Origin: Rhizobium lusitanum
GTDB taxonomy: Bacteria > Pseudomonadota > Alphaproteobacteria > Rhizobiales > Rhizobiaceae
Assembly: GCF_014189535.1 (NCBI RefSeq)
Contig: NZ_CP050308.1
Location: 3,461,001-3,525,000, forward strand
Direction: 5' to 3'
Length of the DNA: 64,000 bases
Each line of letters begins with the position of its first letter. Within the stretch, counting starts at the first letter, position 1. Position numbers and translations under genes: made by a program. Shown here in pieces: positions 1-64,000 of this stretch. The notes below the pieces were generated by a model, which was given only the letters and a program-made list of their open reading frames with translations, had not been told where the DNA came from and did no database searches.

Positions 1-1496
1 AGAACCGGAGGCGGAAAGACCGCAATTTTAAGAAAAATAAAACAACAATACCCCGATACAGCATCGGTTATCGACCTATCTGGCTTGTCAATGGACTACG
101 TTGCAAATTCAACTATTGTAAGGTTTCTTAAGTCAATTGATGTTGATCTTGATTTATTCTTTCAGGCGCTCTGGAAGCATGTTCTCTGTTTAGAGTACAT
201 CCGTCTCCGCTATAATGTTAGCAACGGTGAAAGTTCCCGTCAGGTTTTTAGCTGGTTTAAGGACTTTTTCAAATCGGACGGTCGTCGACAATCCGCGCTG
301 AAATACCTTTCGGAATGGGAAGGAAAATTTTTCATCACCATGGATGAAAATATCAAGGAGATCACATCTCGGCTTGAGTCGAAGGTCAATGGTGAGTTCG
401 GTGCGGAGGTCGAAAAATTCAGCGTGCGAGCTGGCTATAGCCGAACTCTCAGCAATGAAAAAAATCCGAACTTGTCGCCCGTGCAAAACGAATTGTGAAC
501 GCTGAGCAGCTTGCGGAGTTAAATAAGGTTCTCGACCTTCTGTCATCGTATGATGCCGAGGACGGGAAATATAAAAAAAGCTTTTATATTCTTATTGATA
601 AGCTTGATGAAAAATGGGTGGATGAGACAGTCAGGTTTGATCTTATTAGAGCGCTAATAGAGTGCCTTCGGTCGTTTAACAAGATAGAGATGCTGAAAAT
701 AGTAGTGTCTATTAGGGAGGATGTGCTTGAACGTGTTGTTCAAGATAATAAAGATGTAGGTTTTCAGAGAGAAAAATACGATGATTATTTTCTAAGAGTA
801 GTTTGGGATAACGCGCAGCTGAAGGAGCTCGTTCAAAAAAGAATAAATAAGCTATACAAGAAAAAATATACATCTGAGAACGTCACATTCGATGATATAT
901 TTAGAAATAAAATTGGAAATAAAGAGCCTATCGATTATATTATTGAGAGAACTCTAAAGAGGCCGCGCGATGTTATATCATTCGTCAATGAGTGCTTTCA
1001 AAAGGCCCAGGGGAAGACTGAAGTTACGCCGAAAGTGATTAAAGAGGCAGAATCTGAATATTCTCGCATCAGAATGCAGGCATTAATTTATGAGTGGCAA
1101 AGCGCGTCTCCTTCGCTTTCAGCGGTATTCAAATTACTAGCGAACCGTCGTGGCCGATTTAGCTCCCGCGATATCTCGAACAGGACGTTTTTGGATGATT
1201 TTGTTTTGACCGTCGATCAAACGGCTGCAAGCGAGAGCGACCCGATCAGAGCAGGAGTTGAACACTACATTCGGGAAGGCTCTGATGCTGCGAGTCTTGC
1301 CCTTGTTAGAACGCTGGTGAGCGAACTCTATCGGATCGGAGCAATAGGTATTAAGACATCTGCAGGGGAGCGCTATATATACTCGTTTCAGGATGTGCCC
1401 GTTATTAATTCCGATTCTATTGATTTGGAAACCAAGATCCATATCCATCCGATGCTACATCGTGCCCTTAATGTTCAGGACGAGCATCAGAGATAG
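1..1496 (+). pseudogene. P-loop ATPase (Sll1717-like), cut at 5' end and split by a -1 frame change
   Basis: The reading frame is open from base 1 and begins inside a Walker A motif (RTGGGKT). It stops at TGA 496-498. The same protein continues one frame back: from about 459 frame 3 reads KSELVARAKRIVNAEQ and runs on to 1496. The C-terminal part has the pattern I know from Sll1717-type P-loop ATPases: a Walker B-like strand (FYILIDKLDEKW), then a sensor-like strand (IVVSIREDVLE), RPRDVISFVNEC and a C-terminal helical part. The break lies in a run of seven A (458-464), where the frame-1 codons form the slippery heptamer A AAA AAT. Explanations are a lost A, a sequencing error or programmed frameshifting. 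The gene is much richer in AT than its neighbours, with AAA/ATA-type codons, which suggests transfer. Such ATPases often lie in accessory or defence islands, but no partner is visible here. Confidence 0.75.
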
Positions 1497-1730
1497 CGTG
1501 CCGATGCCTGCTTTTGTTTTCTATTTGCGATAGAAGGCCACCGATCTTCATCGGCAGATTTTCTATTATAAGTCACTGTGGTTTTCCGAATTATTTTTAA
1601 TATAAATATGTATATGAGATGCTTTGTTGTGCTTGTAAAATATCGCTAGCAATGCTCGAAGCAACTATTCCACCCACCCTTAAACCTTGTTTGACCTTTC
1701 TCCTGCAATCTGGCCGCCACCACCATTCCG
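1497..1730. other. AT-rich spacer at the edge of the foreign-looking segment
   Basis: No gene is visible. A small hairpin, CCGAT-CTTC-ATCGG at 1541-1554, followed by CAGATTTTCT could end transcription of the ATPase gene. Bases around 1560-1640 are very AT-rich. The base composition then changes to the GC-rich style of the rest of the window near 1670. Confidence 0.5.
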
Positions 1731-2813
1731 ATGCAGGCGACCATGAACAACACCTCCCCACCTCTTCTTTCCATCGTCGCCCCCTGCCACAACGAGGAAG
1801 AGGGGCTTCGCGAGTTTTGCCGGCGTGCCGTCGCGACCGCTCGCAGTATTGCCGGGGATGCCTTCGAGATCGTGTTGGTGGATGATGGTTCCACGGATGG
1901 GACCTGGGAGATCATCGCGGCGCTTGGCCGCGAGGTGCCGCAGGTGCTTGGTGTCCGGTTGATGCGCAATCATGGTCATCAGTTGGCCGCCACCGCCGGG
2001 CTTGCCGCCACGCGGGGCGAGCGTGTGCTGCTGATCGACGCCGATCTGCAGGATCCGCCGGAGTTGTTGCTGATGATGATGCCGATCATGGATCGCGGTG
2101 CGGATGTCGTCTATGGGCAGCGGGTGCGGCGGGAAGGGGAGAGCTGGTTCAAGCTGGCCTCCGCCTCACTCTTCTACCGGCTCCTGTCGCGGCTCGCCTC
2201 GGTGGCGATCCCGCGCGATGTCGGGGATTTTCGCCTGATGCGCCGTCGTGTCGTCGATATCCTGCTGGCGATGCCGGAGCGTGATCGTTTCATTCGCGGC
2301 ATGGTGAGCTGGATCGGTGGGCGGCAGGTGGCGCTGTCCTATGAGCGCGACGCCCGCTTTGCCGGCACGACCAAATATCCGCTGCGCAAGATGGTCAATT
2401 TCGCCATCGACGCCATCACCAGTTTTTCCACCGTGCCGCTACGCATCAGCACATGGCTCGGCATGGTCTCTGCCGCCTGCGCGATCCTGCTTTTGATCTA
2501 TACGGTGGTGCGCTGGATCGAGGGCGAAACGATTATCGGCTGGTCCAGCATCATGGCCGCGATTACCGCCTTCAGCGCCATCCAGCTGATCTGCATCGGC
2601 ATCATCGGCGAATATATCGGCCGGCTGGTGCAGGAAAACAAACGGCGGCCGATGTTCATGATCGAGAGCCTGGCGCAGGCCGGCCGATCCATCGAAATCA
2701 CCGGCGATTTCGCCGAGATGAATGCGGCCGGCAAGCGCCGCGAACTCGAGCGTCTCCTCACGGATGAAGGAGAGGCGGAAGAGGATAGCAGCCGGGCGAG
2801 GGCGGTCCGCTGA
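1731..2813 (+). CDS. Family 2 glycosyltransferase, DPM1/GtrB type, membrane-anchored
   Basis: Transfers a sugar from a nucleotide sugar, probably to a polyprenyl phosphate on the inner face of the cytoplasmic membrane. The GT-A domain covers about residues 10-235, with DDGSTDGT at 51-58 and the metal-binding DADLQDPPE at 103-111. It is followed by the ERDRFIRG and TKYPLRKM segments typical of dolichyl-phosphate mannose synthase and GtrB/ArnC relatives. Two C-terminal membrane helices follow (about 240-300). The length of 360 residues is usual. The start could also be ATG 1743; neither has a strong ribosome binding site. The stop overlaps the start of the next gene by one base, so the pair is translationally coupled. 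The coupled membrane protein is a likely partner in surface-glycan modification, but the sugar cannot be told. Confidence 0.85.
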   Translation: MQATMNNTSPPLLSIVAPCHNEEEGLREFCRRAVATARSIAGDAFEIVLVDDGSTDGTWEIIAALGREVPQVLGVRLMRNHGHQLAATAGLAATRGERVLLIDADLQDPPELLLMMMPIMDRGADVVYGQRVRREGESWFKLASASLFYRLLSRLASVAIPRDVGDFRLMRRRVVDILLAMPERDRFIRGMVSWIGGRQVALSYERDARFAGTTKYPLRKMVNFAIDAITSFSTVPLRISTWLGMVSAACAILLLIYTVVRWIEGETIIGWSSIMAAITAFSAIQLICIGIIGEYIGRLVQENKRRPMFMIESLAQAGRSIEITGDFAEMNAAGKRRELERLLTDEGEAEEDSSRARAVR

Positions 2814-4534
2814 TGCCGCATTCATCCGCAAACCTGTCTCCGGTCGAGCCGGCGATCCCGGTCGAAATTGCAGCCATTCCGGATAGCGCGATCGTCAGGC
2901 AACGTCCGGGCTTCGCCATCGCCGCTTTCGTCATCCTCGCCGCCATCTTCGTCGCCGTTTTCCAGTTTCCGCCGATCCTGGATTATCCGAACCATTATGC
3001 GCGCATGTGGCTGCTTGCCGGCGGCATAGCGGAGCCGCCGTTCAACCGGATCTATGCGCTCGACTGGAACCAGACCTTCACCAATGTCGGCATCGATCTC
3101 GCGGCCTATTGGCTGGGGCCGGTGATCGGCGTGCCGCTCTTGGCGTGCGGCCTGCTGTTCCTGGCGATCGTGCTGCCGCCGCTCGGCGCCATCGCCCTGC
3201 ACCGCCGCCTGTTCGGCGGCTCCTATTACTGGCAGATCGCCATCCTCTATTTCGCCTGGTGCGCGACGCTGATCGGCGGTTTCATCAATTTCCAGATCGG
3301 CCTGGGCATGGCGCTGTTCTTTGCGACGGTCGATCATGGACTGCAGCCGAAGAGCCGGACGGTGCTGTTTGCCTGGCGCGCCGTCGCCGGCCTGTTGCTG
3401 ACCGTCATGCATATTTTTTCGCTCGGCTTCTATATGGCGCTCGTCTGCGGCCTCGAGTTTTCACCGACGACGGCGGCCCTGAAGTCTCCGCGCGACTTCG
3501 TCCGCCTGTGCGCCCGGCTGGTCGTGGCGATGCTCGCCTGCACGCTGCCGGCGATCTGCCTGTTTCTCTATGCGCCAGTGCTGCCTGATAGCAACAATAT
3601 CGGTCTGGGAACGGCGTGGAACGATACGCCGGGCCTGATACTGGCAAACCTCATCTCGGCGATCTGGACCTATACGGCGCTGGCCGACACGCTGTTGCTG
3701 ATCCCGCTGGTGTTGGTCTGCACCAATGCGGTGCGCACAGGCCGATTGAGATTGCATGCCGGGCTTGCCGTTACCGCTATCGGCCTGCTGGTCCTTGCTT
3801 GCATATCCCCGCGCCATGTCCTGGGCACTGGCTGGATCAGCTGGCGATTTCCGATCATGGCGGCGCTGGTCGCGATGGCCATGGTTTGCCCTCTGCCTCG
3901 GCTGCCGCGCCGGCAGGCCTTCATGCTGGCCGTGGTGCTTGCATGTGTGGCGCTTGGCAGGACGGGCTGGATCGGGCTCAACTGGTGGTACGGGCAGGCG
4001 GATGTCGCCAATATCCGCACCGTCCTTGCCGATGTTTCTGAAGGTTCGGCAATCCTGCCGATGACCCATAAGCCCAAAGGCATGCCGATCGGCATCGATC
4101 AGAGGCACTACGCCTGGAATGAGGATACTTTCCGGCATCTGCCGACGCTTGCCGTCCCCTACGCCCGTGCCTTCGTGCCGACGATCTTTACCGCCGCGGG
4201 CAAGCAACCTCTTACCGTGCTGCCGCAGTGGAAAGACATTGCCGTGCCGGAGGGAAATCTCTTTTCCATCGGCCTGTTGAATTGCCCGGCCGAACTGAAG
4301 GCGTTCAGCGCCATCGCGCCCTATCTCGCCAATTGGCGGCAGCGCTTCGACTTCGTCCTTGTCGTCAACGCTGATATGCCCGATCAATATAGCGGTGACA
4401 CCATTCCGTCCGGCCTTCGGCTTGCCGCCGACACGCCCTTTGCCAAGCTCTATGCCATCGACAAGGCTTTTGTGCCCCAGGCAAATGTGCCGGCAGCCAC
4501 AAGCTGCCCAAATCCGTTGACGACGGAAGGCTGA
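2813..4534 (+). CDS. Polytopic membrane protein, possibly GT-C-like
   Basis: A 573-residue protein with a hydrophilic N-terminus (about 30 residues) and roughly ten membrane helices to about residue 400, then a mainly soluble C-terminal region. An acidic/aromatic motif (LDYPNHYARM) directly after the first helix lies where GT-C glycosyltransferases carry their catalytic acidic residue. It starts within the stop of the glycosyltransferase gene (TGATG), which suggests the two act together: the GT2 enzyme making a lipid-linked sugar and this protein using or moving it. That role is inference from context. I do not recognise a named family. Confidence 0.7.
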   Translation: MPHSSANLSPVEPAIPVEIAAIPDSAIVRQRPGFAIAAFVILAAIFVAVFQFPPILDYPNHYARMWLLAGGIAEPPFNRIYALDWNQTFTNVGIDLAAYWLGPVIGVPLLACGLLFLAIVLPPLGAIALHRRLFGGSYYWQIAILYFAWCATLIGGFINFQIGLGMALFFATVDHGLQPKSRTVLFAWRAVAGLLLTVMHIFSLGFYMALVCGLEFSPTTAALKSPRDFVRLCARLVVAMLACTLPAICLFLYAPVLPDSNNIGLGTAWNDTPGLILANLISAIWTYTALADTLLLIPLVLVCTNAVRTGRLRLHAGLAVTAIGLLVLACISPRHVLGTGWISWRFPIMAALVAMAMVCPLPRLPRRQAFMLAVVLACVALGRTGWIGLNWWYGQADVANIRTVLADVSEGSAILPMTHKPKGMPIGIDQRHYAWNEDTFRHLPTLAVPYARAFVPTIFTAAGKQPLTVLPQWKDIAVPEGNLFSIGLLNCPAELKAFSAIAPYLANWRQRFDFVLVVNADMPDQYSGDTIPSGLRLAADTPFAKLYAIDKAFVPQANVPAATSCPNPLTTEG

Positions 4535-4547
4535 GCCAAGCCCCTGA

Positions 4548-4579
4548 CAACAAAACAGGCGGCCCTTTCGAGCCGCCTG
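4548..4579 (-). terminator. Rho-independent terminator for the 4611-5015 lipoprotein gene
   Basis: Perfect 8-bp stem CAGGCGGC (4556-4563)/GCCGCCTG (4572-4579) with an 8-nt loop. On the minus strand it is followed by a T-rich tract (TTTTGTTG). It lies between two convergent genes and may also slow plus-strand transcription. Confidence 0.7.
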
Positions 4580-4610
4580 CTGAATGCGTGTCCCCGATGG
4601 TGTTCGAGAC

Positions 4611-5015
4611 TTAGCTCGCCTTTTCAGGCGGCGGTGCCAGCAGTTCGGCGCAATAGGAAGAGCCGTTGGTGCCGGGCTGGTCGCCGAGGATGCGGACCGA
4701 GCGGATGACGTAGCTCTGGCTGGTGACGATATCGGCCTTGCAGCTCAGATAGCGCTTGCCGCCCTTCTTCCCGTCCTTGGCCGCGATGGTGATGTTCTTG
4801 TAGCCACCCCGCCAAGTGTAGACGCGGTTACCGCCGTCGTCACGGTCCGAGATCGGCGGGCCGTAGGAGGCGAAGAAGCGCCCGGCCGACTGGCCTTCCC
4901 AGCGGTCCTGAACCGGGTTGCTTACAAGCGCCGGGAGAATTGTTGTCGTGGTCGTGCTGGCGCAGCCGGCCAGCGCCAGCAACAGTCCCGCCGCGGTGAT
5001 CATGCGGATATTCAT
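4611..5015 (-). CDS. Small outer-membrane-type lipoprotein, function unknown
   Basis: 134 residues with a lipoprotein signal: MNIRM, a hydrophobic core and the lipobox LAGC, giving Cys18 as the lipidated residue. A Thr-rich linker (STTTTTI) follows. The mature domain has a WEGQSAGRFFASYGPP motif and looks like the small SmpA/BamE-like lipoproteins of rhizobia that carry a predicted two-layer fold, but this is a weak resemblance. The gene stands alone, with its own terminator downstream and a structured intergenic region upstream. Confidence 0.75.
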   Translation of the reverse strand: MNIRMITAAGLLLALAGCASTTTTTILPALVSNPVQDRWEGQSAGRFFASYGPPISDRDDGGNRVYTWRGGYKNITIAAKDGKKGGKRYLSCKADIVTSQSYVIRSVRILGDQPGTNGSSYCAELLAPPPEKAS

Positions 5016-5320
5016 CGTATCGTCCTTGAGCTTCTGTCTCGCATTCGGTTGCGGAAACGCCGCTGTCCCACGGCATTTCCACCTGTCCCACTAAGGGCTT
5101 TAGCGCCAAAGCCGGCAAAAGAAAATTCCCATCCGCGTGTACAAGCGGAATTTTGCCGAATGTGTTGCGTCTCATGCACTTTACTCTGTCCGGCGTCCAT
5201 TTTTCGTGCTGATTTTCTGGGCAATTGCCTCTGTAATCTTTTCGTCAAGAAACAGACTCGTTTTTTGAATTTGGTGCTTGTGCATCAAAAATGGCTGGTC
5301 TATAGAAGCGCCGCTGGTCA
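5016..5320. other. Gene-free region with a long hairpin, upstream of lipoprotein gene and tRNA-Pro
   Basis: No credible gene is visible. At 5113-5158 the arm CGGCAAAATTCCGC (minus strand; plus strand 5145-5158) is repeated on the other side with two small bulges: CGGCAAAA 5113-5120, TTCC 5126-5129 and CCGC 5133-5136. The result is a strong bulged hairpin. A second inverted repeat, GGCTTT/AAAGCC, lies at 5096-5101/5108-5113. The region must contain the promoters of the lipoprotein (minus) and tRNA (plus). Confidence 0.5.
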
Positions 5321-5397
5321 CGGAGTGTAGCGCAGTCTGGTAGCGCACCACGTTCGGGACGTGGGGGTCGAGTGTTCGAATCACTCCACTCCGACCA
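5321..5397 (+). tRNA. tRNA-Pro (anticodon CGG)
   Basis: A complete cloverleaf with an encoded CCA end. The acceptor stem is CGGAGTG (5321-5327) with CACTCCG (5387-5393). The anticodon stem is CCACG/CGTGG around the loop TTCGGGA (5353-5359), giving anticodon CGG at 5355-5357, which reads the proline codon CCG. The T arm is GAGTG-TTCGAAT-CACTC (5370-5386). The discriminator is A5394, followed by CCA 5395-5397. No attachment-site duplication was seen nearby. Confidence 0.97.
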
Positions 5398-5620
5398 GCG
5401 CTAAATTCCCGATTTTCCCGAAAATTTCATCCGCTTCCGATAGCCGATCCCCAAATCTGTATCTCTTCATGTCTCGCGCGCCAAGTCGTTCGTCCGATTT
5501 GGAATATCCTTTTGCGCCTAGCCTCTTTTTGTCGTCCGAAGCACCATATACAAGGGGAGGATGAGTGCATCCGACTCGAGGTTGAGGACGGACCAATGGT
5601 TGCGGAAGCGGAGCGACGAG

Positions 5621-6415
5621 ATGAGCAGCCTGATTGAAAGACTGGTCTGGCGGGCTGGAACGGAATTCCGGCAGCGTCGGAATGTCGGCGGTGCGGTCCT
5701 TGGTCGTCTCGCAAGCATCTCCGCTACGGCATTGGCAACGGCGCTCCTGCTGGCTTCGGGAGCCGGGCAATCCGCCTTCGCCGGGGATTGCGGCAATGTG
5801 GTCGCGGCACCCGGCATAGACTGGAGCGCGTGCAGCAAAACCAATATCATGCTGCCGGGCAGCGATCTGCACGGCGCCAATCTGTCCGAAACGCATTTCG
5901 ACAGCACCGATCTCAGCGATGCCAATCTCACTTCGGCCAATCTGGAAAAGGCAACGCTGGTGCGTGCGTGGCTGAAGAATGCGCGCGCCGAGGGTGCGAA
6001 TTTCGCCAAGATCGAAGCCTATCGCTCGGATTTCAGCAATGCTGTCGCCAACGGCGCCTCCTTTGCCAATGCCGAGCTGCAGCGGGCCGAATTCAGCGGC
6101 GCGCAGCTTGCGAACGCCGATTTTCAGAAGGCCGAGCTTGGCCGCACCGATTTCGACAAGGCTGTGCTGACGGGCGTCAATTTTTCCTTCGCCAATCTTT
6201 CCCGCGCTACTTTGAGCGGCGCGACCATCCAAGGGCCCGTCACCTTCGGTGGCGCGTTCTTGTATCTGACCCGCATCGAGGGGATAGACCTGTCGGCGGC
6301 AACCGGTCTGGTACAGACTCAGGTCAATTTGGCCTGTGGCGACCAGACGACCATACTGCCTCCGGGATTGAGGGCGCCTGGTTCCTGGCCATGCCCGCCC
6401 GATGACAAGGACTGA
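5621..6415 (+). CDS. Exported pentapeptide-repeat protein
   Basis: The protein has an N-terminal hydrophobic signal or anchor segment (TALATALLLASGAG) ending near AFAG. It is followed by about 20 tandem pentapeptide repeats of the A(D/N)LXX type (GANLSET, SDANLTSANLEKA, ANADFQKAELGRTDF), which form a right-handed quadrilateral beta-helix. Four cysteines (DCGN, SACS, ACGD, WPCPP) flank the helix and fit an oxidising periplasm. I chose ATG 5621 because GGAG sits 7 bases upstream. An ATG at 5561 is in frame, but its GGAGG abuts the codon. The function of most such proteins is unknown. Those that block DNA gyrase (Qnr/MfpA) are cytosolic, so a gyrase role is unlikely here. Confidence 0.8.
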   Translation: MSSLIERLVWRAGTEFRQRRNVGGAVLGRLASISATALATALLLASGAGQSAFAGDCGNVVAAPGIDWSACSKTNIMLPGSDLHGANLSETHFDSTDLSDANLTSANLEKATLVRAWLKNARAEGANFAKIEAYRSDFSNAVANGASFANAELQRAEFSGAQLANADFQKAELGRTDFDKAVLTGVNFSFANLSRATLSGATIQGPVTFGGAFLYLTRIEGIDLSAATGLVQTQVNLACGDQTTILPPGLRAPGSWPCPPDDKD

Positions 6416-6457
6416 CGCTAGTCTGTCCGGAATGACCCAACCGAAAGGCGATAGTTG

Positions 6458-6955
6458 ATGTTCGAGCAACAGACGATTCAATCCTCCAGCAAGCCAGAAT
6501 TCTATCGCGAGCTTGCCGGCCAGTTGCAGGCGCTGCTTGACGGCGAGGCCGACCCGATCGCCAACGCCGCCAATACCTCGGCGCTAATCTTCCAGATGCT
6601 GCCGGACCTCAACTGGGCCGGCTTCTATTTCCTGCAGTCGGATGAGGAGCTTGTGCTCGGGCCGTTCCAGGGCAAACCTGCCTGCGTCCGTATCGCCGTT
6701 GGCCGTGGTGTCTGCGGCACGGCGATCGAAAAGGAGCAATCGATCGTCGTCGAGGATGTGCATGCCTTCCCAGGCCATATTGCCTGCGATGCGGCCTCCC
6801 GCTCGGAGCTGGTAGTTCCGCTGTTCCGCGATGGCCTTGTCTTCGGCGTCATCGATCTCGACAGTCCACTTCCCGGCCGTTTCGACAAAGACGATCAGGC
6901 CGGCATCGAGACGCTCTCGGCAATTTATACCGCTGCCTGCGACTGGGATGAGTGA
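6458..6955 (+). CDS. msrC: Free methionine-(R)-sulfoxide reductase (GAF domain)
   Basis: A 165-residue protein consisting of one GAF domain. It reduces free Met-(R)-sulfoxide, not protein-bound sulfoxide. The three cysteines of the fRMsr family are all present, in ACVRI, GVCGTA and IACDAASRSE, the last with the usual acidic residue nearby, so it should be active. The start is ATG 6458, behind an AAAGG. It precedes msrB and msrA on the same strand after a 188-base gap, so the three reductases cover free R-, protein R- and S-sulfoxides. Expected to use thioredoxin in the cytoplasm. Confidence 0.9.
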   Translation: MFEQQTIQSSSKPEFYRELAGQLQALLDGEADPIANAANTSALIFQMLPDLNWAGFYFLQSDEELVLGPFQGKPACVRIAVGRGVCGTAIEKEQSIVVEDVHAFPGHIACDAASRSELVVPLFRDGLVFGVIDLDSPLPGRFDKDDQAGIETLSAIYTAACDWDE

Positions 6956-7143
6956 CTGCCTGTCGCTGCGCGGCGCATCACGCCGCCGTGTCAGATATGG
7001 CAAACCGACTGCACCATACCTATATTTCCGTCGCAACCACTCCCGCGACGCTTATCGAGCTTAACGTCTGTAACGATGTCCGGCATTCTCCCGTAATAGC
7101 TGGTGAAGCTTGAGGTATGCGTCCAAGAGCAAGGAGAACAAGA

Positions 7144-7593
7144 ATGCGAAATTACAGCAAGACCTCCGAGGCCATAGCGAAGCTGTCGCCGGAACAATAC
7201 CGTGTGACCCAACAAAGCGGCACGGAGCGCCCCTTCACGGGCGAATATGTCGATAACAAGCAGCCGGGCATCTATGTCGATATCGTATCGGGCGAGCCGC
7301 TGTTTGCCTCTTCCGACAAGTTTGATTCCGGCTGCGGCTGGCCGAGCTTCACCAAGCCGATCGAGGCCGCCAACGTCAGCGAACTCTCCGATAACTCACA
7401 TGGCATGCTGCGCGTAGAAGTGCGTTCGCTGCACGGCGACAGCCATCTGGGTCACGTTTTTCCCGATGGGCCGCGCGATCGCGGCGGTCTGCGCTATTGC
7501 ATCAACTCCGCCTCGCTTCGCTTCGTGCATCGTGATCGCATGGAAGCCGAAGGTTACGGCGCCTATCTCGACCAAGTGGAGGATATCCGATGA
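7144..7593 (+). CDS. msrB: Peptide methionine (R)-S-oxide reductase MsrB
   Basis: 149 residues, single MsrB fold. The signature GCGWPSF (Cys64) and the catalytic [11 protein letters not shown] (Cys119) are present, as is the HLGHVF histidine motif. The two CxxC pairs that bind zinc in many MsrB proteins are absent, so this is the zinc-free form, with Cys64 the probable resolving residue. The start ATG 7144 is set by AAGGAG seven bases upstream. The stop overlaps msrA by four bases (ATGA), so the two are co-translated. Confidence 0.95.
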
Positions 7594-8117
7594 CTACGGA
7601 ACGTGCAGTTCTCGCCGGCGGTTGTTTCTGGGGCATGCAGGACCTCATCCGCCGTTACAAGGGCGTCATCTCGACCCGCGTCGGCTATACCGGCGGCGAG
7701 GTTCGCAACGCGACCTATCGCAATCACGGCACCCATGCGGAAGCGATCGAGATCGTCTTCGACCCCGAGAAGATCATCTATCGCGATCTGCTGGGCTTCT
7801 TCTTCCAGATCCATGATCCGAGCACGCGCAACCGCCAGGGCAACGATGTCGGCGCGAGTTATCGCTCGGCGATCTTCTTCACCAGCGACGAGCAGAAGCG
7901 GGTCGCCCTGGACACGATCGCCGATGTCGATGCTTCCGGTCTTTGGCCGGGCAAGGTCGCTACCGAAGTGGTGCCGGCAAGCGACTTCTGGGAGGCCGAA
8001 CCCGAACATCAGGACTATCTGGAGCGTATCCCGAACGGCTACACCTGCCATTTCGTCCGGCCCGGCTGGAAGCTTCCGGTCCGGCAGGCCGACACGACGC
8101 AGCGCGCAGCATCCTGA
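7590..8117 (+). CDS. msrA: Peptide methionine (S)-S-oxide reductase MsrA
   Basis: 175 residues. The catalytic motif GGCFWG (Cys12) is near the N-terminus, followed by the conserved YTGG, SYRSAIF and [11 protein letters not shown] segments. It reduces Met-S-sulfoxide in proteins with thioredoxin as donor. There is no export signal, so it is cytoplasmic. It overlaps msrB by four bases, and the next gene starts directly after its stop. Confidence 0.96.
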
Positions 8118-8531
8118 ATGATGCAAACCGCCGCGAGGGAGCGGCTGGGACGCTATCTTGGCACATGGGACGTGAAGCGTCGGATCATCGACCGTCTCAA
8201 CGCGACCCTGATAACCTTCGAAGGACAGGCGTTGTTGACGCCTGTCCAGTTCGAGGAACATGGCGACACCACGAGCGAATATGCGACGCTCAGAAGCAGC
8301 CGAACTTACTGGCTAGGCTCTGAGGCTGAGTGTCTGAGCGTTTATTTCCCCGACCTGACTGAATTCATCCATATTGGCGGCGCTGCATCGCAGCGCGTCA
8401 TCCATCACTGTGGCCTGGATCTTTATCGAGGTCGCTTTTTCTTTCGCGGGCCGGACGCCTGGGCCGAGATGTGGCATGTGTACGGCCCTCGAAAACATTA
8501 TGTAAGTCTCGCCCATTATCGGCGGGTCTAG
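8118..8531 (+). CDS. DUF6314 family protein
   Basis: 137 residues with the DUF6314 pattern: LGTWDVKRRI near the N-terminus, a central FEGQA/YW stretch, HHCGLDLYRGRFFF and a C-terminal WHVYGPRKHYV. The fold is probably a small calycin-like beta-barrel that could bind a hydrophobic ligand; this is inferred from the pattern. It begins on the base after the msrA stop and shares a terminator with it, so it is the last gene of the methionine sulfoxide reductase operon. No enzymatic motif is apparent. Confidence 0.8.
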   Translation: MMQTAARERLGRYLGTWDVKRRIIDRLNATLITFEGQALLTPVQFEEHGDTTSEYATLRSSRTYWLGSEAECLSVYFPDLTEFIHIGGAASQRVIHHCGLDLYRGRFFFRGPDAWAEMWHVYGPRKHYVSLAHYRRV

Positions 8532-8549
8532 CCTCTCAGGGCGCGATGC

Positions 8550-8580
8550 GAGGCGGAGTATATCTCCGCCTCTCTTTTTC
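8550..8580 (+). terminator. Terminator of the msr operon
   Basis: Perfect 9-bp stem GAGGCGGAG (8550-8558)/CTCCGCCTC (8564-8572), loop TATAT, then TCTTTTTC. It lies 19 bases after the last gene and before the convergent aroG gene. Confidence 0.85.
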
Positions 8581-8616
8581 GATCATTCGCGGAACAATGG
8601 CGAATGATGTGAAGTC

Positions 8617-9678
8617 TTATCGGGACATCCGCCGTCTGGTCTGGACAGCCAGAGCCAATTCCTCCAGCGTACGGACGGAAGTCGGCCAATCGATGCAGCC
8701 GTCGGTGATGCTCTGGCCGTAGACCAGCGCCTTGCCGGGAACGAGGTCTTGGCGGCCACCGACGATATTGCTTTCCATCATCATGCCCTTGATGCGGTGG
8801 TCGCCGGCCGATACCTGTTCGGCGACGGAGCTGACCACTGCCGGTTGGTTTTCCGGGTTCTTGTTGCTGTTGGCGTGGCTGGCATCGATGATGATCTGCG
8901 GGTCGAGCCCAAGCTTGGAAGCCTGCTCCGAGACCGCCTGCACGCTGACGGCATCATAATTGGGCTGCTTGCCGCCGCGCAGGATGAGATGGCCGTCGTC
9001 GTTGCCGCGTGTCGAGGCAATGGCGGCAAGGCCATCCTTGGTTACGGCGGGGAAATGATGCGGTTGCGACGCCGCCAGGATCGCATCGAGCGCGATCCTC
9101 GTGTCGCCGTTGGTTCCGTTCTTGAAGCCGATCGGGCAGGAGAGGCCGGAGGCCAGTTCGCGATGCACCTGGCTCTCGGTTGTTCTGGCACCAATGGCCC
9201 CCCAGCTCACGAGGTCGGCGATGTATTGCGGCGTGATCGTGTCGAGGAATTCGCAACCGGCTGGCAATCCGATCTCGTTGACATCGACGAGAAGCTGCCT
9301 GGCAAGGCGCAATCCCTCTTCGATGCGGTAGCTTCCGTCGAGATGCGGATCGTTGATGAGGCCCTTCCAGCCGACCGTGGTGCGCGGCTTTTCGAAATAG
9401 ACCCGCATGACGATTTCAAGGTCGCCGGCGAAGCGGTCGCGCTGTTCCTTCAGTCGGGCTGCATAGTCGCGCGCCGCGACAGGGTCGTGGATGGAGCAGG
9501 GGCCGATGACCACGATCAAGCGATCGTCGTCATTGTGGAGGATACTATGCATAGCGGCGCGTGCGCCCGTCACGGTGGAGGTGACGGCCTCGTCTCGCGG
9601 GATCTCGTCTATAATGCGAGCCGGCGGCGTAAGCGCGGTAATTTCGATAATGCGCAAATCATCAGTAGAATTCAACAC
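8617..9678 (-). CDS. aroG: 3-deoxy-7-phosphoheptulonate (DAHP) synthase, class I
   Basis: First step of the shikimate pathway: phosphoenolpyruvate plus erythrose 4-phosphate to DAHP. Type I alpha (AroG/F/H) enzyme, with IGPCSIHD, EKPRTTVGWKG, GFKNGT and IDASHANSNK all present. I chose GTG 9678: AAAGGA lies 7-10 bases upstream, and from there the sequence aligns residue for residue with the start of E. coli AroG (both have DDLRI from residue 6), giving 353 residues. ATG 9702 is in frame but poorly preceded. An intrinsic terminator and a Phe/Tyr-rich leader peptide lie directly upstream (9716-9848), so expression is probably attenuated by charged tRNA-Phe/Tyr. Confidence 0.93.
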   Translation of the reverse strand: MLNSTDDLRIIEITALTPPARIIDEIPRDEAVTSTVTGARAAMHSILHNDDDRLIVVIGPCSIHDPVAARDYAARLKEQRDRFAGDLEIVMRVYFEKPRTTVGWKGLINDPHLDGSYRIEEGLRLARQLLVDVNEIGLPAGCEFLDTITPQYIADLVSWGAIGARTTESQVHRELASGLSCPIGFKNGTNGDTRIALDAILAASQPHHFPAVTKDGLAAIASTRGNDDGHLILRGGKQPNYDAVSVQAVSEQASKLGLDPQIIIDASHANSNKNPENQPAVVSSVAEQVSAGDHRIKGMMMESNIVGGRQDLVPGKALVYGQSITDGCIDWPTSVRTLEELALAVQTRRRMSR

Positions 9679-9715
9679 GGTATCTGTTCCTTTTGGGGTC
9701 ATACCGTGGCGACAC

Positions 9716-9744
9716 AAAAAAAGCCGCCAGGTAGACTAGCGGCT
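9716..9744 (-). terminator. Attenuator terminator in the aroG leader
   Basis: On the minus strand AGCCGC pairs with GCGGCT (plus positions 9739-9744 and 9722-9727), with an 11-base loop and seven T. It lies about 40 bases before the aroG start and 30 bases after the leader-peptide stop. An intrinsic terminator between promoter and gene fits premature termination control. Its 5' arm (CCGCU) is complementary to AGCGG at 9792-9796 in the leader, a possible antiterminator pairing. Confidence 0.8.
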
Positions 9745-9773
9745 GTTCGGGTCTTTTATTGCGTCAGTTTTAC

Positions 9774-9848
9774 CTACGCACAGGCCCGCCTCCGCTGGGA
9801 GCAGCGGTACGAATAAAATCGCGAGGCGTTTGCGTAGGTGAACGACAT
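9774..9848 (-). CDS. Phe/Tyr-rich leader peptide of aroG
   Basis: A 24-codon open frame, ATG 9848 to TAG 9774, with Phe3, Tyr5, Phe11, Tyr12 and Tyr14: five aromatic residues in the first 14, including F-Y-S-Y. Within it ACCTACGCA (9831-9839) pairs with TGCGTAGGT (9772-9780), and CCGCTG pairs with CAGCGG (9792-9807). Stalling at codons 11-14 would cover the 5' arms of both and free AGCGG to pair with the terminator arm; smooth translation would let the terminator form. This is the layout of a classical attenuator, inferred from sequence only. The ribosome binding site is weak (AGAGA). Confidence 0.7.
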   Translation of the reverse strand: MSFTYANASRFYSYRCSQRRRACA

Positions 9849-9973
9849 GCAGTGTCTCTACGACAAAAAATATGGCTTGTCGATGCCGTTGATAGCTTGG
9901 GAACTGATCGCAGGTGCTTGGCCCGGCTCCCAATTTGGTGGCAGTAGCAAAAAGACGAACCCCAGATCAGAAA

Positions 9974-10007
9974 GACTGGCCCCACTTCGCTGGAAGCAGG
10001 ACCAGTC
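9974..10007 (-). terminator. Probable terminator of the porin gene
   Basis: A 9-bp stem GACTGGCCC (9974-9982)/GGACCAGTC (9999-10007) encloses a second stem CTTC/GAAG with symmetric CA bulges. On the minus strand it is followed by TTTCTGATC. It lies about 50 bases beyond the porin stop. The rest of 9849-10055 shows only the unassigned aroG promoter. Confidence 0.5.
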
Positions 10008-10055
10008 CCCATCCGATCAGGGGTCAAGTCTAATCAGATCTCGAAAAACGAGGTC

Positions 10056-11144
10056 TTAGAAAGTACGCTGGAAGCGCAGAACGCCAGCCCACTGGTCCTG
10101 ATTGATGGAGTCCCAGTTGGTGTAGGATACTTCCGGCGTGATCTGCAGGTTCTTGACCGGGTTGAACTTGACGTTCGCGGTCGCTGCAAAGATCTTCGAG
10201 TCGGTGTAGGCAACCTGAGCGTTTGCCTGCAGCTTTTCGTTGATCGGAACGGTAACGCCGCCCCAGACAGCCCAGTCGCCCCAGCCGATCGGCTTTGCCG
10301 GGCCGGCGCCGTTCGAGCTTGCGTACTTGTTCAGCTTGTTGCCGTCGGTGTTCCAGCCGCCCATCAAGAACGCCTTGAAGACGCCGAAATCGCCGTCGAC
10401 GCGAGCCTTGATAGCGCCTTCTTCAACGATGGAGTCGTAACCGCCAACGATCTTGAAGCCGAAGTTGCCAGCCTTGTAGCCAACACCGGCGACAACGTCA
10501 GGAGCGTAGTGATCCGAGGCGTCTTCGCCGTTGAGGCCCCTGACCGGAACGGTCGCGCCGGCGCTGTTCGTGGTGAGGCCCGAATTGCTGTCTTCCAGCG
10601 AGATTACAGCCGTGAAGCCGTTGCCGGCGTCGTAGTTGTAGGTGATCTGGTTGAGTTCGTACGGGCCGTCATAGACAACGTCGTCGTTGATGACGCCGCC
10701 GGCATAGCCTGCGTACAGGTTGTAGGCCGAGTCGAGCTTACCGACGGTGAAGCCGGCGAGGCTGATGTTGGCAGCGATCAGCTTGGTGGTGGTCGAGCCG
10801 CCATCCTGCCAGTCCCAACGCAGAACGGTAGCTGTCTTCAGCGGGCCGTATTCGGTGTCGGAAGCGGTGTCGAGGGTGAGGTGAGCACGGGTGTGCCACA
10901 GCGTACCGTAACGGTCAGCCGGGTTGTAAGCATTGTACCACTTGCCTTCGGTGCGGACGTAGCCGCCGATCTTGAGGCAGGTTTCGGTACCCGGAATGAA
11001 GAAGTAACCGTTGCCGTATGCGTCGCAGATGCGGACATACTCAAGCGGCTCCGGCTCGGCGGCAACGATAGCATCGGCTGCATGAGCGCCGGAAACTGCT
11101 GCGAGGGCAGCAGCGGAGCCGAGAAGAAGGCTCTTGATGTTCAT
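10056..11144 (-). CDS. ropA: Outer-membrane porin (Rhizobiales porin family, RopA type)
   Basis: A 362-residue trimeric beta-barrel porin of the alphaproteobacterial porin family. The signal peptide is MNIKSLLLGSAAALAAVSGA-HAAD, cleaved after AHA. The early mature part shows the family marks YVRICDAYGNGYFFIPG and CLKIGGYVR, with two cysteines (in RICDAY and ETCLKIGG) that can form a disulfide. The protein ends in phenylalanine (FQRTF), the usual signal for barrel assembly. Start ATG 11144 follows a weak GGAG. The codon choice is strongly biased, as in highly expressed genes. A long untranslated region upstream suggests regulation. The exact paralogue name is uncertain. Confidence 0.92.
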   Translation of the reverse strand: MNIKSLLLGSAAALAAVSGAHAADAIVAAEPEPLEYVRICDAYGNGYFFIPGTETCLKIGGYVRTEGKWYNAYNPADRYGTLWHTRAHLTLDTASDTEYGPLKTATVLRWDWQDGGSTTTKLIAANISLAGFTVGKLDSAYNLYAGYAGGVINDDVVYDGPYELNQITYNYDAGNGFTAVISLEDSNSGLTTNSAGATVPVRGLNGEDASDHYAPDVVAGVGYKAGNFGFKIVGGYDSIVEEGAIKARVDGDFGVFKAFLMGGWNTDGNKLNKYASSNGAGPAKPIGWGDWAVWGGVTVPINEKLQANAQVAYTDSKIFAATANVKFNPVKNLQITPEVSYTNWDSINQDQWAGVLRFQRTF

Positions 11145-11528
11145 AAAAACTCCAATCCAATATAGATTGGGCATAGGCTATCGCGCCGAAAAATCGACGT
11201 GCCTCACCCTATCCCTGTTAAAAACCCCGACTCGGGAGAAACGGGCCCCACCCGCTTCTGCGCCCCATTAAAGACGAATTCCTGCAAAGTTATATGATAT
11301 ATTTTCTTCGAAATGACGTTTTCGTGATTTTTCATTTTTAGTTGCATGAAAGACACATTTGCAAACATAGATAGTAAGTTTGCCATAATATTGGCTGCGT
11401 AATGATCATGCCGACGTAGGAAAGTGGGAAAATAGCAATGCGTGGGATGCTATGTCCAAACGCAATCAACGCCCTTTGCCGACATCGGCAACGGGCGTCT
11501 AAGTGCGATTAAGAGGAGGGACGGTCGC
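11145..11528. other. Porin upstream region, no gene
   Basis: It holds the porin promoter and leader. GCAAAC (11361-11366)/GTTTGC (11378-11383) form an inverted repeat with an 11-base spacer, and GCCATAATATTGGC (11382-11395) is a near-palindrome; either could bind a regulator. A stem at 11469-11498 (ACGCCC-T-TTGCCG/CGGCAA-C-GGGCGT, one mismatch, loop ACAT) lies after the stop of the next gene and may be its terminator, though it lacks a T-run. No credible open frame is present. Confidence 0.45.
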
Positions 11529-11975
11529 TTAATACAGCGCGGTTCGCTTTGAGTTCGGCGATACCAGCCTGCTGAGCATGGCGCCGATCGCAATGCCCCA
11601 GAGAGCGCCTGTCATGGCGACGATGATGTCCATCGGTGAACCGTAATTGCCGTTTGCCAGGAAATGCGAGAAGCACAGCGCCGAGACGCAGGCAATCATC
11701 AGCAGACAGGTGAAGGAGGGCGATTGCGGATAGGCCAGCCGTGCAAGCATGCCGGCAAGACAGAGCGCGACAGCTCGATAGAGATCGAAGGGATTGCCAA
11801 ACTCGGCCTGCCAATTGAGATGCGCGAAGGTCACGGCAACCAGTGCCGCGATGTAGCTCCAAGCAACAATCTTCAAAAAGCGCTCTGTTATCACGGGGAT
11901 GTCATATAGCAGCGGTGTATGGGAACACCAGTCTCGTAACGCTTTCGCAGCCTCGTTCAGCCTCCCGCATCGCAC
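11529..11975 (-). CDS. Small membrane protein, VanZ-like
   Basis: About 148 residues from GTG 11975 or 121 from GTG 11894; neither has a good ribosome binding site. Four membrane helices are visible, beginning with VAWSYIAALVAVTFAHL. The pattern of a short loop after the first helix, DLYRAVALCLAGML and a final NYGSPMDIIVAMTGALWG resembles VanZ-like proteins. Resemblance only; the role is unknown. A hairpin follows the gene at 11469-11498. Confidence 0.6.
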   Translation of the reverse strand: MRCGRLNEAAKALRDWCSHTPLLYDIPVITERFLKIVAWSYIAALVAVTFAHLNWQAEFGNPFDLYRAVALCLAGMLARLAYPQSPSFTCLLMIACVSALCFSHFLANGNYGSPMDIIVAMTGALWGIAIGAMLSRLVSPNSKRTALY

Positions 11976-12146
11976 ACGTTTTGTGTGCCCGCGAAATATT
12001 CTGTAGCGGATATGAGGAGGAGAAGGGATGACTTTTACGTGCTGATGGCCACTTGCGGCCTAAAGTCGGTTAACCCGCGCACGCTATCGACGATGGACGG
12101 CGGGCTGACACTCTCGGGCCAACCCACCTTGGATGCGCAAGCAGTA

Positions 12147-13715
12147 TCAGGCGCTAGATGCCTCAGGTGCCTCAGCATTGTCTTCGGCCCCCGGCTTGCC
12201 GGGTTCGATGCTGCTCTCCCCCACATCGCTGCGACCGAGAAAGGTGAAGACGACGATTGCCGTGAGAGCGGTGATCGCTGTCAGGAGCCATAGCAACGCG
12301 CTAAAGGCCTCGCTGTAGCCTTGAACCAAAGCTGCATGCCCGATTGCCGGCGCATTGGATATCGCGTCGAGGAGATCACCTGTCACCAATCGCTGTGCCG
12401 CGGCGGCGGCATGCTCACCCGCTGTCGCACCTAGATTTGACTGAATGAAAGAGGAGAGGATGGCGCTGACCACAGCCAATGCGACGCCTTCGCCGGCGAC
12501 GCGCGTGGTGCTGAAGATGCCGGTCGCCATGCCCGCGCGCTCCTTCGGCACGACACTGACGGCAAGCCCATCCATCAAACCCCAGGGCAGGCTTATGCCG
12601 ATGCCGATCGTCAGCAGTGGACCAATCAACGCAGTCGGTGCAGTTCCCGTGGCGAAATGGCTGAGCCAGAACAGGCCCATGGCGGAGATAGAAAGTCCCA
12701 CGCCGCAGATCGTGGCCGCCGTGAACCATCGCGTCAGCAGGCCGGCAATGATGGGCAGGACAAGCAACGGCGCCGACAGGGCGACCATCATGCGGCCAGC
12801 GGCGACCTCGCTCATGCCCTCGATGCCAACGAAGCGGACGGGCAGAAGGATGAGCAGCACAACGAAGGCGTAGGCAGGAGCTGCCGCCAGCAACTGCACG
12901 CCGACGAAACGCGGATAACGAAACAGGGTGAGATCCAGCATCGGCCGTTTCACTGTGCGCTCGATGATGCCGAAGGCGAGGAAAAGTAATGCTGCGCCCA
13001 CCAGCAGGGCAACGACTAGCGGGTCACTCCAGCCATTTTCCGGCGCGCGAAGCATACCGTAAGTGAAGAGTGTCAGGGCGAGCGTAAAGCCGAGGGCGCC
13101 CGGCCAGTCGAGACTGGCGGCGTCGGGGTCTCTGGATTCGGTGAGGAAGCGTGCGCCGAGGCTAAAAGCAAGAACGGCGAGGATGACGACGAGAATGAAG
13201 ATCGCCGGCCAGCCGAACATCTCGATCATCAGGCCGGAAGCGATTGGCCCGAACGCAAGCCCCACGCCGAAACTGGAGCCGACGATGCTGAAGGCGCGTA
13301 TGCGCGCCGTGCCATCGAACTCCTGTGCAAGCGATGCCATGCCACCGGAAAAGGCGGCGGCGGCCCCCAATCCCTGCAAGGCCCTCAAGATATCGAACCA
13401 GACGATGTCGCTGGCGAAGGCCAGGCACGCCGAAAACAGGGCGAAACCGCCGAGCCCCATGAGAAAGATGCGCTTGCGTCCGAAGCTGTCGGCAAGCGCG
13501 CCGGCGGCCATCAGGCTGCTGCCGAAGGTCAGCATGAAGGCATTGGTGACCCAGTTGAGCGCAATCGGGCTGCCACCCAGCGTCCGGCTGATTGCCGGCA
13601 AGGCGACGGCCGGGCCAGTGAAGGTGAGGGGCATGGCGGCAGCGGCGCAACACACGGCGATGAGAACGAAGAGTTTCTCGGCCGGGCTTGCGGCCTTTGT
13701 CTTGTTGGGATGCAT
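12147..13715 (-). CDS. MFS multidrug exporter, DHA2 (EmrB/QacA) type
   Basis: 522 residues with about 14 membrane helices, as expected for the 14-helix drug:proton antiporters. Visible marks are the helix-1 segment FTGPAVALPAISRTLGG, WVTNAFML, and motif A (GALADSFGRKRIFLMG) between helices 2 and 3. The cytoplasmic C-terminus is acidic. The start is ATG 13715; longer in-frame starts run into the promoter. It is divergent from a LysR regulator, and a perfect 23-bp palindrome lies in the shared promoter (13768-13790), so it is probably induced by a ligand of that regulator. The substrate is unknown. Confidence 0.88.
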   Translation of the reverse strand: MHPNKTKAASPAEKLFVLIAVCCAAAAMPLTFTGPAVALPAISRTLGGSPIALNWVTNAFMLTFGSSLMAAGALADSFGRKRIFLMGLGGFALFSACLAFASDIVWFDILRALQGLGAAAAFSGGMASLAQEFDGTARIRAFSIVGSSFGVGLAFGPIASGLMIEMFGWPAIFILVVILAVLAFSLGARFLTESRDPDAASLDWPGALGFTLALTLFTYGMLRAPENGWSDPLVVALLVGAALLFLAFGIIERTVKRPMLDLTLFRYPRFVGVQLLAAAPAYAFVVLLILLPVRFVGIEGMSEVAAGRMMVALSAPLLVLPIIAGLLTRWFTAATICGVGLSISAMGLFWLSHFATGTAPTALIGPLLTIGIGISLPWGLMDGLAVSVVPKERAGMATGIFSTTRVAGEGVALAVVSAILSSFIQSNLGATAGEHAAAAAQRLVTGDLLDAISNAPAIGHAALVQGYSEAFSALLWLLTAITALTAIVVFTFLGRSDVGESSIEPGKPGAEDNAEAPEASSA

Positions 13716-13767
13716 CAGGATATCCGCTGAATTTGAGCAAAAAGGCTCTGCAGATGAGTTGGGAGCG

Positions 13768-13790
13768 CGCCCCTCTTTCAAAGAGGGGCG
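13768..13790. promoter_or_regulatory. Perfect 23-bp palindrome in the LysR/MFS divergent promoter
   Basis: The left arm CGCCCCTCTTT (13768-13778), a single central C, and the right arm AAAGAGGGGCG (13780-13790) match exactly. It lies 52 bases upstream of the exporter start and about 100 upstream of the LysR start. The one-base centre and the position argue for a protein-binding operator, not a terminator. Confidence 0.55.
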
Positions 13791-13892
13791 TCATCATCTG
13801 CGCGAGCATCGGAATACCCGGACAAGATAGTTTTGATGCAATCGATAGAAAATGTGGCTAAGTTTCCATATATACCGGAAGAAAATGATCGA

Positions 13893-14828
13893 ATGGACAT
13901 AGCGATGGATCGGTTAAGCGGCCTCAATGCCTTTGTACGAAGCGCCGATCTCGGCAGTTTCGCCGCCGCCGGGCGCGTGCTCGGTCTTTCGGCCTCGGCC
14001 GTCGGTAAGGCGGTGACCAATCTCGAGCGGCAACTCGGTGTGCGATTGATGCAGCGCTCGACCCGCAGCATTCGCCTGACCGAGGAGGGGCGCCTGTTTC
14101 ACGAGCGTTGCCGGCGTGTGCTGGACGATCTGGACGATGCCCAGGCTTCGCTTGCCCAGGCGGTGGCCGTGCCGCGCGGGCGACTGCGCGTCAGCGTTCC
14201 GATCGTCAGCTACCATTTCCTGCTGCCGGTGTTGCCCGAATTCCTTGCTCGCTATCCGGATGTCGAACTCGACATCGATTTCAACGACCGCATCGTCGAT
14301 ATGATTGAAGAGGGTGTCGATGTCGCGATCCGTAGCGGCGATCTGCCGGATTCCCGGCTGATGTCGCGGACCCTGCGGCCATTCCAGATGCTGCTTTGTG
14401 CAGCCCCTGCCTATCTCGAGCGTCATGGCATACCCGATTGCCCACGCGACCTTGACCGTCACCTGGCGATCCGGTTCCGTTTCCCCAACAGCGGCAAACT
14501 ACAAAGCTGGCCACTGACCTTGCCGGATGGCGGACCGGAACTGCGCCTGCAAACCGCTCTTTCCTGTAACAATATGGAAGCTCTATGCGGCGCCGTGATC
14601 AGCGGCCTCGGCATTGGGTGCATGCCGGATTTTATCGCGCGAACCCCTCTCGCCGAAGGCAAGCTGTGTACGGTACTCGACGACCACATCGATGGGCCTG
14701 GCCATTTCCATCTGCTTTGGCCCTCCAATCGCCATCTGTCGCCAAAGGTCCGTGTCTTCGTCGATTTTCTCGGAGACCGGCTTTTTGCAAAGAGCTGCGA
14801 AGTCTTGCCGGGTGTCGCAAGCACATGA
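13893..14828 (+). CDS. LysR family transcriptional regulator
   Basis: 311 residues. The N-terminal winged helix-turn-helix is clear: LNAFVRSADLGSFAAAGRVL then SASAVGKAVTNLERQLGVRL. The effector-binding domain starts near residue 90 (GRLRVSVPI). Start ATG 13893 or ATG 13905; GGAAG lies about 12 bases before the first. Divergent from the MFS exporter, which it probably controls. The CrgA/AaeR-like subgroup is suggested by the GRLRVSVP and RLAIRF-type segments, but the inducer is not known. A bidirectional terminator follows directly. Confidence 0.9.
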   Translation: MDIAMDRLSGLNAFVRSADLGSFAAAGRVLGLSASAVGKAVTNLERQLGVRLMQRSTRSIRLTEEGRLFHERCRRVLDDLDDAQASLAQAVAVPRGRLRVSVPIVSYHFLLPVLPEFLARYPDVELDIDFNDRIVDMIEEGVDVAIRSGDLPDSRLMSRTLRPFQMLLCAAPAYLERHGIPDCPRDLDRHLAIRFRFPNSGKLQSWPLTLPDGGPELRLQTALSCNNMEALCGAVISGLGIGCMPDFIARTPLAEGKLCTVLDDHIDGPGHFHLLWPSNRHLSPKVRVFVDFLGDRLFAKSCEVLPGVAST

Positions 14829-14853
14829 AAAAGGGGCCCTGAGGCCCCTTTTT
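14828..14853. terminator. Bidirectional terminator between LysR gene and cysN
   Basis: Perfect 11-bp stem AAAAAGGGGCC (14828-14838)/GGCCCCTTTTT (14843-14853) with loop CTGA. A- and T-runs on both sides make it work on either strand between the convergent genes. Confidence 0.9.
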
Positions 14854-14872
14854 GTCATCGATCCGATCCGGA

Positions 14873-16357
14873 TCAGATATCGCTGGCAGCGTTCGCCCAG
14901 ATATCGGCGGCCTGTGCGGCGGTGACGCGGCGGACTTCCGTCTCGTCGCGGCGGCTGGCGAAGAGTTCGCTGGCCATGATCTGGTCGGCGAGGTCTGCCG
15001 GCAGCGACAGGAGAACGCGCTGACCCTCCTTGTGGATGCCGCCGAGATCGGTGCGTCTGCCGGTGATCATGCCGCCGGCGATCGTGTTGTTGCTGTCCGG
15101 ATCGATCAGGATGAAAGAGCCGGTCGAGCGGTTCTGGTCGTAAGGGTCGAAAACAGCGGCTTCGTCGAAGGAAAGACGAACCTTGCCGATGGCGTTCATC
15201 CACAGGGCTTGCGCCGGTGCCCAGGCGCCGGTCTTCAGCTCAAGCTGCGCAATCGGCTGCACCTGCACGCGCTGGCGGCGGCTGCCACTCTTCAGCCAGT
15301 AGCGCTTGCCGGGCTCGATGCCTTCCGGCTGCAGTGCGACAATCTGCGCGTCGAAGGCAAGGCCCGATTGCGGCTGGCTGTCGATGGCGACGATCATATC
15401 GCCACGCGAGACGTCGACCTGGCGGTCGAGCACGAGCGTAATCGCATCGCCGGCAACGGCGGCATTGCGCACGAGATCGTAGGTGACGATCTTTGCGACG
15501 TTGGCAACCATGCCCGACGGCAGGATCATGACGCTGTCGCCCGGCTTCACCGAGCCGCCGGCAACCGTGCCCTGATAGCCACGAAAGCTTTCGCCGGGGC
15601 GGGACACGCGCTGAACGGACAGGCGGAAACCGACGGATTGAGCCGAGCGCACGGTGGCAAGCTCCAGCGTCTCGACGAGTGTCGGGCCATTGTACCAGGG
15701 CATGGCCGCCTGGCCGGAATAGACGACGTTTTCGCCCTTCAGCGCCGACATCGGAATGGCGGTGATCTGCTTGACGCCGAGCGACAGCGCGAATTCGCGG
15801 AAATCATGCGCGATCTTTTCGAAGCCGGCGCGGTCGTAATTCGTCAGGTCGATCTTGTTGACAGCAAGCACGAACTGCTTGATGCCGAGCAGCGAGGCGA
15901 TCGTCGCGTGCCGGCGTGTCTGCTCGAGAATACCCAGGCGTGCGTCGATCAGCAGAATGGCGAGATCGGCGGTGGAAGCGCCGGTCGCCATGTTGCGGGT
16001 ATACTGCTCATGGCCGGGCGTGTCGGCGACGATAAAGGAGCGGTTCTCGGTCGAGAAATAGCGATAGGCGACATCGATGGTGATGCCCTGTTCGCGTTCG
16101 GCCTGCAGGCCGTCGAGCAGCAGGGCGAAGTCGGGCAGACCGAGATCGTTCTGCTTGCCGGTGGAATCGCGCTGCAGCGTGGCGGCCTGATCTTCCTTGA
16201 CGGCCTTGGTGTCCCAGAGCAGGCGACCGATCAGCGTGGATTTGCCGTCATCGACGCTGCCGCAGGTGATCAGGCGAAGCGGACGCGTATCGCGCACGGC
16301 CTTGAGGGGCTCGGCGGCGGGTAAGGTGACGACGTTTGCGGTTACGGCTGCGGTCAT
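14873..16357 (-). CDS. cysN: Sulfate adenylyltransferase subunit 1 (GTPase)
   Basis: A 494-residue GTPase subunit of ATP sulfurylase; it couples GTP hydrolysis to formation of adenylyl sulfate (APS) from sulfate and ATP by CysD. An EF-Tu-like G domain: P-loop GSVDDGKS at 33-40, DTPGHEQY and NKIDL, then two beta-barrel domains. Its length equals free CysN; there is no fused APS kinase (CysC/NodQ type), which fits a pathway that reduces APS directly. The start ATG 16357 lies one base after the cysD stop, so the two subunits are co-translated. Confidence 0.95.
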   Translation of the reverse strand: MTAAVTANVVTLPAAEPLKAVRDTRPLRLITCGSVDDGKSTLIGRLLWDTKAVKEDQAATLQRDSTGKQNDLGLPDFALLLDGLQAEREQGITIDVAYRYFSTENRSFIVADTPGHEQYTRNMATGASTADLAILLIDARLGILEQTRRHATIASLLGIKQFVLAVNKIDLTNYDRAGFEKIAHDFREFALSLGVKQITAIPMSALKGENVVYSGQAAMPWYNGPTLVETLELATVRSAQSVGFRLSVQRVSRPGESFRGYQGTVAGGSVKPGDSVMILPSGMVANVAKIVTYDLVRNAAVAGDAITLVLDRQVDVSRGDMIVAIDSQPQSGLAFDAQIVALQPEGIEPGKRYWLKSGSRRQRVQVQPIAQLELKTGAWAPAQALWMNAIGKVRLSFDEAAVFDPYDQNRSTGSFILIDPDSNNTIAGGMITGRRTDLGGIHKEGQRVLLSLPADLADQIMASELFASRRDETEVRRVTAAQAADIWANAASDI

Positions 16358-16358
16358 C

Positions 16359-17312
16359 TCAGAAATATCCTTCGCGCTTCTTTTTTTCCATGGAGCCGGA
16401 CTGGTCGCGGTCGATGGCGCGGCCCTGTCGTTCGGAAACCGTGGCGATTTCCAGCTCTGCGATAACGTCTTCAAGGGTAGTGGCGGTTGAGCGGATCGCG
16501 CCGGTCAACGGGAAGCAGCCGAGCGTGCGGAAGCGGATAAGCTCCTCGCGCTTGACCTCGTCCGGCAGCAATTCAAGGCGCGGATCGGCCGCCAGGATCA
16601 TCATGCCGTCGCGCTCGACGACCGGGCGCTTCTCGGCGAAATAAAGCGGCACGATCGGAATCTCTTCGGCCTGGATGTAGCGCCAGATATCGACCTCGGT
16701 CCAGTTCGACAGCGGGAAGACACGCACGCTCTCGCCCTTGCGGATCTGGCCGTTATAGACGTTCCAGAGTTCCGGGCGCTGGTTGCGCGGATCCCAGCGA
16801 TGATCCGGCGTGCGGAAGGAGTAGATGCGCTCCTTAGCCCGCGATGCTTCCTCGTCGCGGCGTGCGCCGCCAAACGCGGCGTCGAACTGGCCGGCGTCCA
16901 GCGCCTGGCGCAACCCTTCCGTCTTCATGATGTCGGTGTAGAGCGCCGAACCGTGGGTGAACGGGGTGATGTTCTCCGCCTTGCCCCGCGGGTTGATGTG
17001 CTCGATCAGGTCGAGATCGTATTTCTTCACGATCTCGTCGCGGAAGGTGATCATCTCGGCGAACTTCCAGCCGGTGTTCACATGCAGGAGCGGGAAGGGC
17101 ACGCGGCCGGGATAGAAGGCCTTGCGCGCCAGATGCAGCAGCACGGACGAATCCTTGCCGACCGAATAGAGCATCACCGGACGCTCGAATTCGGCCGCAA
17201 CTTCGCGGAAAATATGGATGGATTCGTTTTCCAGCGCCTTCAGATGCGGGTCGAGCGGCGGCTTGGTGCTTTGCGGATTGGAGAGTTCCGTATCCGGACG
17301 GCTATCGGGCAT
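16359..17312 (-). CDS. cysD: Sulfate adenylyltransferase subunit 2
   Basis: 317 residues, the catalytic subunit of ATP sulfurylase. PP-loop family: [12 protein letters not shown] binds ATP. Other conserved parts are [28 protein letters not shown] and the C-terminal [11 protein letters not shown]. The start ATG 17312 has GGAG six bases upstream. It lies between cysH (132 bases upstream) and cysN (one-base gap), in the usual rhizobial order. Confidence 0.96.
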
Positions 17313-17444
17313 TTTCAACTCCAGAACTTAATCATTTGTCGCGGCCGGAAGGTTGGCCGGAAAGAATAGAATGCTTTGGGTCCCGGTGGGCTGGCGGCGG
17401 CGAATACCGCGCCTTGAGCCGATGCCGGGAACCGGCGGGGCATG

Positions 17445-18182
17445 TCATTGCGCGGCGACGACGGCTTCTTCCGCAACGTGCAGGCCGCATTCGCGCGTCT
17501 CGTCGTTTTCCCACCACCAGCGGCCGGCTCGCTCCGGTTCGCCCGGCTTGATGGCGCGGGTGCAGGGTTCGCAGCCGATCGAGGGGTAGCCGCGCTGGTG
17601 CAGCGGATTCACCGGCACGCTATTGTCGGCGACATAGGCGCGGATCACATCGATATCCCAATCGGCGAGCGGGTTGACCTTGATCAGGTTGCGCTCCGGA
17701 TCGTATTCGGCAAACGGTGTGTCGGAGCGATTGTTCGATTGGCCACGGCGTAGGCCGGTAACCCAGATCGTGGCGCCGGAAAGAGCGCGCGCAAGCGGCT
17801 TCAGCTTGCGCACACCACAACAGGCATGCCGGGCTTCGACGCTCTCGTAGAAACCATTGAGGCCATACTTCGCCGCATAGGCGTCGATGTCGGCCTGCTC
17901 CGGCTCGTAACGGTGGATATGAATATCGTATTGGCTTTCCGTCTCGTCGATCAGCACCAGCGTCTCGGGGAAGAGGCGGCCGGTCTGCAGCGTCACGACA
18001 TCGATGGGCAGGCGATGATTGCCGATCTCGGCGGTGATGACCTGGTCCTCGATCCCGAGGGAGGTCGTAAAGACGGCGCGGCCGCCAAGACCGGCGACCA
18101 GAGACAGGCGGCCGGCAAGGTCAAGCGCCGCCAACCGGCTGTTCAGCGTCCCGGCTTCTTCGATGCGATTGATGGCAGTCAT
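17445..18182 (-). CDS. cysH: Assimilatory adenylylsulfate (APS) reductase
   Basis: 245 residues. Reduces APS to sulfite with thioredoxin. The paired cysteines ACCGVRK and GCEPCTR that hold the [4Fe-4S] cluster in APS reductases are present, so the substrate is APS, not PAPS; no CysC is seen here. The catalytic Cys is in RECGLH near the C-terminus, and TTSLGIEDQV is the PP-loop-like segment. The start is ATG 18182. First gene of cysHDN, preceded by a 485-base divergent region with a good promoter. Confidence 0.94.
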   Translation of the reverse strand: MTAINRIEEAGTLNSRLAALDLAGRLSLVAGLGGRAVFTTSLGIEDQVITAEIGNHRLPIDVVTLQTGRLFPETLVLIDETESQYDIHIHRYEPEQADIDAYAAKYGLNGFYESVEARHACCGVRKLKPLARALSGATIWVTGLRRGQSNNRSDTPFAEYDPERNLIKVNPLADWDIDVIRAYVADNSVPVNPLHQRGYPSIGCEPCTRAIKPGEPERAGRWWWENDETRECGLHVAEEAVVAAQ

Positions 18183-18667
18183 GGGGAATCCTGTCCTGAT
18201 ATTGCCGTCAGTATCGCAGTTCGAGAGGGCAGCGGACAGAAAAACGGATTTCGAAAGCGAGGGGATAGAGAGCAAATATCTCCACGAAGCCGCTCCCATG
18301 CGGAAAAGCGACCGCCTCGGCTGTTAACCAAGGCGTTTTGCCCCTGAAGCGGGCCAACGGAGAGGCGCCGATAAGACTAGTCATATCTAAGCGCTTGCTT
18401 TAATGTCTATAGAAATAGTAGAGTTACACGCGGCTTGTCAAACGGAAATCGGAAGTGATGGCCAAAAAGATGCGGAACGCCAAATTATGCGCTAAACTAT
18501 GAGCATAGTGAGAAGACTTGAAAACAAGGCTGGGTTGCCGGCGCTCCGAGCCTTCCGCGATCCGGGTGTTTGAAGCGGGGCGAGGTCGGCCAAGGGTTTA
18601 AGAGTTCCGAAGCGATGTGGCCGGTGTATCGGGTGAGCGCATCGTATGTGTGTGTAAGCGGTTCGAA
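18183..18667. other. Divergent control region between cysH and the Rrf2 gene
   Basis: No gene seen. It holds the cysH promoter candidate (18412-18441) and two short palindromes next to it on the cysH side, GACTAGTC (18375-18382) and AAGCGCTT (18390-18397). These are possible sites for the divergent Rrf2 regulator or another Cys regulator. The 5' leader of cysH would be about 200 bases. Confidence 0.45.
18412..18441 (-). promoter_or_regulatory. Candidate sigma-70 promoter of cysHDN
   Basis: On the minus strand a perfect -35 TTGACA (18436-18441) is followed 18 bases later by TATTTC (18412-18417). The two palindromes lie just downstream of the start region, where a repressor would block initiation. 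Confidence 0.5.
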
Positions 18668-19114
18668 ATGATCACTCAAAAAGCAAAATACGCGTTGCGG
18701 GCGCTATCTGCTCTGGCTCAGGCCGAAGCGGGCGAACCGATGATGATTTCCGACATTGCCACGCAACAGAAAATCCCGAAGAAATTCCTGGAACAGATCC
18801 TGCTCGACCTGAAGCATCAGGGCATCGTCATCAGCCGCCGCGGCAAGCAGGGGGGCTATCTCCTGCGCAAGCCGGCCGAGGAGATCACCTTCGGCGAGAT
18901 TCTGCGCATCATCGACGGTCCGATCGCGCCATTGCCCTGTCTTTCCATCACCGCCTATCGCCGCTGCGAGGATTGCGACGGCGAGCAGACCTGCGAAATC
19001 CGCCATGTCTTCGCAAGGGTTGCGGATGTCACCCGCAAGGTTCTGTTCTCGACCACCATCGCCGATGCTGTGGCTCTGCCGGACGAAGCGGAAGTCACTC
19101 GCCTTTTGGCATAG
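18668..19114 (+). CDS. Rrf2 family transcriptional regulator
   Basis: 148 residues. The N-terminal winged helix (ITQKAKYALRALSALA, then the recognition region IPKKFLEQILLDLKHQG and SRRGKQGGYLL) is typical Rrf2. The central part has four cysteines (PCLS, RRCEDC and QTCEIRH). Three of them lie in the segment where IscR/NsrR/RsrR relatives bind Fe-S clusters, so sensing of Fe-S or of cysteine state is possible. CymR-type Rrf2 proteins control cysteine metabolism in other bacteria; its place divergent to cysHDN points to the same job. Start ATG 18668 lacks a clear ribosome binding site. Confidence 0.85.
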   Translation: MITQKAKYALRALSALAQAEAGEPMMISDIATQQKIPKKFLEQILLDLKHQGIVISRRGKQGGYLLRKPAEEITFGEILRIIDGPIAPLPCLSITAYRRCEDCDGEQTCEIRHVFARVADVTRKVLFSTTIADAVALPDEAEVTRLLA

Positions 19115-19117
19115 GCC

Positions 19118-20479
19118 TCAATGGGCGGCGTGTTCTTCGCCCGCCTCTTTCTCCATTGCCCGCCGTGCCCGGATCGCCGCCGCGATGAAGACGCGCGACA
19201 GGCCGTGATAGAGCGGCTCGCGCGACAACAGCCGCGAGGTGACATAGCCGATCATCGACACCGCCATGATCGGGATAACGGCCTGATGGTCGCCGGTCAT
19301 TTCCAATATGATGACGAAGGCGGTCATCGGCGCCTGCACCACACCGGCGAAATAGCCCGCCATGCCGAGGATCGCCGCCAGCGCAATGCTACCGCCGATC
19401 AGTGTTCCGACGGTGCTGCCGAGGCCGGCGCCGACCGCCAGTGACGGTGCGAAGATGCCACCGGGAATGCCCGAGATCATCGACAGGAAGCTGGCGAGCA
19501 GTTTTTCCAGGAAGAAGAGCAGGGGCAGGGCATGCCCCTCCACCGCGCCACGCGCCTGATCATAGCCGGTGCCGAAGGTGTTGCCGCCGGAGGAGACGCC
19601 GATGGCCGCGACCAGAAGACCACAGCATCCGGCGAGCAAGAGCATGCGCTTGAGGGGCTGTGGCTGCGCCCAGCGGCGGATGCGGATGCCGGCATAGAGC
19701 GCAAAACCGCTGAAGGCCGCCCCAAGCGCGCCGCCACCGACACCGCAGATCAGGACGAGAGCCCAATCCACAAGCGCTACCGGCGCAGCACTGGCCGTGC
19801 CGAAATAATTGTAGCTGCCGGAGAGCCCGAGGGCCGCGAGACCCGAGAGGATGACGGCCGTCAGCACCAGGCCGTTGGCGCGCGATTCATAAGTACGGCT
19901 CATCTCCTCGATCGCAAAGACGATGCCGGCGAGTGGTGTGTTGAACGCCGCTGCAATACCCGCTGCAGAGCCCGCCAGAATCAATCCCTTCGCCTGCGCC
20001 ATGCCGCTGAAGCGGGCGACCGCCAGCATGAAGGACGCGCCCACCTGCACCGTCGGCCCCTCGCGGCCGATCGAAGCGCCGCAGAATAGCCCGAGAATGG
20101 TCAGAACGATCTTGCCGAAGGCAAGCCGGAGCGACAGCAGTTTCGTGCGATCCTCGTCATGATGCAGATGCCGCGCCGCGATCGCTTGCGGAATGCCGCT
20201 GCCTTGCGCATTGGGAAACAGCGTCGTGGCGAGATAGGCGGAGAGCACGAAGCCAAGCGGTGTCAGCACGAGCGGCAACAGCCAGCTCCATTCTCCGGAG
20301 CTCGTCACCCCGGCAAAGGCGCGCTGCGCCAGATCGGCCAGCTTGGCAAAGCCGACGCTGATCACCCCGATCGCCAAAGCCCCCGTCCAGAACACCAGCC
20401 GTGGCCGCCACAGATGGATCGAACCCCAGAAGACACGGGAGCGGCGGAGCAGTTTGGATTTTCGGTAGATGGGGGGCAT
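19118..20479 (-). CDS. ClC-family chloride channel or transporter
   Basis: 453 residues with about ten to twelve membrane helices. The three ion-path signatures of the family are present: GSGIPQA, GREGPTVQ and GGIFAPSLAVGA. The position after GREGP that is the gating glutamate in ClC-ec1 (GREGPT) is kept, so exchange of Cl- for H+ is possible. No C-terminal CBS domains. Convergent with the Rrf2 gene (3-base gap), so not part of the cys unit. Membrane protein of the inner membrane; role in osmotic or acid adjustment is a guess. Confidence 0.92.
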   Translation of the reverse strand: MPPIYRKSKLLRRSRVFWGSIHLWRPRLVFWTGALAIGVISVGFAKLADLAQRAFAGVTSSGEWSWLLPLVLTPLGFVLSAYLATTLFPNAQGSGIPQAIAARHLHHDEDRTKLLSLRLAFGKIVLTILGLFCGASIGREGPTVQVGASFMLAVARFSGMAQAKGLILAGSAAGIAAAFNTPLAGIVFAIEEMSRTYESRANGLVLTAVILSGLAALGLSGSYNYFGTASAAPVALVDWALVLICGVGGGALGAAFSGFALYAGIRIRRWAQPQPLKRMLLLAGCCGLLVAAIGVSSGGNTFGTGYDQARGAVEGHALPLLFFLEKLLASFLSMISGIPGGIFAPSLAVGAGLGSTVGTLIGGSIALAAILGMAGYFAGVVQAPMTAFVIILEMTGDHQAVIPIMAVSMIGYVTSRLLSREPLYHGLSRVFIAAAIRARRAMEKEAGEEHAAH

Positions 20480-20613
20480 GGGATTTTAAACCAGAGGGCT
20501 GAGCGATATGTCCGTTTAGGACTCAATTCTGAACAGTCTGCTTAAAAACGACGGGGCAGGATATTCACACTCTCTTACAAGACTTCACTTTATGGCCAAG
20601 GCTTATCCGAGCC

Positions 20614-20660
20614 TTGACACATTCTGACGGTCTCCTAGAATGCATCGCAATTGCAATGCA
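20614..20660 (+). promoter_or_regulatory. Promoter and palindromic operator of the 20.7-kb toxin-antitoxin pair
   Basis: -35 TTGACA (20614-20619), 16-base spacer, -10 TAGAAT (20636-20641). A 20-bp near-perfect palindrome fills 20641-20660 (TGCAT-C-GCAATTGC-A-ATGCA, one mismatched pair), exactly at the transcription start, where an antitoxin dimer would repress. Confidence 0.65.
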
Positions 20661-20671
20661 AGAGGTTGCCC

Positions 20672-20944
20672 ATGAAATCCGCTTCCATTCCATCGCTGAG
20701 AGTCGACCCGGAGCTGCGCGCTGCTGCCGAGAGCGTGCTGAAGGAGGGCGAGACCCTGTCCGCGTTCCTGGAGAATTCGCTAAGAGCCCAGATCGACTAT
20801 CGGCGGGCGCAGGCGGAATTCATCGCGCGTGGCCTGACCGCACGAGACGATGCCAAGCGTACGGGCGTCTATTACAGTGCTGATGAGGTGCTCGGAAAGC
20901 TGAAAAGCAAGCTTGCGGCCGCAAAAGCCTCCAAACAGAAATGA
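20672..20944 (+). CDS. Antitoxin, YlcI/YnfO-like
   Basis: 90 residues. Begins with SIPSLRVDPELR, a ribbon-helix-helix-like DNA-binding start, then a helical region (GETLSAFLENSLR) and a lysine-rich C-terminus. The pattern matches YlcI/YnfO-family antitoxins. Start ATG 20672 has AGAGG 7 bases upstream. It overlaps the toxin gene by 4 bases (ATGA), the usual order of antitoxin first. A palindromic operator covers its promoter. Confidence 0.82.
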   Translation: MKSASIPSLRVDPELRAAAESVLKEGETLSAFLENSLRAQIDYRRAQAEFIARGLTARDDAKRTGVYYSADEVLGKLKSKLAAAKASKQK

Positions 20945-21240
20945 AGTTTGCCGTTCGCTATTCGCTAGGAGCAGTCGAAGATCTCGATCGGCTTTACGAT
21001 TACCTTCTCCTGAGAGACATCGAGCTGGCGGAAAGAGCCTATCAAGCGATTGTCAAAGCAACCGAATTTCTCGAGACCTTCCCGTTTAGCTGCCGCAAAG
21101 TGTCCTCGGATAATTCATTTCTCCGCGAACTGGTCATCCCCTTCGGCTCCGCCGGCTATGTCGCTCTGTTTGAAATCGAAGACAACGACACAGTGACGAT
21201 ATTGGCGATCCGACATCAGCGCGAAGACGACTACCATTGA
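20941..21240 (+). CDS. Toxin of the RelE/ParE family
   Basis: 99 residues with the RelE/ParE fold pattern: an N-terminal beta-strand (FAVRYSLGAVEDLDRLYDYL), two helices, FSCRKVSS, and a C-terminal strand ending in ILAIRHQRED, the usual site of the active-site or contact residues. It could cleave mRNA on the ribosome (RelE) or poison gyrase (ParE); the sequence does not settle this. Co-translated with the antitoxin through a 4-base overlap. Confidence 0.88.
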   Translation: MKFAVRYSLGAVEDLDRLYDYLLLRDIELAERAYQAIVKATEFLETFPFSCRKVSSDNSFLRELVIPFGSAGYVALFEIEDNDTVTILAIRHQREDDYH

Positions 21241-21253
21241 TGCTCGCTGAGGC

Positions 21254-22903
21254 CTACCGATCGCTCACTTCCCACCTTGGATTGACCCACGGCTCCTGAT
21301 TGGATCGCGCCAGCCTTGGCTTTCCAAGGATATGATCGGCGGCCTTCTCGCCGGTCATGATCGAAGGGCCGTTGAGGTTGCCGTAGGTGAGGCTGGGGAA
21401 GATCGAACTGTCGGCGACGCGCAGGCCCTCGACGCCGATGACGCGGGTGTCGGGGTCGACGACTGCCATAGGATCGTCCTTCGCGCCCATCTTGCAGGTG
21501 CCGCAAGGATGATAGGCGCTTTCCAGATGTTCGCGCAGGAAGGCGTCGATCTGGTCGTCGGTCTGGACATCCTGACCGGGCTGGATTTCCGGGCCGCGAT
21601 AGTCGTCGAACGCCTTCTGCCCGAAGATTTCGCGGGTGAGGCGGACGCAGTGGCGGAACTTTTCCCAGTCTTCCGGGTGGCTCATATAGTTGAAGCGGAT
21701 GACCGGATCGGCCTTCGGGTCGGAGGAGCGTAGTGTCACCGCGCCGCGAGACTTCGACAGGTTATAGCCGACATGCGCCTGGAACCCGTGGCTCTTGGCC
21801 GCCGCCTTGCCGTCATAGCTGATGGCGACGGGGAGGAAATGATACTGGATATCCGGCTGCTTGACGCCCGGCGCCGAGCGCAGGAAGGCGCAGGCTTCGA
21901 ACTGGTTGGAGGTCCCGAGGCCGGATTTGAAGAACATCCATTGCGCGCCGACAATGCCCTGCATGTACCAGGGCAGCCAGGAATAGAGCGACACCGGCTT
22001 CAGGCTGGTCTGCTGGAAATAGAATTCCATGTGATCCTGCAGATTGGCGCCAACGCCCGGCCGGTCGACCTTCACCTCGATGCCCATGTCTTGCAGATGC
22101 TGTCCCGGGCCGATGCCGGAGAGCATCAGCAGTTTCGGAGAATTGAAGGAGGACGCCGAGACGATCACCTCGCGGTTCGCCTTGACGATCTCGATCTTGC
22201 CGCCGCGCTCGATCTCGACGCCGGTGGCGCGGCCGTTTTCGATCACCACCTTGCGGGCGAAACAACGGATCAGCTCGACATTCGGCCGCCTCAGCGCCGG
22301 CTTCAGATAGGCGGTCGCGGCAGACCAGCGCCGGCCCATCCAGGTCGTCTGCTCCATCAGGCCGAAGCCTTCCTGCTTGCCGCCATTATAGTCTTCCGTC
22401 GCCTCGAAACCCGCCTGCTTGCCGGCCTCGATGAAGGCATGGAACAGCGGATTGCGGGCGTCGCCACGCCGAACATGCAGAGGCCCGTCGGTGCCACGCC
22501 AGCCGTCTTCGCCGCCATGCGAATGCTCCATCCGCTTGAAGTAGGGCAGAACGTCGGCATAGGCCCAGCCGTGGGCACCGAGTTCTTCCCAGCGATTGAA
22601 ATCCTCGGCGTGGCCGCGGACATAGACCATGCCGTTGATCGAGGAGGAGCCGCCGATCACCTTGCCGCGCGGCGCAGTGATGCGCCGGTTGTTGAGCTGC
22701 GGCTCAGGTTCGGAAAGATAGCCCCAGTTATATCGATCCATGCTCATCGGCCAGGCAAGCGCTGCCGGCATCTGAATGAACGGCCCGACATCGCTGCCGC
22801 CGAATTCCAGCACGATGACCGTATGCTTGCCATCTTCCGACAGCCGGGAAGCCATGGCGGAGCCGGCGGAACCTGAGCCGATAATGACGAAATCTGCTTG
22901 CAT
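21254..22903 (-). CDS. betA: Choline dehydrogenase
   Basis: 549 residues, a GMC-family FAD oxidoreductase. Oxidises choline to betaine aldehyde at the membrane. The FAD-binding [13 protein letters not shown] is at the N-terminus, GMC signature [20 protein letters not shown] follows, and the C-terminus has HPCGTCKMG and the histidine-containing catalytic region. The start ATG 22903 was chosen because the family begins at [11 protein letters not shown]. Last gene of betI-betB-betA; a palindromic repeat of about 120 bases separates it from betB. It ends close to the convergent toxin gene. Confidence 0.95.
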
Positions 22904-22949
22904 GACGATGTGTTCCAGATGGCTAGGGGCGTAGATCGAAGTGGTTTTG

Positions 22950-23074
22950 CACCCTCCCCTTGAGGGGGGAGGGTCGGCCGCAGGCCGGGGCGGGGTGATC
23001 ACTGGTATAAGCGTTGCGGCTGGTCACCCCCCACCCGCCGCTATGCGGCGACCTCCTCCCTTAAGGGGGAAGTG
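22950..23074. repeat. Intergenic palindromic repeat between betB and betA
   Basis: Two arms of about 50 bases (22950-23000 and 23024-23074) are imperfect reverse complements. Each carries a small hairpin of C- and G-tracts (CCCTCCCC TTGA GGGGGG in the left arm) and a second GC hairpin (GGCCGCAGGCC / GCCGCTATGCGGC). This is the look of rhizobial intergenic mosaic elements. It is a distinct sequence family from the one at 57264-57455, though built the same way. As RNA it could stabilise or end the betB message. Confidence 0.8.
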
Positions 23075-23076
23075 TA

Positions 23077-24546
23077 TCAATAAGGCGCCTGCACCGGCCC
23101 CATGCCGACATAGACCGTCTTCAGCTCGGAATAATGCTCGAGCGCCGCCAGCGAATTCTCGCGGCCGAAGCCGGATTGCTTGGAGCCGCCGAAGGGGATT
23201 TCGACCGGGCAGAGATTGTAGGTGTTGATCCACAGTGTTCCGGCCTCGAGTTGATCGACGACGCGGTGGGCGCGGGTAAGATCGGCGGTGAAGACACCAC
23301 CGGAGAGGCCAAATTCCGTGTCGTTGGCGCGGGCAATCACCTCCGCCTCATCATCGAAATCGAGCACGCACATGACCGGCCCGAAGATTTCCTCGCGGGC
23401 GATGGTCATGTCATCGGTAACGTCGGCAAAGACGGTCGGCTGTACGTAATAGCCTTCGCCGGAGACATTGTTGGGAATGCCACCGCCGGCCACCAGCGTC
23501 GCGCCTTCGGCCTTACCCTTCTCGATGTAGGAAAGCACCTTTTCGCGCTGTGCCCAGGACGCCATCGGGCCGACTTGCGTTGCCTCGTCCATGGGGTCGC
23601 CGATCAGCATGGCCTCGGTGCGCGCCTTCAGGCGCTTCAGGAATTCAGCCTTGATCTTCCGGTTGACGAAAACGCGCGTGCCGTTCGAGCAGACCTGCCC
23701 GGTTGAATAGAAATTGCCGAGCATGGCGCCGCCGATTGCGCTGTCGATATCGGCATCCTCAAACACGATCATCGGCGACTTGCCGCCGAGTTCCATGGTG
23801 ACGTGCTTGAGGTTTCCAGCAGCGGCGGCTGCGACCTTGCGGCCTGTCGGCACCGAGCCGGTTAACGACACCTTGGCGACGTCAGGATGGTTGATGAGCA
23901 GCGGCCCGGTTTCGCGGTCGCCCTGGATGACGTTATAGAGCCCCTTGGGAAGCCCTGCCTCGATGAGGATCTCGGCGATCTTCAGTGCGCCGAGCGGTGT
24001 GTTTTCCGAAGGCTTGAAGACCATGGCGTTGCCGGCCACCAGCGCAGGAGCGCCCTTCCAGCAGGCGATCTGTTGCGGGTAGTTCCAGGCGCCGATGCCG
24101 ACGCAGACGCCGAGTGGCACGCGCTTGGTATAGGCGAAATCGCCGCCGAGCGGGATGTAGGAGCCGTTGAGGCCGGCGGCCGCGATGCCGCCGAAGAATT
24201 CGAAACTGTCGGCGCCCGAAGTCGGGTCGGCGACGATGGTCTCCTGGATCGGCTTGCCGGTGTCGAGTGTTTCCAGTTCGGAGAGCTCGCGGTTGCGCTC
24301 GCGCATGATGTCGGCGGCACGCTTCAGGATGCGGCCGCGCGCCGTTGGGCTCATTGCGGCCCATTCAGGCTGCGCCCGCTTGGCACTGGCGATTGCCTGC
24401 TCGACGATGGCAGGCGTTGCCGCATGCAGCCGGGCGATCACTTCGCCGGTTGCCGGATAGATGCTCTCGAAGACGGTACCGTCGGTATCCTCGACATATT
24501 CGCCGTCGATGAAGTGGGAAGCTATTGGTTGGGCTTTGAGGGTCAT
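23077..24546 (-). CDS. betB: Betaine aldehyde dehydrogenase
   Basis: 489 residues, NAD(P)-dependent aldehyde dehydrogenase converting betaine aldehyde to glycine betaine, an osmoprotectant and carbon/nitrogen source. The conserved [16 protein letters not shown], catalytic Glu in MELGGKSP and catalytic Cys in [10 protein letters not shown] are all present. Its length fits the family. The start ATG 24546 overlaps the betI stop by four bases, so regulator and enzyme are co-translated. Confidence 0.96.
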
Positions 24547-25157
24547 GTCTCAGTCCTTTGAACGGCGGCCTCTCGGGAAAGCGGCGCAAGCAGTGAATTG
24601 ATGTAATCTTCTGTAAGCGCGATCGAAGCCTCGATGCTGATCGGCGCTGATCTCAGACTTTGACGGATATAGAGGCCGTCGATCATCGCGGCAGCGCCCT
24701 CGGCGATGCGTTCTGCGTCTTCGCGCGGGCACAGCGCCTTGAGGTTGGCGAGCAGGTTGGAGCGTAGCCGCCGCGCATAGATAACGAGGAAGCGGCGGGT
24801 CTCTTCGGACCTTTGCGCCTCGGCGTAGAAGGCGAGCCAGGCGGCAATCGTCTCCGGTGCGAATTGATCGGCGTGGAAGCTGACATGGATGACGGCGGAG
24901 AGTTTTTCCCGCGGGGTCGTTGCCACCTTCATCGCCGTCACGGTGCTGTCGCGCAGCCGCTGTAGGTGATGACGGACGGTCTCGATCAGCAATTGTTCCT
25001 TGCTGCCGAAGTAGTGATGCGCAAGTGCCGGGGAAACGCCGGCCTGCTTGGCAATTTCGGACATGGTTACAGTCAGCGAGCCGTGATCGCCGATCACGCG
25101 CATCGCCGCGTCCACAAGCGCCTTGCGGCGCACCGGTTCCATTCCGACTTTCGGCAT
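24543..25157 (-). CDS. betI: Choline-responsive repressor BetI (TetR family)
   Basis: 204 residues. N-terminal TetR helix-turn-helix: [38 protein letters not shown], matching BetI closely (SPALAHHYF). Represses the bet operon and is released by choline. First gene of betI-betB-betA; a good palindrome lies at 25190-25209, just upstream. In sinorhizobia a betC (choline sulfatase) sits between betI and betB; it is missing here. Confidence 0.93.
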
Positions 25158-25189
25158 AAATTACCCCTGAGCTTGCGGATAGTGTATTT

Positions 25190-25209
25190 TTGATTGACTG
25201 ATCAATCAA
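25190..25209. promoter_or_regulatory. Palindromic BetI operator candidate
   Basis: TTGATTG (25190-25196), six bases ACTGAT, then CAATCAA (25203-25209). It lies 33 bases before the betI start and its TTGATTGA half resembles the BetI boxes of enterobacteria. It is also upstream of the divergent HdeD-like gene. Confidence 0.7.
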
Positions 25210-25308
25210 TAAAAAAATCGCTTGGCGGCCAGATATGTGCTGAAAATTCGAAGCTCCTTTCCGAGTTGCATTTCTGTGCCATACTCTTAGGCAGGAGGAG
25301 GTGCAGTC

Positions 25309-25857
25309 ATGGTCAATATTCTGGATGAGGTCCCCCCGTCTGTAATGCGCGAAAAGTGGGGTTGGTTTGTAGCGCTGGGTGTGTTTCTGCTCATTTGCGG
25401 TGCGATCGCCTTCGGCAATCTTTTCGTCGCCACCGTTGCGTCGGTCTACTATGTCGGCGTGCTGATGCTGATCGGCGGCATCATCCATCTGGCGCATGCC
25501 TTTCAGGTGCGGGGATGGGAGCATATCCCGTTCTGGGTGCTGAGCGGCCTACTCTACACGATCGCCGGCATCCTTGCCTTCGCCAATCCCTTGCTCGCCT
25601 CGGAAGCGCTGACGCTGTTCCTTGCCATCGCCTTGCTGATTGCCGGCACATTCCGTGTCTGGGTCGGCCGCAAGCTGAAGCCGGAGCGAGGCTCGGTCTG
25701 GATCGTCATCAGCGGCGTGGTCACTGCGCTTGCCGGCATTGCCGTTGCGCTCGGCTGGCCGGTCAATAGCCTCTGGGTTCTCGGCCTGTTTCTCGCGGTT
25801 GACCTGACGTTCCAGGGCTGGACGCTGATGGCTTTCGGCTTTGCGCTAAGGCGATAA
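25309..25857 (+). CDS. HdeD family membrane protein (DUF308)
   Basis: 182 residues, almost wholly six membrane helices in three repeats of the DUF308 pattern (VALGVFLLICGAIAFGN, LMLIGGIIHLAHAF, VLSGLLYTIAGILAFANP, LLIAGTFRVWVG). HdeD in E. coli is linked to acid resistance; function here is inferred by family only. The start ATG 25309 has a strong GGAGGAGG. Divergent to betI. Confidence 0.88.
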   Translation: MVNILDEVPPSVMREKWGWFVALGVFLLICGAIAFGNLFVATVASVYYVGVLMLIGGIIHLAHAFQVRGWEHIPFWVLSGLLYTIAGILAFANPLLASEALTLFLAIALLIAGTFRVWVGRKLKPERGSVWIVISGVVTALAGIAVALGWPVNSLWVLGLFLAVDLTFQGWTLMAFGFALRR

Positions 25858-26089
25858 AAGCGGGCACAACCGGCGGTAACGGTTTGCGACTTTTTGACAA
25901 GAGGCGTGAGCGGCGGTACTCTCTGGGGGCTGTCATGCAGGATGAGAGCGGCGCCTACGGACTGAATGTTCAGCGCCATCACCCGGAGCGGCCGTGTCAA
26001 TCGAGGCACGTCCTGAAGGCTCCGGTTCAATATCCTGGAGCGGATCTCCAGTGACAAATTCTGCCGAACAACGTAAAGGGAGGAATATC

Positions 26090-26341
26090 ATGCCGATGGT
26101 AACGGTTTCCATCTCTCCGCTTCAGGTCGCCGGTATCCGAGCGGCCGTAGACACAGGTACTTATGCATCGAGTAGCGAAGTCGTGCGTGAGGCGTTGCGC
26201 ATGTGGGATGCCGCGCGCAAGCGTGGCGAGATTTGCGATGTGCCGCGCGCGGCCAATGATCCCGATGCTGTGGTGAAGAGCAGCCGATGTGTCGCCGACA
26301 TGTTCGCCGATTACGAGGCGGAAACACACCGGCATAACTGA
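26090..26341 (+). CDS. Orphan ParD-like antitoxin (ribbon-helix-helix)
   Basis: 83 residues. VTVSISPLQVAGIRAAVDTGTY and SSSEVVREALRMWDAA form the ribbon-helix-helix DNA-binding unit of ParD. The C-terminus (ADMFADYEAE) would bind a toxin. GGGAGGA is nine bases before ATG 26090 (ATG 26096 is possible). No ParE gene follows; the next gene is a signalling protein. It is either a remnant or acts with a toxin elsewhere. Confidence 0.78.
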   Translation: MPMVTVSISPLQVAGIRAAVDTGTYASSSEVVREALRMWDAARKRGEICDVPRAANDPDAVVKSSRCVADMFADYEAETHRHN

Positions 26342-26551
26342 GCCTCTGGGGTCTCGCATCTTGCGAAGCCGGTGTCGCCGATCCTTGGATCGAGGCGGCT
26401 ATATCTATGGTTAATGCTTTTTTACCATTCACGAAACTTTCACATAGGGGAAAGGTTTCGTTGATGCTTGTGGCCCATCTTGAGCCGAAAATGCATTAAA
26501 TCCAAAGTTTACTCAAAAACTTAGATCAAAAATTCTTTAGTGGAGATTGGC

Positions 26552-28357
26552 ATGTCCCTGACTGCCGCCGTTGAGCCTGGCGTATTGCGCCGGTATGCCA
26601 GCGATCAGATTGTCACGCTCGCCAAACTCGTGATCGAAAATGCCTTCCAGCCGATCGTCGAAGCCGGGACGGGTACGGTCTTCGGCTATGAAGCCCTGAT
26701 GCGTGGGCAGGAGCGGATCGGCTTCGACAGCCCGATCGACATTCTCGATGAGGCCGAGCGCACCGGCCAGCTCCTGGGGCTGGAGCAGATGGTAACGAGC
26801 CGGGCGCTGGCGAAATTCGCCACGCTCCCCAATGCAGGCTCCACGACCCTTTTCCTCAATCTCGATGTTCGCCTGATCCCGCAGGGCGATCTGCTGGTCG
26901 ATGGCTTGCTGCAGCACATGAAGAAGGCCGGCATTGCGCCGTCTTCCGTCTGCTTCGAACTCTCCGAGCGCTTCGATAACACCAGCGTGCCGGAGTTTTC
27001 CGATCTGGTCGCCAAGATGCGGGACGCCGGTTTCAAGCTGGCGATCGACGATTTCGGCGTCGGCCACGGTGAAATGAAGCTCCTAGCCGACTATCCCGTC
27101 GATTATCTCAAGATAGACCGGCATTTCGTCGCCAATATCGATCGCAACGCCCGCAAGCGTCATATCCTCAGAAACATCGTCAATATCGCCCATGTCCTCG
27201 GCACGCGCGTCATTGCCGAGGGGATCGAGACCGAGGCGGAATTCCTGACCTGCCGCGAATTCGGCGTCGATCTCGTCCAGGGCTGGTTCATTGCCCGCCC
27301 GACGATGCTGGTCAACGAGCTGAAGCCCGCCTTTCCGCATCTGCAGGATCTCGGCAAGAGGACGCGCAACAGCCAATCGCTGGACGAAATTCTCATTCGC
27401 AAGCAGATCGAGGTGCTGCCGACCATCGGCGAGAACGACAGCATCGACAGCGTTTTCGAGCTTTTCCGCCGCAATCCGCGTCGCGCCTATTTTCCCGTCG
27501 TCAATGCCAATGGCGAACCGCGCGGCATCATCCACGAGTACCAGCTCAAGGAATATATCTACCAGCCCTTCGGCCGCGACCTCCTGAAAAACAAGGTCTA
27601 TGAGCGTTCGATTTCTCATTTCGTCGAGATGGCGCCGATCGTCGGCCTGGATTCCGACGCCGACACGCTGATGGCGATCTTTGCCAATATGGAAAGCAGC
27701 GATTGCCTGATCGTCACCGAGGGCACGCACTATGCCGGCATCGTCTCGGCCGCCTCGCTGATCAAGGTCATCAACGAAAAGCAGCTCAAGGTCGCCCAGG
27801 ATCAGAACCCGCTCACCGGCCTGCCGGGCAATCGCGCCATTCATGATTTCATGCAGAGCACCGGCCGCGATGGCGATGAGGTCAGGCACTTTTGCTATTG
27901 CGACTTCGACAATTTCAAACCGTTCAACGATGCCTACGGCTTCCATCTTGGTGACCACGCCATCTCGCTATTCGCCGCTCTGATGCGGCGCTATTTCTTT
28001 GCCGAGCGCCATTTCCTCGGTCATGTCGGCGGCGACGATTTCTTCATCAGTGTCTCCGGATGGACTGTGGAAGAGCTGCGCGAAATCCTGGACAGGCTGC
28101 TTGCCGATTTCCATGCTGACGTTCTGGAGTTCTACTCAGCGGAGGATCGCGCCGCCGGCCGTATCCGTGGCCATGATCGTAGCGGAACGGAGGCCATGTT
28201 CCCGCTGATGCGTTGTTCCATCGGCATTCTCGAGCTGCCAGAGGGGTTGGTGATCGACGATATCAACCGCGTCAGCACTTCGATCGCCGGCATCAAGGCG
28301 CGAGCGAAAGAGAGCGAAATCGGCATTGCGTTCCTGAGCCTGGGCGAGACGAATTGA
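26552..28357 (+). CDS. EAL-CBS-GGDEF protein for cyclic-di-GMP signalling
   Basis: 601 residues, cytoplasmic, no membrane segments. An EAL phosphodiesterase domain comes first (about 20-265): FGYEALMR at 44-51, a DDFGVG segment and IAEGIET all look intact, so it could degrade c-di-GMP. A tandem CBS region (about 280-420) may bind an adenine nucleotide. The GGDEF domain (about 430-600) has GGDDF at 493-497 in place of GGDEF, and the other metal-binding segment CDFDNFKPFND. Asp for Glu at the catalytic position often weakens or abolishes cyclase activity, so the domain may bind GTP as a sensor. It stands alone; the start ATG 26552 follows GGAG. Confidence 0.9.
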   Translation: MSLTAAVEPGVLRRYASDQIVTLAKLVIENAFQPIVEAGTGTVFGYEALMRGQERIGFDSPIDILDEAERTGQLLGLEQMVTSRALAKFATLPNAGSTTLFLNLDVRLIPQGDLLVDGLLQHMKKAGIAPSSVCFELSERFDNTSVPEFSDLVAKMRDAGFKLAIDDFGVGHGEMKLLADYPVDYLKIDRHFVANIDRNARKRHILRNIVNIAHVLGTRVIAEGIETEAEFLTCREFGVDLVQGWFIARPTMLVNELKPAFPHLQDLGKRTRNSQSLDEILIRKQIEVLPTIGENDSIDSVFELFRRNPRRAYFPVVNANGEPRGIIHEYQLKEYIYQPFGRDLLKNKVYERSISHFVEMAPIVGLDSDADTLMAIFANMESSDCLIVTEGTHYAGIVSAASLIKVINEKQLKVAQDQNPLTGLPGNRAIHDFMQSTGRDGDEVRHFCYCDFDNFKPFNDAYGFHLGDHAISLFAALMRRYFFAERHFLGHVGGDDFFISVSGWTVEELREILDRLLADFHADVLEFYSAEDRAAGRIRGHDRSGTEAMFPLMRCSIGILELPEGLVIDDINRVSTSIAGIKARAKESEIGIAFLSLGETN

Positions 28358-28438
28358 CGCCCTCCCATACCAGCTTCTTTTCAAGCGGCATGCGCTAAAC
28401 TATCTCCATTGCTTTACTGGGATGAGGAGAGTCGAGCC

Positions 28439-29437
28439 ATGCGCTTGCCGTCTGAAATGCGTTTTGTGGATTTGCCGTCGTTTGGCAACCCTGAGGTCAT
28501 GATCATCGCCCGCAAGCCCCTGCCGGTGTTGAAAGACGGCGAGATTCTCGTCCGGGTCGAGGCGGTCGGCGTCAATCGGCCGGATGTGGCGCAACGGCAA
28601 GGCATTTACCCGCCGCCGAAGGATGCTAGTCCTATACTCGGCCTGGAAGTTGCCGGCGAAGTCGTCGATGTCGCACGCGGCGTCACGGAGTTCGCCATCG
28701 GCAACAAGGTCTGCGGTCTCGCCAATGGCGGAGCCTATGCCGAATATTGTGCCATCCCGGCCAGCCAGGCATTGCGGTTTCCGAACGGCTACGATGCCGT
28801 CCGCGCGGCGGCGCTGCCGGAGACATTCTTCACCGTCTGGGCCAACCTCTTCCAGATGGCTGGCCTCACCGAAGGCGAGAGCGTCTTGATCCACGGCGGC
28901 TCCAGTGGCATCGGCACGACGGCGATCCAGCTTGCCCACGCCTTCGGCGCCACGGCCTACGCCACCGCCGGTTCGAAGGAGAAATGCGAGGCCTGCGAGA
29001 AGCTCGGCGCAAAGCGGGCGATCAACTATAAGGACGAAGACTTCGCCGAGGTTATCAAGGAGGAAACCGGCCAGGGCGTCGATATCATCCTCGACATGAT
29101 CGGCGCTGCCTATTTCGAAAAGAACCTTGCCTCGCTTGCCAAGGACGGTTGCCTGTCCATCATTGCCTTCTTGGGTGGCGCGGTGGCCGAAAAGGCCAAC
29201 CTGCAGCCGATCATGGTCAAGCGTCTGACGGTGACGGGCTCGACCATGCGCCCGCGCACAGCGGAGGAGAAGCGCGCTATCCGCGATGATCTTCTCTCGC
29301 AGGTCTGGCCGCTGCTCGACGAGGGCAGGATTGCCCCCGTCATTTACAAGACCTTCGCTTTTGATGACGTCATCGACGCGCATCGGCTGATGGAGACCAG
29401 CAATCACATCGGCAAGATCATGCTGAAGCTGGCCTGA
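28439..29437 (+). CDS. NAD(P)H:quinone oxidoreductase, zinc-free MDR family (PIG3-like)
   Basis: 332 residues, medium-chain dehydrogenase/reductase fold without the zinc-binding cysteines. [16 protein letters not shown] near the start and the nucleotide loop [18 protein letters not shown] (about 145-162) are typical of the PIG3/TP53I3 group of quinone reductases. The end of the gene overlaps the end of the convergent MFS gene by about 20 bases. Start ATG 28439; GAGGAGAG lies upstream. Confidence 0.9.
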
Positions 29438-30841
29438 GGGTGAACGACAGGGCGATGGCGACGAGGCCGGGAAGGGCCATCAACGCATAGAGCCATGTCG
29501 CCGCCGACAGGCTGCCTGCAATGCCGCCCGGATGGGCAAGGCCGGCACTGTTGACGATGACGCCGGCGAGTGCTGCGCCGAATGCGCCGCCAAGCGACTG
29601 CACCATCGAGATCGCCGCCGAAGCTTTGTCCTGCTCTGTTTGCTCGGCAAGGCTGATGATCCTGGCGATCAGATGCCCCCAGCCGAGACCGACGCCGAAA
29701 CCCATCAGGAACATGGAGACGACGGCGGGCGCGAGCCAGATGAGTTGGCCGGCCGGATTGTCTCTCGCCACAAAGGGGATCAGCGACGCGGTGGAGATGG
29801 TTTCAAGCACGCAGCCGATGATGATCGCAATGGCGGCCTGCCGTCCCGAAAACGAGGCGCTGAAGAAGGCGGCCACGGTCCAGCCGAGCGCCACCAGCGC
29901 GACGAGATAGCCGGAGGCGAGCGGCGCAACGCCATGCAGGTTTTGCAGGAAGTAAGGAATGTAGATATCGCTCGTCAGCACCAGCATCATGGTGAACATC
30001 ATCAGATAGTGCCGGGAGATCGGCTTGGCGAGGATGACGGCGCCCTTCGGCAGGAGCGTGGTCTGCCCCTTGCGCTCGAAGATCAACATTGCCGCGATGA
30101 AAGCGACGGATAGGCCAATCAGCAGGATCTTGTAGGATCCATGATCGCTTGTGCTCGCAAAACTCGTCAGCAGGACCGCGGTGAGCAGAAGCGCGATCTG
30201 GACCAGCGGGGTTTTCCCCTCGGCGCGATCGTCCTTGACCTTTGGCAGCAGCCATCGTGCCGACAGGGCCATGAGACCGGCCACGGGCACAAGAATAACG
30301 AAGGCCTCGCGCCATGCGTGCCCGGCGGAAAACATGCCGCCGAGCGTCGGTCCGAGCACCTGGCGACGCCCCATATTGCGGCGTAAAGCGTGGAAGCCTT
30401 GCGCCACATCGGCTCGGGGTAAACGAAGCGAATAAAGGCATAGGCGAGGCCGGCCAGCATGCCGACGCCGTAACCTTGTACGGCGCGGCCGGCCAGCACG
30501 ACATGCATCGTGGGTGCTATGGCACAGATCAGGTTTCCGGCACCGAATATCAGCGCCGCCGCGACATAGACCGCGCGCAGGCCCATGCCTCTCGGCCTTG
30601 TCGCAACCGTGATCGAGCCGAGTACGCCAGCCGCGACGAAAAGCGTCGTCATCCAGGAAAACAGCTCCAGTCCGCCGATGTCGCGAACGATGGACGGAGC
30701 GAGCGTCGCGGTGATGTAGGATTCGACAGCGTAAAGGGTGACGCCGCCGCCGAGCATCAATGTCGCGGGCAGGAGCCGGGGTGAGAAGAGGGTGAAAATG
30801 GAGTCGGAGCGGGACGTATCTGCGTGGTCGATGCTGGACAT
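29418..30841 (-). pseudogene. MFS transporter, interrupted by a single-base frame change
   Basis: The N-terminal part (30841 to about 30360) has helices 1-5, GRAVQGYGVGMLAGLAYAF and KASTLYAAIWGVA. It then runs out of frame. The rest (LGPTLGGMFSAGHAWREAF onwards, to 29418) continues one frame away, with a normal MFS second half. A single missing base near 30358-30364 (minus strand GTC GCC AGG TGC; adding one base gives VA-x-VLGPTLGG) would join them into a protein of about 475 residues. Either a pseudogene or a sequencing error. Divergent from a SufR-like regulator, with TTGGAAAA sites between. Confidence 0.8.
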
Positions 30842-30877
30842 CGGATGATCCTCGGTGTTTTCCCTGGCGAATAATTA

Positions 30878-30942
30878 TTTTCCAAGTTATAGATTGGAAA
30901 ATTACATCGTCGCGAAATTAAAACAAGAGAAAACTTGGAAAA
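30878..30942. promoter_or_regulatory. Three-half-site operator between the MFS gene and SufR-like regulator
   Basis: TTTTCCAA (30878-30885) and TTGGAAAA (30894-30901) form an exact inverted repeat with an 8-base spacer. A third copy, TTGGAAAA (30935-30942), abuts the regulator's ATG. The layout fits autoregulation and control of both genes. Confidence 0.65.
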
Positions 30943-31581
30943 ATGCGCCAGTCGCCCGTCAACCGCATCCTGATCCTGTTGAAAACCGATGGTCCGCAGC
31001 TTGCAGCAGCCCTCGGCAACGCGCTCGGCATCTCATCGGAAGCGGTGCGCCAGCAGTTGACGAAGATGGCGGAGGAGGGCCTGGTCGAGCCGGTGACGGA
31101 GGCTTCTTCGGGCAGGGGGCGACCACGGCAGCTTTGGCATCTGACGGCAGCCGGCAACCGCCAGTTTCCCGACGGCCATGCTGACCTCACCGCGACGCTT
31201 CTGGCAACCATGGCCGACCAGCTCGGGCAGGGGGCGGTCAATGCGGTGATTTCAGCCCGTGAGGTGGAGACACTGAAGCGTTACCGCAGCGAAATCGACA
31301 TCGGCTCCGACCTTCCTTCGCGCGTTGCCACGCTTGCGGCCATCCGCACGCGCGAAGGCTACATGGCCGATCACTGGCTGGAGGAGGATGGCTCCGTCAT
31401 GCTGGTGGAAAACCACTGCCCCATCTGTTCAGCCGCAAGCGTCTGCGCCGGCTTCTGCCGATCGGAGCTCGAGACGTTTCGTGAGGCATTGGCGGCGAGC
31501 GTGGAGCGGGAGGAGCATATTTTGCTTGGGGCGAGGCGCTGTGCCTATCGGATAAGGGCGGCGTCAAACGGGATCAGCTGA
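30943..31581 (+). CDS. SufR-like regulator with cysteine cluster
   Basis: 212 residues. N-terminal winged helix (ILILLKTDGPQLAAALGNALGISSEAVRQQLTK in pieces) with SGRGRPRQLWHLTAAG as the wing. The C-terminal half carries Cys159, Cys162, Cys168, Cys172 (C-x2-C-x5-C-x3-C) and Cys200, the arrangement by which SufR-type proteins of the DeoR-like superfamily bind an Fe-S cluster. It probably senses redox or iron state and controls the divergent MFS gene. No suf genes are nearby. The first codon sits directly after one of its putative sites. Confidence 0.82.
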   Translation: MRQSPVNRILILLKTDGPQLAAALGNALGISSEAVRQQLTKMAEEGLVEPVTEASSGRGRPRQLWHLTAAGNRQFPDGHADLTATLLATMADQLGQGAVNAVISAREVETLKRYRSEIDIGSDLPSRVATLAAIRTREGYMADHWLEEDGSVMLVENHCPICSAASVCAGFCRSELETFREALAASVEREEHILLGARRCAYRIRAASNGIS

Positions 31582-31875
31582 GCCCGGAAAATCGGTATAA
31601 TTGAGCGGATACCGTCTGGCGCTGTAGACCCGAAGTATCCAAATAGTTTGATCGCGGACAATGTAAGGGACTATGAACCCATATCGGGGCTCGACGAGTT
31701 CGCGAATATGCTCGCGTATTGTCGGGCGGCCTGAATACGGTTGCTGTTTCAGTGATTGTATCGCGGCGGCAAGACGTTTGGATACGTTGCCATATCCCTG
31801 TGGGCTCAACGGTCGCAGCCAATGCTTGAGTTCTTGCAGATCATGCATGGCATCACGAGAAAAGCGAATTTCCAT
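31564..31875 (-). CDS. ParE/RelE family toxin
   Basis: 103 residues. The pattern FSRDAMHDLQELKHWL, a helix pair, YSGRPTIREHIRELVEPRYGFIVPY and a C-terminal ILRVYSARRYP is typical of ParE/RelE toxins (the RxxY region is the usual active edge). Its end overlaps the end of the convergent regulator gene. It follows the antitoxin by six bases. Confidence 0.88.
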   Translation of the reverse strand: MEIRFSRDAMHDLQELKHWLRPLSPQGYGNVSKRLAAAIQSLKQQPYSGRPTIREHIRELVEPRYGFIVPYIVRDQTIWILRVYSARRYPLNYTDFPGSADPV

Positions 31876-31881
31876 GGGGTG

Positions 31882-32163
31882 CTATTGCTTGCGTACGAGC
31901 GAAGGCTGCGGCAACTCCGCATCTTCTCCCCAACTTTCCAACCATGCCAATACATCGTCGCCCGCGTAACCGAGGCCGTTATCAACGTCTGTCAATGCGG
32001 CATCCATGTCCTGCTGCCAGCGTGCCTGATTACGCAGGTAGCTCTCAACCGCATCCGTCACAATATCGGTGTTCGAGCGACCAGTCTGAGCAGCAAGGTC
32101 ATCGACCTGAGACTGCAATTCATTTGGAAAATCGATATGCATGGTTCGCGCCGATTGCGGCAT
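31882..32163 (-). CDS. ParD/CopG-like antitoxin
   Basis: 93 residues. The N-terminal ribbon-helix-helix (MHIDFPNELQSQVDDLAAQ, GRSNTDIVTDAVESYL) binds DNA; the acidic C-terminus wraps the toxin. ATG 32163 has GGAG 7 bases upstream. It is the first gene of the pair, and TCGTG/CACGA half-sites flank its -10 box (32187-32203). Confidence 0.85.
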   Translation of the reverse strand: MPQSARTMHIDFPNELQSQVDDLAAQTGRSNTDIVTDAVESYLRNQARWQQDMDAALTDVDNGLGYAGDDVLAWLESWGEDAELPQPSLVRKQ

Positions 32164-32186
32164 AGACTTCTCCAGATCAGCTGTGC

Positions 32187-32203
32187 TCGTGATAATAGCA
32201 CGA
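32187..32203 (-). promoter_or_regulatory. Operator and -10 box of the ParDE-like pair
   Basis: TCGTG (32187-32191) and CACGA (32199-32203) surround TATTAT (minus strand, 32192-32197). A repressor dimer here would cover the -10 element. The -35 element is not clear. Confidence 0.5.
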
Positions 32204-32340
32204 ACCAGTTGGCGGACCAGATTCGTTTTCAGGCTTGCACCTCAACTTCCCGAGCCAGTTTCATCTCGCATACCGATTGGCAACCCTCCAGTCAGCGGCT
32301 AACAATACCTCATCCCGCAAATCGAAGAGCGCTTTCCATC

Positions 32341-33348
32341 ATGTCCAATCCCGTCTGCGTCGAAGTCACCCGTGGAAATCTTGTAGAAAGCCGTCATCGC
32401 GGATCGGTTGCCGTGGTCGATGGTGACGGGAAGCTGGTTTTCTCGCTTGGCGATATCGAACGCGGCGTTTTTCCGCGCTCCGCCTGCAAGGCGATGCAGG
32501 CTTTGCCGCTGGTCGAGAGCGGCGCGGCGGATGCCTATGGCTTTGGCGATAAGGAGCTGGCGCTGGCCTGTTCGTCGCATAATGGCGAGGACGAGCACGT
32601 GGCGCTGGCCGCATCCATGCTTGCACGGGCCGGTCGGGATGTCACCACGCTCGAATGCGGCGCACATTGGTCCTTTGATCAGAAGACGATTATCCATCAA
32701 GCGCGCACCATGGAGAAGCCGACGGCGCTGCACAACAATTGCTCGGGCAAGCATTCTGGTTTCATCTGCGCCTGCTCTCATCAGGACATCGATCCCGCAG
32801 GCTATGTCGGCTACGACCATCCGCTGCAACAGCAGATCCGCACGACGATGCAGAGTCTGACGGGCACGCCATTGGGTCACGACAATTGCGGCATCGACGG
32901 TTGCGCCATCCCGAGCTATGCCGTGCCGCTCAAAAGCCTGGCGTATGGCTTCGCCAAAATGGCGACCGGCAACGGACTGGAGCCGCTGCGCGCCAAGGCT
33001 TCTCGCCGCCTCATCGACGCCTGCATGGCCGAGCCCTTCTATGTCGCCGGCACCGATCGCGCCTGCACGAAGCTGATGCAGATCGCTCCCGGCAGGATTT
33101 TCGCCAAGACCGGGGCGGAGGGCGTTTTCTGTGCGGCAATCCCCGAACAGGGTATTGCGATCGCGGTCAAATGCGATGACGGCACGACGCGCGCCGCCGA
33201 AGCCATGGTGGCCGCCACACTCGCCCGCTTCTTCGAGAAAAGCGGTGACGTCAACTTGGGTTTGATGGCCATGGCCAACAAGGTGCTCAAAAACTGGAAC
33301 CGCATCCATGTCGGCGATATCAGGGCGACGGCAGCGTTGACGGCTTAG
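32341..33348 (+). CDS. L-asparaginase, class 3 (R. etli type)
   Basis: 335 residues, PF06089-type asparaginase typical of rhizobia; converts asparagine to aspartate and ammonia. The SxxK pair RSACK (Ser47, Lys50), the CSSHNGE region (Ser78/79) and the zinc-type cysteines in NNCSGKHSGF and NCGIDGC correspond to catalytic parts described for the R. etli enzyme ReAV. No signal peptide; cytoplasmic. Start ATG 32341, since the frame is open much further upstream only by chance across the toxin-antitoxin genes. Whether it is the inducible or the constitutive R. etli paralogue cannot be told. Confidence 0.92.
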   Translation: MSNPVCVEVTRGNLVESRHRGSVAVVDGDGKLVFSLGDIERGVFPRSACKAMQALPLVESGAADAYGFGDKELALACSSHNGEDEHVALAASMLARAGRDVTTLECGAHWSFDQKTIIHQARTMEKPTALHNNCSGKHSGFICACSHQDIDPAGYVGYDHPLQQQIRTTMQSLTGTPLGHDNCGIDGCAIPSYAVPLKSLAYGFAKMATGNGLEPLRAKASRRLIDACMAEPFYVAGTDRACTKLMQIAPGRIFAKTGAEGVFCAAIPEQGIAIAVKCDDGTTRAAEAMVAATLARFFEKSGDVNLGLMAMANKVLKNWNRIHVGDIRATAALTA

Positions 33349-33372
33349 AATACCGTTGTGTCTTAAGGTTGT

Positions 33373-33849
33373 CTATTTGGCTGGCAGATGCTGCCGCACG
33401 AGCCTGTATTCATGCCAGATCAGGACCATGACCACCAGGTCGAAAGCGGTCAGCACCAGAAGCCCGATCCCGTGGGTGTCGGTGAAGCGATAGAGCTGGT
33501 AGACGATAAATAGCCCTAAAGCCACTAGGGACGCCGGATAGGCCCATAGCTTGCCCCTGAGAAGACCGATGACGAGCAGCACTTTCACCAGGCCGTGGGT
33601 CAGGAGATAGAATGCGTAGAAGTGCTTGGTCGTGAGGGAGAAGTTTTGCGCCCAGGAAAGCAGGTGCGTTGCGATGAAGTCGTTCGGATTCTTGACCAAT
33701 TCGTCTTGGGTAAGCAGGTTCACGAGATGAACGATCGTATCGGTGCTGATGAGTGCAAGCGCTATTCCGCCAATGCATTCGATCAGGGCATGGGCTCCCT
33801 TCAACAGCACGCTGATCTCGAAGAGTTGATGAATTCGACGTTCGTTCAT
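33373..33849 (-). CDS. DUF2127 membrane protein
   Basis: 158 residues with four membrane helices: ALIECIGGIALALIS, FYAFYLLTHGLVKVLLVIGLL, PASLVALGLFIVYQLYRF and LVLTAFDLVVMVLIWHEY. HGLVK and YRFTDTHG are DUF2127 marks. Start ATG 33849, preceded by GAGTTG-type weak sites; longer starts would add a non-family N-terminus. Function unknown. Confidence 0.85.
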   Translation of the reverse strand: MNERRIHQLFEISVLLKGAHALIECIGGIALALISTDTIVHLVNLLTQDELVKNPNDFIATHLLSWAQNFSLTTKHFYAFYLLTHGLVKVLLVIGLLRGKLWAYPASLVALGLFIVYQLYRFTDTHGIGLLVLTAFDLVVMVLIWHEYRLVRQHLPAK

Positions 33850-34018
33850 GCTCTTACAACCCGCTTTCGATGAAATAGCCAGGCAGACCCGACAACCATG
33901 CAATGGGTGCATATTTTCGCAGGTTAGTGTCGTTGTTGCGCCGTATGTGGGCATGATAGCGCAAGTTTAAGACTGCTGCCTCTGTCGCCAGTCAAACGGG
34001 GTGGTGCCGTGCTTTCGG

Positions 34019-34774
34019 TCACACGGCGAAAATAGGCATCCCTGCACTCCGATAGGGCACTAGGCTCTCCTCCGTCATATCTGATGGCACGATCATGCCC
34101 GAAACCGCCGTGATGGGCAGGATGTGGCAAGGCGAGGCGGCATCCAGCTTCTCTTGCGTCGCCAGCACATAGGTTTCCGCCGAACATTGCGCGATATGCC
34201 GCTTGATGGCGGCTTCTTCGAAATCGCCGGTCGAAAGGCCGCGGGCGGGGTGGATGGCGGTAACGCCGAGAAAGAAGATGTCCGGCCGCACCAGCGAGAT
34301 CGCCGCCATTGCCACGGCTCCCGTCGCCACCATCGAATGCTTGTAGAGCTTGCCGCCGATCAGGATGACTTCGGCTGTCGGGTGATGCTCCAGTTCGCCA
34401 GCGATCGTCGGGCTGTGGGTGACGATGGTGAAGGGAAAATCCCTGGGGAGGTGGCGCGCGATTTCCGCATTCGTCGTGCCGCCATCGAGAAACACGGTCC
34501 GTCCCGGCCGAACCATTCCCGCCGCATAGGCGCCGAGCTGACGCTTCGCCTCCGACGATACGTTCTGCCGCGCCGAGAAATCGGGTAGCTCAGGCGAGAG
34601 CGGCAGTGCGCCGCCATGCACGCGTTTCAGCAGCTTTTCCGCCGCCATCTCTCGAAGATCCCTGCGGATCGTGTCCTCGGACAGGCCGAGATCGTCGGCG
34701 ACGGTCTTGGCGATCACCTGGCCGTCGCGGCGCAGGATATCGAGGATGAGGGTCTTTCGCTGACTGGTGAGCAT
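34019..34774 (-). CDS. DeoR family transcriptional regulator
   Basis: 251 residues. N-terminal DeoR helix-turn-helix (RKTLILDILRRDGQVIAKTVADDL; SEDTIRRDLREMAAEKLLKRVHGGA in parts), then the sugar-phosphate-binding DeoR C-domain: FLDGGTTNAEIARHL, GVTAIHPARGLSTGDFEEAAIKR. The ligand is expected to be a phosphorylated sugar. Start ATG 34774 or ATG 34801; a 22-bp near-palindrome covers the second (34795-34816). Divergent from the DUF4406 gene, a plausible target. Confidence 0.9.
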   Translation of the reverse strand: MLTSQRKTLILDILRRDGQVIAKTVADDLGLSEDTIRRDLREMAAEKLLKRVHGGALPLSPELPDFSARQNVSSEAKRQLGAYAAGMVRPGRTVFLDGGTTNAEIARHLPRDFPFTIVTHSPTIAGELEHHPTAEVILIGGKLYKHSMVATGAVAMAAISLVRPDIFFLGVTAIHPARGLSTGDFEEAAIKRHIAQCSAETYVLATQEKLDAASPCHILPITAVSGMIVPSDMTEESLVPYRSAGMPIFAV

Positions 34775-34794
34775 GCTGCCTGCTTTTGCACGAT

Positions 34795-34816
34795 AATTCA
34801 TGATGCATCGTGAATT
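34795..34816. promoter_or_regulatory. 22-bp near-palindrome, likely DeoR operator
   Basis: AATTCA (34795-34800) and TGAATT (34811-34816) flank the perfect inner palindrome GATGCATC (34802-34809). Only one pair of positions (34801/34810) breaks the symmetry. A degenerate half (TGCA-TTTTCGTGCAAATT) follows near 34850-34868. Confidence 0.6.
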
Positions 34817-34900
34817 TATCAGAAATGAGTCGACAATCAAGAAATTTAATGCATTTTCGTGCAAATTCCTGCAATGGGCAGGAGCAAAAGGAGATGTGAC

Positions 34901-35257
34901 ATGTTGATCCTGATTGCCGGACCTTATCGCTCCGGGACCGGGGACGATCCCGAAAAGATGGCCGCAAATCTTAGGCGGCTGGAAGAGCCGTCCCATGCGC
35001 TGTTCAGGGCAGGGCACCTGCCGATGATCGGCGAATGGGTCGCGCTGCCGGTCTGGCACGCCGCCGGCGGCAAGAGTATCGGCGACGATCTCTATGAGGA
35101 GATCTTCCACCCAACCGCCCACCGGCTGCTGCAACTTTGCGAGGGTGTGCTTAGATTGCCGGGCGAGTCCAAGGGCGCCGACAACGACGTCCGCATTGCC
35201 CGCGAGCGCGGTATTCCGGTCTGGCATCGGCTGGAAGATGTGCCCGGCTGCGCCTAA
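34901..35257 (+). CDS. DUF4406 protein (nucleoside 2-deoxyribosyltransferase-like)
   Basis: 118 residues. Begins with LILIAGPYRSG, the Rossmann-like start of the nucleoside 2-deoxyribosyltransferase superfamily, then DPEKMAANLRRLEEPSHALF and GADNDVRIARERGIPVW, where the family has the active-site acids. ATG 34901 has AAGGAG 7-8 bases upstream. Divergent from a DeoR regulator. A role in nucleoside or sugar-phosphate salvage is possible but unproven. Confidence 0.82.
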   Translation: MLILIAGPYRSGTGDDPEKMAANLRRLEEPSHALFRAGHLPMIGEWVALPVWHAAGGKSIGDDLYEEIFHPTAHRLLQLCEGVLRLPGESKGADNDVRIARERGIPVWHRLEDVPGCA

Positions 35258-35438
35258 GGGACTTTCGCCCATCTTCATGGCATTATGTGCAGGCCTTCGG
35301 TTTCCGGCGTCGCGTCATGGGGATGGGCATGCCTTTCCGCATCAATCAAAAGCTTTCATGGCAAGTATCACTGCCAGCCACTTCCGTATTTGCCCGGTTG
35401 CCTTTAGCCTTCCTTGGAGTCGAACCGAGGAAGAGAAT

Positions 35439-36059
35439 ATGCCGACACTCTATTTTGCAGCGGGCACCTGCGCGCTCGCAAGCCTGATTGCGCTTGAGGA
35501 ATCCGGTCTTGCTTACGAAGCCCGGCCTATCAGCTTCGCCCAGGGCGAGCAGCGTTCGCCGGAATATCTGGCGATCAACCCCAAGGGTCGCGTTCCCGCG
35601 CTGATCACGGACAAGGGCGTCATCACCGAGAATGTAGCGATCCTCGCCTATGTCGCCCAGATCGCCCCACAGGCAAAGCTGGCGCCGCTCGACGATCCCT
35701 TCGAATTCGCCCGCATGCAGGCCTTCAACAGCTATCTTGCTTCGACTGTGCATACCAATCATGCCCATAAGATGCGTGGCCATCGCTGGACCGACGATAC
35801 CTCGGCAATCGAGGCGATGAAGGCCAAGGTGCCGCAGACCATGGGTGAAAGCTTTGCGTTAATCGAAGAGACGATGCTGGAAGGTCCGTGGGTGATGGGC
35901 GAGCAATATACCGTCGCCGACGGTTATCTTTTCACCCTGACGCGGTGGCTGCCCGGCGACGGCGTCGATATGGCCCGCTTCGAAAAGGTCAGCGCCCATC
36001 ACGCGCGCATGCTGGAACGCCCGGCCGTGCAAAAGGCACTTGCTGCCCAGCAGAGCTGA
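35439..36059 (+). CDS. Glutathione S-transferase family protein
   Basis: 206 residues: thioredoxin-like N-domain (TLYFAAGTCALASLIALEES, with NPKGRVPAL carrying the cis-Pro, and ENVAILAYVA) followed by the helical C-domain (YTVADGYLF N-cap). The TCALAS start resembles the beta class, in which Cys/Ser contacts glutathione. ATG 35439 has GAGGAAG upstream. It abuts the convergent YjbR gene with no gap. Confidence 0.93.
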   Translation: MPTLYFAAGTCALASLIALEESGLAYEARPISFAQGEQRSPEYLAINPKGRVPALITDKGVITENVAILAYVAQIAPQAKLAPLDDPFEFARMQAFNSYLASTVHTNHAHKMRGHRWTDDTSAIEAMKAKVPQTMGESFALIEETMLEGPWVMGEQYTVADGYLFTLTRWLPGDGVDMARFEKVSAHHARMLERPAVQKALAAQQS

Positions 36060-36416
36060 TCAGACGGCATCCAAGGCGGCGCGCAGCTTTTTCGGCGCGC
36101 GAAATTGCCAGGCTTCGATCAGCCGGAGCTGCAGTTCGGCGTCGCCGATTTCGGCGATGCGCAGCGGCAGCGAGGGCCAGCCGACATAGTGATCCGTCTG
36201 GAAATAGATTTCCGGCGCCATTTCGATGAGCTGTTCCTTGCGGTCGACTGGCAAGGCCAGCACGACGGTCTCGATATTCTTGACCCAAACGAACGCTTTG
36301 CCGCCGACCTTCAATGCCGGTATACCGTAATGAGTGCTGATCTCAACTTCTGGGAAGTGGCACGCTGTTACGAGCCGCTGAAGGCGCTGAAGAATGTTGC
36401 CGGTGTCAATGCCCAT
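36060..36416 (-). CDS. MmcQ/YjbR family DNA-binding protein
   Basis: 118 residues with the YjbR fold pattern: LPEVE-like start (CHFPEVEISTHYGIPALKVGGKAFVWV), then QTDHYVGWPSLPLRIAEI. Family members bind DNA in a cytosolic alpha-beta fold with no defined role. It ends right at the convergent GST stop. Confidence 0.88.
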   Translation of the reverse strand: MGIDTGNILQRLQRLVTACHFPEVEISTHYGIPALKVGGKAFVWVKNIETVVLALPVDRKEQLIEMAPEIYFQTDHYVGWPSLPLRIAEIGDAELQLRLIEAWQFRAPKKLRAALDAV

Positions 36417-36502
36417 CTGCCATGCTCTCTTTGATTGTGTTTGCGCAAAAGAGAATATAAGTCACGGGGCATACAAACAACTCCGACTTTGTAGAGAGCG
36501 GT

Positions 36503-36847
36503 ATGTCGATCAGTCGAGAAGGTCGGGTAATACTTGCAAACGCCATCGTGGTGATAGCGTTCCTGTCCATTATAGAGGGGCATATCCACTACGACAGAAG
36601 ATGGCGGACTGCTTTTGAAACTGGTGCAATAGGCGATACGGAAAAAGTTGTTCTCGCCAAGCTCGGGCACCCGACCGCGCGCGAAAAGCCGGACCGACTC
36701 TATCCTGGTTACGCATATACGAACTGTACCATGCCCTGCGTTGAAAGATTGTGGTACGAAAACCTCATTCCCGGCCTTGAGGCATGGTCCGTTTCTCTTG
36801 ATGGCAACGGACGAGTTCTGGAAAGCTATCATTGGGCTTCACCATGA
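36503..36847 (+). CDS. Small membrane-anchored protein, unknown
   Basis: 114 residues: one N-terminal membrane helix (LANAIVVIAFLSIIEG), then a soluble domain (GDTEKVVLAKLGHPT) of the kind seen in SmpA/BamE-like small periplasmic modules: a helix-strand unit with LYPGY and AWSVSLDGNGRVLESYHW. Two cysteines (TNCTMPCVER) could form a disulfide. This resemblance is weak. It stands between unrelated convergent and divergent genes. Confidence 0.6.
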   Translation: MSISREGRVILANAIVVIAFLSIIEGHIHYDRRWRTAFETGAIGDTEKVVLAKLGHPTAREKPDRLYPGYAYTNCTMPCVERLWYENLIPGLEAWSVSLDGNGRVLESYHWASP

Positions 36848-36853
36848 GCGCAC

Positions 36854-37039
36854 TCACGCACATGCCGTCGATTGCATGTCCCGTTCCACCGTCTTGCGCC
36901 CCAGATTCTCTGGCATGAGCGGCAGGTCCGCCAGTTCTTCCAGCGACATCGCCGCCAGGGCCGGATGTTGCAGCGGGTCGGTCTGCGGCTCTCGACTCTC
37001 GTCCAGCAAATGATTGAAGAAAAGCTTCAGTATCGACAT
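36854..37039 (-). CDS. Conserved-looking small protein of 61 residues
   Basis: MSILKLFFNHLLDESREPQ, an Asp/Glu-rich loop and a second helix (MSLEELADLPLMPEN). The coding sense is supported by AAGGAGG 8 bases before ATG 37039, the best ribosome binding site near here. No family is recognised. Divergent from the LysR gene at 37190. Confidence 0.6.
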   Translation of the reverse strand: MSILKLFFNHLLDESREPQTDPLQHPALAAMSLEELADLPLMPENLGRKTVERDMQSTACA

Positions 37040-37175
37040 GGCATGCCTCCTTGTTCTCCCGCGGTGGTGCGTCCTGAGGGCGCATCGATCGGTTGTACGG
37101 TGGCGGTTTCTGAATCTATGCTGCAATGATCGCGCGAATTTCGCACTATTACAATTGAGAATGCCAGGATGCCGG

Positions 37176-37190
37176 TATAGATATTCTATA
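37176..37190. promoter_or_regulatory. 15-bp palindrome at the LysR start
   Basis: TATAGA-TAT-TCTATA (37176-37190), perfect, ends on the first base of the LysR start codon. It could be the regulator's own operator, though it does not fit the usual T-N11-A form. Confidence 0.4.
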
Positions 37191-38086
37191 TGAGAAATCT
37201 CAACAGCGTTCATCTGAACGGGCTTCGTGCCCTGGAGGCGGTCGGCCGGCTTGGGTCATTGCAGGCGGCGGCCGATGAGCTTGGCGTGACCATCGGCGCG
37301 GTCAGCCAGCAGGTGATCAAGGCCGAGGCCCAATTGGGCCGGCCGGTCTTCGACCGCACGCCAAAGGGCATGGCGGTGACGGAGGCGGGTATCGCGGTGC
37401 TGGCGCGGCTTCGCGAGGGGTTTCAGGCGCTATCGGCGGCGGTGACCGTCGCGCAATATCGTGACGACAACATTCTCACTATCTCGGTCGCGCCGGTTCT
37501 CGCCGCCCGCTGGCTGGTGTTCCGGCTGGATCGGTTCGCCAAGCGCTACCCGGATATCCGCCTGCGCATCGATGCCACCACACAACTGGTCAATCCGGCG
37601 ACGTCGGATGTCGATATCGGCATCCGCGTCGGCAGCGGACATTGGCCGGGCGTCAAATCCGAGCTGCTACTCGCGCAGGAAGTGTTTCCGGTCGTCACGC
37701 CGCAGATCGCCGCCGCGCTCAAGGAGCCCGCCGATCTGCTGACCGTGCCCGCAATCATCGACGGACATGCCATGTTTACCTGGGATGTCTGGCTAAGCGA
37801 GGTTGGCCTCTCCGGCGAGAGCATGGAAACGAGACATATCTTCAACGATGCTTCGCTCTGTCTCGATGCCGCTATGGCCGGCCAGGGTGTCATGCTCGCC
37901 TGGCAGACGCTGGCGGTACACGCTCTGGAACACAAGAGCCTTGTCGATCCCTTCGGCATCCGCGCTAAAACAGGCTTCGGCCACTATTTCATCACGGCCG
38001 AAGGTGCGCGCGAGGCGAAGAAGGTGACCGCCTTCAAGGCATGGATGCGCGAGGAGATGGAAGCGAGCATGCGGCTATTCCAGTAA
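37190..38086 (+). CDS. LysR family regulator, GcvA-like
   Basis: 298 residues: helix-turn-helix in LNGLRALEAVGRLGSLQAAADEL / GVTIGAVSQQVIKAEAQLG, giving the 'HLNGLRALEAV' start usual for the GcvA-type subgroup. An effector domain follows (ISVAPVLAARWLVFRLDRFAKRYPDI). Convergent with the GST gene at 38094, with an 8-bp hairpin shared at 38095-38119. The regulated gene is not certain. Confidence 0.9.
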   Translation: MRNLNSVHLNGLRALEAVGRLGSLQAAADELGVTIGAVSQQVIKAEAQLGRPVFDRTPKGMAVTEAGIAVLARLREGFQALSAAVTVAQYRDDNILTISVAPVLAARWLVFRLDRFAKRYPDIRLRIDATTQLVNPATSDVDIGIRVGSGHWPGVKSELLLAQEVFPVVTPQIAAALKEPADLLTVPAIIDGHAMFTWDVWLSEVGLSGESMETRHIFNDASLCLDAAMAGQGVMLAWQTLAVHALEHKSLVDPFGIRAKTGFGHYFITAEGAREAKKVTAFKAWMREEMEASMRLFQ

Positions 38087-38093
38087 GTTGGTC

Positions 38094-38753
38094 TCAGGCC
38101 GGCTCTTTGGCCCGGCCTGCCTGCATCGCCTTGTAAGCGGCGCGCGACTGGCAACGCTCGATCCAGGCCTTCACCTTCGGATGGCTGTCGAACAGCGCCT
38201 GCTCCGTCTGCGCATAGCGAAGGACCTCGGCGGCGTTAAGGTCGGCGACGGTGAAGCGGTTGCCGGCGATATAATCCTGATTCTGAAGATGCTGCTCGAG
38301 CACGTCCAGCGGCTTCTTGAGCGAGCGGCAGGCAACCGCGATCCCGGCCTTGCCGGCCTCGCTGTTTTCCAGACCATTGTCGTAGATCCTGACGAGCGCA
38401 ACGGAATAGGGCTCCACCTCGGTCGCCGCCCACATGGTCCACATCAAAAGCTGGCTTTCCTCCTCCACCGTCTTGCCGGCAAGCGGACCGCCATATTTAC
38501 GGGCGAGATAGAGATTGATCGCCAGGGATTCGTTCATGACGAGATCGCCATCCTTGATGCTCGGGATCAAACCCATCGGATTTACCGCCAGGAATTCCGG
38601 CGACATCGTGTTGAGCGGCGCATCGGGGCTCAAGGGGTTATCCAGCCGGCGAGCCTGAAGCACCGGCACGGACCTGAACTCGATGCCGATTTCCCTAGCC
38701 ATCCAGTAGTTGCGCGATGCACGCGAGCGATAGACGCCATAGATTGTCAGCAT
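38094..38753 (-). CDS. Glutathione S-transferase, class with YSRxxRN motif
   Basis: 219 residues: N-domain with [12 protein letters not shown] (glutathione contact), [13 protein letters not shown] (cis-Pro), [15 protein letters not shown]-domain with [17 protein letters not shown]. Start ATG 38753. The last codons overlap the hairpin CAGGCCGG/CCGGCCTG (38095-38102/38112-38119), which could act as a terminator for both convergent genes but lacks a T-run. Confidence 0.92.
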
Positions 38754-39048
38754 GTTCCGTCTCCGAAGTGTTTTGCGTGGAGCTAGGGTATTGGCGGCTA
38801 TGGGCGAAAGGAAGGGGTGTCCGCTGATATCTGGATGAAAGCTTTTGATGGATGCGCGGGGCCAAGCACGAAAATATCCGCAAACCGCCCGGAAACTTTG
38901 CAAATCATGCTGTCTACTCACCTCCTTTGTTCGGAAATTAGCCTCCGTGCATGTTAGATTCGAGTGTGGTTTTCATCGGATGCGGTAGGAGGCATCCGGC
39001 GAAAAAGTCCATGCGCGATTGGTGACTGCGATCTCGGGAGGAGAGCAG
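38754..39048. other. Gene-free divergent region between GST gene and leucine operon
   Basis: Must hold the promoters of the GST gene (minus) and of the six-gene leucine operon (plus). No clear palindrome or -35/-10 pair was found. No coding frame is credible. Confidence 0.4.
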
Positions 39049-42000
39049 ATGCTTGCGACGAGCGTATCGCTTGACGACAAATATACCGCAGACGAGGGTC
39101 GTGTCTTCATGACCGGCCTGCAGACGCTGGTGCGTCTGCCGATGACCCAGATGCGGCGCGATCGCGCCGCCGGTCTCAACACAGCTGCGTTCATATCCGG
39201 CTATCGTGGCTCGCCGCTCGGCGGATACGACCAGCAGCTTCTGAAAGCCAAGACCTACCTCGACGCGCACGACGTCACCTTCCAGCCCGGCATCAACGAA
39301 GACCTAGCCGCCACCGCCGTCTGGGGCACACAGCAAGTCGGCCTATCGCCCGGCGTTCGCAAGGATGGCGTGCTCGGTATTTGGTACGGCAAAGGCCCCG
39401 GCGTCGACCGCTCTGGCGACGTGCTGAAACATGCCAATGCCGCCGGCACCTCGAAGCATGGCGGCGTCCTATGTTTTGCCGGCGACGATCATTCCGCCAA
39501 ATCCTCCACTATTCCGCACCAGACCGACCATGATTTCATGTCGGCGGTCATTCCGGTCCTCTATCCCTCCTCGATCCACGAGTTCCTCGAATACGGCCTG
39601 CTCGGCATCGCCATGTCGCGCTACTCCGGCTGCTGGGTCGGCATGAAATTCATCGCCGATACCATCGAGACCACGGCCGCCGTCGATCTCGCCGGCGAAA
39701 GACGCCAATTCGTGCTGCCGATCGATTTCGAGCTGCCGCCTGGCGGCCTGAATCTCCGCTGGCCCGATCCGCCGCTGGTGCAGGATGACCGGTTACAGAC
39801 CTATAAGGCCTATGCCGCGATCGCCTTTGCCCGCGCCAATCGTGTCGATGAAGTCACCCATGATGTGCCCAACGCCCGCTTCGGCATCATATCGTCCGGC
39901 AAGGCCTATGAAGATGTGCTGCAGGCGCTGCGCGAACTCGAGATCGGCCCGAGGGAAATGGCGGCGATCGGCCTGCGTATCCTGAAGGTTCGCATGCCCT
40001 GGCCGCTGGAGCCGGAGGCTGTACGGCATTTCTCCGAGGGGCTGGACGAGGTGCTGGTCATCGAGGAGCGGCGCGAGATCATCGAAAACCAGATCAAGCA
40101 GCAGCTCTTCAACTGGCGCTCCGATGTCCGCCCGCGCATCGTCGGCAAGTTCGACGAACACGACAAGCCCTATCTCAGTCTATCGGCGGCGCTGACCGTC
40201 GGCGCGGTCGCTCGCGCCATCGCTGGACGTATCGTCAAGCTCGATCTCGATTCTTCGTTACATGATCGCATCGCCGCCAAGCTCACCTATCTCGCAGAGC
40301 GCGGCCAGATCAGCCGCACCCATGTCGCGCCGGTGAACCGCACGCCGTTCTTCTGCTCCGGCTGTCCGCACAACACCTCGACCCGGGTGCCCGAAGGCAG
40401 CCGGGCCATGGCTGGTATCGGGTGCCACTACATGGTCACCTGGATGGACCGCAAAACCGAGACCTTCACGCAGATGGGCGGCGAGGGCGTGCCGTGGACG
40501 GCAATCGCCCGCTATACCGATGAGAAGCACATGTTCGCCAATCTTGGCGACGGCACCTATTTCCATTCCGGCATTCTCGCCATCCGCCAATCCGTCGCCG
40601 CCAAGGTCAACATCACCTACAAGCTGCTCTATAACGACGCCGTCGCCATGACCGGCGGCCAGCAGATCGATGGTTATCTGACGCCGGAACTCGTCACCCG
40701 CCAGCTGCACGGCGAGGGCGTTAAGCCGATCTATCTGCTCTCTGAAAGTCCTGAGGCTTATCTCGCATCGGATCTGGCTCCCGGCGTAAAGGTCCTGCAT
40801 CGCGACAACATCGATCAGGTGATGCTGACGCTGCGCGAGGTCGAGGGCTGCTCGGCCATCGTCTATGTCCAGACCTGTGCCGCGGAAAAGCGCCGCCGTC
40901 GCAGCCGTGGTCTGCTTGAAGACCCGGCCAAGCGCGTCTTCATCAATCCCGCTGTCTGCGAAGGCTGTGGCGACTGCTCGGTGCAGTCCAACTGCATCTC
41001 CGTCGAGCCGTTGGAAACCGAATTCGGTCGCAAGCGGCAGATCAACCAGTCGAGCTGCAACAAGGATTTCTCCTGCGTCAAGGGCTTCTGTCCCTCCTTC
41101 GTCACCGTCCATGGCGGCAAGCGTCGCAAGCGCAAGGCGTTGGAACATGCCGATGTTGAGGTGCCGATGCCGGAAGTCCCGGCTCTCGGCGAGCGTCCCT
41201 GGAACATTGCCATCGCCGGCGTCGGCGGGACCGGCATTTTGACGATCGGCGCCATCCTTGGCATGGCGGCCCATCTCGACGGCAAGGTGCCGATGATCCT
41301 CGATATGGCCGGCCTCGCGCAAAAGGGCGGTGCCGTGATGAGCCATCTGCGCATCGGCCACAATCAAGCCGACGTCACCTCGTCGCGCATCGTCAACGGC
41401 GGCGCCGACCTGTTGCTTTCCGCCGACGAGGTGGTCGGAGCATCGAAGGATGCGATCACGCTCTGCTCTTCCGCCCGCACCACCGCCATCGTCAACACCG
41501 GCCTGATGCCGGTCGCCGATTTCGTCCGCAACCGCGATTTCGATTTCAAAGTTGGTTCGGTGCAGCATGCGATTGCCAAGACCGTCTCCGACAAATCTGT
41601 CTTCCTCGATTTCGGCCATGTCGCCAGCGAAGTCACCGGCGATGCCATGTCGACCAACATCCTGCTCACCGGTTTCGCCTGGCAGCGCGGCCTGCTGCCG
41701 CTGTCGCTGGAGGCGATCGAGAAGGCGATCGAGCTCAATGGTGTGGCGGTCAAGGCCAGCCTCTCCGCCTTCCATTGGGGCCGGCTGCTGGCGCATGATC
41801 CGCAAGCCGTGCATGAGATAATGTCCGAGCCGGATGCGAAGAAGACGCTGGTGGAGATGAGCCTCGGCGAGCTTATCACCCACCGCAAGACGCATCTGAC
41901 CGCCTATCAGGATGCCGCCCTTGCCGATCGCTATGGCGCGTTCGTCACACGCGCCTCGGCAGCGGCCGCCAAAGCTCAGCTTTCCGACAAGGTGCCCTTC

Positions 42001-42522
42001 GCAGTTGCCGTTAACTATGCGCGGGTGCTGGCCTATAAGGACGAATATGAGGTGGCGCGGCTTCTGACCGATCCGGCTTTCGAGGCGCATCTGCGCGACG
42101 AGATGGAAGGCGATTTCAAGCTGGCCCTCAATCTCGCCCCGCCGATGCTCGCCGGCAAGGATCCGAACGGCCGGCCGAAGAAACGTGAATTCGGCCCTTG
42201 GATCTTGCCGCTGCTGCGCTGGCTCGCACCGATGAAGCGGCTTCGCGGCACTGCCTTCGATCCTTTCGGCTATATGGCCGAACGTCGGCTCGAGCGCCGG
42301 TTGATCGGCGAATATGAAGCAATCGCCGAGCGTGTCCTCAGTCGCCTATGCGCGGATAATGAAGCCGAGGCCCTTGCTATTCTGTCATTGTTCGATGAGA
42401 TCAGAGGCTACGGACCGGTCAAGGAGGAGGCTGCCCGGAAGGTCATGGCACGGATCGCCGAGAAGCTGAAGACCTATGAAATGCCGCAGGAGAAGCAGCA
42501 CGTTCCGGCTGACGCGGCGTGA
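39049..42522 (+). CDS. 2-oxoacid (indolepyruvate) ferredoxin oxidoreductase, fused alpha-gamma form
   Basis: 1157 residues. Thiamine-diphosphate enzyme that decarboxylates 2-oxoacids to acyl-CoA with ferredoxin as acceptor. Order: N-terminal IorA-like part, pyrophosphate-domain segment with FFCSGCPHNTSTRVPEGS, a [4Fe-4S]-type cysteine motif CEGCGDCSVQSNC (Cys637 on), then an IorB-like gamma domain (IAGVGGTGILTIGAIL). Start ATG 39049 with GGAGGAG. It is the first gene of the leucine operon, 30 bases before ivd, so it may act on 2-oxoisocaproate from leucine to give isovaleryl-CoA; that is inference from context. The true substrate range is not shown by sequence. Confidence 0.9.
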   Translation: MLATSVSLDDKYTADEGRVFMTGLQTLVRLPMTQMRRDRAAGLNTAAFISGYRGSPLGGYDQQLLKAKTYLDAHDVTFQPGINEDLAATAVWGTQQVGLSPGVRKDGVLGIWYGKGPGVDRSGDVLKHANAAGTSKHGGVLCFAGDDHSAKSSTIPHQTDHDFMSAVIPVLYPSSIHEFLEYGLLGIAMSRYSGCWVGMKFIADTIETTAAVDLAGERRQFVLPIDFELPPGGLNLRWPDPPLVQDDRLQTYKAYAAIAFARANRVDEVTHDVPNARFGIISSGKAYEDVLQALRELEIGPREMAAIGLRILKVRMPWPLEPEAVRHFSEGLDEVLVIEERREIIENQIKQQLFNWRSDVRPRIVGKFDEHDKPYLSLSAALTVGAVARAIAGRIVKLDLDSSLHDRIAAKLTYLAERGQISRTHVAPVNRTPFFCSGCPHNTSTRVPEGSRAMAGIGCHYMVTWMDRKTETFTQMGGEGVPWTAIARYTDEKHMFANLGDGTYFHSGILAIRQSVAAKVNITYKLLYNDAVAMTGGQQIDGYLTPELVTRQLHGEGVKPIYLLSESPEAYLASDLAPGVKVLHRDNIDQVMLTLREVEGCSAIVYVQTCAAEKRRRRSRGLLEDPAKRVFINPAVCEGCGDCSVQSNCISVEPLETEFGRKRQINQSSCNKDFSCVKGFCPSFVTVHGGKRRKRKALEHADVEVPMPEVPALGERPWNIAIAGVGGTGILTIGAILGMAAHLDGKVPMILDMAGLAQKGGAVMSHLRIGHNQADVTSSRIVNGGADLLLSADEVVGASKDAITLCSSARTTAIVNTGLMPVADFVRNRDFDFKVGSVQHAIAKTVSDKSVFLDFGHVASEVTGDAMSTNILLTGFAWQRGLLPLSLEAIEKAIELNGVAVKASLSAFHWGRLLAHDPQAVHEIMSEPDAKKTLVEMSLGELITHRKTHLTAYQDAALADRYGAFVTRASAAAAKAQLSDKVPFAVAVNYARVLAYKDEYEVARLLTDPAFEAHLRDEMEGDFKLALNLAPPMLAGKDPNGRPKKREFGPWILPLLRWLAPMKRLRGTAFDPFGYMAERRLERRLIGEYEAIAERVLSRLCADNEAEALAILSLFDEIRGYGPVKEEAARKVMARIAEKLKTYEMPQEKQHVPADAA

Positions 42523-42552
42523 TGTTCAGGAGAGAAGCGGGAGGAGAAAGCC

Positions 42553-43716
42553 ATGTATGACGGGGGACTGAATTTCGCGCTCGGCGAGGAGATCGAGGCA
42601 CTGCGCGACAGCGTGCGCCGCTTTGCCGGCCAGCGCATCGCGCCGCTTGCCGACGAGTTCGATCGTAACAATGGCTTTCCCATGCAGCTCTGGCGGGATA
42701 TGGGCAATCTCGGCCTGCTCGGTGTCACGGCCGACGAAACCCATGGCGGCGCCGGTCTCGGCTATCTTGCGCACACGGTCGCCATGGAGGAAATCAGCCG
42801 CGCCTCGGCCTCCGTTGGCCTCAGCTACGGCGCTCATTCCAATCTCTGCGTCAACCAGATCAACCGCAACGGCAGCGGGACACAGAAGGCACGCTACCTG
42901 CCGAAGCTGATATCCGGCGAACATGTCGGCGCGCTTGCCATGTCGGAACCCAGCTCCGGCTCCGATGTCGTCTCGATGAAGCTGCAGGCCGAAAGGCGCG
43001 GTGACCACTATATTTTGAACGGCAGCAAGATGTGGATCACCAACGGCCCCGATGCCGAAGTGCTGGTCGTCTATGCCAAGACCACCCCCGATGCCGGCCC
43101 TCGCGGCATCACCGCTTTCCTGGTCGAAAAGGGTTTCAACGGTTTCTCGGTGGGCCAGAAACTCGACAAGCTTGGCATGCGCGGCTCCAGCACGTCGGAA
43201 CTGATCTTCATCGATTGCGAAGTCCCGGCGGAAAATGTGCTGGGTCAAGTTGATGGCGGCGCGCGGGTGCTGATGTCCGGCCTCGACTATGAGCGCGTCG
43301 TCCTGTCAGGCGGCCCGCTCGGCATCATGGCCGCCTGCATGGATGTCGTGCTGCCCTATCTGCACGAGCGCAAGCAGTTCGGCCAGCCGATCGGCGAATT
43401 TCAGCTGATGCAGGGCAAGCTTGCCGACATGTATGTGACCATGAACGCCGCCCGCGCCTATGTCTATGCGGTCGCCGCCGCCTGCGATCGTGGCGAAACG
43501 ACCCGCAAGGATGCCGCCGGCTGCATCCTTTATGCTGCGGAAAAGGCGACGGCCCTGGCGCTCGAATGCATCCAGGTCCTCGGCGGCAACGGCTATACCA
43601 ACGACTATCCCGCCGGCCGGCTGCTGCGCGACGCCAAGCTCTACGAGATAGGCGCCGGCACCTCCGAAATCCGCCGCATGCTGATCGGACGAGAGCTGTT
43701 TGCCGAGACTGCCTGA
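42553..43716 (+). CDS. ivd: Isovaleryl-CoA dehydrogenase
   Basis: 387 residues, acyl-CoA dehydrogenase family with FAD. Oxidises isovaleryl-CoA to 3-methylcrotonyl-CoA. Visible marks are the start [60 protein letters not shown] (catalytic Glu region) and a C-terminal [19 protein letters not shown]. Length fits. Its neighbours (mccB, mccA, HMG-CoA lyase) confirm the leucine pathway. Confidence 0.95.
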
Positions 43717-43752
43717 TTTCGAGATTTCACCCCAACGCATTGGTGAGGCCGT

Positions 43753-45360
43753 ATGACCGTCCTGAAATCAGAGATCTCCACCCATTCGGACCGGTTCAGG
43801 GATAATCGCGCCGCGATGCTGGAGGTGATCGAAGTGGCCGAGGCGGCGGCCGTGCGAGCAGCGGAAGGTGGCGGCGCGCAGGCACGCGAGCGGCATGTCG
43901 GGCGCGGCAAGATGCTGCCGCGCGACCGGGTGACGGGGCTGATCGATCCGGCGACGCCTTTCCTCGAAATCGGTGCCACGGCGGCGCATGGCCTCTATGG
44001 CGATGATGCGCCGGGTGCTGGTCTGATCACCGGCGTCGGCCACGTTTCCGGCCGTGACTGCATGATCGTCTGCAACGATGCCACCGTCAAAGGCGGCACC
44101 TATTATCCGGTCACTGTGAAGAAGCATCTGCGGGCGCAGGAGATCGCGGCGGAAAACAATCTGCCCTGCCTCTATCTGGTCGATTCCGGCGGGGCCAACC
44201 TGCCGAACCAGGATGAAGTCTTTCCGGACCGTGATCATTTCGGCCGTATTTTCTATAACCAGGCCAATATGTCGGCGGCGGGCATTCCGCAGATTGCCGT
44301 GGTCATGGGTTCCTGTACGGCCGGCGGCGCCTATGTGCCGGCCATGTCCGACGAAACCATCATCGTTGAGGGACAGGGGACGATCTTTCTCGCCGGACCG
44401 CCATTGGTGAAGGCGGCGACCGGCGAGGTGGTTTCGGCCGAAGATCTCGGCGGCGGCGATGTGCATACACGGCTTTCCGGCGTCGCCGATTATCTGGCGC
44501 GCGACGATGCTCATGCGCTTGCGCTCGCCCGGCAAGCGGTCGCCAATCTCAATCGTCACAAGCCGGTAACCGTCGAGCTTCGCACACCGGAGCTGCCGCT
44601 TTACGACCCGGAGGAAATTTTGGGCATCGTGCCCTCCGATCTGCGCACGCCCTATGATGTCCGCGAGGTGATCGCCCGCATGGTCGACGGCTCCCGCTTC
44701 GACGAATTCAAGGCGCGCTATGGTGCAACGCTGGTCTGCGGCTTCGCCCATGTCCACGGCATTCCTGTCGGCATCATCGCCAACAACGGCGTGTTGTTTT
44801 CGGAATCGGCGCTGAAGGGCGCGCATTTCGTCGAGCTTTGCTCGCAGCGCAAGATCCCGCTGGTTTTCCTGCAAAACATCACCGGCTTCATGGTCGGTCG
44901 AAAGTACGAGACCGAGGGCATCGCCAAGCACGGCGCCAAGCTGGTGACGGCGGTGGCGACGACCAAGGTACCGAAAATTACCATGCTGATCGGCGGCTCC
45001 TTCGGCGCCGGCAATTACGGCATGTCCGGTCGCGCCTATTCGCCACGTTTCCTCTGGACCTGGCCGAACAGCCGCATCTCCGTCATGGGCGGCGAGCAGG
45101 CGGCCGGCGTGCTGGCAACGGTGCGCGGCGAGGCGCTGGCGCGTGCCGGAAAGCCCTGGACGAAGGACGAGGAGGCGGCCTTCAAGCAGCCGACCTTGAA
45201 AATGTTCGAGACACAGAGCCACCCGCTTTATGCCTCGGCCCGCCTTTGGGACGATGGCATCATCGACCCGCGCAAGAGCCGCGATGTGCTGGCGCTATCG
45301 CTGTCGGCTGCGCTCAATGCGCCGATCGAAGACACACGCTTCGGCCTGTTCAGGATGTGA
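43753..45360 (+). CDS. mccB: 3-Methylcrotonyl-CoA carboxylase, carboxyltransferase subunit
   Basis: 535 residues. Transfers CO2 from biotin to 3-methylcrotonyl-CoA. Crotonase-like carboxyltransferase domains with [22 protein letters not shown] in parts, [16 protein letters not shown], and [15 protein letters not shown]. It follows ivd by 36 bases and precedes mccA by 7 bases; ratio of the two subunits depends on this operon. Confidence 0.96.
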
Positions 45361-45367
45361 GAGAACA

Positions 45368-47356
45368 ATGTTTTCAAAGATACTGATCGCCAATCGCGGA
45401 GAAATCGCCTGCCGGATCATCCGGACGGCAAGGCGGATGGGTGTCCGCACGGTCGCCGTCTATTCCGACGCCGATGTCGGTGCTCTGCATGTCGCGCTTG
45501 CCGATGAATCTGTTCATATCGGCGGGGCAGCCGCGAGCGAGAGCTATCTTTCGAAGGAGCGGATCATCGCGGCCGCACAGCGATCCGGTGCCGAGGCCAT
45601 CCATCCCGGCTATGGCTTTCTCTCGGAAAACGCCAATTTCGCCGAGGCCGTTGAAGCGGCCGGACTGACCTTTATCGGCCCGTCGCCCGCCTCGATCCGG
45701 GCCATGGGTCTCAAGGATGCGGCCAAGGCGCTGATGGAGAAGGCCGGCGTACCCGTCGTCCCCGGCTATCATGGCGACAAGCAGGATGCGGCATTCCTCG
45801 CCAAGCGGGCAGCGGAGATCGGCTTTCCAGTGCTGATCAAGGCGCGCGCCGGTGGCGGCGGCAAGGGCATGCGCCGCGTCGACCGGCCGGAGGATTTTGC
45901 GGCGGCGTTGGAGGCGGCAAGACGCGAGGCGAAATCGGCCTTTGGCGATGATGCCGTGCTGATCGAGAAATACCTGCTCCAGCCCCGTCACATCGAGATC
46001 CAGGTTTTTGGCGACAGGCAAGGGAACGTCGTGCATCTCTTCGAGCGCGATTGCTCGTTGCAGCGGCGGCACCAGAAGGTGATCGAGGAAGCGCCGGCAC
46101 CGGGGATGACGGTGGAGATGCGCAGCGCCATGGGCGAGGCCGCGGTGCGGGCAGCGCGCGCCATCGATTATCGTGGTGCCGGCACCGTCGAATTCATCGT
46201 CGATGTCTCGCAGGGCCTGTTGCCGGACCGGTTCTTCTTCATGGAGATGAATACGCGCCTGCAGGTCGAGCACCCCGTCACCGAGGCGATTGCAGGCGTC
46301 GATCTGGTCGAGTGGCAATTGCGGGTCGCCAGCGGCGAGCCCCTGCCGAAGATGCAAGCCGAGCTTGCCATTGACGGATGGGCCTTCGAGGCACGGCTCT
46401 ATGCCGAGGACCCGTCGAAAGGCTTCCTGCCGGCGACCGGCACGCTGGCGCATCTGAGGTTTCCCGAGGGCGATGCCCGCATCGATGCCGGCGTGCGCCA
46501 GAGTGACAGCATCACGCCATACTACGATCCGCTGATCGCCAAGCTCATCGTTCACGCTCCGACCCGCGAGGCGGCGCTCGGCAAGCTGACGCGAGCGCTA
46601 CAGAATACGCAGATGGTGGGAACGGCGAGTAATCTCGATTTCCTGATCCGCTTGAGCGAGCAGCCGGATTTCGTCGCCGGTCGTCCTGATACGGGCTTGA
46701 TCGACCGCGAGGTGGAGGCGTTGACGTCGGTGCAGCCGCCGGATGACATCGCGCTAGCGATTGCCGCCGTTTTCGAAACGGGCGGCTTGACGCGATCCTT
46801 GAGCGACGACCCTTGGCAATCGCTTGGCGCCTGGCAGCTTTGGGGCGATGCAAGCCGGACTGTCCTGCTGCATCATGGCGGTGGCCAGACGAACTGCCGC
46901 GTGATTGCGAAAGGACGGGATCTCTTCTCGGTGCATGTCGGTGATCGCGCTGTCACTGTTCGTCTTGTCGCCCGCGGTGACGAAGCCTGCCGGGTCGAGA
47001 TCGACGGCCGGCAACGGAGCACTGCCGTCTTCCGGATGCCACACGGCATGGCGCTTTTCCTCGACGGCCGCACCCATCATTTCCATCGGCCTGATCCGCT
47101 GGACGGCGGGGCGGAAGAGGCGGCCGGCGGTGACCGGCTGATTGCGCCGATGCCCGGCCTCATCAAGATTGTCCGGGTGCGGGAAGGCGATGTGGTGGCG
47201 AAGGGGCAGGCGCTGATCGTCATGGAGGCCATGAAGATGGAGCTGACACTGGCCGCGATGCGCGATGGCGTGGTGGAAAGCCTGAATGTCGGCGAAGGCG
47301 ACCAGACCAGCGAAAGCGCCATCTTGCTGTCGCTCCACCCGGAGGATGCAGCATGA
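45368..47356 (+). CDS. mccA: 3-Methylcrotonyl-CoA carboxylase, biotin carboxylase/BCCP subunit
   Basis: 662 residues: ATP-grasp biotin carboxylase (FSKILIANRGEIACRI, KARAGGGGKGMRRV loop, EMNTRLQVEHPVTE) followed by a linker and a biotinyl domain with MEAMKMELT at 619-627; Lys623 is the biotin site. Start ATG 45368. The stop overlaps the next gene by four bases (ATGA). Confidence 0.96.
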   Translation: MFSKILIANRGEIACRIIRTARRMGVRTVAVYSDADVGALHVALADESVHIGGAAASESYLSKERIIAAAQRSGAEAIHPGYGFLSENANFAEAVEAAGLTFIGPSPASIRAMGLKDAAKALMEKAGVPVVPGYHGDKQDAAFLAKRAAEIGFPVLIKARAGGGGKGMRRVDRPEDFAAALEAARREAKSAFGDDAVLIEKYLLQPRHIEIQVFGDRQGNVVHLFERDCSLQRRHQKVIEEAPAPGMTVEMRSAMGEAAVRAARAIDYRGAGTVEFIVDVSQGLLPDRFFFMEMNTRLQVEHPVTEAIAGVDLVEWQLRVASGEPLPKMQAELAIDGWAFEARLYAEDPSKGFLPATGTLAHLRFPEGDARIDAGVRQSDSITPYYDPLIAKLIVHAPTREAALGKLTRALQNTQMVGTASNLDFLIRLSEQPDFVAGRPDTGLIDREVEALTSVQPPDDIALAIAAVFETGGLTRSLSDDPWQSLGAWQLWGDASRTVLLHHGGGQTNCRVIAKGRDLFSVHVGDRAVTVRLVARGDEACRVEIDGRQRSTAVFRMPHGMALFLDGRTHHFHRPDPLDGGAEEAAGGDRLIAPMPGLIKIVRVREGDVVAKGQALIVMEAMKMELTLAAMRDGVVESLNVGEGDQTSESAILLSLHPEDAA

Positions 47357-48204
47357 CCGATCGTGCTCCGAACCATGTCACCATCGTTGAAATGGCGCCA
47401 CGAGACGGCTTGCAGAATGAAGAGCGGCAGATCGAGACGCAGGACAAGATCAAGCTGGTGGACCTGCTCTCTGACTGCGGCTTCGAGCGCATCGAGGTTA
47501 CCAGTTTCGTGAGTCCGAAATGGGTGCCTCAGCTTGCCGATGCCGCCGAGGTCATGGCCGGGATCAAACGCAAGCCGGGTATCAAATATGCGGTGCTGAC
47601 GCCGAACAGGCGAGGGTTTGAGGCCGCGCTTGCTGCCGGCGCCGACGAGGTGGCGATCTTCGCTTCAGCCTCTGAGAGCTTCTCGATGCGCAATATCAAT
47701 TGCTCCATCGCCGAGAGTATCGAGCGTTTCCGGCCGGTGGCCGAGGCGTGCCGCAATCGCGGTATTCCCCTGCGCGGCTATGTCAGTTGCGTTGTCGAAT
47801 GCCCCTATGAGGGCACGATGCCGCCGACGAACGCCGCCATCGTTGCCGGATTGCTGGGAGGGCTCGGTTGCTACGAGATCAGCTTGGGGGACACGATCGG
47901 CAGAGGCATGCCGGAGGCGGTGAACCGGATGCTGGAAGCCGTGCTTGGCGAGCTTCCGGCCGGCATGCTGGCTGGCCATTTTCACGATACGTCGGGCCGG
48001 GCACTGGATAATATCGCCGTTGCCCTGGAACGCGGCCTCAGGGTGTTCGATGCAGCCGCCGGCGGTCTCGGTGGCTGCCCCTTCGCGCCCGGCGCCAAGG
48101 GCAATGTCGATACGGTGGCGGTCCACGGCTATCTGACCACACGGGGTTTCGAGACCGGCCTCGATGAAGAAAAAGCTCGTCAACGCCGCCGCCTTCGCCC
48201 GTAG
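47353..48204 (+). CDS. Hydroxymethylglutaryl-CoA lyase, C-terminus disturbed by one extra base
   Basis: 283 residues. Splits 3-hydroxy-3-methylglutaryl-CoA to acetoacetate and acetyl-CoA, the last leucine step. DRE-TIM fold: EMAPRDGLQNE at the start, then FVSPKWVPQLADA, HFHDTSGRALDN (metal) and GGCPFAPGAKGN (catalytic Cys). The last residues (EKARQRRRLRP) look out of frame. Removing one A from the run 48170-48174 gives EKLVNAAAFARSLRSAA and a stop at 48221-48223, which overlaps the next ATG by four bases as elsewhere in this operon. So a one-base insertion or a sequencing error is likely; the active-site parts are upstream and intact. Confidence 0.92.
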   Translation: MTDRAPNHVTIVEMAPRDGLQNEERQIETQDKIKLVDLLSDCGFERIEVTSFVSPKWVPQLADAAEVMAGIKRKPGIKYAVLTPNRRGFEAALAAGADEVAIFASASESFSMRNINCSIAESIERFRPVAEACRNRGIPLRGYVSCVVECPYEGTMPPTNAAIVAGLLGGLGCYEISLGDTIGRGMPEAVNRMLEAVLGELPAGMLAGHFHDTSGRALDNIAVALERGLRVFDAAAGGLGGCPFAPGAKGNVDTVAVHGYLTTRGFETGLDEEKARQRRRLRP

Positions 48205-48219
48205 CCTCAGGAGCGCCGC

Positions 48220-49002
48220 ATGACATCGCAAACAATCCGTATCGCCATCGACGAACGCGGTGTCGCGCAACTGACCCTGGCGCGCCCGGAAAAGCACAAC
48301 GCCTTGTCGGCCGAGATGATCGATGCACTCACCGAGGCCGCCAATGACCTCGGCGGCAGTGCAAGCGTGCGCGTTGTCGTCCTTACGGGCGAGGGAGCAA
48401 GCTTTTGCGCCGGCGGCGATCTCGGCTGGATGCGCGCCCAGTTTGACGCCACCCGCGCCGGTCGCATCGTCGAAGCCCGTCGATTGGCGATGCTGTTCAA
48501 GGCTCTGAACGAGATGCCGAAGCCGCTGGTCGCCCGTGCGCATGGCAATGTCTTCGGTGGCGGCATCGGTCTCCTTAGCATCTGCGACATGACGATTGCC
48601 GCCGCCACCGCCCGCTTCGGCCTGACGGAGGTCCGTCTCGGCATCATCCCCGCAACCATCAGCCCCTATGTTGTCGCCCGCATCGGCGAAGCGAATGCCC
48701 GCCCGCTCTTCCTCTCGGGCAAGATTATCGACGCCTGGCAGGCCCATGCCGCCGGGCTGCTGTCCCGTGTCGTGCCCGAGGATGCGCTGGACGATGCCGT
48801 CGAAGCCGAGATCCATCATTTTCTCGGCGCTTCGCCACAGGCAGCCGCTCGCGCCAAGGCACTGGCCCGCTCCCTCGGCATGCCGATCACCGACGAACTC
48901 ATCGATCGCGTCATTGAGCAATTGGTGGAGGCGTGGGAGAGCGAGGAGGCAAGGGAAGGGCTCGCTGCCTTCTTCGAGCGGCGGCAGCCGAAGTGGAGAT
49001 AG
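48220..49002 (+). CDS. Enoyl-CoA hydratase, probable methylglutaconyl-CoA hydratase
   Basis: 260 residues, crotonase family; hydrates 3-methylglutaconyl-CoA to HMG-CoA. CoA-binding oxyanion-hole stretch RAHGNVFGGGIGLLSICDM and the acidic EVRLGIIPATISPYV segment are present. The start ATG 48220 lies 15 bases after the disturbed HMG-CoA lyase stop. Last gene of the leucine operon. Confidence 0.9.
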   Translation: MTSQTIRIAIDERGVAQLTLARPEKHNALSAEMIDALTEAANDLGGSASVRVVVLTGEGASFCAGGDLGWMRAQFDATRAGRIVEARRLAMLFKALNEMPKPLVARAHGNVFGGGIGLLSICDMTIAAATARFGLTEVRLGIIPATISPYVVARIGEANARPLFLSGKIIDAWQAHAAGLLSRVVPEDALDDAVEAEIHHFLGASPQAAARAKALARSLGMPITDELIDRVIEQLVEAWESEEAREGLAAFFERRQPKWR

Positions 49003-49006
49003 GGGG

Positions 49007-50380
49007 CTAGGCCCGCCTGTTTTTCTCGATTGTCAGCTGCGGAAACTCTTCGCTTCCCTTCGCCGTCAAATCGCCCGACGCCGGTTTGTCCCAACGAAAG
49101 CCAATGATCGCGCCCTTTTCCACCTGCTGGAACAGATTGTCCGAGATCACCGCCGAACCCGCGCCATCGACCACGGAGACGGCGCAGCCGATTGGCGTTT
49201 GGCGGATGATGTTGCCGGTGGCGACGAGGTTGCGGAGATAGGGACCCCAGCCCAGTTTCAGACCCCAGAGCGGGGCGTTCTCGATGATGTTCGAGGCAAT
49301 CAGCGTATCGGCTTCGGCGGAGATACCGATGCCGAAACCGCTTTCCTGCGGATAGGGACCGGTCAGCGACAGGTTGCGGATGATATTGCCGGTGACGCTG
49401 GCAAGCCGGCCGCCCTTGTCGAAATTGGCGATCGCGATGCCATTCGCGGCACCATCGAGCAGATTGTTGCTGACGATCGCCCCTTCGAATTCGAACTCGC
49501 AGAAGATCGCCGTTTCGCCAGAGCGCAGGCATTGATTGCCTGTTATCTGCACGTTCGACGCTGAATTGGCCCTGACTGCGGTGAAGGCGCAATCGGCGAT
49601 GCGGTTGCCGGAAATGAGGACGCCGCCGGCGCGGAAGATGTTGATACCGTTGCCGTTTTGGCCGGTGCCGCCGTCATTGGCGCTGATGCGAGCGATGCGA
49701 TTGCCGGTGACGATGCTACCGTCCTCGCCCTTGTCCCAGCGGTGGATGAGGATGCCGCCATTGCCGCAATCCTCGACCGTATTGCCTGTTACCGTCAATC
49801 CGGCCGACTGGACGGAATAGAGGCCGGCATCGGCAGCGCCTGATATTCGGCTGCGCTCGATCCGCCCGCCGCAGCGTTCTAGTTGCAGTGCATGCTTCCG
49901 GCTGCCGGAGATCTCGCAATTGTCGATGAGCACCTCGCCGACGCCGGTAAATTGCAGCAGCCCGCCGGTATAGTCGGCAAGCCAGCGATTGCCGCCGTCG
50001 AGCACCAGGCCGGAGAGTTCGATGCGCTTGGCCTTGTCGGCGCTCATCAGGTGGCCGTCGCCGCTATAGATCAGCCGTGAAGCGCCGGGCACGCCGGTGA
50101 TGCGCGTATTGTCCGGCAAGGTCAGGTTCGAGACATTGTAGTTTCCAGGCGGCAGGAAGAGAGGAGTGTTGTCCCGCGTGGCGCTGTCGATCATTGCCTG
50201 CAGCTTGCCGCTCCTGACATCGCTGGTGCCCGGCGTCGTCTTGTAGGCGATGGCGTCGATCGGCCCGCGCATTTCGGCGCCGGCGATCTTGGCGAGCGGC
50301 GCTGCAAAGACGCGTGGCGCAAGCAAGCCGGCCGTGGCCGAGGCGGCGATGTAGGCGATGAACGCGCGGCGCTGCTGCAT
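49007..50380 (-). CDS. TIGR03808-type exported parallel beta-helix protein
   Basis: 457 residues. N-terminal signal (MQQRRAFIAYIAASATAGLLAPRVFA) with RR near the start, probably twin-arginine export. The rest is built from right-handed beta-helix turns: repeats of GNRIxx and SGNxIxD (GLTVTGNTVEDCG, GVLISGNRIADC, VQITGNQCLRSG, AIVSNNLLDGA). It opens with the 'GPIDAIAYKTTPGT' type of region seen in polysaccharide-acting helix proteins. No catalytic residues could be picked, so activity is unknown. Convergent with the leucine operon (4-base gap). Confidence 0.85.
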   Translation of the reverse strand: MQQRRAFIAYIAASATAGLLAPRVFAAPLAKIAGAEMRGPIDAIAYKTTPGTSDVRSGKLQAMIDSATRDNTPLFLPPGNYNVSNLTLPDNTRITGVPGASRLIYSGDGHLMSADKAKRIELSGLVLDGGNRWLADYTGGLLQFTGVGEVLIDNCEISGSRKHALQLERCGGRIERSRISGAADAGLYSVQSAGLTVTGNTVEDCGNGGILIHRWDKGEDGSIVTGNRIARISANDGGTGQNGNGINIFRAGGVLISGNRIADCAFTAVRANSASNVQITGNQCLRSGETAIFCEFEFEGAIVSNNLLDGAANGIAIANFDKGGRLASVTGNIIRNLSLTGPYPQESGFGIGISAEADTLIASNIIENAPLWGLKLGWGPYLRNLVATGNIIRQTPIGCAVSVVDGAGSAVISDNLFQQVEKGAIIGFRWDKPASGDLTAKGSEEFPQLTIEKNRRA

Positions 50381-50559
50381 CTTGAACTCCTGAACACATC
50401 TTCCCGAAGCAGAAAGCGTGCCACGCGCATCTGTGCCGATTTGATACGGAAATGCGCCGATAAGCCTTCTGCCTTATTCCTTCGTTTACCTCCGCGCCGA
50501 CGCGGAAATAATCACGCGCCGCTCTGTGGACGACTCGCGAAGCGTGTTAGCCCTTCGCC

Positions 50560-51330
50560 ATGCGGATCGCGGCCTTTCAACGTCTGGCATTGTTCGACGC
50601 CGTCGATGCGGTGGGCGACGTGCTTGCGCGCGATTTGGCATGGGCGGATAGCCAAGGCATCGATCTCGCTCTTTTCCCCGAATGCTATATTCAGGGGCAC
50701 AGCTACAATGAGGCAATTGCCCGCCGCCGCGCACTCTCTCTCGATGACCCCGCCCTGATTGCCTTGGTCGACCGCTGCGCATCGGTAAGGACGACGGCGA
50801 TCATCGGGCTTTTCGAGCGGCGAGGGGAGGCGATCTACAATAGCGCGATGGTCGTGAAAGCCGGCCGGATAGTTGGGGTCTATGCCAAGGCGCATCCGCT
50901 GGAAAGCGGCTGTACGCCAGGAACGGATTTCCCGATCTGGCCGTTGGACGACTGGCGCTTCGGCATCAATATCTGTGCCGATCTCAGATACCCCTACACG
51001 GCATCCCGGCTTGCCAGACAGGGCGCGGGCCTCATCTGCAATCCCATCAATCTGATGCTGCGGCCGCATAAGGCGGAGATGTGGCATAAGCCGGCCATCG
51101 CCGGCCTGCAGATATGCGCCAGGCATACGGGATGCTGGGTCATGGCATCGGACGTCGTCGGCAGCAACGAGGATGGCTGGCTGAGTTACGGCAGCAGCGC
51201 GATCGTCGATCCGAACGGCGTCGTCGTCGCCAAGGCGAAGCCCTATAGCGAGGATGTCCTGGTCTTCGACCTGCCCGATCAGCCGCCTGAGCGTGGATTC
51301 GGTCGAAAAGCATCGCTTATCGCTACATAA
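50560..51330 (+). CDS. Carbon-nitrogen hydrolase (nitrilase family)
   Basis: 256 residues. The Glu-Lys-Cys triad is clear: Glu41 (FPECY), Lys110 (YAKAH) and Cys139 (NICADLRYP). The family splits amides and nitriles; the substrate is not apparent. The neighbour, an MBL exonuclease, follows by 27 bases. The start ATG 50560 begins 'MRIAAFQ', as in the family. Confidence 0.9.
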   Translation: MRIAAFQRLALFDAVDAVGDVLARDLAWADSQGIDLALFPECYIQGHSYNEAIARRRALSLDDPALIALVDRCASVRTTAIIGLFERRGEAIYNSAMVVKAGRIVGVYAKAHPLESGCTPGTDFPIWPLDDWRFGINICADLRYPYTASRLARQGAGLICNPINLMLRPHKAEMWHKPAIAGLQICARHTGCWVMASDVVGSNEDGWLSYGSSAIVDPNGVVVAKAKPYSEDVLVFDLPDQPPERGFGRKASLIAT

Positions 51331-51357
51331 TTGCGTAAATTACACTATCTTTTCTCT

Positions 51358-52368
51358 ATGAGACCGGAGCAACTGCTTTATCCCGCCCCCGAAGGGCTGT
51401 TCTGTCCGATCGGCGGCTTCCATGTCGATCCGGTGCGGCCCGTCGAGCGGGCGTTGATCACGCATGGGCATTCCGATCATGCCCGCGCCGGCCATGCCCA
51501 TGTGCTCGCCACCCGCCAGACCCTGGACATCATGCGGATACGCTACGGCAGCGGTTTCGCCGGATCCGAGCAGGCGGTCGGGTTCGACGAGGAAGTGATC
51601 ATCAACGATGTGAAGGTGCGGTTCCATCCGGCAGGCCACGTGCTCGGTTCCGCGCAGATCGCGGTGGAGAAGGATGGGCTGCGCATCGTCGTCTCCGGCG
51701 ACTACAAGCGGCGACCTGACCCGACTTGCGCGGCTTACGTGCCGGTCCCATGCGACGTCTTCATTACCGAGGCGACGTTTGGGCTGCCGGTCTTCCATCA
51801 TCCCGACCCCATGGCGGAGACGGAAAAGCTGCTGGCGTCACTCCGGCAATTCCCGGAGCGCACCCATCTGGTCGGCGCCTATGCACTCGGCAAGGCACAG
51901 CGCGTCATCCGACTGTTGCGCGATGCCGGTTACGACAAGCCGATCTATATTCACGGCGCATTGGAGACCCTGTGCGGCTATTACGCCGGACAGGGCATTG
52001 CGCTCGGCGAGTTGTTGCCGGCGACCGTGGAAAGCCGGGACCAGTCGATCTTCAAGGGTGCCATCGTCGTTGGCCCGCCCTCCGCTTTCCAGGATCGCTG
52101 GGCGCGGCGGTTTCATGATCCCCTGCCGGCCTTTGCCTCGGGCTGGATGATGGTGCGCCAGCGCGCAAAGCAGCTCGGCGTCGAGCTGCCGCTGGTTATC
52201 TCCGATCATTGCGATTGGCCGGAGTTGACCGAGACGATCTCGGAGCTGATGCCGGGGGAGGTCTGGGTCACGCATGGGCGCGAGGAGGCCCTTGTGCGCT
52301 GGTGCGAATTACAGGGCATCACGGCCAAGCCGCTGCATCTGATCGGCTATGAAGATGAGGGCGACTGA
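51358..52368 (+). CDS. Ligase-associated DNA exonuclease (metallo-beta-lactamase fold)
   Basis: 336 residues, an MBL/beta-CASP nuclease of the TIGR04122 type. Metal ligands in THGHSDHARAGH and the DCD/HVLGSAQI region are present; VVSGDYKRRPDPT follows. The start ATG 51358 precedes PEQLLYPAPEGLFCP. Its TGA and the ligase ATG share one base (TGATG), so exonuclease and ligase act together in DNA repair. Confidence 0.92.
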   Translation: MRPEQLLYPAPEGLFCPIGGFHVDPVRPVERALITHGHSDHARAGHAHVLATRQTLDIMRIRYGSGFAGSEQAVGFDEEVIINDVKVRFHPAGHVLGSAQIAVEKDGLRIVVSGDYKRRPDPTCAAYVPVPCDVFITEATFGLPVFHHPDPMAETEKLLASLRQFPERTHLVGAYALGKAQRVIRLLRDAGYDKPIYIHGALETLCGYYAGQGIALGELLPATVESRDQSIFKGAIVVGPPSAFQDRWARRFHDPLPAFASGWMMVRQRAKQLGVELPLVISDHCDWPELTETISELMPGEVWVTHGREEALVRWCELQGITAKPLHLIGYEDEGD

Positions 52369-54005
52369 TGAAAGCTTTCGCTGATCTTCTCGACCGCCTG
52401 GTGCTGACGCCGAGCCGCAATGGCAAGCTGAAGCTGTTGACCGACTATTTCCGCGATACGCCGGACCCTGATCGCGGCTACGGACTTGCGGCAATTGCCG
52501 GCACGCTGGAAGTGCGCAACGTCAAGCCGGCGATGCTGCGTGAACTGGTGCTGGAGCGCATGGACGACGTGCTGTTCCGCTATTCCTACGATTATGTCGG
52601 CGATCTCGCCGAGACCATCTCGCTGGTCTGGGACAAGGAAAGCGATATCGTCCGCCCGCCCGGTGAGCAGCCCAGGCTCGGCGAGGTCGTGCGCCGCATG
52701 AATGCGCTGGGGCGTACCGAGGTACGCGGCTTCGTTCGCGATCTGCTGGACCAGCTGGACACATCGGGCCGCTTCGCCTTCATGAAGCTCGCGACCGGCG
52801 CATTGCGGATCGGCGTGTCGGCGCGGCTTGCCAAGCAGGCGCTGGCGGAGCTGAGCGGTAAGGACGTGACCGAGATCGAAACGCTGTGGCACGGGTTGCA
52901 GCCGCCCTATGAAAGCCTGTTCCAATGGCTGGAAGGCAGGGGAGACCGGCCGGTGCTGGCGACGCCGGCGATCTTTCATTCCGTCATGCTCGCCAATCCA
53001 GTCGAGCCGAGCGATCTCGCGGGGCTTGACCCGAAGGATTTTGCTGCCGAATGGAAATGGGACGGCATTCGCGTCCAGCTGTCGCGGGCGGGCGCGACGA
53101 GCAAACTTTATTCCCGCTCTGGCGACGACATCTCCGGCGCTTTCCCCGATATCGTCGATGCGATCAGCTTCGATGGCGTCGTCGACGGTGAGCTGCTGAT
53201 CGGCGGCACCGTGCGCTCGAACAGTCCGACGCGCACATTCTCCGACCTGCAGCAGCGGCTGAACCGCAAGACGGTGACAGCGAAGATGCTGGAGGAGTAT
53301 CCGGCCTTCATCCGCGCTTATGACTTGCTGTTCGACGGCGAAGAAGATGTGCGCGCTCGTGGTTTTCTCGACCGGCGCGAACGGCTGACGGAGATCGTTG
53401 AAGCGGCGCCCCACGATCGTTTCGATCTGTCGCCGCTGGTCGATTTTACGTCCTGGGAAGAGCTCGATCAGCTGCGTTCGTCTCCGCCCGATCCCGTCAT
53501 CGAAGGCGTCATGATCAAGCGCCGCGACAGTGCCTATCTCGCTGGTCGCGCCAAGGGGCCGTGGTTCAAGTGGAAGCGCAATCCTTACAATGTCGATGCG
53601 GTGCTGATGTATGCCCAGCGCGGCCATGGCAAGCGCTCCAGCTATTATTCCGACTTCACCTTCGGCGTCTGGTCGATGACCCCGGAGGGTGAACAGCTCG
53701 TGCCGGTCGGCAAGGCCTATTTCGGTTTCACCGATGCCGAACTCGAAGTGCTCGACAAGTTCGTGCGCAACAATACGGTCGATCGTTTCGGTCCTGTGCG
53801 GGCGGTGCGGGCCGATCGCGATTTCGGCTTTGTCCTCGAAGTCGCCTTTGAAGGGATCAACCGTTCGACGCGGCATAAATCCGGCGTTGCCATGCGTTTT
53901 CCACGCATTTCCCGCCTTCGGCCAGAGAAGCCGCCCTATGAAGCCGACCGGCTGGAAACTTTGGTGGCGCTAATTGACGCCAAGGCTCCCGCGGTTGATG
54001 AATAG
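52368..54005 (+). CDS. ATP-dependent DNA ligase of the cisplatin-damage-response type
   Basis: 545 residues. N-terminal helical domain, adenylation domain with KWDG (Lys230 in EWKWDGIRVQ), MIKRRDSAYLAGRAKGPWFKWKR, then the OB-fold domain. Matches the TIGR04120 group. It is co-translated with the exonuclease. In many alphaproteobacteria a helicase and a metallophosphoesterase belong to the same group; they are not here. Confidence 0.93.
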   Translation: MKAFADLLDRLVLTPSRNGKLKLLTDYFRDTPDPDRGYGLAAIAGTLEVRNVKPAMLRELVLERMDDVLFRYSYDYVGDLAETISLVWDKESDIVRPPGEQPRLGEVVRRMNALGRTEVRGFVRDLLDQLDTSGRFAFMKLATGALRIGVSARLAKQALAELSGKDVTEIETLWHGLQPPYESLFQWLEGRGDRPVLATPAIFHSVMLANPVEPSDLAGLDPKDFAAEWKWDGIRVQLSRAGATSKLYSRSGDDISGAFPDIVDAISFDGVVDGELLIGGTVRSNSPTRTFSDLQQRLNRKTVTAKMLEEYPAFIRAYDLLFDGEEDVRARGFLDRRERLTEIVEAAPHDRFDLSPLVDFTSWEELDQLRSSPPDPVIEGVMIKRRDSAYLAGRAKGPWFKWKRNPYNVDAVLMYAQRGHGKRSSYYSDFTFGVWSMTPEGEQLVPVGKAYFGFTDAELEVLDKFVRNNTVDRFGPVRAVRADRDFGFVLEVAFEGINRSTRHKSGVAMRFPRISRLRPEKPPYEADRLETLVALIDAKAPAVDE

Positions 54006-54094
54006 GCTAGGTTGATTCCTCACTACAAAGTGAATTGGCCTCGCCTTTCAACCGGTGCAGATATCGCTTCGCCGGGCATATTTGGACAGAGCAT

Positions 54095-55093
54095 ATGACA
54101 TCGTCTGAAGAAAAAGTATTTCGCCCCAACCGTCGCATCGTTCTTGCCGGTCTCGCCGCAACTCTCCTGGCCCCCAATATCGCTAGAGCAACCGACACGA
54201 AGGTCCTTGAGGCCAAGGCGGCGGATGCCAAGGTTGCAGATCCCAAGGCTCCGGTCGCCGAAACGGCCGACGCCCCGGCCGATCCGCCCTTGCTGGCGGG
54301 CGACTATGCCAAGGAACGCCGCAAATTCCGCACCGATCTTTTAAGCAAGGGGCCGGCGCCCGACAAATACGAGCCGCTGGTCGCCCCTTCCGGCGCCGAT
54401 CAGATCTTTTATCGCAGCGGGCTCGGCGGCGAACTTGAGCTGGTTGCCTGGGTGTCGCGCTACGAGCGCACGCCGAAGCCACGACCGGCGGTGCTGTTCC
54501 TGCATGGCGGCAACGCCATCGGCCAGGGCCACTGGTTGTCGATGAAAGGCTATATCGACGCCGGTTATGTCGTCATGATCCCGTCGATGCGCGGCGAAAA
54601 TGGCCAGAAGGGAAATTTCTCCGGTTTCTACGATGAGGTGGCGGATGTGTTGGCCGCCTCCGATCGCCTGCGCCATCTGCCCGGCGTCGATCCGCATCGC
54701 CTGTTTCTTGCCGGTCACAGCGTTGGCGGCACGCTGGCGATGCTCACCGCGATGTCGACCAAGCGCTTCAGGGCGGTCACGCCGATTTCCGGCAATCCGG
54801 ATGCCTTCGCGTTCTTCCACCGCTATCCCGAGGATATCCGCTTCAACGCCAAAAATCCGCGCGAATTCCAGATGCGCTCGCCGCTCTGCTATGCGCATAG
54901 CTTCAAGTGTCCGGTGAAGGTGATGCACGGCACCGAAGAGGTCCATTTCGACACCCGCGTCGGCCTGCTTGCCAAGCGCGCGATTGCCGGCGGCGTGAAG
55001 ATCGAGGTTGCGACCGTTCAGGGCAATCACACCTCGGCCTTGCCGGCGGAAATCGAACAGAGCATCCAGTTCTTCAAGAGCGTGGCGGCGTAA
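54095..55093 (+). CDS. Exported alpha/beta hydrolase
   Basis: 332 residues. N-terminal twin-arginine-like signal (NRRIVLAGLAATLLAPNIARA), then an Ala/Lys-rich linker (KAADAKVADPKAPVAETAD) and an alpha/beta hydrolase domain with GHSVGG as the nucleophile elbow and a C-terminal His in GNHTSALP. The domain resembles dienelactone-hydrolase/prolyl-oligopeptidase-type esterases. Start ATG 54095. It ends 4 bases from the convergent mutase gene. Confidence 0.82.
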   Translation: MTSSEEKVFRPNRRIVLAGLAATLLAPNIARATDTKVLEAKAADAKVADPKAPVAETADAPADPPLLAGDYAKERRKFRTDLLSKGPAPDKYEPLVAPSGADQIFYRSGLGGELELVAWVSRYERTPKPRPAVLFLHGGNAIGQGHWLSMKGYIDAGYVVMIPSMRGENGQKGNFSGFYDEVADVLAASDRLRHLPGVDPHRLFLAGHSVGGTLAMLTAMSTKRFRAVTPISGNPDAFAFFHRYPEDIRFNAKNPREFQMRSPLCYAHSFKCPVKVMHGTEEVHFDTRVGLLAKRAIAGGVKIEVATVQGNHTSALPAEIEQSIQFFKSVAA

Positions 55094-55097
55094 GCCG

Positions 55098-57230
<2,133 letters not shown>

Positions 57231-57263
57231 GGGGCCGAGGTCTCCGCGTATGCCGGGCCTGCG

Positions 57264-57455
57264 TACCCCCCCTCCGTCACTTCGTGACATCTCCCCCCAC
57301 AAGGGGGGAGATCGTTTGGAGTTTGCCGCCCGTTTCAGCAAAGCAACTCCGTAAGGTATCAACAGATAGGATGCTTGTTTGGAGCGGGATGGCCCCGCGA
57401 GTTAACAATCTCCCCCTTGTGGGGGAGATGTCGCGAAGGCGACAGAGGGGGGGTA
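57264..57455. repeat. Intergenic palindromic repeat between mutase genes
   Basis: Left arm 57264-57316 and right arm 57405-57455 are nearly exact reverse complements (TACCCCCC CTC...CTCCCCC..., ending GGGGGGGTA). Each arm has its own hairpin (GTCACTTCGTGAC; ATCTCCCCCCACAAGGGGGGAGAT). They enclose about 88 bases. It fills nearly the whole spacer between the two genes and is a different sequence family from the repeat at 22950-23074. Confidence 0.82.
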
Positions 57456-57485
57456 CTGCACTCTCCGCAAACTCCATAGCCATCT

Positions 57486-58826
57486 TCATACCTCCACCTC
57501 ATCCAGCCGCACTGGCCTCAACCCCATACCTCCAGCAACAGAACCAAGCGCTCCCAAAACCACAACCGGCCGCTCCGTCTTTGTCGCAAACAATGTCGTC
57601 CCCACGATTGGCTTCGCCACGCGGCTTACGCGTGCTTCGGCCACCATCGCCGCCAGCTGGCCGCTGGTGATAATCGTCGCCAACCCGCCGTCACGTTCGA
57701 TACCGACAAAGATCTCCCATGCCTTTTCCGCCAGCGCTTCCGTCAGCGCCTCGATGCCGCCCGCGCCTGCGGCGGGATCGATGACGTGATCGAGGTGGCT
57801 TTCGGCGACCAGGACGGTCTGCGTGTTGCGCGCCAGCCGTCGCGCCAGCGGGTCCGGGATGCCGTGGGTAAGGGTATGCGGCAATACAGAAACCTCGTCG
57901 GCGCCACCGGTGCCGGCGGCGAAGACGGCGATGGTGTTGCGCAGGATGTTGGTTTCCGGATCGAGCCGGGTGAGCATGCGGTAGCTCGTTTCCATGAAGA
58001 GATGGGTCGCCGGCGGATTGGAAGCGCCGCAGGCCTCAGCGATGCGCGCGAAAAGCATTCGCGCCGCGCGGGCTTTCGCCATGGTGACGAACTGGTTCTG
58101 ATCGGCCGAAAGGCAGATGCTTGTGGCCCGCAGGATCGTCTCCGCTGCGAAGCCTGCCTGTTCCAGCAACCGCAAATGGCCGACGAGGGAGGCGGCAACG
58201 ACGGCCAGTTCCTGCGCTTCCGTGCCGCCGGCATTGTGCACGGCGCGGCCATCGGCGTTGAGGATCGTGCCGGCACCTCCGGTATCAAACAGGCGCTTGA
58301 AGCTGTCTGCCACCACGTTGGTCGAACTGCCCGACGTGAAGATGTCGAGACCGGTATGCAGGGTCTCGAGCTTGGAAGAGTTGGCAAGGGCCTCGGCAAA
58401 GGCCGGAGAAAAACCGTCCAGGCGCAGCGAGATATGCTTGCCCGCAAGCGCGGTCGCCAATCTCGCCGCTAGTCCACCTGTTTCCTGATCAATGCCTATG
58501 CCAAAGGCTGATGGACTGGCTTTCGATAGGAGATGGGCACCGTCGGCGCCATTGGCGAGATCCGCGTCGAGTTGCGTGAAAGCACGTTCGATGTCCGGGT
58601 CGTCCATGCGCTGGGTGATCGTCCAGGGGACGTCGATCCGGCCGCGGGGCAGTGGGGTGGCGTCGGGGCGGCGGGCGTAGAGCGGTTGGATTTCGATGCC
58701 GTCATCGGTGCGCGATACCAGTGCCTCCTCGAAGTCGGCCCCCTTCAGCGCCCGGTTCACCAACTTGAGCCAGGCATCCCGGTCTACCGGCGCAAAAAGG
58801 TTCGGGTCGAGACTGTCGATATTCAT
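57486..58826 (-). CDS. Methylmalonyl-CoA mutase, small subunit
   Basis: 446 residues. Homologous to the barrel part of the large subunit (NRALKGADFEEALVSRTDDGI, RDAWLKLVNRAL), but without the cobalamin-binding domain, so it is not catalytic alone. It is shorter than the about 600-residue small subunit of propionibacteria. Start ATG 58826. Upstream of the large-subunit gene, on the same strand. Confidence 0.9.
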   Translation of the reverse strand: MNIDSLDPNLFAPVDRDAWLKLVNRALKGADFEEALVSRTDDGIEIQPLYARRPDATPLPRGRIDVPWTITQRMDDPDIERAFTQLDADLANGADGAHLLSKASPSAFGIGIDQETGGLAARLATALAGKHISLRLDGFSPAFAEALANSSKLETLHTGLDIFTSGSSTNVVADSFKRLFDTGGAGTILNADGRAVHNAGGTEAQELAVVAASLVGHLRLLEQAGFAAETILRATSICLSADQNQFVTMAKARAARMLFARIAEACGASNPPATHLFMETSYRMLTRLDPETNILRNTIAVFAAGTGGADEVSVLPHTLTHGIPDPLARRLARNTQTVLVAESHLDHVIDPAAGAGGIEALTEALAEKAWEIFVGIERDGGLATIITSGQLAAMVAEARVSRVAKPIVGTTLFATKTERPVVVLGALGSVAGGMGLRPVRLDEVEV

Positions 58827-58981
58827 GCGATCCTCCGTCTCGCAATGGTCTAACCCAAGCCAGGGCGAGGGAAAACAGGAGTTTGATCTATCGGCGCAAT
58901 ATCTTTGCATCCGACGCCAGCCTCGCGCCAGCCGGGCCGGTCATCATGCGGCTCACTGATCCGTATTCCAACTGGTTCCCG

Positions 58982-59788
58982 ATGATGGCCGATCTTTTGC
59001 CCGTTTCCCGCCTCCTGCCTGCCATAGCGGCTCTTGCTATGCTGTCCGCGTGCAGCATCGTTCCCGATACGGGTGCGACTGATCCCGACCGGTTCGTGCA
59101 GGAGACATCGCCGGTCTTCTACCGGCCCGAAGGCATCGATCCGCAGAAGGTGAAGCGCCTGCCGGTGCAGCCGGTGCCGCAATCACGTGATCTCTTCCGC
59201 ACGCAATTCCACCAGACCTATGGCCTGCCGACCTTCAATCCCGTGCATCAGGCCATGTATGCGCAGGCGAGCGAGGATGATTTCACGCTGCCGGCCATCC
59301 CCTATAAGCGCATCGATCCGCAGTTCCTGCGTCAGGAGGTGGATTACCGGACCAATGAAAGGCCGGGAACGATCGTCGTCGATACCCGGAGCCACTATCT
59401 TTATTTCATCGAGCCGGGTGGCCGCGCCATGCGCTATGGCGTAGGCCTTGGTGCCGCTGGCTATGCCTGGCATGGCAGGGGCATGATCCAGTGGAAAGCG
59501 AAATGGCCGCGCTGGACGCCGCCAGCTGAAATGGTGGCGCGCGAACCGCAGATCAGGCCGATTTCGGCCGAGCGCGGCGGCATGAATCCGGGGCCGACCA
59601 ATCCGCTCGGCGCGCGGGCGCTTTATATTTTCAAGGACGGCAAGGACACGCTTTATCGTGTCCATGGGACGCCGGATTGGCAGTCGATCGGCAAGGCAGC
59701 GTCGTCGGGTTGCGTGCGCATGCTGAACCAGGATGTGATCGATCTCTACAATCGGGTGCCCGATAAAGCGGAAATTGTCGTTTTATAA
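58982..59788 (+). CDS. L,D-transpeptidase, lipoprotein type
   Basis: 268 residues: lipobox LSAC after a hydrophobic start (LPVSRLLPAIAALAML), then a YkuD catalytic domain with HGTPDWQSIG and SSGCVRML (Cys nucleophile). It cross-links meso-diaminopimelate in peptidoglycan or attaches lipoproteins. Start is uncertain (58946, 58982, 58985). Its neighbour 59951-60691 is a clear paralogue with the same order. Confidence 0.9.
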   Translation: MMADLLPVSRLLPAIAALAMLSACSIVPDTGATDPDRFVQETSPVFYRPEGIDPQKVKRLPVQPVPQSRDLFRTQFHQTYGLPTFNPVHQAMYAQASEDDFTLPAIPYKRIDPQFLRQEVDYRTNERPGTIVVDTRSHYLYFIEPGGRAMRYGVGLGAAGYAWHGRGMIQWKAKWPRWTPPAEMVAREPQIRPISAERGGMNPGPTNPLGARALYIFKDGKDTLYRVHGTPDWQSIGKAASSGCVRMLNQDVIDLYNRVPDKAEIVVL

Positions 59789-59950
59789 CGACAGTTTATA
59801 ACAAATTTTCGTGATGTTGCATAAGTGCGATAGCCGTACTCGTTTGCGCTCTTTAGTTTTGCTCCTGTCTCTGCGAATCTCGTGGGAAGCCGAATCAGTT
59901 ATGTTGTCATCGGTTCTTGCTTCCCTTCCAACAGGAATGATGCTGTCGAC

Positions 59951-60691
59951 ATGAGCCTGCCCCCTTCTTTTTCCCGACGAAATTTCCTCGCTTTCGCTGG
60001 TATCGGCGCCGTTTCGACGCTCGCCGGCTGCGCTTCCACGGTCGAAAGCGGCCCTGTCGTCAGCCCGGTGCAGTACACCGGCGCTCCGGCCTCTCGACCC
60101 TTCCGTAGCTGGTTCTCCAGTTATGGTGGCGAACAACCGGATCCGGCCGTGATGTACGCGGCCGTGGAGGATGGCGGATTTATCATTCCGCCTGTGCCCT
60201 ACCAGCAGATCGATCCGCAATTCTATCGTCAGCGCGTTGCCGACCCAACCGGTGAAGCGCCGGGCACCGTCGTCGTTAATACGCGCGAGCGCCACCTGTA
60301 CGTTACCGAAGCGGGCGGCACCGCGATGCGCTATGGCATTGGCGTCGGTCGTGAGGGCTTTGCCTGGCAGGGCCGCGGCATCATCCAGTGGCGCAAGAAG
60401 TGGCCGCGCTGGAACCCGCCGAACGAAATGGTCGCCCGCCAGCCGGAACTGGTCAAGTTTTCCATCGCCAATGGCGGCATGGATCCTGGCCTGAAGAACC
60501 CGCTCGGCGCCCGCGCGCTCTATATCTTCGAGGACAATCAGGATTCGCTTTATCGCCTGCACGGTAATCCGGATTGGCGCTCCATCGGCAAGGCCGTTTC
60601 CTCAGGCTGTGTCCGTCTGCTGAACCAGGATGTCATCGATCTCTACGATCGCGTGCCGGAACGCGCGCCGATCCTGGTAACGCAGGCCTAA
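59951..60691 (+). CDS. L,D-transpeptidase, TAT/lipoprotein type (paralogue)
   Basis: 246 residues. Signal SRRNFLAFAGIGAVSTLAGC combines a twin-arginine motif and a lipobox. YkuD domain: HGNPDWRSIGKAVSSGCVRLL, and shared stretches with the preceding protein (IPYKRIDPQF / VPYQQIDPQF; ARALYIFEDNQDSLYR). Tandem duplication is clear. Both act in the periplasm. Confidence 0.9.
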   Translation: MSLPPSFSRRNFLAFAGIGAVSTLAGCASTVESGPVVSPVQYTGAPASRPFRSWFSSYGGEQPDPAVMYAAVEDGGFIIPPVPYQQIDPQFYRQRVADPTGEAPGTVVVNTRERHLYVTEAGGTAMRYGIGVGREGFAWQGRGIIQWRKKWPRWNPPNEMVARQPELVKFSIANGGMDPGLKNPLGARALYIFEDNQDSLYRLHGNPDWRSIGKAVSSGCVRLLNQDVIDLYDRVPERAPILVTQA

Positions 60692-60729
60692 GCTTGCAGA
60701 GCTTTTCGACAGGGCGGGTTTGGCGGCTT

Positions 60730-61191
60730 TCATTCAGCCGTCAAATTCGCCCTTAGTCGTTGCAGCCGGTCGCGCAGGCTGGCCATTTCATCCATGTCGC
60801 AGCCGGTGGCTTCGCCGATGGAGGCCATGATGGTGCTGACCTGGCATTTCATGCCGGCGCCCTTTTCCGTCAATGAAACGATCACCTGCCGTTCGTCCTT
60901 CGGATCGCGCACACGGCCGATCAGGCTGGCCTGTTCCAGACGCTTCAACAGCGGCGACAGCGTGCCCGAGTCGAGATCGAGCTGCTCGCCGATGGTCTTG
61001 ACCGGCAGGCAGCCTTTTTCCCAGAGCACCAGCATCACCAGATATTGCGGATAGGTCAGGCCGACACGCTCGAGGATCGGCTTGTAGGCGCGATTGAAGG
61101 CATGTGCGGTGGCGTAGACTGCAAAACAAAGCTGCCGCTCCAGCCGCTTTTCCTCATCCGGGATTGCTTGCCCCTGCACCTTGTCTGTCAT
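60730..61191 (-). CDS. ohrR: OhrR, organic-peroxide-sensing MarR repressor
   Basis: 153 residues. MarR winged helix (LDLDSGTLSPLLKRLEQASLIGRVRDPKDERQV in parts), with the reactive Cys22 in QLCFAVYATA at the start, as in OhrR. Represses ohr; oxidation of Cys22 by organic peroxides releases it. Divergent to ohr with shared operator candidates (61250-61287). Confidence 0.94.
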   Translation of the reverse strand: MTDKVQGQAIPDEEKRLERQLCFAVYATAHAFNRAYKPILERVGLTYPQYLVMLVLWEKGCLPVKTIGEQLDLDSGTLSPLLKRLEQASLIGRVRDPKDERQVIVSLTEKGAGMKCQVSTIMASIGEATGCDMDEMASLRDRLQRLRANLTAE

Positions 61192-61249
61192 CGCTGCTCC
61201 ACCATTTTGTTGTTAGTGTCATTGTCACAGGTTCATTTTTTAAAATCAA

Positions 61250-61287
61250 ATCGCAAAAATATGTTGTACACGATTAAATATTGCGAT
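61250..61287. promoter_or_regulatory. Inverted repeat in the ohrR-ohr promoter
   Basis: ATCGCAA (61250-61256) and TTGCGAT (61281-61287) are separated by 24 bases in an AT-rich stretch. A likely OhrR operator, though the spacing is longer than for known OhrR boxes, so each half could be one dimer site. Confidence 0.45.
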
Positions 61288-61323
61288 ATATAAAATCCAT
61301 CCAACCCGCAAAGGAGATCCCAC

Positions 61324-61746
61324 ATGCCTATTCTCTACACGACCAAAGCTTCTGCCACCGGCGGCCGCGCTGGCCATGCTGTTTCCGAAAACGGCGTCCT
61401 CGACGTCACGTTGACCGTGCCGAAGGAGCTCGGTGGGGATGGCGCCACCGGCACCAATCCCGAACAGCTCTTCGCTGCCGGCTATTCCGCCTGCTTCCTC
61501 GGCGCGCTGAAGTTTGTCGCCGGCCAGCAGAAGGTCAAGATTCCGGAAGGCGCCAAGGTGACCGCAACGGTCGGCGTCGGTCCGCGTGAAGATGGCGGCG
61601 GTTTCGGCATCGAAGTGGCCCTGTCGGTTCACATTCCGGGCCTGGACAAGGCTGAGGCTGAAAAGCTCGTTGCCGCTGCCCACATCGTTTGCCCTTACAG
61701 CCATGCCCTGCGCACCTCGACCGAAGTGCCGGTCACGGTTGCCTGA
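61324..61746 (+). CDS. ohr: Organic hydroperoxide resistance peroxidase
   Basis: 140 residues, Ohr/OsmC family. The two catalytic cysteines lie in YSACFLGAL and HIVCPYSHA. Reduces organic hydroperoxides using lipoyl thiols. AAGGAG precedes the ATG by 7 bases. Divergent to ohrR; a strong terminator follows. Confidence 0.97.
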   Translation: MPILYTTKASATGGRAGHAVSENGVLDVTLTVPKELGGDGATGTNPEQLFAAGYSACFLGALKFVAGQQKVKIPEGAKVTATVGVGPREDGGGFGIEVALSVHIPGLDKAEAEKLVAAAHIVCPYSHALRTSTEVPVTVA

Positions 61747-61794
61747 GAATAGGCTTCACCTTCGCACTTGCTGACGGAGCGGAGGGTACAAAAA

Positions 61795-61829
61795 GAGGCG
61801 ACACGCTTTTCGGCGTGTCGCCTCTTTTT
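61795..61829 (+). terminator. Terminator after ohr
   Basis: Perfect 12-bp stem GAGGCGACACGC (61795-61806)/GCGTGTCGCCTC (61813-61824), loop TTTTCG, then TTTTTC. Flanking A's make it useful on both strands. Confidence 0.92.
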
Positions 61830-61834
61830 CTTTG

Positions 61835-61865
61835 CAAGAAAGTTGCTATATATTTTCTTGAGAAA
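61835..61865 (+). promoter_or_regulatory. Operator/promoter of the Xre-RES pair
   Basis: CAAGAAA (61835-61841) and TTTCTTG (61854-61860) are an exact inverted repeat enclosing the AT-rich TGCTATATATT. TTTCT/AGAAA (61854-61858/61861-61865) adds a third half. This fits an antitoxin-bound operator over the -10 region. Confidence 0.5.
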
Positions 61866-61875
61866 GGATTTCGTC

Positions 61876-62259
61876 ATGGCAAATGTTCAAGCGATACATC
61901 ATGCAATCCCCGGTGAGGCTCTGGTCATCACCAAGGCGGCCGTCAATGCCGCAGAGCGGCTGGGATTGAATGCACGCATACTCGCTGATGTCATCGGCGT
62001 TTCGGAGGCGACGGTATCGCGTATGAAACGGCGGGACCATCTGCTGGAACGCCACAGTAAGCCGTTCGAGCTCGCCGTCCTCTTCGTGCGCCTCTTCCGC
62101 TCTCTTGACGCGATCGTCGGCGGCGACGAGGCCGTGGCACGGCAATGGCTGCGCAATTCCAATCTCGCCTTCAGCGCAACGCCGCTTGAAAAGATTACTT
62201 CCATTTCCGGATTGACCGATGTCCTTGCATACTTGGACGCCCGCCGAGCTCTCGTCTGA
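61876..62259 (+). CDS. Xre-like antitoxin with MbcA/ParS toxin-binding domain
   Basis: 127 residues. Helical N-domain with LGLNARILADVIGVSEATVSRMKR (helix-turn-helix), then the C-terminal toxin-binding part (FVRLFRSLDAIVGGDEAVARQWLRNSN). ATG 61876 has AAAGGA 9 bases upstream. Overlaps the RES toxin gene by 41 bases, an unusually long overlap. Confidence 0.88.
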   Translation: MANVQAIHHAIPGEALVITKAAVNAAERLGLNARILADVIGVSEATVSRMKRRDHLLERHSKPFELAVLFVRLFRSLDAIVGGDEAVARQWLRNSNLAFSATPLEKITSISGLTDVLAYLDARRALV

Positions 62260-62971
62260 GGCCCGGCCGATTTCCGGCCGCTATTGGCGGCTGGTGGAGG
62301 CGCAGCATCAAGTCTCGACATTGAAGCTGGTCGACACGCTGGAGGAACAGGCGCTTCTCGAGACCCTTCTGGAAGAGAGCAAGCCGGCTTTGCCGCCGGA
62401 ATGCGCCGGGCTGGATTATCTGCTGGCCACGCCCTTTCGCTACGGCGCGATCTATCCCCATGGCTCGCGCTTCCGGCGGGCAGGGCGGACGTTGGGCGTC
62501 TTCTATGCGTCCGAACAGATCGAAACAGCGCTGGCGGAAATGAGCTTCTACCGGCTGCTTTTCTTCAGCGATTCCCCGCAAACGCCGTTGCCAGCCAACG
62601 CGGCGGAATACACCGCCTTCGCCGCTGCGATTGCGACTGAACAGGCGATTGATCTGACGCTCCCGCCATTGGAGCGCAATCGCGAAGCCTGGGCCGATCC
62701 TGTCAATTACGAAGCTTGCCAGTCGCTCGCCGATGCCGCGCGGGCAGGGAGCGTCGACGCGATCCTCTACCAGTCCGTCCGTGATCCCAAGGGCGGCAAG
62801 AATATCGCGCTTCTGACCGCCCGCGCCTTCGCTGCGCGCGAGCCTGTCGAGCGTCAGACCTGGCGCATCCGGCTATCGCCAACCGGCGTACAGGCACTTT
62901 GCGAGTTTCCTAAAGCCCGTCTCGGCTTCACGCGCAACGATTTCGGCGACGATCCGCGTATGCGGGAATAG
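62219..62971 (+). CDS. RES-domain toxin
   Basis: 250 residues. RES toxins degrade NAD+; the conserved Arg in GRYWRLVEAQ, the Glu in FYASEQIETALAEMSFYR and the Ser in ILYQSVRDPKGGKN are present in order. The longest start overlaps the antitoxin by 41 bases; a later start is possible. Type II pair with the Xre antitoxin. Confidence 0.88.
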   Translation: MSLHTWTPAELSSEARPISGRYWRLVEAQHQVSTLKLVDTLEEQALLETLLEESKPALPPECAGLDYLLATPFRYGAIYPHGSRFRRAGRTLGVFYASEQIETALAEMSFYRLLFFSDSPQTPLPANAAEYTAFAAAIATEQAIDLTLPPLERNREAWADPVNYEACQSLADAARAGSVDAILYQSVRDPKGGKNIALLTARAFAAREPVERQTWRIRLSPTGVQALCEFPKARLGFTRNDFGDDPRMRE

Positions 62972-62974
62972 CGG

Positions 62975-63304
62975 TCAGGCCAGCGTCAGCAGGTCCCGCC
63001 GCAATCCATCGCCGTTACCATTCGGCAATCGCTGTTCCACCTCGGCATGCGTCGCCTCCCAGATCGGCACCGCGGCGGCCAGCACCGCCTTGCCTGACGG
63101 CGTCAGGCTAAGCAGCCGGGCGCGGTGATCCCTAGGATTGGGAAGAACGCTCACCCAGCCCCGCCGCTCCAGCGGCTTTAAGGCCGCTGTCAGCGTCGTC
63201 TGGTCTATTGCGAGCAGGGTCGCGACCGGTTCCATGGGCGCGGGCTGCTGCCTGTTCAGGGACATCATCAGGGAAAACTGGCCGTTGGTAAGCCCGAGCA
63301 GCCG
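62975..63304 (-). pseudogene. MarR family regulator, N-terminus missing
   Basis: The frame reads LLGLTNGQFSLMMSLNRQQP, a MarR core, then DQTTLTAALKPLERRGWV (recognition helix), and ends normally. Upstream an in-frame TGA (63305-63307) stops it, and the first helices of MarR are not found in any frame before 63512. ATG 63268 would give 97 residues without the dimer helix. Probably a 5' deletion. Divergent from the VOC gene. Confidence 0.65.
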
Positions 63305-63512
63305 TCACGACGAATATGAAGACGCCTCCAAGGCGCAATCCTGCTGTCACTGAAGCGTGGGAGATTAGCTGCACGAGGTCGCGGCCGCAGGCCAGAGGGA
63401 ACAAAGATCCGGAGCGCCGTGTTTAGGACTATGGATAGGGCTTGCCAGCCGTGCGAGAGCCGGAGGCAGCCCGTGTAGCCAATCACCGCCGCAAGCAATA
63501 GGGAGAGAGACA

Positions 63513-64000
63513 ATGGCTGCTGCGAAAGGATATTTTGTCTGGTACGAGCTGATGACCACCGACATGGCGGCGGCGGAAGCCTTCTACCGTAAGGTCGTCG
63601 GCTGGGACGCGCAGGATGCTGGCATGCCGGAAATCGAGATGGCCTATACTTTGTTCAGCGCCGGTGCGGGCCCGATCGCCGGATTGATGATCCTGCCGGA
63701 CGAGGCCAAGGCCATGGGCACGCCGCCCTGCTGGACCGGCTATGTCAGCGTGCCCAATGTCGACGAGGCAGCCAAGACGATCCTGGCCAAAGGCGGCAGG
63801 GTCTATCGCGAGCCGGCGGACATTCCGAGTGTCGGTCGTTTCGCCGTTGTCGGCGATCCCTATGGCGCTGCCTTTTGCCTGTTCACACCGTTGCCGGGGC
63901 AGGACTGGGAGGCGCCGGCACCCAACGCGCCCGGCTATGTCGGCTGGCACGAGCTTTATGCCGGCGACGGCCCGAAGGCATTCGATTTCTATTGCGATAT
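63513..64000 (+). CDS. VOC family protein (glyoxalase/bleomycin-resistance fold), partial
   Basis: Runs past the window end. Visible residues: YFVWYELMTTDMAAAEAFYRKVVGW in parts, a first VOC repeat to DPYGAAFCLFTP and the start of a second (GYVGWHELYAGD, FDFY). Double-repeat VOC proteins often bind metal ions and small ligands, but function is not fixed. ATG 63513 has GGGAGAG upstream. Confidence 0.88.
   Translation, partial: MAAAKGYFVWYELMTTDMAAAEAFYRKVVGWDAQDAGMPEIEMAYTLFSAGAGPIAGLMILPDEAKAMGTPPCWTGYVSVPNVDEAAKTILAKGGRVYREPADIPSVGRFAVVGDPYGAAFCLFTPLPGQDWEAPAPNAPGYVGWHELYAGDGPKAFDFYCD

Follow-up and report, generated by a model that had tools for sequence, protein, structure and literature searches.

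A probable ribosome-mediated transcription attenuator precedes the DAHP synthase gene aroG in Rhizobium lusitanum and related proteobacteria

Transcription of the aroG gene of Rhizobium lusitanum is very probably attenuated through a translating ribosome, as in the trp and phe systems, a reading to which we give a probability of about 0.9. The element lies on the minus strand of the window, the whole 64,000-nucleotide stretch of DNA analyzed here, and had been described in an initial annotation as an apparent attenuator with a leader peptide rich in phenylalanine and tyrosine. In the direction of transcription, a −35-like hexamer, 17 nt, a −10-like hexamer and a further 6 nt are followed by the leader ATG (9848), the leader TAG (9774), a spacer, a terminator with its U7 tract and the GTG start of aroG (9678) (Table 1). 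The leader frame of 24 codons, read directly from the minus strand (9848..9774) as MSFTYANASRFYSYRCSQRRRACA followed by TAG, carries Phe3, Tyr5, Phe11, Tyr12 and Tyr14, as originally described, and the pairings proposed at the same time (ACCUACGCA with UGCGUAGGU, CCGCUG with CAGCGG, and AGCGG with CCGCU) are all present in the sequence. The terminator had been placed correctly ahead of aroG together with its U7 tract (9722..9716), but its hairpin, AGCCGCUAG-UCUAC-CUGGCGGCU (9744..9722), has a stem of 9 bp around a 5-nt loop and not the 6-bp stem given at first. The UGCGU segment at 9776..9780, a strand of the third antiterminator helix, has UACGCA as an additional partner when the leader is folded without a ribosome.

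Table 1. Features of the proposed aroG attenuator and its surroundings (window coordinates)
Feature	Position	Strand	Basis or remark
−35-like hexamer TCGACA	9878..9883	minus	Putative promoter; kept in near relatives
−10-like hexamer TAGAGA	9855..9860	minus	Ends 6 nt 5' of leader ATG; leaderless start predicted
Leader ORF, 24 codons + TAG	9774..9848	minus	Sequence and conservation
Control codons TTT TAT TCG TAC (codons 11-14)	9807..9818	minus	Footprint folding, leader comparison
Protector hairpin CCGCUG-CUCC-CAGCGG	9792..9807	minus	Alignment of 52 leaders
AGCGG, antiterminator 5' strand; partner CCGCU 9742-9738	9792..9796	minus	Pairing comparison
CGGG, second antiterminator helix; partner CCCG 9751-9748	9785..9788	minus	Pairing comparison
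UGCGU, third antiterminator helix; partner ACGCA 9764-9760	9776..9780	minus	Folding, pairing comparison
ACCUACGCA, outer stem 5' strand; partner UGCGUAGGU 9780-9772	9831..9839	minus	Folding; conserved only in part
Intrinsic terminator hairpin, 9 bp, 5-nt loop	9722..9744	minus	Alignment and terminator scan
U7 tract	9716..9722	minus	Sequence
aroG, type I DAHP synthase, 353 aa	8617..9678	minus	TIGR00034; GTG start picked by eye

The leader folds with −53.6 kcal/mol against −37.1 kcal/mol for 200 dinucleotide shuffles, all of which it beats (z −4.8). Its best 8-codon window holds three aromatic residues, a number equaled by 30% of shuffled upstream regions, and the two terminator-like sites found in 8400..10200 compare with 1.6 in shuffles, which is chance level for a lone site. 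Since the R. lusitanum sequence by itself is thus unconvincing, the case for an attenuator rests on conservation. Directly upstream of the leader and in the same orientation lies a gene that looks porin-like by eye (window 10056-11174, minus strand), to which no NCBIfam family was assigned; a terminator-like inverted repeat noticed by eye after this gene is absent from the list of the terminator scan.

Conservation within the genus was examined with a covariance model built from an alignment, A2, of 52 leaders (49 distinct), 51 of them from the genus and one (L131) from another genus of the family. The model matched one copy each in 115 of 148 genus genomes. In every case the match shares contig and strand with aroG and lies directly 5' of it, as established by comparing the 115 element matches with the aroG matches row by row and by eye. 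Part of these matches arise by construction because the model was built from some of these genomes; genomes with leaders outside the alignment match it as well. The search used Infernal's stricter filters, with which weak matches could be missed, and gave no hit in genus genomes lacking an aroG match. The element is missing from four of the 119 aroG-bearing genomes (G063, G064, G145 and G144). In G063 (locus L126), G064 and G145, aroG is interrupted by a TAA and no attenuator match is found, a loss pattern that looks as if leader and gene decay together; G032 has a TGA inside aroG and keeps the element. Between two subclades, the third positions of leader codons 10-25 are 89% identical (465 sequence pairs), as opposed to 56% for the third positions of same-amino-acid codons in the part of aroG covered (434 pairs), and the leader peptide is strongly conserved from codon 10 on in the genus. 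The initial annotation had proposed a comparison with relatives, and this comparison, run in part, found that the aromatic codons are conserved, as are both the hairpin and the terminator; it supports the attenuator reading, under which a response to starvation would be expected.

Two other explanations bear directly on this distribution. The small number of aromatic residues in the R. lusitanum leader would fit an ordinary, weak and unregulated terminator accompanied by chance aromatic codons, but the presence of the element in 115 of the 119 aroG-bearing genus genomes and in distant relatives leaves this explanation practically negligible. Alternatively, the leader could be a free-standing small-protein or sRNA gene that ends at a terminator of its own, and unattenuated aroG transcripts would arise by read-through or at a separate aroG promoter. 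PMC7298713, PMC7143759 and PMC10117765 describe the attenuator products rnTrpL and peTrpL as able to act alone in S. meliloti. Such a gene is very unlikely here, since the element was found solely before aroG in the genus search and the leader stop lies 84-98 nt upstream of aroG in 52 of the 52 loci measured; moreover, a role in trans would be compatible with attenuation.

Leaders of the same kind were also found well beyond the genus. Among 163 loci with enough upstream sequence, which are related to one another and not independent, a short ORF with at least four aromatics in eight codons was present in 131, compared with 7.1% of shuffles; at least five were reached by 92 loci (0.74% of shuffles) and at least six by 56 (0.06%). 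In a genome-contig set, 63 of 79 scored loci reached at least four aromatics (L073, the remaining one of 80, was too short), or 61 when L029 and L072, which are off-pattern by eye, are set aside. At an AroG identity of at least 63%, this level was reached by 58 of 60 loci (57 without the off-pattern L029), the exceptions being L042 and L074, as compared with 5 of 19 loci at lower identity, the off-pattern L072 included. Examples come from Burkholderia (MSAKFYFYFFWYLRPLADREG), Xanthomonas (MNANRSFYFWYYGFPMPLAEEGVRSP), Bradyrhizobium (MITVATSYFWYFSYDSSLAAGGSRSI) and Devosia (MNLRAAYSYWYFTTGSRWQPKGRV). Seven other aroG loci of the class were checked over 260 nt, and five have a leader of the same kind; L166 and L168 have none in this span, and both show a terminator-like repeat farther upstream. 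The attenuator and aroG may travel together. A glycine riboswitch (RF00504) was observed near aroG in [Pseudomonas] boreopolis (L024:4448-4538, minus strand).

For analysis of codon content and folding, 109 distinct leaders were taken from loci that scored at least four aromatics or belong to the Rhizobium group, with identical peptides counted once. L029, L126, L072 and L165 were dropped by eye, and four leaders in which the script found no terminator (L048, L060, L062 and L069) were left out. The nine-codon span ending at the last control aromatic contains both Phe and Tyr codons in all 109 leaders and a Trp codon too in 63 (10 of 35 in the Rhizobium group and 53 of 74 in the others). Codon 13 varies within A2 (TCG in 36, TGG in 12, TAT or TAC in 4), so that input from Trp seems to be intermittent. 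Phe codon 11 is TTT throughout A2. More generally, TTT accounts for 36 of 55 Phe codons in whole leaders of the Rhizobium group versus 8 of 127 in aroG, and for 184 of 229 versus 62 of 436 in other lineages, the aroG counts being based on whichever part of the gene each locus holds. This excess over the TTC of aroG may reflect either slower decoding or an unstructured U-rich stretch.

Among the A2 leaders, 99.3% of the cells of the protector hairpin are paired, and two of its pairs show changes on both sides; in the terminator, 100% of cells are paired and a single pair shows such changes. With the outer stem included in the structure, 11 cells are changed on both sides, which none of 500 shuffles equaled, and three pairs are, which 13 of 500 equaled; when the partners were slid by −2, two pairs and 10 cells were still changed on both sides. 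Because most of these changes trace to a single divergent group, made up of the four leaders L118, L124, L125 and L127, they represent few events. The three antiterminator helices are paired in 98.4, 98.5 and 91.8% of cells with one cell changed on both sides, and antiterminator pairs overall show no excess over shuffles (96.1% versus 96.0%). AGCGG/CCGCU, the sole antiterminator part that is exclusive with the terminator, comprises 5 bp in the Rhizobium group and hardly varies. Its complementarity in that group does not surpass what shuffling yields: only 1 of the 35 leaders scored better than its shuffles at p ≤ 0.02, with p 0.58 for the R. lusitanum leader, as compared with 27 of the 74 leaders from elsewhere. 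In the stalled state, the three-part antiterminator hairpin is calculated at about −20 kcal/mol versus −14.5 kcal/mol for the terminator (52 leaders). The outer 9-bp pairing of the initial annotation exists in the sequence but is kept only partly in the genus, its inner 6 bp being paired in 80% of cells with no both-side change, and it was rejected as a conserved core. An alternative register 6 nt downstream (UAYGC) is 92% paired, likewise without covariation. The outer stem may help the ribosome-free fold and is not a core part.

The predicted folding switch was calculated with a ribosome footprint that extended 15 nt to either side of the first base of the P-site codon and was kept unpaired, and with the RNA cut just past the 5' arm of the terminator. 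In the R. lusitanum leader, upstream pairing of this arm was 0.64, 0.67, 0.59 and 0.54 when codons 11, 12, 13 and 14 were placed in the A site, compared with 0.26 at codons 15-21, 0.33 at the stop and 0.26 without a ribosome. Over the 109 leaders, the mean was 0.68 on the aromatics versus 0.34 two to eight codons later, with the higher value on the aromatics in 107; the switch is absent from the predictions for L095 and L144. The observed difference of 0.343 was reached in none of 1000 random ribosome placements (0.106 ± 0.020), and shuffling the sequence before the terminator left a mean difference of 0.01 versus 0.33 in real leaders. Differences above 0.2 occurred in 86 of 109 leaders versus 9.2% of 327 shuffles. 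The positive controls from E. coli behaved in the same way, trpL giving 0.71 at Trp10-11 and 0.02 at the stop, and pheL 0.84 at Phe6-12, 0.64 at Phe14 and 0.12 at the stop. Among individual leaders, pairing with upstream sequence disappears at codons 13-14 in the variant L125, and L111 shows 0.65 at the stop. Mean pairing at the stop (0.47) and without a ribosome (0.49) lies above the 0.34 just past the aromatics, so the basal state is poorly reproduced in places. Upstream pairing forms without a ribosome in Burkholderia L041 (0.79) and several other lineages, and not in L030 (0.16) or the R. lusitanum leader; a protector hairpin therefore seems limited to some lineages.

Equilibrium folding of whole leaders was rejected as a test of the switch, being uninformative: the terminator wins on average in all states (means of 0.98 in Rhizobium and 0.92-0.94 in others), and with a stalled ribosome the antiterminator exceeded 0.3 in none of the 35 leaders of the Rhizobium group and in 4 of the 74 others. 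The terminator wins at equilibrium in E. coli trpL and pheL too. It follows that the mechanism must be cotranscriptional.

The strong RNA structure and the conserved nucleotides could belong to a riboswitch, a T-box or a protein-binding leader that senses an aromatic compound directly, with the short ORF incidental. We consider this most improbable, as the aromatic codons are kept across lineages with differing RNA and the predicted switch point tracks the last aromatic codon. In addition, Rfam (release 15), in which leader families such as Phe_leader and Trp_leader are named, matched the element at gathering level neither in the window nor in any of the 20 loci submitted; hits at E ≤ 10 (isrK, sroD and others), all weak and of sRNA or snoRNA type, were taken as chance.

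Where the leader transcript begins is suggested by the best-scoring promoter-like pair in the 80 nt 5' of the leader ATG (TCGACA-17 nt-TAGAGA), which ends 6 nt before the ATG and so puts the expected transcription start at the leader, upstream of the terminator; the pair is not listed by a stricter generic sigma-70 scan. The best pair ends 6-8 nt before the ATG in 26 of the 35 leaders of the Rhizobium group, in 25 of the 28 from other alphaproteobacteria and in 10 of the 45 scored from the remaining groups, as against 2.5-3.7% of mononucleotide shuffles. Groups were assigned by hand, and the last set still contains L059 and L079, both alphaproteobacterial. From the spacing, the leader mRNA of alphaproteobacteria is predicted to be leaderless.

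Under the proposed attenuation mechanism, RNA polymerase would start at or beside the leader AUG and a ribosome would translate the 24-codon leader. With plentiful Phe- and Tyr-tRNA, the ribosome would reach the stop, AGCGG would be either covered or sequestered in the CCGCUG/CAGCGG hairpin, and the terminator would form ahead of aroG. A shortage of charged Phe- or Tyr-tRNA would presumably make the ribosome stall at codons 11-14 and cover CCGCUG. The freed AGCGG could then start the long composite hairpin (AGCGG/CCGCU, CGGG/CCCG and UGCGU/ACGCA) that captures the terminator 5' arm, with read-through into aroG as the expected physiological response. Scarcity of Trp would likewise cause stalling in relatives with TGG among the control codons. 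There is also an outside chance that the terminated leader RNA (about 130 nt) and the peptide act in trans like rnTrpL and peTrpL, linking aromatic supply to other genes while one sensor integrates shortage of Phe, Tyr and, in many relatives, Trp.

The aroG product matches TIGR00034 (aroFGH) with 508 bits against a cut-off of 173. It scores 522 bits with the AroG equivalog NF006723, under the cut-off of 568, and 475 bits with an AroH subfamily, slightly over the cut-off of 463, so its feedback type is left unsettled by name; the nearest named aroG is that of R. tropici (85%). A protein search found aroG in 119 of 148 genus genomes, in groups of 84-100% and 72-78% identity plus one partial match. 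The gene is patchy elsewhere, occurring in 8 of 289 class genomes (R. lusitanum counted) and in 12 of 247 family genomes; the genus accounts for three of these 12, R. lusitanum included. A type II DAHP synthase is present in all 148 genus genomes, which makes AroG a second enzyme. In the R. lusitanum genome, the type II gene (G000:C5:607720-609029) matches PF01474 in two pieces that lie in different frames with a 13-base overlap (best E 3.7e-154), compared with best E-values of 1e-210 or below in the other 147. The split is either a real frameshift or an assembly error; if the frameshift is real, AroG would be the main DAHP synthase in this genome.

What is known of regulation at the entry to aromatic synthesis comes mainly from TyrR, TrpR and feedback inhibition in E. 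coli. The E. coli attenuators pheL-pheA and trpL-trpE each sense one amino acid and control a terminal branch. The aroG leaders share their logic and their switch in the footprint calculation, but what they would control is the entry enzyme, and they mix Phe and Tyr codons, often adding Trp. The closest known system is AroR-aroF of the actinobacterium Corynebacterium glutamicum. Passages of PMC4046766 describe a Phe-Tyr-Phe leader ahead of aroF, and passages of PMC11802643 attribute the name AroR to Neshat et al. 2014 and report stalling that answers Phe limitation and not Tyr availability. Compared by description only, and from those passages, AroR resembles the present element in placing an aromatic leader peptide before a DAHP synthase gene, and differs in that the proteobacterial leaders often have longer aromatic runs and often Trp. 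S. meliloti trpL, a leaderless leader ORF before trpE(G) according to passages of PMC10117765, belongs to a rhizobial attenuator too; for the aroG leader, a leaderless start is a prediction. Unlike the aroG leader, it concerns tryptophan and trpE(G), and activity in trans is reported for it in the passages of PMC7143759.

No aroG attenuator in proteobacteria was recognized among the matches listed from the open-license literature (titles, abstract starts and passages). Neshat et al. 2014 and the comparative study of proteobacterial attenuators by Vitreschak et al. 2004, cited in PMC10117765, may contain more. A tiling-array study of Rhizobium etli presented 49 putative cis-regulatory RNAs, and the terms aroG, aroF, heptonate and heptulosonate gave no hit in its main text (PMC2881028).

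As Rfam release 15 matched none of the loci tried, the element is probably unannotated in many genomes. Its significance lies in a single leader with codons for two or three end products before the first enzyme of the pathway, in alpha-, beta- and some gammaproteobacteria. Because codons for several end products stand ahead of the first enzyme, the idea of a sensor reporting that any aromatic is short is directly testable, and work on the aromatic pathway in rhizobia and related bacteria gains a natural control element in this leader.
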